The notes beneath the pieces were generated by a model, which saw only the letters and a list, made by a program, of their open reading frames with translations, made no database searches and was not told where the DNA came from. From a virus: 25,325 nucleotides of DNA. Each line of letters begins with the position of its first letter. Position 1 is the stretch's first letter. Shown here piece by piece: positions 1-25,325 of the stretch. The translations under genes were made by a program, and so were the position numbers. The stretch is taken from IMG/VR virus record IMGVR_UViG_3300032213_000052, positions 1 to 25,325 of that record. One strand, given 5' to 3'.

Positions 1-501
1 AGCTAGTTTTCTAGCATCCTCAACCCGATTAAGCCAGCCTTTAATAAAGCGAGCTTGGTCGGGTTTTCTTGCCACTATGCCTTGATAGAAGTCTGCCCTA
101 GCGTCTGAAAACTTTGCAATAATGTCTTTAGCGTTTGCACCATTAATTGCTGCCATAGTCTTAGGCCCGATAACTCCATCAGCCACGCATCCAATTGCCT
201 GTTGTAGCGTCTTAACGCTTCGCCCTGTTCCTGCATTAACGGCAAAATCAAAAACCACATAATCTAGACCTTTTGGTAAAACTTCACAATATGCTGGATT
301 CCAATACCGTTGCTTATATAACTTAGTAACTTTTTCAGGGGTTAAGGCTCGCATATCAGCTTCAGATACTGGATGACCTACCCATTCTTCCCAAACCCGT
401 TGGGTTACCCCTAGGTTAGTTCGGCCTCCGCTGTCAAGGCTATCGTGAACATAACCTCCTTCATGCTTTAATACACGGGCTAAACACTCCTCAAATCTCA
501 T
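1..501 (-). CDS. Endolysin, GH108 N-acetylmuramidase type (3' end cut by window)
   Basis: Lysozyme-type endolysin predicted to cleave the peptidoglycan glycan backbone at the end of infection. The visible 167 residues begin MRFEECLARVLKHEGGYVHD; the EGGY motif (Glu14) is the hallmark and expected catalytic acid of glycoside hydrolase family 108. A C-terminal PG_binding_3-like part follows, recognisable from VFDFAVNAGTGRSVKTLQQA and ADGVIGPKT near residues 90-125 and a late RADFYQGIVARKP...GWLNRV segment. Family members are about 170-190 aa, so little is missing. No signal peptide or SAR segment is seen, which fits release through the upstream holin. The ATG overlaps the preceding stop as ATGA, indicating translational coupling within the lysis cassette. 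Family assignment is confident; the specific bond cleaved is inferred from the family. Confidence 0.93.
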   Translation of the reverse strand, partial: MRFEECLARVLKHEGGYVHDSLDSGGRTNLGVTQRVWEEWVGHPVSEADMRALTPEKVTKLYKQRYWNPAYCEVLPKGLDYVVFDFAVNAGTGRSVKTLQQAIGCVADGVIGPKTMAAINGANAKDIIAKFSDARADFYQGIVARKPDQARFIKGWLNRVEDARKLA

Positions 502-866
502 TTTTTAAGGTTTGCCATAATGCGTGTGCCAAACAAAAATCCAAAGGCTATGTTGGCAGCTTCTAAACCAATACGCTGAACATATTGATCTACAGGCAAG
601 AATAAGGTAAATAAACCTACAACAATGACTGTTAAAGCGCCTAAATAGCGACTAGAAGCTCTTAAATCGATGACCCATTGGCTTGGTTGACCGTATGGGT
701 TATCAAGCTTTGCAAGGGCTTCTAAACGGGCAATTTCGGCTTGGTCTAGCTGAATCTGCTCTGCAATGGTGGTTGGGCGAACTCCACCGTTAAAACGCCC
801 TATAAGCTGTTTAATGCCTTCTACACCTACAGGCACTAATGCACCAATAATGGTTTCTAAAATCAT
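498..866 (-). CDS. Holin, 3TM-type family
   Basis: A 122-aa membrane protein directly upstream of the endolysin. It starts with a hydrophobic, amphipathic stretch (ILETIIGALVPVGVEGIKQL), then a charged middle rich in Glu/Ala/Leu (residues about 35-65), then two strongly hydrophobic segments near residues 75-92 (YLGALTVIVVGLFTLFLP) and 100-117. This resembles the Holin_3TMs family of phages and gene transfer agents, whose members permeabilise the inner membrane so that a signal-less muramidase can reach the cell wall. Both ends overlap neighbours by 4 nt (ATGA), so it is translated together with the coiled-coil membrane protein before it and the lysin after it. Holin function is inferred from family resemblance plus position. 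Confidence 0.8.
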   Translation of the reverse strand: MILETIIGALVPVGVEGIKQLIGRFNGGVRPTTIAEQIQLDQAEIARLEALAKLDNPYGQPSQWVIDLRASSRYLGALTVIVVGLFTLFLPVDQYVQRIGLEAANIAFGFLFGTRIMANLKK

Positions 867-1072
867 TTTGTAGAAAAATAGTGGGCTATAAAACCTACAA
901 TTGAACTAATGCCTGATACAACCATCATACCGACCCAAAAACCGCCCCTGCCTTTATTGGCTAAAGCAAGCAGTTCTTCCATGCCTTCTTCTAGCTTATC
1001 CACTTTTTGAGTTAGAGTATCAACCTTTTCCCAAAGTTGGCCGTATCGTACTGGGTCAATTTCAAAAGACAT
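863..1072 (-). CDS. Small coiled-coil membrane protein, XhlA-like (possible holin partner or antiholin)
   Basis: A 69-aa protein with two parts. Residues about 8-40 form a heptad-rich, charged coiled coil (LWEKVDTLTQKVDKLEEGME). Residues about 44-66 are a single hydrophobic transmembrane segment (FWVGMMVVSGISSIVGFIAH) followed by a short basic tail. This topology matches haemolysin XhlA-like lysis accessory proteins. It lies first in a three-gene lysis cassette and overlaps the 3TM-type holin gene by 4 nt. It could be a second holin, an antiholin, or a membrane anchor that modulates holin timing; the sequence alone does not decide. The start follows the fibre stop by only 2 nt. Confidence 0.62.
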   Translation of the reverse strand: MSFEIDPVRYGQLWEKVDTLTQKVDKLEEGMEELLALANKGRGGFWVGMMVVSGISSIVGFIAHYFSTK

Positions 1073-1074
1073 GA

Positions 1075-2427
1075 TTACGCTTTCAATAACGCAATTTCAG
1101 CGGCTTGAGCGTCAACTTTTGCGCTAAGTTCTTTTACAGAGTTAACTAATAGATATACTAATTCTGTACTGTCAAAATGTTTTAAGGCAGTACGCTCTGC
1201 GTCATTTGGCCTTAATTTAATGTTATTTATTTTAATAGTATCAGGGAGAATTTGCTCAATTTCGTCAGCAATAACGCCAATGGCTTTATTACCATCAATA
1301 CTATTTGCTAATCCGTTAAACTCAAAGTTTTTAATATTAACTTGGTTTAATTCAGTCAAACCTTTTGTATATGGTGCAATGTTCTTTTTAATTCTAGAAT
1401 CTGAAGCAATAATCCAAGCTGTTGTAGAGCCTTGTTTGTAACAATCATTTGCGCCAGTATATAAAGTATCACTTGTAGTAATTTGTAAATTACCAGCGCC
1501 ACTACTCATAATGAGTCCTAAAGCGGTGCTACCGTCCCACGCACCGCCCGAAGTATATAGTACTCCGTTGCCTGCAGTATTTAATTGCAAAGATGATGGA
1601 GATAATCCTGATGAACTTCCGCTATAACTAACGCTTATTCTTTGATCGCCAATAGATGTGCCTGTTGCTGTTATTGCGCCAGAACCTGTCAATGTATTTG
1701 CAACATTTGTATATACACCATTGGTAACGGTAGTTGCGTTAGTTGCATTGGTTGCGTTTGTTGCGTTAGTTGCTGTAGACGCTGTAGCGGCATTACCACT
1801 AATAGAAATGCCCCATGTGCCAACAGCACCTGTACCAGTTAATGTAGGAGCATAAGTACCAATATTGCTTGTAGTAATAACAGTTGCACCGCCAGCGTTA
1901 TAAGGGGTATACCCTAATGCAGTAGTAACATCACCTGAAGTAAGAGTAACTACACCTGATCGAGTGTTAAAGCTAGTAACACCTGAAGAAATAGCAGTAA
2001 TAGCAGATTGCACAAAAGCTGTAGTAGCAATTTTTGTAGTGTTATCAGAAGAAGGAGTTACTGTAGGGGCTGTACATACTCCAGTCAATGCAGCAGAAGT
2101 AGCGGTTAAAGCTAAAAATCTACCATTCTTAGGGTTAGCAGCACCAATAGGTGCGCCATCAATCGTGCCGCCAGTAATGGTAGGGTTAGAAATCTGATTA
2201 ACTGTAGCTACATCGCTAGAAGCTGTGCCATCGGCAACGCCTGTAATCTTATTGTTACCCATCTGCAAAATGCCAGTCATACCCGATGAACCGTCTGTAG
2301 CAACAGAGCCAGTTAAGGCTGTGGCTACATCGCTAAATGTAGTATTAGCCCAGGTTGATGTAATAGTTGTGCCTGTAACAACAGGATTACCTGCTGGTAG
2401 GGTGTAAGTTCCGCTTGAGCGTGGCAT
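1075..2427 (-). CDS. Tail fibre protein with C-terminal S74 intramolecular chaperone domain
   Basis: A 450-aa predicted host-recognition fibre. The N-terminus (SSGTYTLPAGNPVVTGTTIT, then STWANTTFSDVATALTGSV) is a virion-attachment module common in environmental phage fibres. The middle (about 80-330) is Thr/Ala/Gly/Ser-rich low-complexity beta sequence with short tandem repeats. The C-terminus (about 340-450) is a peptidase S74 / intramolecular chaperone domain: SDSRIKKNI with Ser342 and Lys347 at the S and S+5 positions used for self-cleavage in this family, then IGVIADEIEQILPD, and a final coiled coil (VKELSAKVDAQAAEIALLK). Known S74 domains drive trimerisation and are then cut off at the Ser. 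The RBS is AAAGGA upstream of an ATG. It is separated from the ejection gene before it by 48 nt, one of the few real gaps in the window. Confidence 0.88.
   Translation of the reverse strand: MPRSSGTYTLPAGNPVVTGTTITSTWANTTFSDVATALTGSVATDGSSGMTGILQMGNNKITGVADGTASSDVATVNQISNPTITGGTIDGAPIGAANPKNGRFLALTATSAALTGVCTAPTVTPSSDNTTKIATTAFVQSAITAISSGVTSFNTRSGVVTLTSGDVTTALGYTPYNAGGATVITTSNIGTYAPTLTGTGAVGTWGISISGNAATASTATNATNATNATNATTVTNGVYTNVANTLTGSGAITATGTSIGDQRISVSYSGSSSGLSPSSLQLNTAGNGVLYTSGGAWDGSTALGLIMSSGAGNLQITTSDTLYTGANDCYKQGSTTAWIIASDSRIKKNIAPYTKGLTELNQVNIKNFEFNGLANSIDGNKAIGVIADEIEQILPDTIKINNIKLRPNDAERTALKHFDSTELVYLLVNSVKELSAKVDAQAAEIALLKA
1733..1777 (-). repeat. Tandem 9-nt repeat inside the fibre gene
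   Basis: Four near-identical 9-nt units (plus strand GTTGCGTTA, GTTGCATTG, GTTGCGTTT, GTTGCGTTA) and one degenerate unit (GTTGCTGTA). In the coding frame they give a repeated Ala-Thr-Asn tract. Because the unit is a multiple of three, copy-number change would keep the frame and alter fibre length. Confidence 0.8.
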
Positions 2428-2475
2428 TATTTATTTCCTTTCCGTGTATCTAAAATAAATGTACCCAATTTGTTT
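2428..2475 (-). promoter_or_regulatory. Spacer upstream of the tail fibre gene with RBS and TTGGGTA motif
   Basis: A 48-nt gap between ejection protein and fibre. On the minus strand it carries TTGGGTA (plus 2462-2468), an AT-rich stretch, and the RBS AAAGGAAATAAATA before the fibre ATG. I see no convincing paired -35/-10 boxes, so a promoter here is only a possibility suggested by the spacing and the shared heptamer. Confidence 0.3.
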
Positions 2476-4125
2476 TTACTCATTATCTGTTCCTCTTTCT
2501 GCGCCCTTCATGAGCAATAATTTAACAAGTTTTCTTTGTTCAGGCGTTCCGCTGTTTGCTAAATCTACAACAGGTCTAGCTAAACGACCTGCACCATAAA
2601 TAGCTTCACCTACAAGTCTTGGGCTTTGTAATGGTAATGTAGCTAATGGAATTAAAGCTGCTGGGCCAGCACCAGCGGCAGCAGCACCAACTCCACCACC
2701 TGCCGTAAGGCTAGGAACTAGTTTTTGTATTCCTCTTGGGGTAACGGATTGCATTGCTTGACCTGCTAATGCTGGCATTAAATTTGTGCCAGTTTCTTGG
2801 CGCAATATATCTGCCAATTGCTGACGATAAGCATAGCTAGTATTAGCGTTGTTACGGGTTAAAGACTGTAATTTACGAATAGCAGTATCAGCCGATGCTT
2901 TATCACCTAAAGACAATGCTTTTTCTAATTCACGCTCTAAACCTAAACCTTCTTCATAATCACGCATTGTTTTTGCGTAATTTTTGTCTTGTTTAACAAT
3001 GGTTTGTTTAACTGCGCCCCGTGTTTGGGTCAATATGCTTTTAGCTTCATTACTCATGTCTTGACGGTAAACATCGTCAATTCTGCGCTTTAAAGCATCT
3101 AAACCTTCTGCAGTATGTAATTCAGGCTTTGCTTTCCATTCATCAACAACAGCTTTAATTTCAGCTACATCATCTAATGTTTTTTGTCCTACTTTTGAAG
3201 CACTTACATTGCCTACGCCTTTAACTGTAAGGCTTTGAATAGCGTTATCAAATTTAGTTTCAATTGGTTTAAAGTCTAAAAATGTTTGATTTTGTTTGGT
3301 AGAATCAAATCCTTTTTGAAACGCATCTCTACGATTCTGTTTAAGGGTTTGCATTGCGCCTTGTGCTTGTTCCAAAATATCGGTAACAGGTACATTGCCA
3401 CGCATATTTTCTACAAACTGGCGATCACCTGTAACTCCTGATCTAAACGCTTGTTTTACGGCATCTGCGCCTGTGCCTGTAGACAAACCTAATGCTTCTG
3501 CCATTAATTTGCCAGTAGATTGTGCAATAGGTCTTGCAAATTCACCAGCAGCACCGCCAACAGCCCCAAAAAGAGCAGATTCACCCCTTCCAGCTTCATT
3601 AGGTGTTAATGCGTAACCTGTTCCAGCACCAATAGTTGATTGTTGACCAACAGCCCGTGCAAAACTAGGTATTTGACCAACTGCTTTTGCTACTTGTGGG
3701 ATGTTTCCAATTGCATTTGCGGTTTTTTGAGCAGCACTAAATGGAACTAAATATGAAGCAATTTGACCGCCTGTTCCTGCTACTGGGTATTGTTCTTTAA
3801 CTCTATTAGTAAGTGTTTCTCCAAATCTAGCAATATTTCTACCAGTTTCAGGAAAAGCTAATTCAGTTAATGCGCCAGCACCTCTAATAAGTTCACCAGT
3901 ACCAGCAATAAAAGCAGGGCCAGCTACTCGGTTTTCACCTAAATTTGGTATTTGAATGTTGTTTAAAAAACGGTCGTACGCTGTTTCAGGTTTTGCTGGT
4001 GGCGTTTGTGGCGCATTTTGTTGTGCTTGCGGTAATTTTTTTAATGCAGCAGCCATGTCATCTTGTGACATTCCATCAGGAAACTCAACAGGGCCTACGC
4101 CAACAATTTCAACAATTTGTGCCAT
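2476..4125 (-). CDS. Putative internal virion / DNA ejection protein
   Basis: A 549-aa protein, the last and largest of the four genes between the tail-hub/GNAT region and the fibre. The N-terminus (MAQIVEIVGVGPVEFPDGMS, then QDDMAAALKKL) is a short beta/helix head seen at the start of many podoviral late proteins annotated as ejection or structural proteins. After a Pro/Gln linker (32-48) come long Ala/Gly-rich amphipathic helices, including membrane-active looking stretches near 70-95 and 460-500 (GGGVGAAAAGAGPAALIPLA), and a charged helical centre (about 260-430). No lysozyme or peptidase motif is visible. Position corresponds to the ejectosome proteins of T7-like (gp14-16) or P22-like (gp7, gp16, gp20) phages. 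Role is inferred from position and composition, not homology I can name. Confidence 0.6.
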   Translation of the reverse strand: MAQIVEIVGVGPVEFPDGMSQDDMAAALKKLPQAQQNAPQTPPAKPETAYDRFLNNIQIPNLGENRVAGPAFIAGTGELIRGAGALTELAFPETGRNIARFGETLTNRVKEQYPVAGTGGQIASYLVPFSAAQKTANAIGNIPQVAKAVGQIPSFARAVGQQSTIGAGTGYALTPNEAGRGESALFGAVGGAAGEFARPIAQSTGKLMAEALGLSTGTGADAVKQAFRSGVTGDRQFVENMRGNVPVTDILEQAQGAMQTLKQNRRDAFQKGFDSTKQNQTFLDFKPIETKFDNAIQSLTVKGVGNVSASKVGQKTLDDVAEIKAVVDEWKAKPELHTAEGLDALKRRIDDVYRQDMSNEAKSILTQTRGAVKQTIVKQDKNYAKTMRDYEEGLGLERELEKALSLGDKASADTAIRKLQSLTRNNANTSYAYRQQLADILRQETGTNLMPALAGQAMQSVTPRGIQKLVPSLTAGGGVGAAAAGAGPAALIPLATLPLQSPRLVGEAIYGAGRLARPVVDLANSGTPEQRKLVKLLLMKGAERGTDNE

Positions 4126-4128
4126 GAT

Positions 4129-5535
4129 TTATTGCCAACTATTAGTTTTAGGATTCCAACGCAAAACAGAAGAAGGGCCTGTAGGCAATCCTACTTTTTT
4201 CTTTGCCATATCCATTCCAGTTCGTAAGTTTTCTTCAAATTCACGGGCAGCTTTAATAAACTCAACTTCAGATTGTGCAGTACTCATACGGTTTAATGCA
4301 GAAGTAGCTTTTTCGCCTTCTTTTTCAGTAATTTGACCTGAACCTTTAAGAGTTTCAAACGCTTGTAAAAAGGTTCTATCTTTAATTTGGTCAAGACGAA
4401 CTCTAAAGTCTGATGCACTTGAACCTGCTGGAGTTAAATAGCTTGGTAATCCAAAACCTACTGCGGTTTCAAAACCAGCTAAAGGTTTACGCCCTTCAAT
4501 TTGTTTGCCGTCTTTTGTAATGGTGTAATCAATTTTTTCTTTACCTTTTGCATCTTTAATAATACGAGCATCACCAATTAAATCATCAACATTTCGCAAT
4601 GTATCGGTTATTGTTGCAATAACTTGTGGCGATTTTTCAAGGTTTTCAATTCTGCGTTTTTCAACATCAACGTACACTTGTTTATTAGCTTCATTCATTG
4701 CAGCAGGTGACATACCTCTACCGCCAGTTACTGGAAGCATTTGAGGTGGCATAGAGCCTGTTGGCATTGATCCTGTTGGCATTGCACCGTTTTGATAACT
4801 TTGTGGTGCGTTTATCGGCATTTGATTGCCTTGCACATTACCAGTAGGTAATGTCATTCCTGTGTCATATTGGAATCGAGCAGCTTCTAATGAATTAAAC
4901 GCTGGTTTTGTGCCACCTTCAACAAAAGTAGACAATGGATTAGCCGAGTTGTAGTCAACCCAACCTTTTCTAATAGAACCATCAGGATTTGGCAATTCTG
5001 CTTTTTCCCATTTTGGCCCTTGCGTAAGATTTTTTATTCCAACAGCTTGCAATGCAGGAAAATATGCATTAGCAGCAAACAAGTTAGCACTTTGGGGATT
5101 TGGTGCTACGGCAGCAACGGGGGCAACTTGTCTATACTGTGGATTAAGTGTCATATTTGCGTCAAACATATCAGGCGTAGTTTGCATGGTAAGTTTGTTG
5201 TCAGCACCATAAATACCGCCTTCAACAGCAGGTGTGCCTTGTTGAAGTTTACGGAATTGTTCTAATTCCTCACCGTAACGCTGACGCAATTTAGCAGCCA
5301 ATTCTATTGCTTGTTTATCGCCTTTTTCAGCCATGCGTGTGCCAAAATATGTTTGCACTAACGGAGCTATATTTTGAAAGAAACTAGGGGCAACATAACG
5401 ACCACTAACCATTTGGCCTTGTGGTTGTTGTTGACCTTGTTGCATCAACATTTGCGCCATTTGTTGCTGGCGGTTTAGCTGTTGTTGCTGTTCGTACAGT
5501 TCGGGGGGCAATGTACCCATAGGATTGAGAGCCAT
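4129..5535 (-). CDS. Putative internal virion / ejection protein, Gln/Met-rich N-terminus
   Basis: A 468-aa protein starting with a Gln/Met-rich tract (YEQQQQLNRQQQMAQMLMQQ). A helical segment follows (about 50-105), then a Pro/Gly/Asn-rich middle carrying a short MPTGS-type repeat near 250-265, and a charged helical C-terminal half (about 285-450) with KDAKGKEKIDYTITKDGKQ and a final GPSSVLRWNPKTNSWQ. That ending (x-W-x-P-x-x-x-x-W) is common at the tail of phage internal virion proteins. It lies 2 nt after the 123-aa gene and 3 nt before the 549-aa gene, so all are probably produced together. No enzymatic domain is recognised. An ejection-protein role is inferred from position between tail hub and fibre. 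Confidence 0.58.
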   Translation of the reverse strand: MALNPMGTLPPELYEQQQQLNRQQQMAQMLMQQGQQQPQGQMVSGRYVAPSFFQNIAPLVQTYFGTRMAEKGDKQAIELAAKLRQRYGEELEQFRKLQQGTPAVEGGIYGADNKLTMQTTPDMFDANMTLNPQYRQVAPVAAVAPNPQSANLFAANAYFPALQAVGIKNLTQGPKWEKAELPNPDGSIRKGWVDYNSANPLSTFVEGGTKPAFNSLEAARFQYDTGMTLPTGNVQGNQMPINAPQSYQNGAMPTGSMPTGSMPPQMLPVTGGRGMSPAAMNEANKQVYVDVEKRRIENLEKSPQVIATITDTLRNVDDLIGDARIIKDAKGKEKIDYTITKDGKQIEGRKPLAGFETAVGFGLPSYLTPAGSSASDFRVRLDQIKDRTFLQAFETLKGSGQITEKEGEKATSALNRMSTAQSEVEFIKAAREFEENLRTGMDMAKKKVGLPTGPSSVLRWNPKTNSWQ

Positions 5536-5537
5536 AA

Positions 5538-5909
5538 TTAAAACCCTCTTTCTTGTGCTGCAAGCATCCTGCTTTGTGGCGAATACATATCTGTTCCGTA
5601 TTGCTGTGAAATACCATATTGGGTCATTGGGTTGTAAGTGCTTAAACCACCCATTTGTGCATCTTGAGCATTTATACCTGCTTGGTCGGGTTTTTTACGC
5701 AACATTGCTGCCAAAGCCATTTGATTTCCACCACCTTCTTTACCAATTTGACCAGCAGCTTGCGTTAATGCTTGACCTTGTTGCATTGCCGCATTTTGGG
5801 CTGCTTGTTGCGCTGCAATGTTTTGAAAAACAGGCATTAAACCTTGCTGTTCTTGCGGATTCATTGGCTGCATATAAGGGCTTACATTAGATATATATGG
5901 ATTAGGCAT
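5538..5909 (-). CDS. Small Gln/Met/Ala-rich virion-associated protein (unknown)
   Basis: A 123-aa protein rich in Gln, Met, Ala and Pro, beginning MPNPYISNVSPYMQPMNPQE. Residues about 25-65 form an Ala/Gln helix (NIAAQQAAQNAAMQQGQALT), followed by Gly-rich and Tyr-rich turns. Composition is like that of its two larger neighbours, suggesting membership of the same injected or internal virion group. The start overlaps the 451-aa gene's end by 8 nt, implying coupling, and its stop is 2 nt before the next ATG. No named family is recognised. Confidence 0.55.
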   Translation of the reverse strand: MPNPYISNVSPYMQPMNPQEQQGLMPVFQNIAAQQAAQNAAMQQGQALTQAAGQIGKEGGGNQMALAAMLRKKPDQAGINAQDAQMGGLSTYNPMTQYGISQQYGTDMYSPQSRMLAAQERGF

Positions 5910-7257
5910 TTAGAACTCCGTAATTAACCATTTTGTAACCGTCTGTATTGGTAATAACCGCTTCAGGTTGCACCAATTCAACTTCTTGTGCCATAACACC
6001 AACAAACTTACCGTGACCAGCCAAAGGATGATCTTTAAATTCTGCTTTGTATTCGTATTCATATACTGGTAAACCATTAGGCAACCAATGAATCTGTTTA
6101 ATGTTTTCTTTAGTGCGTATGTCTGACATCATTGCAGCACCACCAAGCTGAAATATTCCTTTATTAAGGCTGTCTTGGGCGGCTTGTTTAGCATTAAAGT
6201 CACCCATTTGGGCGTTATAGCCCATTTGTGATGCGCCCAAAATGTCAGCACCACTTGTTGTAGCTTGTTGCGGAGCATTAATAAATGTTGGGTTTTGAAC
6301 TTGTGCGCCAGTACGCAATGCACTTAAAGTATTAAGCGGCATATTGTAGTTAGTCATAGCCTGATTATAGGCTTGCTGATTTGCGGCATTAGTCAAATTA
6401 GCGTTTTGTAATTGGTTACCAAACCCTTGTGCTAATGCAGCGTTGTTCATTTGTGTGCCAGCTAATTGATTTGCAAAACCTTGTTGGTTTAAAGCATTGT
6501 TAAAGCCAAGGTTAGCTAATTGATTAGCGTTCATTTGGTTTAATGCTTGATTACCAAACTGACCAGCCGCCACATTTTGATTAAACATCTGATTTTGTAC
6601 GCTTGCACCTTGTAGCTGTGCTTGTGTAAGCAAATCATTAGTTCTTTGACCTTGTTGCATCATTGCTCGGTTATAGGCTTCTGTACCAGGCGCAATACCT
6701 TGATTAGCTAATTGAGCCTGTAATCGTTCTTCACTTTGTTGAATCTGTGGCTGTAAACGCTGATTAATTAACGCAGTTGCAGCATCCCAGCCTTCCATGC
6801 CAGTACCACCAACCTTAGTCTGTAATTGAGGATTGCTACCCATTTGGCTAAATTGTGGGCCTTGTCCTACTTGATTGTAGGTAGGTGTTGCAAGGTTAGA
6901 TTGCAATGCTGGCAAATTAGGGTTAAATGGCTTACCCATTGTGTTTTGCACATCTCGCAACGCAGCATTTGTAGTCTCACCTAAACCTAAAGAAGAACGA
7001 TTTTGGTTATTTAAAAGCTGTTGCCCAACATCACTAAGAGATGTAGTGGCAGTCCATACAGGGTTACCTTCTGCATCTTTGGTTTGTGTGTAATTTAAGT
7101 TGCCGTAAGGAGTTACTTGGTTTACACGATTGGCAGCGGCAGCGGCTTGAGCAGCGGCTAAATTCCCTGCTGCTGTTTCTTGTGCTGCAGCCCTGTAATC
7201 AGGTGCGGCTGGCGCACTTGGAGGAGGCCCTAACCCTAAAAATCCACCACCACCCAT
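5902..7257 (-). CDS. Asn/Gln-rich ejection-type protein with C-terminal S74 domain
   Basis: A 451-aa protein. The N-terminus (MGGGGFLGLGPPPSAPAAPD) leads into an Ala-rich helix (21-43) and YGNLNYTQTKDAEGNPVWTA, a motif repeatedly seen in phage internal virion proteins. Residues about 160-200 include ANQGIAPGTEAYNRAM, also typical of this group. Residues about 200-330 are Asn/Gln/Ala-rich quasi-repeats (NQALNQMNANQLANLGFNN). The final 75 residues are a compact S74/chaperone-like domain: SDIRTKENI with Ser378 and Lys383 (S+5), PVYEYEYK, FVGVMAQEVE and a terminal GYKMVNYGVL. The RBS AAGGAG lies in the GNAT stop region. S74 domains usually end fibres, so this could instead be a fibre or tail-tip protein; the first two thirds look like ejection proteins. 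Confidence 0.72.
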   Translation of the reverse strand: MGGGGFLGLGPPPSAPAAPDYRAAAQETAAGNLAAAQAAAAANRVNQVTPYGNLNYTQTKDAEGNPVWTATTSLSDVGQQLLNNQNRSSLGLGETTNAALRDVQNTMGKPFNPNLPALQSNLATPTYNQVGQGPQFSQMGSNPQLQTKVGGTGMEGWDAATALINQRLQPQIQQSEERLQAQLANQGIAPGTEAYNRAMMQQGQRTNDLLTQAQLQGASVQNQMFNQNVAAGQFGNQALNQMNANQLANLGFNNALNQQGFANQLAGTQMNNAALAQGFGNQLQNANLTNAANQQAYNQAMTNYNMPLNTLSALRTGAQVQNPTFINAPQQATTSGADILGASQMGYNAQMGDFNAKQAAQDSLNKGIFQLGGAAMMSDIRTKENIKQIHWLPNGLPVYEYEYKAEFKDHPLAGHGKFVGVMAQEVELVQPEAVITNTDGYKMVNYGVLNA

Positions 7258-7258
7258 G

Positions 7259-7702
7259 TCATTCTCCTTTTGCTGTTCTTAAAGGGCATTTGATGTCGAG
7301 AAATCGACAATCTTCACGCCTCATAGCCATAATCACTAAATCACCATCCATGTGAGCATCAGGGATTTCGGCTATCACTTTAAAACCAAGGTGTCGGTTT
7401 AGTTTTAGGGCAGATTCATTATCTGCACAAACTTGACCTAGTATAACGCTAACTCCTAGTTTATTAAAGGGATAGTCAAAAACTGCCCACAATAAATCAC
7501 GATTTGCCCAATTTACTTCATCTACCGCAGCAACGTGCATTTGCACCGCTTTTGGCATAAAACTGCAATAACCCACTACTGCTACTAAATTTCCATCAAT
7601 TTCTTGACCTATACATACTGTTTCTTGCGGTAATGGGTAATTCATCATTCTTACTAGCCAATCACCCATATATTGCTGGTTTTCAGTAGTAACTTTCCGC
7701 AT
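7259..7702 (-). CDS. GNAT-family acetyltransferase (phage)
   Basis: A predicted N-acetyltransferase using acetyl-CoA, substrate unknown. I place the start at the ATG at 7702, which forms a TAATG junction with the tail-hub stop; a longer form would need a TTG at 7747 and 46 nt of overlap. The 147-aa product shows GNAT features: strand pairs around GQEIDGNLVAVVGYCSF, a central helix (NWANRDLLWAVFDYPFNKLG), a strand ILGQVCADN followed by the ESALKLNRHLGFKVIAEIP signature of the C-terminal GNAT half, and an ending GDLVIMAMRREDCRFL seen in many phage GNATs. It sits between tail-hub and ejection genes, where such GNATs recur in podoviruses. Whether it modifies virion or host proteins is unknown. 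Confidence 0.82.
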   Translation of the reverse strand: MRKVTTENQQYMGDWLVRMMNYPLPQETVCIGQEIDGNLVAVVGYCSFMPKAVQMHVAAVDEVNWANRDLLWAVFDYPFNKLGVSVILGQVCADNESALKLNRHLGFKVIAEIPDAHMDGDLVIMAMRREDCRFLDIKCPLRTAKGE

Positions 7703-9456
7703 TAAATTACAGAACCTCTTTCCATAACATAGTCTGTAGATACCCAATGCACATCAATACCAGCAGAAACCATGTTTAAGTTGATACCACCTGCATAGCC
7801 TAGCCCTGTAACCCCCTGCCATTGGCGTGAAATTACTAGGTTTCCAGCAAATACATCGTCATCCCATGTAGCTGCATCCCAAACCGCTGTAGTGGTCGGG
7901 GTGTTTACAAAAGTGACTTTTCCAAGATTATTTTGGGTTTGGAAGTCCGTATTAATACCAGCATAGATACCAGGTGAGCCTACATCCACTAAAAATGTGG
8001 GGCGAACCATAGTAAAACGCTTTTGTTGACCTGGGTTCTCAAAATAGCTATACGCCTGTTGGCAAGTAGCCGATATTTGTGCGCCATCATCGGCAAAAGT
8101 ATCAAAAAACTTGCCTACAAAGCCTGTACCGCCAAAGTAAATATCGTCATTGTGTAGCTCAAAACAGGTCGTGTTGATGCCTGTAAAGTTGCACCAAGCC
8201 TTACTGATTGTGTGCATTACATATTGCTGAGTGCCTGAAGTGTCAGGAACATTAATAATCAGCATATTGGGTTTGGCATAATAAATGACTTGCCAGCCAA
8301 ATTCATTAGAATAAGCATCTGCCGCTTGAGAAATTGCAAAGAAAATCTTATCGGTAAGGTTAATTCTAGGGTCTAAACGGCTAGATTGCAGGGCAGAAGC
8401 CAATGGAACTAATCCATCTTGGGTAAGCAATAAGACATCGCCACCCCATTTATAAAAGCATCTTCTGCTATATATATAACCTAATTGCCATACGCCTTTT
8501 AAAGCCCATGTGTCAGCATTTGCTGGGTCTGTACCGTTATAAACAATAGCTTCACCCATATTAGTAACAAAAACTGCGTAATCGTCTACGCCTTGTCCAG
8601 CATCAATAGTCCAAGTAGCCATAGCTTGTAAAAAGCCACCGTTACGAGCAATACCACCAAAATCCAATGGGGAAGCTGCACCGCCCAACGCATTAACAGG
8701 CAAAAACCACACTTTTAAGGTGTTTTTTTCTGTGAAATACAGGCGGTTTTTAAATAAATTTACACTAATAAATGTATTGGAATTTACGCCAGTTATACCA
8801 AAACCAATTACATAACTACCAATAGTTAAGGCATCAGTAGCAGGGGTAGTAGCCATTACATAGGTAAGAGTGCTTGCGCCTGTTACCGTAACAATAAAAG
8901 TACCGTTAAAAGCCGATGGAAGGTTGCCAGTAATGGTTATTTGGTTGCCTGTCGCTAACCCATGAGGAGTAGCGGTTGTCATTGTGGCAAGCGTTCCAGC
9001 ACGAGTAATAGAAGAAATAGCGGCAGCCGTTGTAGTGGTTGCCATCTTGATCCAGTTAGTACCGTTGTAGATCAAGGTAGGGTCTGTGCCATTACAAGCC
9101 ACTAAAAAGTTACCGCCAGCGTTGGTTATGTTGACATACTGAAATTTGTCGTTAGTAACGGTAAAAACATTGGTAGCGGTAGTTGTATCGCAGTTATAAA
9201 TGGCTGTACCAGCGGCAGCAAACAGTTTTTGGGTATTTGCGCCAGCATAATTCATCAATGTATTGACTTTGCCAGTAATGCCTATTGATTTCTTAGAATA
9301 ACCCTTTCTCAACTGAACATCCGTAGGAGTAGGGTATAAATTGGTTAAGCTGACCGCATCAACAGGGGGCATTTGTGCTACAGAATCCCTAGCATTCCAG
9401 CCGCCAATAGGCGATGGTAGTGATGCAGTTAAGGCACTTCTAGCTTGTACTGCCAT
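7702..9456 (-). CDS. Tail hub / stabilisation protein (podoviral tail tube B-type role)
   Basis: A 584-aa structural protein. The N-terminus (PSPIGGWNARDSVAQMPPVD, then AVSLTNLYPTPTDVQLRKG) is a recognisable start of a podoviral tail protein family located after the neck adaptor. The rest is beta-rich with repeated short Gly/Asn turns (LLTQDGLVPLASAL; YFGGTGFVGKFFDTFADDGA), as expected for a propeller-like tail nozzle. Residues about 147-217 look like an inserted beta domain (TATPHGLATGNQITITG). It lies 2 nt after the adaptor gene. Equivalent roles are T7 gp12 and P22 gp10; exact relation is inferred from gene order and style. The stop overlaps the GNAT ATG by one base. Confidence 0.75.
   Translation of the reverse strand: MAVQARSALTASLPSPIGGWNARDSVAQMPPVDAVSLTNLYPTPTDVQLRKGYSKKSIGITGKVNTLMNYAGANTQKLFAAAGTAIYNCDTTTATNVFTVTNDKFQYVNITNAGGNFLVACNGTDPTLIYNGTNWIKMATTTTAAAISSITRAGTLATMTTATPHGLATGNQITITGNLPSAFNGTFIVTVTGASTLTYVMATTPATDALTIGSYVIGFGITGVNSNTFISVNLFKNRLYFTEKNTLKVWFLPVNALGGAASPLDFGGIARNGGFLQAMATWTIDAGQGVDDYAVFVTNMGEAIVYNGTDPANADTWALKGVWQLGYIYSRRCFYKWGGDVLLLTQDGLVPLASALQSSRLDPRINLTDKIFFAISQAADAYSNEFGWQVIYYAKPNMLIINVPDTSGTQQYVMHTISKAWCNFTGINTTCFELHNDDIYFGGTGFVGKFFDTFADDGAQISATCQQAYSYFENPGQQKRFTMVRPTFLVDVGSPGIYAGINTDFQTQNNLGKVTFVNTPTTTAVWDAATWDDDVFAGNLVISRQWQGVTGLGYAGGINLNMVSAGIDVHWVSTDYVMERGSVI
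8806..9018 (-). other. Inserted beta domain in the tail-hub protein
   Basis: Codons about 147-217 of the tail-hub gene encode ISSITRAGTLATMTTATPHG followed by LATGNQITITG, FNGTFIVTVT and STLTYVMATTPAT. This module (strand, TPHGLxxGxxVxIxG, yNGTfxVT, sxxxFTY) recurs as an independent cassette in many phage virion proteins. Its boundaries inside the surrounding beta protein are approximate. Confidence 0.55.
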
Positions 9457-9458
9457 AA

Positions 9459-10361
9459 TTAACTACCATAACCAGTATCGGGAATATTTGCCCAGCCAAT
9501 CAATACTGCGCTTGGTTGCGGAGCAAATGACAGGGTAGCAGAGCCTTTATCGTTAGCTTTGGCAATGCTTAAATAACGGTTATAGTCTTGTTGCAATGCA
9601 GTAGTATCAAACGACTTAATTTGGAAGTATTTAAGTTTTGTTGCCAAAACAAGAATGGTGTCATCCAATACAGAAGTATCGTCATCAACCGTAAAACTGT
9701 TCTTTACTTGGTTATTAGCACTTCTGACCCAACCTTTAGAACGGTACTCAAAGCCTAAGTATTCTAGGGTGTTGTATGGTGGCCAAATCTGAAACTCATT
9801 GCCAAGAATACGCCAACGAACCCTAGGGCCTGTTGAAATATAGCCTGATTTCAGCCATTGCCATTGCTGTGCATCAACTGGGCCAAGCATTTGCCAATGT
9901 TTTGTCTTATCCCAATGGGTATTATCTGTGACGGTTTCATAATCAGACGGCAACGGATACTTTGTTCTACTAAAAGTTACAGTACCGCCAACGCTTGTAG
10001 ACGATGCTAACTGACTAGCCGTTACGGTTGATCCTGCGACTGATTCAACATAGGTATCTTGGGGAATAGCTGTGCCAACGATTGAATAGTTGTTATCTAA
10101 ACCTGTAACATTACCAACATTTAATAGGTTATAAGTGTTAGCAACGGTATCGCAGGTCGTAGTTATTGCTGTGGTGTAAAAACGATACTCCAACTCCAAC
10201 GCTTGCCAATTGTGTTCTTTAACTAAATCATAGCCAGCACGGTTCATCAAAGCCAAGATTTGTTGCGTGTCTTGGCTAGGATTACCTGCCACATTGGGGG
10301 TAATAGCTAAATTAAGTTCAGATTGAACTTGATTTACTAATTGGAGCATCGTTGATGACAT
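9459..10361 (-). CDS. Head-to-tail adaptor / tail tube A-type protein
   Basis: A 300-aa protein immediately before the tail-hub gene. The helical N-terminus (MLQLVNQVQSELNLAITPNV, then QQILALMNRAGYDLVKEHNW) and later YPLPSDYETVTDNTHWD, FQIWPP and GFEYRSKGWV segments are typical of podoviral gp11/gp4-like neck proteins that join the portal ring to the tail. The late helical part (DTILVLATKLKYFQIKSFDT) fits the same family. Residues about 70-131 are an apparent inserted beta domain. The start has RBS AGGA about 7 nt upstream. It faces the HNH gene across a 113-nt divergent intergenic region. Family role is confident in outline; exact homologue not determined. Confidence 0.75.
   Translation of the reverse strand: MSSTMLQLVNQVQSELNLAITPNVAGNPSQDTQQILALMNRAGYDLVKEHNWQALELEYRFYTTAITTTCDTVANTYNLLNVGNVTGLDNNYSIVGTAIPQDTYVESVAGSTVTASQLASSTSVGGTVTFSRTKYPLPSDYETVTDNTHWDKTKHWQMLGPVDAQQWQWLKSGYISTGPRVRWRILGNEFQIWPPYNTLEYLGFEYRSKGWVRSANNQVKNSFTVDDDTSVLDDTILVLATKLKYFQIKSFDTTALQQDYNRYLSIAKANDKGSATLSFAPQPSAVLIGWANIPDTGYGS
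9969..10154 (-). other. Inserted beta domain in the adaptor protein
   Basis: Codons about 70-131 of the adaptor gene encode VGTAIPQDTYVESVAGSTVT and SVGGTVTF, matching the style of a small beta module (GxGIPxGTxVxSVxGxTVTLS...G) that recurs in phage virion proteins. It splits the neck-protein core between the FYTTAI strand and the KYPLPSDY motif. Confidence 0.5.
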
Positions 10362-10375
10362 ATTTATATCCTCTT

Positions 10376-10409
10376 ACTTGGTTTTTTACCCAAGTATTTG
10401 GGTTATAAT
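10376..10409 (+). promoter_or_regulatory. Sigma70-like promoter with abutting palindrome, upstream of HNH gene
   Basis: A perfect TATAAT lies at 10404-10409. A plausible but weak -35 lies near 10380-10386 (GGTTTT/GTTTTT). The spacer contains ACCCAAGTATTTGGGT (10388-10403), two 8-nt half-sites with one mismatch that touch the -10 box, and an additional half-site ACTTGG at 10376-10381. The promoter fits plus-strand transcription of the HNH gene; the palindrome could be an operator or an RNA stem. Part of the same motif on the minus strand (TTGGGTA) lies upstream of the adaptor gene. Confidence 0.6.
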
Positions 10410-10413
10410 GGTT

Positions 10414-10474
10414 CGGAACAGAAGGCAGTTTCCGCTACCTTCGCCCCTAAACAGCACAACTTATTGGAGTTGCA
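10414..10474 (+). promoter_or_regulatory. HNH mRNA leader with competing hairpins and RBS
   Basis: Between the -10 box and the HNH ATG are about 60 untranslated bases. GAAGGCAG (10421-10428) can pair with CTACCTTC (10435-10442), one mismatch, around loop TTTCCG. Alternatively CGGAA (10414-10418) can pair with TTCCG (10430-10434), using that loop. Near the start codon, CAAC (10457-10460) can pair with GTTG (10469-10472), placing the GGAG ribosome-binding site in and beside a loop. The stems are short, so regulatory function is tentative. Confidence 0.4.
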
Positions 10475-10975
10475 ATGTCTGAAACTAATTTTACCCTAAC
10501 AAAAGAGTATTTACATCAAGTTTTTGAATACAAAGACGGACATTTGTATTACAAAGAAAAAACTGGTCAACGATCAAAAATTGGCAAAAAAGTTGGTTCT
10601 TTAGCAAAAACTGGTTATTTTTCTACCACTATTAAAAAAAGACCATATTTAATACATCGTTTAATTTTTTTAATGTTTTATGGTTATTTACCTAAACAAG
10701 TAGATCATATAAATAATAATAGAGCAGACAATACTATTAAAAATTTAAGAGAAGCGGATAACACTACAAATCAATGGAATGTGAAAATTCAAAAAAACAA
10801 CACCTCAGGCTATAAAAATGTTAGTTGGGTTAAGAAAGATAAGCGTTATAAGGTTGAAATTGCTGTAAATAAAAATAAAAAATACTTAGGGTATTTTGAA
10901 GATTTAGAACTTGCCGATCTAGTAGCCCATGAAGCTAGGGACTTATATCACGGCAAGTTTGCTAGGCACAATTAG
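10475..10975 (+). CDS. HNH homing endonuclease with AP2 DNA-binding domain
   Basis: A 166-aa free-standing homing endonuclease and the only plus-strand gene. The nuclease part (about 50-105) has the HNH_3-type pattern: IHRLIFLMFYGYLPKQVDHI with Asp77-His78, then NNNRADNTIKNLREA with the conserved NL, and a following Asn-containing helix. The AP2-like DNA-binding part (about 110-150) reads SGYKNVSWVKKDKRYKVEIA followed by KYLGYFEDLELA. Such genes cut related genomes lacking them and are copied in by repair. The RBS is GGAG six bases before the ATG. Its last 4 nt overlap the end of the oppositely oriented 209-aa gene. It is visibly more AT- and Lys/Asn-rich than neighbours, consistent with transfer. 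No interrupted gene or intron is evident. Confidence 0.9.
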   Translation: MSETNFTLTKEYLHQVFEYKDGHLYYKEKTGQRSKIGKKVGSLAKTGYFSTTIKKRPYLIHRLIFLMFYGYLPKQVDHINNNRADNTIKNLREADNTTNQWNVKIQKNNTSGYKNVSWVKKDKRYKVEIAVNKNKKYLGYFEDLELADLVAHEARDLYHGKFARHN

Positions 10976-11601
10976 GCTTCTTCAGCTTCTTTAACCTTTT
11001 TTGCTCTAGGTTTTTTTTCAGCCATCATAGCCATAAGTGCATCAATCTGCGCTTGTTGTTTGGCTAATTTTTGGTCTGATTCAACCCTAATTTTTTCATT
11101 TTCTTCTTTTAGAGCGTTAATTTCATGCTCACGCTTATCGGTTTCTGCTGCCGTAGTTGCTAGATTTAAAAATGCCTTTGCTTTGTCACGGAACGCATAA
11201 GGGGACATTCCTGCAATCATTCCCATGCGCTGTAACTGTTGGTCTGAAGCGTGTGCAATAGATTCTACCGTTTGGAACTTAATTGCCCTTAATTCTTCAG
11301 CCTGGCTTTTTGATACTAAAGGCCACTCTGATAAAGGTGTTCCAACAACTTCATCGTCATGCGCTCCTTGTCTATTCATGTAATTAGCCCATTGAATAGG
11401 AAAACGCTGCTTATGGTTTTGTAACGCATAAGTGTCGATTTCGGTTAGGGTATCGCCAGCAACGCAGATATGTACAAAATCAAAGTCTTTGTAAATTGGT
11501 CTGCCAGCGTCTATGGACTCCTGCTCTTGTTGTACGGATTTCTTGTAAAAACGTACTTGTAGGCGTGAATCTGCTCCTTGTGTATCTGAAGGTAAAGCCA
11601 T
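10972..11601 (-). CDS. Conserved phage protein with C-terminal coiled coil (unknown function)
   Basis: A 209-aa protein between the capsid module and the adaptor. Residues about 1-95 contain LQVRFYKKSVQQEQESIDAG, DFVHICVAGDTLTEIDTYAL and HKQRFPIQWANYMNRQ, then GTPLSEWPLVSKSQAEELRA and VESIAHASDQQLQRMGMIAG. The pattern 'target-style (VAGD.L.EI..) head, then a SAP/HeH-like helical pair' recurs in podoviruses at this genome position, function unknown. Residues about 150-195 are a long charged coiled coil, ending in a Lys/Glu-rich tail (KKPRAKKVKEAEEA). It has a strong RBS (AGGAG) and follows the terminator, so it depends on readthrough or an unseen promoter. It may be a head-associated or assembly protein; this is a guess from position. 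Confidence 0.6.
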   Translation of the reverse strand: MALPSDTQGADSRLQVRFYKKSVQQEQESIDAGRPIYKDFDFVHICVAGDTLTEIDTYALQNHKQRFPIQWANYMNRQGAHDDEVVGTPLSEWPLVSKSQAEELRAIKFQTVESIAHASDQQLQRMGMIAGMSPYAFRDKAKAFLNLATTAAETDKREHEINALKEENEKIRVESDQKLAKQQAQIDALMAMMAEKKPRAKKVKEAEEA

Positions 11602-11636
11602 TTTTAATTCTCCTAAGGTATTAGGTTGTTAAAAGG

Positions 11637-11673
11637 AAAAAGGGGCTACCAATTAAGGTAACCCCCTGTTTTT
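11637..11673. terminator. Intrinsic terminator, potentially bidirectional
   Basis: A 9-bp stem (plus GGGGCTACC at 11642-11650 with GGTAACCCC at 11657-11665, one G:T pair) encloses loop AATTAA. On the minus strand the stem is followed by TTTTT and further T-rich sequence, a textbook rho-independent terminator ending the capsid transcript. On the plus strand it is followed three bases later by TTTTT (11669-11673), so it may also stop transcription arriving from the HNH gene. Confidence 0.88.
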
Positions 11674-11687
11674 ACTACATATTGCTA

Positions 11688-11984
11688 TTAAACACTAGCT
11701 TTTGAGAACCAAGCGTAATCACCTGAAGCTACGGCAACGGCTGGACTTAAATAAGTACCACCTGAAGCTGTAACTACAAATGTTGAAGCATTGATTGAGC
11801 AAGTCGCTGTAGAGGCTGTAATAGCCGCACCAGCAACACCTAGTACATAACGCAAACCGTCTGAACCAAACACTTGTGAACCAAGTGGGCCGTTGACGGG
11901 AATGCCAGTACCAGCGGAGTTAGGGTTAGTTTGGACTACAGCATCCAAATTAATACCCGAGGTAGGTGTAATGTTATATGACAT
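11688..11984 (-). CDS. Small virion protein, candidate capsid decoration protein
   Basis: A 98-aa, Ala/Ser/Thr/Gly-rich beta protein with no charged clusters: MSYNITPTSGINLDAVVQTN, a middle GSQVFGSDGLRYVLGVAGAA, and an Ala/Thr-rich C-terminal half ending in SGDYAWFSKASV. It follows the major capsid gene by 28 nt, has a good RBS (AAAGGA), and is the last gene before a strong terminator, so it should be made in amounts similar to the capsid protein. In many phages this slot holds a head-stabilising or decoration protein. No named family is recognised; the role is inferred from position, size and composition. Confidence 0.55.
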   Translation of the reverse strand: MSYNITPTSGINLDAVVQTNPNSAGTGIPVNGPLGSQVFGSDGLRYVLGVAGAAITASTATCSINASTFVVTASGGTYLSPAVAVASGDYAWFSKASV

Positions 11985-12012
11985 GATAATTTTCCTTTAA
12001 TTAGTCAGTTGA

Positions 12013-12993
12013 TTAAGAACCAGTCAAGATGCCTTGCAATGAAGCATTGGAGCAAGTTAAGTTACCTGCCCAACCATACAGCTTCACGATTGCATCTTGG
12101 TTAATAGACTGACGCTCACCACCGATTGGAACAAAATTACGCTCTTTGTGTGGGCGGAAGAAGATGTAATCGGTGTTCAAGAGATACATATACAATGCGT
12201 TCTCTTGTGCGCCAATACCACCACCTAATACCACATCAGCAGACATACCGCCACCGTAGAACTTGAGGGATGCAAAACCTGCTGCACCTTCGTCTACACC
12301 AGCAATACGCTGAATTGCTTGCAAAGAAGCTACATAACGCTGATACAAAGTGTTACCAGCAATAATAAGGTCAACCTTATCATTACCACGAACAGATTTA
12401 ATAGCAGCAGTAGTCATAGCAGCTTGGATTAATGCGGAAGAATCAGCACCTGTTGTTGCCTGGTTACGCCAAAATTCCCAGTTTGCACGGTTAATACCAC
12501 CGTAAGTACCGCTTGAAGGTGAAGTAGAAACAGCAGCGGCTAGGCCTGTGATGTTCTTACCACCGTTGCCTGTACCGTCACCATAAAGGTCACCCGAAAT
12601 GCGGTTCAACAAGCGAGCTTCGGAAACTTGCATACGACCATCTAACAAGTCGATGATTGCCTCTTTGCTGCTGTTTTGGAGCATTTCTAAGCCTGACATT
12701 GTTACAGAATCAGCATACTGAGTAATGCTGAACTGAGCAGCCGAGATTGGGCTATCAGGAGTAATGTTCAGCACTTCATAGCCGCTATACGAGTTAGCGT
12801 TATTGGTTGCTGGGTCGTTGTACATAATTTCTTCAAGGATTACGTTACCGCCTGAAAATGGGCGTACGTTACCTTTGCTGTTTAGGCGTTGAAGAATTGC
12901 GTTGTTTTGAGTTAAGTTGTCTGCCAATACTCCGCTACGACTTTGAATGGTGGTAGCGATAATATCGGTAATTGCGCTATTTGCGAATGCCAT
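12013..12993 (-). CDS. Major capsid protein
   Basis: A 326-aa protein directly after the scaffold gene, with HK97-fold style sequence. Key segments: the N-terminal arm MAFANSAITDIIATTIQSRS, the NAILQRLNSKGNVRPFSGGN strand region, YADSVTMSGLEML and the helix DLLDGRMQVSEARLLNRISG. A glycine-rich loop follows (GDLYGDGTGNGGKNITGL), then the central A-domain-like KVDLIIAGNTLYQRYVASLQ, and a conserved end YMYLLNTDYIFFRPHKERNF with GERQSINQDAIVKLYGWAGN. The late 'QDAIVKLYGWAGNLTCSNAS' is characteristic of this phage capsid group. RBS AAAGGA precedes the ATG. Length fits a small HK97-like coat without an internal scaffold domain, consistent with the separate scaffold gene. Confidence 0.92.
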   Translation of the reverse strand: MAFANSAITDIIATTIQSRSGVLADNLTQNNAILQRLNSKGNVRPFSGGNVILEEIMYNDPATNNANSYSGYEVLNITPDSPISAAQFSITQYADSVTMSGLEMLQNSSKEAIIDLLDGRMQVSEARLLNRISGDLYGDGTGNGGKNITGLAAAVSTSPSSGTYGGINRANWEFWRNQATTGADSSALIQAAMTTAAIKSVRGNDKVDLIIAGNTLYQRYVASLQAIQRIAGVDEGAAGFASLKFYGGGMSADVVLGGGIGAQENALYMYLLNTDYIFFRPHKERNFVPIGGERQSINQDAIVKLYGWAGNLTCSNASLQGILTGS

Positions 12994-13014
12994 GATATTT
13001 CCTTTTTAGTTAAG

Positions 13015-14106
13015 TTAAACCCGACCACCCTCTGCATCGGCTAAATTAGCCATTAACAGCGAGCGTCTATCCTTTGCATCTGTCTTAGACACTTGACCGC
13101 TAGGAGTAGCTGATCGTGGACTAACAGCAGTTGCTTTGGCTTTAGCTACTTGCTGTGCCTTAGACGCTTGGGTACTGGCCGATTTCAGGAGTTTGTCCTG
13201 TTCTAGCTTGTACGCTTCGTCATTCATACGCACCGCTTTGGCATAAGCCGATTCTAGGTCTTGGGCTAAACCTCGCTCAAGTAATTGAGCCATATCTTCC
13301 CTTACCATCTCAAAGTGCGGAAACCGCTCCTTGTTACTACTAACCCGACTAATTTCTGAGGTCAATCGAGCATTTTCTTCCTGTTCCCGAATCGCTGACA
13401 GTTGCTGAACTTGTTGCTGTGTTGCTTGAAGTTGCTGCATTAACTGCTGTTGATACGGGTCTACATACGCCTGTTGTGGCGCTTGTAAACTATCTTGATT
13501 TAATTGTATTCCATAATCTTGTGCAAGTCTATGAAACATCTGCACTTTTTGATCATACGGTGCTTTGGTCAAAATCATGTGCGCCCGACCAAGATTATTA
13601 ATCCAAGCTACTGGGTGAATTCCTTGTGATTGCAGTTCAGGAACAAAAGGCCCAATGGCTTCGGTTAATTGTCTTGCGTTGTCTGCTTCCGCTTTATAGG
13701 CAGAAACACCCTTTTTGTACTCTGCCTCACGCTGGTTAGCGTATTCAGCAAACTTAGCAAACTCCTCTTTATCTAAGGGTTTACCCTCCTGCATCTTGTT
13801 CCATACCTCTACATACTCTTTTTTCCAAGTAGTAGGGCGTTTTATTTCTTCTTCAGGAACATCACTAGCTTCTCCCACCAAGTCAGGTTCTTCAGCACTA
13901 TCTTGATCGGTGCTGGCTTCTTGGGCCTTATAACGGCCTTTTTCGTCACGGTCGTTGTTTTCTTCAGCGTTGGTTTCTTGACTGGCGTTTTCGGTTTGGA
14001 TTGGATCGTCATTTACTTCAATCTCCTTTTCAGTAGGTGCTTCAAGTGTGCCATCTTCGGCTTGTTCTAAGGCTGCTTCAAGTAGTTCTCTGCGGTCATC
14101 AGACAT
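13015..14106 (-). CDS. Capsid scaffolding protein
   Basis: A 363-aa, highly charged, helical protein immediately upstream of the capsid gene. Residues 1-95 are acidic and disordered-looking, rich in Glu, Asp, Asn and Gln (EIEVNDDPIQTENASQETNA). A conserved block follows (KRPTTWKKEYVEVWNKMQEG), a pattern repeatedly seen in podoviral scaffolds, then long amphipathic helices. A Gln-rich coiled coil spans about 215-245 (YQQQLMQQLQATQQQVQQLS). The C-terminus is basic and Ser/Lys-rich before an acidic end (RRSLLMANLADAEGG). Such proteins line the inside of the procapsid and leave during maturation. No protease domain is visible. Confidence 0.87.
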   Translation of the reverse strand: MSDDRRELLEAALEQAEDGTLEAPTEKEIEVNDDPIQTENASQETNAEENNDRDEKGRYKAQEASTDQDSAEEPDLVGEASDVPEEEIKRPTTWKKEYVEVWNKMQEGKPLDKEEFAKFAEYANQREAEYKKGVSAYKAEADNARQLTEAIGPFVPELQSQGIHPVAWINNLGRAHMILTKAPYDQKVQMFHRLAQDYGIQLNQDSLQAPQQAYVDPYQQQLMQQLQATQQQVQQLSAIREQEENARLTSEISRVSSNKERFPHFEMVREDMAQLLERGLAQDLESAYAKAVRMNDEAYKLEQDKLLKSASTQASKAQQVAKAKATAVSPRSATPSGQVSKTDAKDRRSLLMANLADAEGGRV

Positions 14107-14114
14107 GGTTGTTC

Positions 14115-14492
14115 CTATCGGTAGTTAAGTTTGGAGTAAGTAATTTCAGCAATCTGCCGTTTACGGGCTTCTTGCTCTTTGCGGCTAAATTCAATGGTTT
14201 TAGGCTGCATTGGCACATCATTGCCTATTTCTACGCAGTTATTGCGCTTTAGGTTCTCACGGTGCTTAGAACGGCTAGAAACCCATGTGCCGTCAGCCAT
14301 AGAGATATGCCCTGGAATGTCGGGCATTACCATTGGAACTTCTCTAGACTTCATAGCTACCTTATCCAACCAAGATGCTTTGGCGGCTTTTAAGCCAATG
14401 GTAGGTGTCCACCATTCTAGGAAGAATTCTTCGTCAGTTTGTTTAACTTGAACATGGTTTCCTTCGGAATATCCGCATTTTGGGCAAAGCAT
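14115..14492 (-). CDS. Conserved small phage protein with N-terminal CxxC motif
   Basis: A 125-aa protein of unknown function. The N-terminus MLCPKCGYSEGNHVQV has a single CPKC knuckle like half of a zinc ribbon; no second CxxC follows, so metal binding would need dimerisation or His18. The centre carries DIPGHISMADGTWVSSRSKH followed by RENLKRNNCVEIGNDVPM, a motif (x-DG-x-WVxSRSxHRxxLKRxxCxExGND) that recurs in phages next to scaffold and portal genes. The C-terminus is basic and helical. It forms a TAATG junction with the glycosyltransferase stop and precedes the scaffold by 8 nt, suggesting a head-assembly association. Confidence 0.65.
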   Translation of the reverse strand: MLCPKCGYSEGNHVQVKQTDEEFFLEWWTPTIGLKAAKASWLDKVAMKSREVPMVMPDIPGHISMADGTWVSSRSKHRENLKRNNCVEIGNDVPMQPKTIEFSRKEQEARKRQIAEITYSKLNYR

Positions 14493-15400
14493 TACATTCT
14501 CCTTATGATTTCAGGTAATTGTTCGTATTCATTTGGTCTAAGTAGACAAACACTGTCGTACCAACGGGCATTTTTCCACCGCCAGCATACAAATTCTTCT
14601 TTAGGTAGCAAAACTATGCATTTAACCCCTAATGCACCTGCTAAATGGGCTGTTCCCGTGTCAACCGTTACTACGCCTTTCATGGCTTTCATGTGTTTAG
14701 CGGTAATTGACCAGTCTTTCTTCCAGCCATCGTTAGGAAGCGGTCTAAATAAGCCATCAGTTTCAGGGTTTAGGCTATATGCATCGTCACCTACTAGACT
14801 TTCCATGTGTTCAGCGGAAATAGACTTAATCCAATGCAATGTGCCTTTGCTGGCTGACCAATTAACCCCTATTTTTCTAGGGATATTGCTTGCTTCGGCT
14901 TCAAAATAGCCTTCTGAGCCTACAACCTTCTTTTTATTAATGGGAAACAGGGCTTTTGCATAGGGCATTGCACAATCTATGTAGTACGGCAGGGACATAG
15001 AGCCTATCCACAAGTCACATTCGGCTGCTGGGCCTTCTTCTGTCAAATTGGTTAACTGGTCAATACATTCCATTTGACCTAAGACTTGAAATAAATTAGG
15101 CACAGTCAGGACAACCAGCTTTTTAGCCCCTAAAACCTTTAAAAATGGCAGAAATCTAGCATATTGGAATATATCGCCAAAGCCTTGTTCCATCTGAACC
15201 ACAATAGATTTCCCTAAAAGGGATTCACCTTGCCAGGCTTTAGTTGTTTTGGGCAACTTGTCGTATGGAATCTGCTGATTGCCAAGAATGGCTGGATGCC
15301 AGCGATATTCAAATAGCCTAAAGCCAGCAGAATATCTACCAGCGTGTAAATTGTCGTAAGCTAATTTGTATTGTTGGTGTGGGCTTAAAGTAGTAGTAAT
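14492..15400 (-). CDS. GT9-like glycosyltransferase domain protein with TPR-type N-terminus; start uncertain
   Basis: Predicted glycosyl transfer protein. The body resembles the GT9/heptosyltransferase-like domain attached to TPR repeats in many bacterial and phage proteins: WQGESLLGKSIVVQMEQGFG, then DIFQYARFLPFLK, a central NWSASKG segment, and the signature VTVDTGTAHLAGALGVKCIV. The open frame continues upstream as YKLAYDNLHAGRYSAGFRLF followed by EYRWHP, the conserved 'G.Y..G...(Y/F)E(W/Y)RW' linker of this family. Yet between the in-frame TGA at 15410-15412 and this linker there is no ATG, GTG or TTG; the first canonical start is TTG at 15256, which removes the linker. I place the start at ATT 15400, six bases after GAGGA. 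Alternatives are ATT 15403, a -1 frameshift from the preceding gene, or a sequence error. The substrate is unknown. Confidence 0.72.
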   Translation of the reverse strand: MTTTLSPHQQYKLAYDNLHAGRYSAGFRLFEYRWHPAILGNQQIPYDKLPKTTKAWQGESLLGKSIVVQMEQGFGDIFQYARFLPFLKVLGAKKLVVLTVPNLFQVLGQMECIDQLTNLTEEGPAAECDLWIGSMSLPYYIDCAMPYAKALFPINKKKVVGSEGYFEAEASNIPRKIGVNWSASKGTLHWIKSISAEHMESLVGDDAYSLNPETDGLFRPLPNDGWKKDWSITAKHMKAMKGVVTVDTGTAHLAGALGVKCIVLLPKEEFVCWRWKNARWYDSVCLLRPNEYEQLPEIIRRM

Positions 15401-16050
15401 AATGCTTCCTCATCGTCTAAATCTTGCAAGCGTCTTGCCTCAAATATAGCCATTTCAGCTTGAATCTGAACTAGCTGCTGTCTAAGCATTGCGCCTTGCA
15501 AAAGTTCTTGTTCCTGTTTAACAAGATTAGCGATGATATTGTCATATTTCGTTAAGTCTGACGGTATATCAGCACTAACTTCTTGATTGGATTGTACTTT
15601 ATTTTTCTTGCGTTTTGGTGCTGGGTCAATTAATTCTTTGATGCTAGCTTTACGATCAGCCTTAACTTTTTTAAGCGCATCTAATTTGTCTTGTTCAGCC
15701 TTTTGTTTTGCAGCCTGTAATTCTTTGTACCGCTTGTATTCTTTCTTTGTAAAGCCGTCATCACCACCTAGATTTGTGGGGGTTGGGATGCCAACAAAGC
15801 CAGTAATATTAGCTGTGTCGTTGCCGTCTGTAGCAGAAATAGTGCCTGTAGATGGCACAAGAACTGCGCCTGTAATATTGGCTGTATCGTTACCATCCGT
15901 TGCCGAAATAGTCCCTGTAACAATAGGGTTAGCTACCGTACCTGTAAGGGTAGCAGTATCGTTACTATCGGTTACATTAATCGTTCCTGTAATTGCAGGA
16001 AGTTGTATATCCGATATGGGATTAGTCGAAAACGGTGTAAAACCTAACAT
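15385..16050 (-). CDS. Repeat-containing coiled-coil virion-type protein (unknown)
   Basis: A 221-aa protein with three parts. Residues 1-20 (MLGFTPFSTNPISDIQLPAI) are an N-terminal signature seen on assorted environmental phage structural proteins. Residues 21-90 hold three tandem 23-24-residue repeats whose core is TGTISATDGNDTANITG. Residues about 95-221 are Lys/Glu/Gln-rich helix (KKEYKRYKELQAAKQKAEQD) with a basic PKRKKNK patch and an end LDDEEALLLLL. It begins directly after the stop of the previous gene. Its end overlaps the open frame of the glycosyltransferase-type gene. A structural or fibre-associated role is inferred; no family name is certain. Confidence 0.6.
   Translation of the reverse strand: MLGFTPFSTNPISDIQLPAITGTINVTDSNDTATLTGTVANPIVTGTISATDGNDTANITGAVLVPSTGTISATDGNDTANITGFVGIPTPTNLGGDDGFTKKEYKRYKELQAAKQKAEQDKLDALKKVKADRKASIKELIDPAPKRKKNKVQSNQEVSADIPSDLTKYDNIIANLVKQEQELLQGAMLRQQLVQIQAEMAIFEARRLQDLDDEEALLLLL
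15781..15990 (-). repeat. Three tandem 23-24-residue protein repeats
   Basis: Residues 21-44, 45-67 and 68-90 of the 221-aa protein. Copies two and three share TGTISATDGNDTANITG exactly in protein but differ at nine of 51 bases, all synonymous. Copy one is divergent (TGTINVTDSNDTATLTG). Confidence 0.85.
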
Positions 16051-16284
16051 TTAAGCCTCGTTAATTATTGCTGTAGATGTTTCTTTATCAATTGTCATTG
16101 TGCCTTCGCAGACAACATTCCAATCTTCACTACTGCCTTCTCTTTCACTAGCGGATGGCACGTTTAACTTAAAGTTCTTAAACAAGTATTCTTTATCGCC
16201 TTCAAATACACGCCACACGTGTTCCATTGACCCCCGCCCTTGCTGACCACGGCTTTTGTTAAAGCGGATGCGATATTTATTCAT
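16051..16284 (-). CDS. Conserved small phage protein (unknown function)
   Basis: A 77-aa protein: MNKYRIRFNKSRGQQGRGSM, then EHVWRVFEGDKEYLFKNFKL and a C-terminal half with SEDWNVVCEGTMTIDKETST. The pattern 'YRIRFNKSRG..GRG...HVWRVFE..KEYL' is shared by a small family I recall from cyanophage-like and other aquatic phages, with no known function. It overlaps the oxygenase stop by 4 nt (ATGA), and its own stop abuts the next ATG, so it is part of the same translational unit. Mixed beta strands with one DW/WN core suggest a compact globular protein. Confidence 0.65.
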   Translation of the reverse strand: MNKYRIRFNKSRGQQGRGSMEHVWRVFEGDKEYLFKNFKLNVPSASEREGSSEDWNVVCEGTMTIDKETSTAIINEA

Positions 16285-16976
16285 ACAATCTCGGCTGCAG
16301 AAGCAATTGAAATTTGTTTGGATTGTTGAATTGTTAAATTAAAATGCACAAATTTAATAGGTTTATCGGCAGCATGACGACCAAATGAGTGTGGCAACCA
16401 AGAATTAGTAAATAAAAACATTCCAGGCTCAGGCACAAAGTTAATCATGTTACTAGCAGGCGTGGCATTAGATGGATTTGATTCAGGTAAATTAATCTGC
16501 ACCTTGCCAGCTTTGGGGTCGTGGAATACAACCCTTGAGCAGTTCTCTGGGGTTTCTAAAAAGTAAAAACCAATTATTTGAGAGCCATAGCCATGAATGT
16601 GCTGTTCCATTAACGAATGCTTGTGGTGCTCTTGTGTCCACATCTCGGTAAACTGAGTACTAAACTGATCCATTGCATAACCTTGACCTTGCAATATGTT
16701 CCAAGCAGTCTGCCCAACGTACTTTGAGAACTCCTCAACACGAGGGTCATCATAAAAATTATCAGTCATCACCACAGGGTAGATGTCATTAATTTCTTTT
16801 TGCTCTTCTTTGCGCTTTGCCAGGTACTCATCAGAAACCGTTTTAACAGCCTCTAAAAACTCTGGCTTCCTGACAGAATACACAATGCTTGGAAAGTAAT
16901 GGTATTGCTCTAATTGGTTCTCAATAGGCTCTTGAATTACTCCATCAGCATCAATTATTTCGACCGTTTGGCTCAC
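16281..16976 (-). CDS. 2-oxoglutarate/Fe(II)-dependent oxygenase (2OG-FeII_Oxy_5 type)
   Basis: A 231-aa predicted dioxygenase that would use 2-oxoglutarate, O2 and Fe(II), most likely hydroxylating a protein or small molecule. The double-stranded beta-helix core runs from about 105 to 215. It includes HIHGYGSQIIGFYFLETPEN (candidate iron ligand His126 or His128), VVFHDPKAGKVQINLP (Asp153 in the usual DP motif), and PGMFLFTNSWLPHSFGRHAA (His196, distal ligand; Arg200 or a later basic residue for 2-oxoglutarate). The end KFVHFNLTI is typical of this family. It starts with GTG, supported by AAGGA five bases upstream. Neighbours are fibre and glycosyltransferase-type genes, so a virion-protein substrate is plausible but unproven. 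Confidence 0.85.
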   Translation of the reverse strand: MSQTVEIIDADGVIQEPIENQLEQYHYFPSIVYSVRKPEFLEAVKTVSDEYLAKRKEEQKEINDIYPVVMTDNFYDDPRVEEFSKYVGQTAWNILQGQGYAMDQFSTQFTEMWTQEHHKHSLMEQHIHGYGSQIIGFYFLETPENCSRVVFHDPKAGKVQINLPESNPSNATPASNMINFVPEPGMFLFTNSWLPHSFGRHAADKPIKFVHFNLTIQQSKQISIASAAEIV

Positions 16977-16988
16977 TTTGTTCCTTAT

Positions 16989-17369
16989 TTATGTCGGCGG
17001 GTTGTATACCCAAAGACAGGCAAATTCATCAAACGTAACGTACTGCTCATCTTCTGGTGGCACGATAGGTTTGGGATTAATAAACGCATTACGGGTTGGA
17101 TCATAAGACCAGTCTATACCAGCGTAATTTTTTCTGAACGCTAATGATTGATCTGGGCTAACCTCACTAGTACCTGGAACATAATAAATACCAGCCCTAG
17201 TGTTATAACTAGTTTGCGCCCAAATCGTGTTTGACCCGTATAAATTCTTTAAAAAATCTATGCCAAGCTGTTCTACACGCTGACCTTGTTCGTTTTCCAT
17301 TACGGAATTTTCTAAACATAAGACTTGCAAAACAATATTGTTTGAGTCCAATTCTGCAAAGTGAGCCAT
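16989..17369 (-). CDS. Conserved phage protein near tail fibres (unknown function)
   Basis: A 126-aa protein. I chose the ATG at 17369, which forms a TAATG junction with the adhesin stop and has GGAG upstream; the longer form (ATG 17384) has no RBS. The sequence MAHFAELDSNNIVLQVLCLE, then GIDFLKNLYGSNTIWAQTSY and AFRKNYAGIDWSYDPTRNAF belongs to a widespread phage family ('MAHFA.LD..N.V..V', 'GI.F...L.G', 'FRKNYAG.G..YD..R.AFI.P.P') that accompanies tail-fibre genes in aquatic phages. Function is unknown; association with adhesins suggests a virion or assembly role. The C-terminal CLWVYNPPT aromatic end is typical. Confidence 0.72.
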   Translation of the reverse strand: MAHFAELDSNNIVLQVLCLENSVMENEQGQRVEQLGIDFLKNLYGSNTIWAQTSYNTRAGIYYVPGTSEVSPDQSLAFRKNYAGIDWSYDPTRNAFINPKPIVPPEDEQYVTFDEFACLWVYNPPT

Positions 17370-18613
17370 TATTGGAATCTCCATTTAATTACAACAATAC
17401 CTGATCCACCTGTCCCTGCGCTTCCACTAAAGGTAGCTGCGCCACCACCGCCACCGCCTCTGTTGGCTGCACCTGATTGACCGTTACCGCCGCAATTGCC
17501 GCCAAAGCCAGGTGATCCTGCATTTCCACCACCACCAGAACCTCCAGTACCAGCAGTTGCACCACTACTAGATGTTCCAACTCCAGTTCCGCCACCGCCA
17601 CCTGCATAAGTTACAGAAGTTCCCGTTATTGAACTAGCTTGACCAGAACCGCCATTACCACCATTTGGTGACCCAGGGAAATTACTACCGCTTGCAGCAC
17701 TGCCAGATCCGCCTTTTCCACCGCCGCCGCCAGCAGAGTTATATCCAAAACAACAACAGGCACCACTAAAGCCAGCGCTGCCAGATCCTCCACTAAAGCC
17801 TTGTCCGCTTACACCAGCGCCACCCGCTACTCCGCTAGGTGTTCCAGAAAAACTTGCTCCACCACCACCGCCAGACCCACCAGGTTTGCCTGTGGAACCA
17901 TTTGCAATAGAGTTTGTGCCACCACCACCCGCTGCTATTATTAAACTGCCTATACTAGAATCTGAACCATTAAATGATTCTGTATTATTTCCACTTGCGC
18001 CGCCGCCTCCAACAGTAATTGTGTATGTTTGAGCAGTAACTGTTAAGCCCGATCCTGATAGCATACCGCCAGCACCGCCGCCGCCTACAATTCGACCATC
18101 ACTTCGTTTGCCACCACCCCCACCACCAGCTACTACTAAATATTCAATAGAGTTTGATTCAGAAGAGCCTGAACCAACCGAGTTAACAGTAAATGAACCA
18201 GAACCGTTAAATACAGCAATTTTGTAGTTACCGCTTGTTGTTTCAGTTGCGCCTGATGAAGACGCAACCATATAGGAAACAGGAGATTCTGTTGTTATTG
18301 AATTACTTGATGCGCTATTAGGACTATTTCCTATAGCATTAGTAGCAAATACAACAAATGTGTAAGATGTTGATGCGGTTAAACCGCTAACTGTAATAGT
18401 TCCAGACCCAGACTGGCTTAATGTTCCTGTAATTCCGCCTGGCGAAGAAACAGCAGTATATGATGTGATTGGCGAACCGCCATTACTTGCAGGAGCAGTA
18501 AACGAAACTGTAGCAGTTGTTTGCCCTGTTGCTGTTGCCGTTCCAATAGTAGGAGCATCTGGCACTCTTGCGCCACCTAAACTAGCAACTACTCCTTGTA
18601 GTATTCCAGCCAT
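17369..18613 (-). CDS. FnIII plus polyglycine-rich tail adhesin
   Basis: A 414-aa candidate receptor-binding protein. The ATG at 18613 makes a TAATG junction with the fibre stop; a GTG at 18643 is an unlikely alternative. A short helix (MAGILQGVVASLGGARVPDA) leads to a fibronectin type III domain (about 19-110) with SNGGSPITSYTAVSSPGG and the ITVSGLTASTSYTFVVFATN signature. After a linker and a beta strand pair (YKIAVFNGSGSFTVNSVGSG) comes a long glycine-rich region (about 160-410) with many GGGG runs, a Cys triplet (GACCCFGYN) and the family ending GSGIVVIKW. Polyglycine-rich modules of this type, as in the gp38 adhesin of phage S16, can pack as polyglycine-II helices displaying variable loops. 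Adhesin role is inferred from family style. Confidence 0.8.
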   Translation of the reverse strand: MAGILQGVVASLGGARVPDAPTIGTATATGQTTATVSFTAPASNGGSPITSYTAVSSPGGITGTLSQSGSGTITVSGLTASTSYTFVVFATNAIGNSPNSASSNSITTESPVSYMVASSSGATETTSGNYKIAVFNGSGSFTVNSVGSGSSESNSIEYLVVAGGGGGGKRSDGRIVGGGGAGGMLSGSGLTVTAQTYTITVGGGGASGNNTESFNGSDSSIGSLIIAAGGGGTNSIANGSTGKPGGSGGGGGASFSGTPSGVAGGAGVSGQGFSGGSGSAGFSGACCCFGYNSAGGGGGKGGSGSAASGSNFPGSPNGGNGGSGQASSITGTSVTYAGGGGGTGVGTSSSGATAGTGGSGGGGNAGSPGFGGNCGGNGQSGAANRGGGGGGAATFSGSAGTGGSGIVVIKWRFQ

Positions 18614-20187
18614 TAGGTTAACCCTGTACCTGAAATAATCCACTCAGTAGATGTAATCTTAATTGCTGTAGCAATACCGTTAGCCGCTAATGTTCTATTT
18701 CCAGTAGTACCAGCACCAGCTAAACGCATTGTGTCGGACGTAATAGCAATCGTAATTACGCCAGCGCCGTTCTGGTTAATGAAGGTAACTGCCGTACCAA
18801 TAGGAAACGCAACGCTAGAGTTAGCAGGGATAGTCCATGTTCTAGCTGTTGTATCGGCAGATGGATGGAAAATTTGTTCGCCTGAATCGCCCAATACTAA
18901 TGTGTAGGCAGCAGATTGACTATTTTGTGGAATAGTTAAATAACCAACAGCATTTGTACCATCTACGGTGCAGTTAGATAAATTGCCTGAAGTGGGAGTT
19001 CCAAGAACAGGAGTTACAAATGTTGGAGATGTTGTTAAAGCAACGACTGTGCCGCTACCGCTAGTTGTGTAACTTGTTCCCCATGCAGAGCCAGTAGAGT
19101 TAGCAATTCCAGCACCAGGGTAAACAGTTACGCCTGTATTTGCAATGGTAAAACTAGGATATGTACCGCTAGTGCTAATGCCTGTTCCTGCGGTTAATAC
19201 AACCGTTTGGTCGGGGGCAGTATTGGTAATGGTAATCGTACCGCTACCAGTAATAGGGCTACCTGATACGCTAATGCCTGTTCCAGCACTTGCAGCTACG
19301 GATGTTACTGTACCTGTAGTTGGTGTAGTCCATGTAGGTGCGCTTGTGCCTTGACTTGTTAATACTTGACCACTTGTGCCGACTGCACTTAAAGCTAAAG
19401 CAGAAGCTGTTGAATATGGTACTGAACCAGCAGAAGCGGTCAAGCTTGCGTTTGTGCCGCCACGATTTAATGCAATATTATTGCCATTCCAAGTTGCTGA
19501 AGTAATAGAACCTGGGTAATCTAAAGTGTTAGTAGACCAAGATACATTTGCTGGGGCAAAGTCATGTCTATCCCAAGAACCTGCTGAAGTTGCGTTTGAC
19601 AACAAATTGATTCTAACAACCCCACCGCTAGGGACAGAAACAACCAAAGTGTTTGAATTATTGTTTACTGTAATTGCACCGCTACTTTGGTTATTGTCAA
19701 ATTCAAAAATTACACCATTTGTTAATGTGGTTGCATCAGGAAGTTTAAAAGTCTGACCCCCAGAACCTGTAACCGTATATCTGCGAACAGAAGCAACAGT
19801 TAGAGTTGTTGTTGTTCCTGTTGCTGCAACATTTGTATACGAATCATCAAATGCATTAGCTGCTACATTTCCATTGGCATCTTGATATACAGCCTTACCA
19901 GCAGGATAATCGCCAAATACATATAAAGTGCCAGTAAAGTTGACTGCTGCACCTGCGTTACTTGATGCCAATACAGTAGTTCTTGCTAAAGTTCCAGCAC
20001 CTACCGTACCAATACCCACTTCCCAATCTGAACCGCCAGCGTTATAAATGGTGTAATAAGTAGTGTTTCCATTGCCAACTGCGGCTGAGAATGTCTGAAA
20101 CTGCGTAACAGCACCAGCAAGCGTTAGTGTCCCAGTACCTGTCGTGGTACTCGTTTCTTGAACTCTGTCTTTTAGAACAAGTGCCAT
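18613..20187 (-). CDS. Tail fibre protein with N-terminal virion-attachment module
   Basis: A 524-aa fibre. The N-terminal module (about 1-110), beginning MALVLKDRVQETSTTTGTGT and including NTTYYTIYNAGGSDWEVGIG and LARTTVLASSNAGAAVNFTG, is a common first domain of phage fibres. A second block (about 130-215) resembles TLTVASVRRYTVTGSGGQTF, a 'VRRY.TGSG.QT..LPDA' capsid-fibre repeat. Then come Ser/Thr/Gly repeats such as VAASAGTGISVSGSPITGSG. The C-terminus (about 415-524) contains LGDSGEQIFHPSADTTARTW and FPIGTAVTFINQNGAGVITI, a beta-helical 'IP.NSSV.FPIGT.I..' end domain. It follows the 134-aa gene by 8 nt and overlaps the adhesin by 1 nt. Target receptor unknown. Confidence 0.82.
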   Translation of the reverse strand: MALVLKDRVQETSTTTGTGTLTLAGAVTQFQTFSAAVGNGNTTYYTIYNAGGSDWEVGIGTVGAGTLARTTVLASSNAGAAVNFTGTLYVFGDYPAGKAVYQDANGNVAANAFDDSYTNVAATGTTTTLTVASVRRYTVTGSGGQTFKLPDATTLTNGVIFEFDNNQSSGAITVNNNSNTLVVSVPSGGVVRINLLSNATSAGSWDRHDFAPANVSWSTNTLDYPGSITSATWNGNNIALNRGGTNASLTASAGSVPYSTASALALSAVGTSGQVLTSQGTSAPTWTTPTTGTVTSVAASAGTGISVSGSPITGSGTITITNTAPDQTVVLTAGTGISTSGTYPSFTIANTGVTVYPGAGIANSTGSAWGTSYTTSGSGTVVALTTSPTFVTPVLGTPTSGNLSNCTVDGTNAVGYLTIPQNSQSAAYTLVLGDSGEQIFHPSADTTARTWTIPANSSVAFPIGTAVTFINQNGAGVITIAITSDTMRLAGAGTTGNRTLAANGIATAIKITSTEWIISGTGLT

Positions 20188-20195
20188 GATTTACC

Positions 20196-20600
20196 TTAAC
20201 TGTTAGCTCGGATGATTGTTCCTGCTGTAATGCTGACTGTTTGCGCTGAAGCAACGGTAGTTGTATTTAGGTTCAAATCTGAACCCGATGTACCTACTGA
20301 GCCATCCATTACAACTGTTGTGCCGTCAGATTTAACTATACGAAAAAATGATGCTGTGCCTGAAGCTACTGCCGTTCCGCTAGTTACCGCACCTAGTGTG
20401 ATAGTTCCATTGGAATCTGTACCAAAGCCGCCAGCAATCGTTAAGCTAACTAATAGAGTTTGACTAACAATAGCAGTATTAGCATTAGCTGGCTGTGAGC
20501 CATCATATAAACGGATGATTGAACCTGTGCCAGCGTAGGTAATTAAACCTTGTTGCTGGGCATTTCTAGTGCCGTTTGAGTATTTAAGGTTTGATGGCAT
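20196..20600 (-). CDS. Small predicted virion protein following the portal gene
   Basis: A 134-aa beta-rich protein, Ser/Thr/Gly/Ala-rich and poor in charge. It contains NGTRNAQQQGLITYAGTGSI followed by IRLYDGSQPANANTAI, a pattern found in small phage proteins near portals and fibres, then LLVSLTIAGGFGTDSNGTIT and a repeated-turn C-terminal half. TAATG junction with the portal stop indicates coupling. The fold looks like a jelly-roll or decoration module. Whether it belongs to the head or the fibre complex is unclear. Confidence 0.6.
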   Translation of the reverse strand: MPSNLKYSNGTRNAQQQGLITYAGTGSIIRLYDGSQPANANTAIVSQTLLVSLTIAGGFGTDSNGTITLGAVTSGTAVASGTASFFRIVKSDGTTVVMDGSVGTSGSDLNLNTTTVASAQTVSITAGTIIRANS

Positions 20601-22834
20601 TATCGAACTCCTACAATTTTACCGCTTTCATCACGAACAACGGTCTTAGGTTGATTTAGTCTTTCGTGGATAGCGGCAATCATCTGCGCTAACTGTTGAT
20701 TTTGTTGCTGTAAATTCTGAACTATTGGTTCTAGCGGATGCTGTGGCATATTGTATCCCATCATGTCTTGAATTAATTTTGCTGTTTCTACATTGCGAAT
20801 GTAGGCTTCTGACCCATCATCCAAACCTTGTGAAATCCGTACACTTTCGATTTTAGTCGCATTATCAAGATAAGCCAAGAGAATGTCCCTGTTAGTGGTC
20901 ATTTCAGCTTCTTTGGTATTGCGTTCTTCTTCCAGCTTGAATTTCAGTTGGTTTTCTTGTGCTTGGTACTCTTGTTTAGCCTTCTCAAGCTCATTTTGGG
21001 CTTGGAACTTCTGTATCTCTAACTGAGTTTGGGCTTGCAACTTCTGCTGATCGGCTTCAATCTGCATCTGCATCTTCTGAATTTCAGGTGTAGGTGGCTT
21101 TGGTTGGCCCTCTGCTGCCTTGGCTTGCTGACGGAATCGATCTGCTGTTTCGTCAATCAATCCTTCCATGCCTTTACCAGCCTTAAACGCAGTTACGCCA
21201 AACTTGAGCATCTCCATAAGCAATGGGGTAAGTTCAGGGGATTGGGTGGCTACAGGCAATGCGGTCTGCATAAACTGGCTTACAGCACTTAAAAACTCTA
21301 CCCTGTCTTGCTTTTCTTGTTGCTCATCCTGATAAATCATGGAATCGCTAGTTACTTCAATACGGAAGTTCTTAGCTGGTTCATCTTTCAGGAGAGCAAG
21401 GGCTTGTGGGATAAGTGCTTGATCTTGTGGGGATAATTGCATTGCACCGCTAATCTTAACGATAGTGTCATCGGTAAAGTGCTGGCAAATAATCTGTGCT
21501 TTGATCTGCAATAAGGCGGTAGCAAAGTTCACTACATCGTGCTGCATAGTCTTTAAACGCCCTGAAGCGTTGTTTGACTTAATAATCTGTGCGCCTAGGG
21601 TTTCATTGGGGTCGCTTTGTCCACGCTGGATGTCAGCAATGCCCATGATTTCGTAGATTTGACCCTTAACCTGCTCCATAGCTTGATAAGCCATCATCAA
21701 ACCTTGGGCGATTGGGGCAATGTCCACTAGGTTAATAGCCCCTGCCATACCTTGTTTCTCAGCAAAAGCAGCCCAGTTCTTAACTGGCAACAATGTGTTG
21801 TTTTCGCCTTCGGTAAACAAACGGGCAAGGCTAGGTTCTGCCGCATCGTAAACGCCCCGTACTTTAAGGGCTTGAATAAAGCCATCAATACGATCTGCAA
21901 GGGTATCTAATTGACGGGCTTGGTCTTGGTACAGTACAAAGTCAGGAACAGGAATCAAGCTGTCTGTTGTAAGCGTTGAAAACATGGGTTTTGGGCAGGG
22001 CCAAAAGTTCTCAAGCTGCAATGGATCATCACGAACATCGAGAACCTTACCCATTGACTTAGATAGCCAAATGACTTGACCAGAAGTTTTATCCCAAATT
22101 TCATAAATCAAGGCTTCCCGTGCGCCTTCGCCCATCTTTTCGTTAAATGACTTTGAAGTTTCAGGTTTGGTATCAAGCGGTATTTTGCCGCCTAATTCTT
22201 CACCAAAGCGTTCAACAAGGGCAGGGCGTTCCATATAGACTTTGCGCCATACTGCGGTTACTTCTTCCCAGGTTCGGGCTATGGTAAGTCCAAAGTCACG
22301 CCAGTACACATAATCTACAGGGGCGCACTCATACTCAATGCGCTCTTGATCTTCACGGTAAATGCCGCCTTCGGTTTCAGCTTCGTCAGTATCTTCAGTT
22401 ACTTGCAAGCCATCTTCAGGCATATCTTCAGCTTCAGCTTGACCAACGATATGGGGCTCATAACGCACCCAAGCCGTACCACGCCCACCAAGTAAACGAT
22501 CTTGAACCGCTTGCTTCATTGCGCTGGCATAGTCACCATAATGTTCAATTTCGTACTCTAAAGCCCGTTCTAGCATCATAGAAGCGACACGGCCTATTGG
22601 GTCGTTATCACGGAATCTACGGGTTACATCGGGTCTTGGCAGTCTTGCAAATACCGCAGGGGTAATGGTTTGGACATTGCTCCACAAGATATTAAATTTG
22701 GCTTGTGGGTTGTTACGGCTACGGGACTCATCACGGTAACGCTTTACGATCTTATCGGCACGACCTTCCCATTCTTTAAATGTACGCTCGTACTGGGCGA
22801 TGCAGTTGTACCAATCTTCGTATGTATGATCCAT
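20600..22834 (-). CDS. Portal protein
   Basis: Forms the dodecameric DNA-entry ring at one capsid vertex. I start at ATG 22834, with AGGA seven to eight bases upstream and directly after the terminase stop, giving 744 aa; the longer frame (ATG 22876) would overlap terminase by 40 nt with no RBS. The N-terminal half has YEDWYNCIAQYERTFKEWEG, FNILWSNVQTITPAVFARLP and the RFRDNDPIGRVASMMLERAL segment typical of large P22-like podoviral portals, then an acidic insert (EDMPEDGLQVTEDTDEAETE). The C-terminal region (about 580-650) is a long Gln/Glu coiled coil (QMQIEADQQKLQAQTQLEIQ), corresponding to the barrel/crown region of such portals. Confidence 0.92.
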   Translation of the reverse strand: MDHTYEDWYNCIAQYERTFKEWEGRADKIVKRYRDESRSRNNPQAKFNILWSNVQTITPAVFARLPRPDVTRRFRDNDPIGRVASMMLERALEYEIEHYGDYASAMKQAVQDRLLGGRGTAWVRYEPHIVGQAEAEDMPEDGLQVTEDTDEAETEGGIYREDQERIEYECAPVDYVYWRDFGLTIARTWEEVTAVWRKVYMERPALVERFGEELGGKIPLDTKPETSKSFNEKMGEGAREALIYEIWDKTSGQVIWLSKSMGKVLDVRDDPLQLENFWPCPKPMFSTLTTDSLIPVPDFVLYQDQARQLDTLADRIDGFIQALKVRGVYDAAEPSLARLFTEGENNTLLPVKNWAAFAEKQGMAGAINLVDIAPIAQGLMMAYQAMEQVKGQIYEIMGIADIQRGQSDPNETLGAQIIKSNNASGRLKTMQHDVVNFATALLQIKAQIICQHFTDDTIVKISGAMQLSPQDQALIPQALALLKDEPAKNFRIEVTSDSMIYQDEQQEKQDRVEFLSAVSQFMQTALPVATQSPELTPLLMEMLKFGVTAFKAGKGMEGLIDETADRFRQQAKAAEGQPKPPTPEIQKMQMQIEADQQKLQAQTQLEIQKFQAQNELEKAKQEYQAQENQLKFKLEEERNTKEAEMTTNRDILLAYLDNATKIESVRISQGLDDGSEAYIRNVETAKLIQDMMGYNMPQHPLEPIVQNLQQQNQQLAQMIAAIHERLNQPKTVVRDESGKIVGVR

Positions 22835-22836
22835 GT

Positions 22837-24186
22837 TTATATCCTGCGATTGACTATTTTTGGAGTTTCTTTCCACATTTCATTCAGGGTCACATCCGTT
22901 TGCCCGACATGAAGTCCTCTAATCCTTGTATCAGCGAGGATAGGAATGTCCTCGTCTTTCCATACAATGCTGAGATAGCGCATCGCATCGCTTGAATGGC
23001 TTGTCCAATCGTGTTTCGGGCGATCCCTAAATACTTTTTTATCATCATCCCATTCCCGTTGATATTGTCGTAAACATTCAATCAAATCTTCACACTTATT
23101 ATCAAACCAAGCACGGGTTAATGCAAGCCTTGTTGCTTGAATTCCATCCTGTAATGACAGATTTGGAACGATTTTTAGGTGTTTTAGGTCAATTTTTGCA
23201 GCAATTTGCTCAATTATACTCTTTCCACCACTTGCTAATGTTTTGGCTCTAGCGTCATGAGGCAGGTAATGATAGCCATATTTGTACCCATATTCTTCTT
23301 CTTTTTGGATTATTAGCCCCGTATAAAACGGCACGGCTTGACCGTTAGATGAGTGGTGATCGAGTATGCGTATCTCCCCATATACCACTTGAAACCAAAT
23401 AATTGATGTACTGTCATTGAACCCCAAGTCCCAAGCAGTATGACAAGGGAACATTGGATCATAGTCAATGGTAGTAATGCGCTCTAAGTCCGTGATTCTA
23501 CGCATTTCTTGCCCGTAGTACGCCCCAATGATGGCAGCTTCAAACGAGCATAGAAACTCTTGTTCGTACTGGTTATCAGACATAGTAGCCTGTGCATCCA
23601 GCAATTCAGCTTCAGGCAGCAAGCCTGATTGATCTGCTCTTAAAGTCTTTACATACCAATTAGGGCTTTTTTGGGCTTCGTTGTATATCTCATAAAAAGC
23701 ATTGTGGCCCTTTGGCGTACCAATAAAGGTAGCCCAGCCCCGTCTATCTGTAAGCAATGGGCGCACAATCTCGCCCCATAGTCTAGGTTTCATGTCGGCA
23801 TATTCATCTAGCACTACGCCATCTAGGTATAAACCCCGTAGGGCATCAGGATTATCAGCACCAAATAGCCTGATCTTTGCCCCATTAACTAATTCTACCC
23901 ATAACTCAGATTGATTGGCTTTAACTATGGCTGGCTCTGCAAACTTAAGCAGGTAATCCCAAGCAATGTTTTTAGCCTGTGCATAGTACGGTGCAATGTA
24001 AGCGTAACGGGCATCAGGCTTGTTTTCTGTGACTGCCCTACGAATAGTGTCGCAGATTGTAGCTACAGTTTTACCTGCCCTGCGGTGACAGACTAATACA
24101 GCCCAGCGTTGTTCCCGTCTATGAAAGTCTAGAAACGCATCCCTAGCCTTATACGGGTATTCGTATCGCTTTACTAACTCTTTCAA
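22837..24186 (-). CDS. Terminase large subunit
   Basis: ATP-driven DNA packaging motor with headful or site-specific nuclease. A 449-aa protein with all expected motifs: Walker A CHRRAGKT (33-40); Walker B LDGVVLDEYAD (121-131) with the catalytic Glu128; coupling motif FIGTPKG (154-160). The RNase H-like nuclease domain follows with acidic residues in TAWDLGFNDST (Asp253), ILDHHSSNG (Asp277) and HDWTSHSSDAMRYL (Asp400), plus YLPHDARAKT. The start overlaps the small subunit by 4 nt (ATGA). Length is normal for a podoviral TerL. Function confident. Confidence 0.96.
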   Translation of the reverse strand: MKELVKRYEYPYKARDAFLDFHRREQRWAVLVCHRRAGKTVATICDTIRRAVTENKPDARYAYIAPYYAQAKNIAWDYLLKFAEPAIVKANQSELWVELVNGAKIRLFGADNPDALRGLYLDGVVLDEYADMKPRLWGEIVRPLLTDRRGWATFIGTPKGHNAFYEIYNEAQKSPNWYVKTLRADQSGLLPEAELLDAQATMSDNQYEQEFLCSFEAAIIGAYYGQEMRRITDLERITTIDYDPMFPCHTAWDLGFNDSTSIIWFQVVYGEIRILDHHSSNGQAVPFYTGLIIQKEEEYGYKYGYHYLPHDARAKTLASGGKSIIEQIAAKIDLKHLKIVPNLSLQDGIQATRLALTRAWFDNKCEDLIECLRQYQREWDDDKKVFRDRPKHDWTSHSSDAMRYLSIVWKDEDIPILADTRIRGLHVGQTDVTLNEMWKETPKIVNRRI

Positions 24187-24479
24187 TCTAGGAACTTGTG
24201 TTCGTGAATGACCTTGACTGGCTGATCTGTATCACCAGCGTGTTCTGTACGGGCTAATTTGGGTACATGGTATTCAGCTACTTGCATAAAGCAATCAAAT
24301 GCGTGTTTAGGGCCATACTTAGGATCGTCAGCAATAGCTTCTAGCCATTCTTGTAGCATATGGCTGTTACCATCAACAAAACGAGCTATGGCTTCTCTAG
24401 CGAGTGCTGTGGACTTATTAGGCACACCTGCAACCCTGCCGCCAGTCTTTTGTCTAGTCTTTTCTACTTTAGAATCCAT
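24183..24479 (-). CDS. Terminase small subunit (probable)
   Basis: A 98-aa, helical, charged protein directly before the large subunit. It begins MDSKVEKTRQKTGGRVAGVP followed by NKSTALAREAIARFVD, a 'GGR.AG.PNK.TA..REA' pattern common in small phage terminase-like proteins, and ends in VAEYHVPKLARTEHAGD. The small subunit recognises the packaging site and regulates the motor. The start is the only ATG; the RBS is weak (GGGT about six bases upstream or overlapping TAAGG). Assignment rests mainly on position and this motif. Confidence 0.8.
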   Translation of the reverse strand: MDSKVEKTRQKTGGRVAGVPNKSTALAREAIARFVDGNSHMLQEWLEAIADDPKYGPKHAFDCFMQVAEYHVPKLARTEHAGDTDQPVKVIHEHKFLD

Positions 24480-24541
24480 ACCTTACCCAAGTGGTTGATT
24501 AAGATAAGTTAATTCTACTGCCTTTGTTGCTTTTTTGCAAC
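24480..24541 (-). promoter_or_regulatory. Spacer upstream of the terminase genes
   Basis: A 62-nt gap, among the longest in the window. On the minus strand it reads a small hairpin GTTGCAAAAAAGCAAC (24526-24541, 5-bp stem, no T-run), an AT-rich stretch, then ACTTGGGTAAGG just before the terminase small-subunit ATG. The 10-mer TTACCCAAGT (plus 24483-24492) also occurs at 10386-10395. No clear -35/-10 pair seen. Confidence 0.3.
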
Positions 24542-24709
24542 CTACTTCACTTCTTTATCCAAGTCTTTGAGTTTATTAGAGATAGCAGCCCTACGCTCTA
24601 AGCGCAAACGCTGATTCTTCTCTAATGTAGATTCATGCTCAGGTCTAAGCATGGCATCTTCTTTCTTATACTTACGGCTCATAGGGGTGGGTGGGATCAT
24701 CTTAGCCAT
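24542..24709 (-). CDS. Small charged protein (unknown)
   Basis: A 55-aa protein, MAKMIPPTPMSRKYKKEDAM then LRPEHESTLEKNQRLRLERR and NKLKDLDKEVK. Very rich in Lys, Arg and Glu, predicted mostly helical. A TAATG junction with the preceding gene and a translatable, non-overlapped frame support it as real. No family recognised; similar small basic proteins often precede terminase genes in podoviruses. Confidence 0.6.
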   Translation of the reverse strand: MAKMIPPTPMSRKYKKEDAMLRPEHESTLEKNQRLRLERRAAISNKLKDLDKEVK

Positions 24710-24882
24710 TACATATCCTTCATTTTGTCACGAATCATGTCTTTACGGCTTTTGGCAGTCTTAGCAGCATCTTTAAAATCTTGTGCGCTGGGTCTACCTT
24801 CTGCGCCCTTTTTAGCCATCTTTTCGCCCGATCCAGCAGCAATCCTGGCTCTTTTTTTATGAATATTCTCGTAAAGGCTCAT
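24709..24882 (-). CDS. Small conserved phage protein (SLYENIHKKR... family)
   Basis: A 57-aa basic protein beginning MSLYENIHKKRARIAAGSGE, followed by KMAKKGAEGRPSAQDFKDAA and a Lys-rich end. The pattern 'SLY.NI..KR.RI.AGSGEKM.K.G..G.P....F..AAKTAK' is familiar from small proteins of many aquatic phages, function unknown. It overlaps the 61-aa gene by 4 nt (ATGA) and the next gene by 1 nt (TAATG), so three small genes form one coupled unit. Confidence 0.72.
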   Translation of the reverse strand: MSLYENIHKKRARIAAGSGEKMAKKGAEGRPSAQDFKDAAKTAKSRKDMIRDKMKDM

Positions 24883-25064
24883 GCTTTTTCCTCAATATAT
24901 TTGCCGTAGGCTTCTTCTAGCTTAGATTTGCGGTTACCTTTAGCGTATTTACGCTCAGTCGCTAATGCAATGGCTACGGCTTGTTTCTTAGGCTTGCCAG
25001 CTTCCATCTCTTTTTTGATGTTTTTGCCTACGGCTTCCTTGCTACCAGATTTAACGAGTGGCAT
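24879..25064 (-). CDS. Small basic conserved phage protein (GKPKKQAVAIA family)
   Basis: A 61-aa basic protein: MPLVKSGSKEAVGKNIKKEM followed by EAGKPKKQAVAIALATERKY and a helical end. The 'KS.SKEA...NI..E...GKP.KQAVAIA' motif is widespread in phage genomes, often next to the SLYENI-type protein as here. Function unknown; the Lys-rich amphipathic pattern could suit nucleic-acid binding. The RBS is AAAGGA, part of it inside the preceding gene's stop region. Confidence 0.75.
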   Translation of the reverse strand: MPLVKSGSKEAVGKNIKKEMEAGKPKKQAVAIALATERKYAKGNRKSKLEEAYGKYIEEKA

Positions 25065-25076
25065 AATAATTTCCTT

Positions 25077-25325
25077 TTATTTCAAGAACTTAAGTTTATA
25101 AGTGGTGGTGTTTATCAGGTCTGCAATTTCATCAATCAGGTTTTGCAGTTCGCTATCTTGCGGTAAATCTTGGCGGGCATCTGCCACAAAGTTTTGTAGG
25201 GATTCTAGATATTTAACTGGGTCTTTGGGTTGGTGGTACACGATTGGAAATGCGGTGAATTTGCCATATTTGCCAGCATATGATTCAGCAAAGCTGTCAG
25301 TTAAATCTACAATACCTTCATAGTA
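25077..25325 (-). CDS. DUF5856-like phage protein (5' end cut by window)
   Basis: The final 82 residues of a gene entering from the right edge: YYEGIVDLTDSFAESYAGKY, then GKFTAFPIVYHQ and a helical C-terminus (LQNFVADARQDLPQDSELQN) ending FLK and TAA. The 'YEG..DL.DSF.E.Y.GKYG' segment resembles the DUF5856-type helical phage proteins, small Dps/ferritin-like four-helix proteins without known function, where it follows a 'LHWQT' helix that would lie outside this window. Family assignment is tentative. Confidence 0.6.
   Translation of the reverse strand, partial: YYEGIVDLTDSFAESYAGKYGKFTAFPIVYHQPKDPVKYLESLQNFVADARQDLPQDSELQNLIDEIADLINTTTYKLKFLK

Follow-up and report, generated by a model that had tools for sequence, protein, structure and literature searches.

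Layered gene content between portal and scaffold in an uncultured freshwater phage, and a likely AUU start for its glycosyltransferase gene

The Escherichia coli infC gene is a well-characterised case of a gene that starts with AUU (PMC5472188). Pam3 is a known case of glycine-rich phage fibres accompanied by small chaperones (PMC9608196), and pelagimyophages carry variable host-recognition clusters that include glycosyltransferases (PMC7029224). Here we describe a block of genes between portal and scaffold in a 25,325-bp window, the whole stretch analysed of uncultured virus record IMGVR_UViG_3300032213_000052. Its glycosyltransferase gene (GT) appears to share the non-NUG start codon AUU with infC, the gene for IF3; unlike infC, it is a phage gene that overlaps its upstream neighbour. 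In its glycine-rich adhesin and small protein in the chaperone position the block resembles Pam3 gp24-gp25 and S16 gp38, from which it differs in the FnIII domain, in the phrog_7759 family of the small protein, and in the 2OG-Fe(II) oxygenase and 77-residue protein (p77) encoded downstream. The GT has the GT-B fold and C-terminal DTxxAHLAGALG region in common with WaaC/WaaF and TibC, whereas its N-terminal 60 residues lie outside the fold match, and it is a phage core gene. The oxygenase shares family and conserved histidines with the PF13759/TIGR02466 oxygenases of cyanophages and pelagiphages, among which HTVC023P has a similar gene order; here, in contrast, the oxygenase has p77 as a fixed partner.

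Gene content between portal and scaffold

The window belongs to a tailed phage whose structural genes are on the minus strand (Table 1). An initial sequence-only reading had named the genes of the block, and all of them were found on that strand at the expected place; a second fibre lies elsewhere in the window. Its gene list had overlooked p77, between the oxygenase and the repeat protein. S74 intramolecular chaperone domains end two window proteins, the second fibre and the product of 5902-7257.

Table 1. Coordinates of the block, its flanks and related features in the window
Feature	Position	Strand	Basis or remark
Portal, one flank of block	20600..22876	-	phrog_12082, E 1e-175
vsp134, small virion structural protein adjoining portal	20196..20600	-	phrog_3758, E 3.6e-28
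Tail fibre fib524, variable slot	18613..20187	-	partial matches in 40/50 intervals, sizes very different
FnIII and glycine-rich adhesin	17369..18643	-	PF00041, E 3e-10; PF21722, E 2e-11; both above cut-offs
Small protein, phrog_7759 family, fibre-chaperone position	16989..17384	-	phrog_7759, E 7e-24
2OG-Fe(II) oxygenase (2OG)	16281..16976	-	PF13759
p77, 77 aa, small all-beta, oxygenase partner	16051..16284	-	gene order and model
rep221, beta-repeat and coiled-coil core protein	15385..16050	-	found in 50/50 intervals
GAGG Shine-Dalgarno-like element for GT, inside rep221 3' end	15408..15411	-	7 nt upstream of ATT
ATT (AUU), most likely start codon of GT	15398..15400	-	conservation
GT9-like glycosyltransferase (GT), 302 aa	14492..15400	-	weak PF01075 and TIGR02193 matches, GT-B fold
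p125, conserved 125-aa gene between GT and scaffold	14115..14492	-	found in 50/50 intervals
Scaffold-like protein, other flank	13015..14106	-	position and sequence character only
Major capsid gene (MCP), after scaffold	12013-12993	-	phrog_9953, E 5e-94
Second fibre with S74 chaperone domain	1075-2427		beside two small genes at 498-1072

A near-DNA search of phage records with the window gave no match. The portal was present in more than 500 viral contigs, with only about 26-34% identity to cultured relatives, and hundreds of related contigs carried the flanking genes in an arrangement that was kept wherever readable, which is more than chance would give. Phages with this block form an uncultured, freshwater group. 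A scan of genome contigs gave a single locus, in a MAG labelled cyanobacterium; in one related contig (L061, 2157-2279) an Rfam Betaproteobacteria-1 sRNA match above the cut-off hints at a betaproteobacterial host.

Gene content was counted in 50 unique complete portal-to-scaffold intervals of 3.05-6.63 kb (median 4.33). The repeat/coiled-coil protein and p125 were present in all 50 and GT in 48; fibre-like sequence was detected in 40 intervals, a phrog_7759-like gene in eight, a glycine-rich ORF in six, vsp134 in two, and the oxygenase and p77 in one each. In all six intervals with a glycine-rich ORF, a ph- or c2-type gene went with it. Among 80 further GT loci, more distant than the first set, the repeat protein was found in 77, p125 in 80, scaffold in 77 and MCP in 72. 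By these counts the repeat protein, GT and p125 are core genes of the lineage.

The sequence-only reading had taken the whole block for a single accessory cassette inserted into the head module, with the oxygenase and then GT acting on the adhesin. The genes are indeed contiguous and on one strand, and the oxygenase is linked to glycine-rich adhesins; against this, the repeat protein and GT, at 50/50 and 48/50, are set beside an oxygenase found in 1/50 intervals, and only one of 80 oxygenase loci (L161) carries this GT. The single cassette is thus largely refuted, and we regard it as very improbable. Gene order in relatives, proposed as the check, gave a split answer: the repeat protein and GT are constant core genes, and the adhesin, oxygenase and vsp134 are not. 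The expectation of variable host-binding genes held up, given the fibre-like sequences of very different sizes and the occasional glycine-rich ORFs. Comparison of the intervals establishes that the block is layered into a core, a hypervariable receptor-binding slot and an imported set within that slot. The repeat/coiled-coil protein, GT and p125 are part of the lineage's head operon; a hypervariable fibre slot lies between the portal and the repeat protein; and in this window the slot is filled by an imported glycine-rich adhesin, small chaperone-like protein, oxygenase and p77.

Elsewhere in the head genes, inserts of 214-283 nt or about 575 interrupt the MCP gene in about 28 related loci, some of them overlapping records; they sit at several codons, and few or no capsid residues are lost. 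Examples are L011 11194-11445, L061 18448-19021, L070, L075, L079 and L021. Their shared core looks group-I-intron-like; no intron family was found either by a gathering search covering six loci or by a permissive one on a single insert.

Start codon of the glycosyltransferase gene

The conserved N-terminus of GT, ITTxxxPHxxYKxAYxHLHAGRYxxGFRLFEYRWH, extends upstream of any ATG, GTG or TTG. Within GACGATGAGG of the repeat gene lies a TGA after which the GT frame is open; the fourth codon of this frame is an ATT, some 145 bases before the first conventional start codon. A start at this ATT gives a 16-nt overlap with the repeat gene in the window. The ATT was invariant in all 62 unique repeat gene-GT junctions and present at 113 of 117 unique GT loci. 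None of these 113 has an ATG, GTG or TTG before the conserved N-terminus, and a few have one late codon inside it. In 109 of them the ATT is in the standard register, usually 7 nt after GAGG; L272 and L304 are shifted with the same spacing, and L307 and L312 have a 10-nt spacer. Weaker or shifted GAGG elements or the 10-nt spacer occur in the AUU-type loci L093, L098, L112, L161, L307, L312 and L318. Of the four loci without ATT, three have ATG and the fourth is L280, where the GT frame around 641 has neither an early ATG, GTG or TTG nor the ATT element. When a second GT search was included, 97 of 181 unique loci had no NUG before the RWH anchor, and a further 17 had their sole NUG late, within the conserved N-terminal region. 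Another GT group has an ATG 31 codons before the RWH anchor, mostly overlapping the stop of the repeat gene as ATGA. A motif-only scan gave at least 80 sites, and in 68 of those listed the ATT begins a GT frame.

Two other starts were considered and rejected. The sequence-only reading had placed GT at 14492-15256 with a TTG start; the TTG at 15256 is inside the conserved domain and absent from most relatives, and the gene most likely runs instead from the ATT. The NUA codon over the repeat gene's stop has a first base that varies freely.

The element was next set against relatives with other start types. GAGG-N7-ATT was found at 90 of 98 AUU-type junctions and at none of 58 AUG-type junctions, numbers for which Fisher tests overstate independence since the junction sequences are related. 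The peptide DDE at the end of the repeat gene is common to both types, whereas its GAG codon is found in 95/98 AUU-type and 22/58 AUG-type junctions. Relatives in which GT has its own ATG or is missing mostly keep the same upstream peptide in other synonymous codons and lack the element. GAT GAT GAA CAG is found at the end of the repeat gene in L068 and L115, which lack GT, and in L016 and L087, where an HNH-like ORF separates the repeat gene from GT; in L094-like relatives with their own ATG the codons there differ as well. At invariant Asp/Glu positions within GT of AUU-type genes, the major synonym is used at only 57-92%, so that shared descent is not enough to account for the fixed junction codons; this synonym set was partly selected by the ATT, and the fair start-codon counts are 62/62, 113/117 and 97/181.

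Several junctions were observed in altered surroundings. In L551 the repeat gene keeps GAGG-N7-ATT but has p125 immediately after it and no GT, which is probably a recent GT loss. An ORF with a C-terminus like that of the window's HNH_3 endonuclease, which is encoded on the opposite strand (10475-10975, +), separates the repeat gene and GT in L016, L087 and L282, and GT there has an ATG.

Could GT instead be made as a fusion to the repeat protein through programmed -1 frameshifting in the repeat gene? GT does lie in the -1 frame with respect to that gene, the open overlap is mostly 22-25 nt, an upstream GAGG-like element could stimulate slippage, and the mean fold z is -1.3 for the 80-nt stretch following the repeat stop. 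However, an X_XXY_YYZ slippery heptamer was present in 0 of 98 overlaps, relatives with ATG make a separate GT from nearly the same N-terminus, and the GAGG-N7-ATT spacing is unchanged where the stop of the frame shifts by 3 (L272, L304). Structure in the region around the ATT is not unusual (z -0.16). The lack of a slippery heptamer and of unusual structure, with the codon controls, favours AUU initiation, and we consider frameshifting improbable.

The features of an AUU-initiated gene are therefore present, namely a conserved N-terminus without NUG and a conserved AUU with a Shine-Dalgarno-like element. Comparison of the loci shows that the conserved N-terminus of GT lacks an NUG start in this clade, and AUU is most likely the start codon of the gene. 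Ribosomes would start GT at this AUU, set by the GAGG inside the repeat gene. Given what is known of AUU from infC, GT is probably made at a low level, and the AUU start would give little of the enzyme within the structural operon. A literature search of incomplete coverage turned up no AUU-initiated gene in a phage.

The oxygenase-p77 pair and the glycine-rich adhesin

The oxygenase scored 38.3 bits against PF13759 (gathering cut-off 27) and 50.4 bits against the subfamily TIGR02466, below its cut-off of 62.5. In 17 homologues H128 and H196 are invariant and H126 and D/E153 nearly so; from family knowledge, we take H128, H196 and D/E153 to be candidate metal-binding residues. The glycine-rich domain of the adhesin scored 44.6 bits against PF21722, with a cut-off of 24.3. 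The p77 model is a confident all-beta fold (pLDDT 95.7) that matched no PDB fold (best Foldseek E 0.81; 8v3w_C, Z 2.2, rmsd 4.7, 49 aligned), and p77 has no convincing family in Pfam, PHROGs or NCBIfam. The phrog_7759 protein, though in the chaperone position, had no match among PDB sequences.

Homologues of the oxygenase, 54-89% identical, were fetched with their surroundings at 80 loci spread over many backbones. Except at L161, the fetched DNA contains neither the portal, MCP or scaffold of this phage nor its repeat protein or GT, an absence whose meaning is limited by the shortness of many of these loci. A glycine-rich ORF lay no more than two genes upstream of the oxygenase at 57 of 60 unique evaluable loci, against a background rate of 2.7% among the other ORFs of those loci, which bears out the proposed tie between oxygenase and adhesin. 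p77 directly followed the oxygenase at 54 of 60 unique loci and, in a search from p77, the oxygenase was upstream in 53 of 56 p77 loci, while 32 of 45 had a glycine-rich ORF no more than four genes away and the other 13 had none in that range. Since the pairing is stricter than the glycine-rich neighbourhood, oxygenase and p77 form a tight unit with the adhesin as a frequent neighbour. Gene neighbourhoods establish the pairing, and the pair circulates independently among unrelated phages. A search from the glycine-rich adhesin gave only six loci.

In this setting the oxygenase, with p77, may modify the glycine-rich adhesin during assembly. An auxiliary metabolic or nucleic-acid role unrelated to the adhesin, with the pair in the variable region by chance, would agree with MW202545, where the pair lacks a nearby adhesin, and with the 13 p77 loci just mentioned. 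Against it stand the glycine-rich ORFs just upstream of the oxygenase on unrelated backbones and a similar order in the marine Pelagibacter phage HTVC023P (glycine-rich protein, phrog_7759-like protein, one gene, two oxygenase genes), and we rate that role clearly below even odds, though a serious contender. The further proposal, hydroxylation followed by glycosylation, is unsupported because GT nearly always occurs without the oxygenase, and of the 80 oxygenase loci L161 alone also has this GT. A literature search, again of incomplete coverage, found no report of this oxygenase-p77-adhesin neighbourhood.

Fold, substrate and significance of the glycosyltransferase

The GT model (mean pLDDT 75.9, residues 1-35 low) aligned with WaaC/WaaF heptosyltransferases and a GT9 protein at Z 10.5-13.0, best with WaaC 2h1f_A (Z 13.0, 214 residues, rmsd 6.2), and with TibC 4rb4_D at Z 9.9 (223 aligned, rmsd 5.4); the top six Foldseek rows were GT9 proteins. 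Against PF01075 GT scored 20.1 and 19.7 bits, below the gathering score of 22, and it was below cut-off for all curated Pfam and NCBIfam families, including TIGR02193, so we label it GT9-like only. A profile search of PDB sequences gave nothing meaningful, and phage records one distant match. The modelled fold is of the heptosyltransferase GT-B type, and sugar transfer is putative.

GT may glycosylate either a constant virion protein or the host surface. That it alters a host LPS sugar to block superinfection, the virion not being its target, agrees with the nearest folds being LPS heptosyltransferases, and the glycosyltransferases of pelagimyophages have been interpreted likewise (PMC7029224). 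However, GT is a core gene in a structural operon and overlaps a structural-type gene, so that late expression is expected. TibC, which shares the fold, glycosylates a protein adhesin. We place the host-surface role only slightly short of an even chance. Our proposal for the clade, that a fixed, IF3-sensitive AUU rations a virion-modifying GT in the late structural operon, with the signal forming part of the preceding gene's 3' end, is tentative and on balance somewhat doubtful.

Non-NUG starts are very rarely documented. If true, conservation of an AUU across more than 100 related phage sequences would offer a clean natural experiment on why such a codon is retained, and usual gene callers would shorten or miss a GT that starts in this way. 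The fixed pair of oxygenase and small protein beside glycine-rich adhesins in many unrelated phages makes adhesin modification testable.
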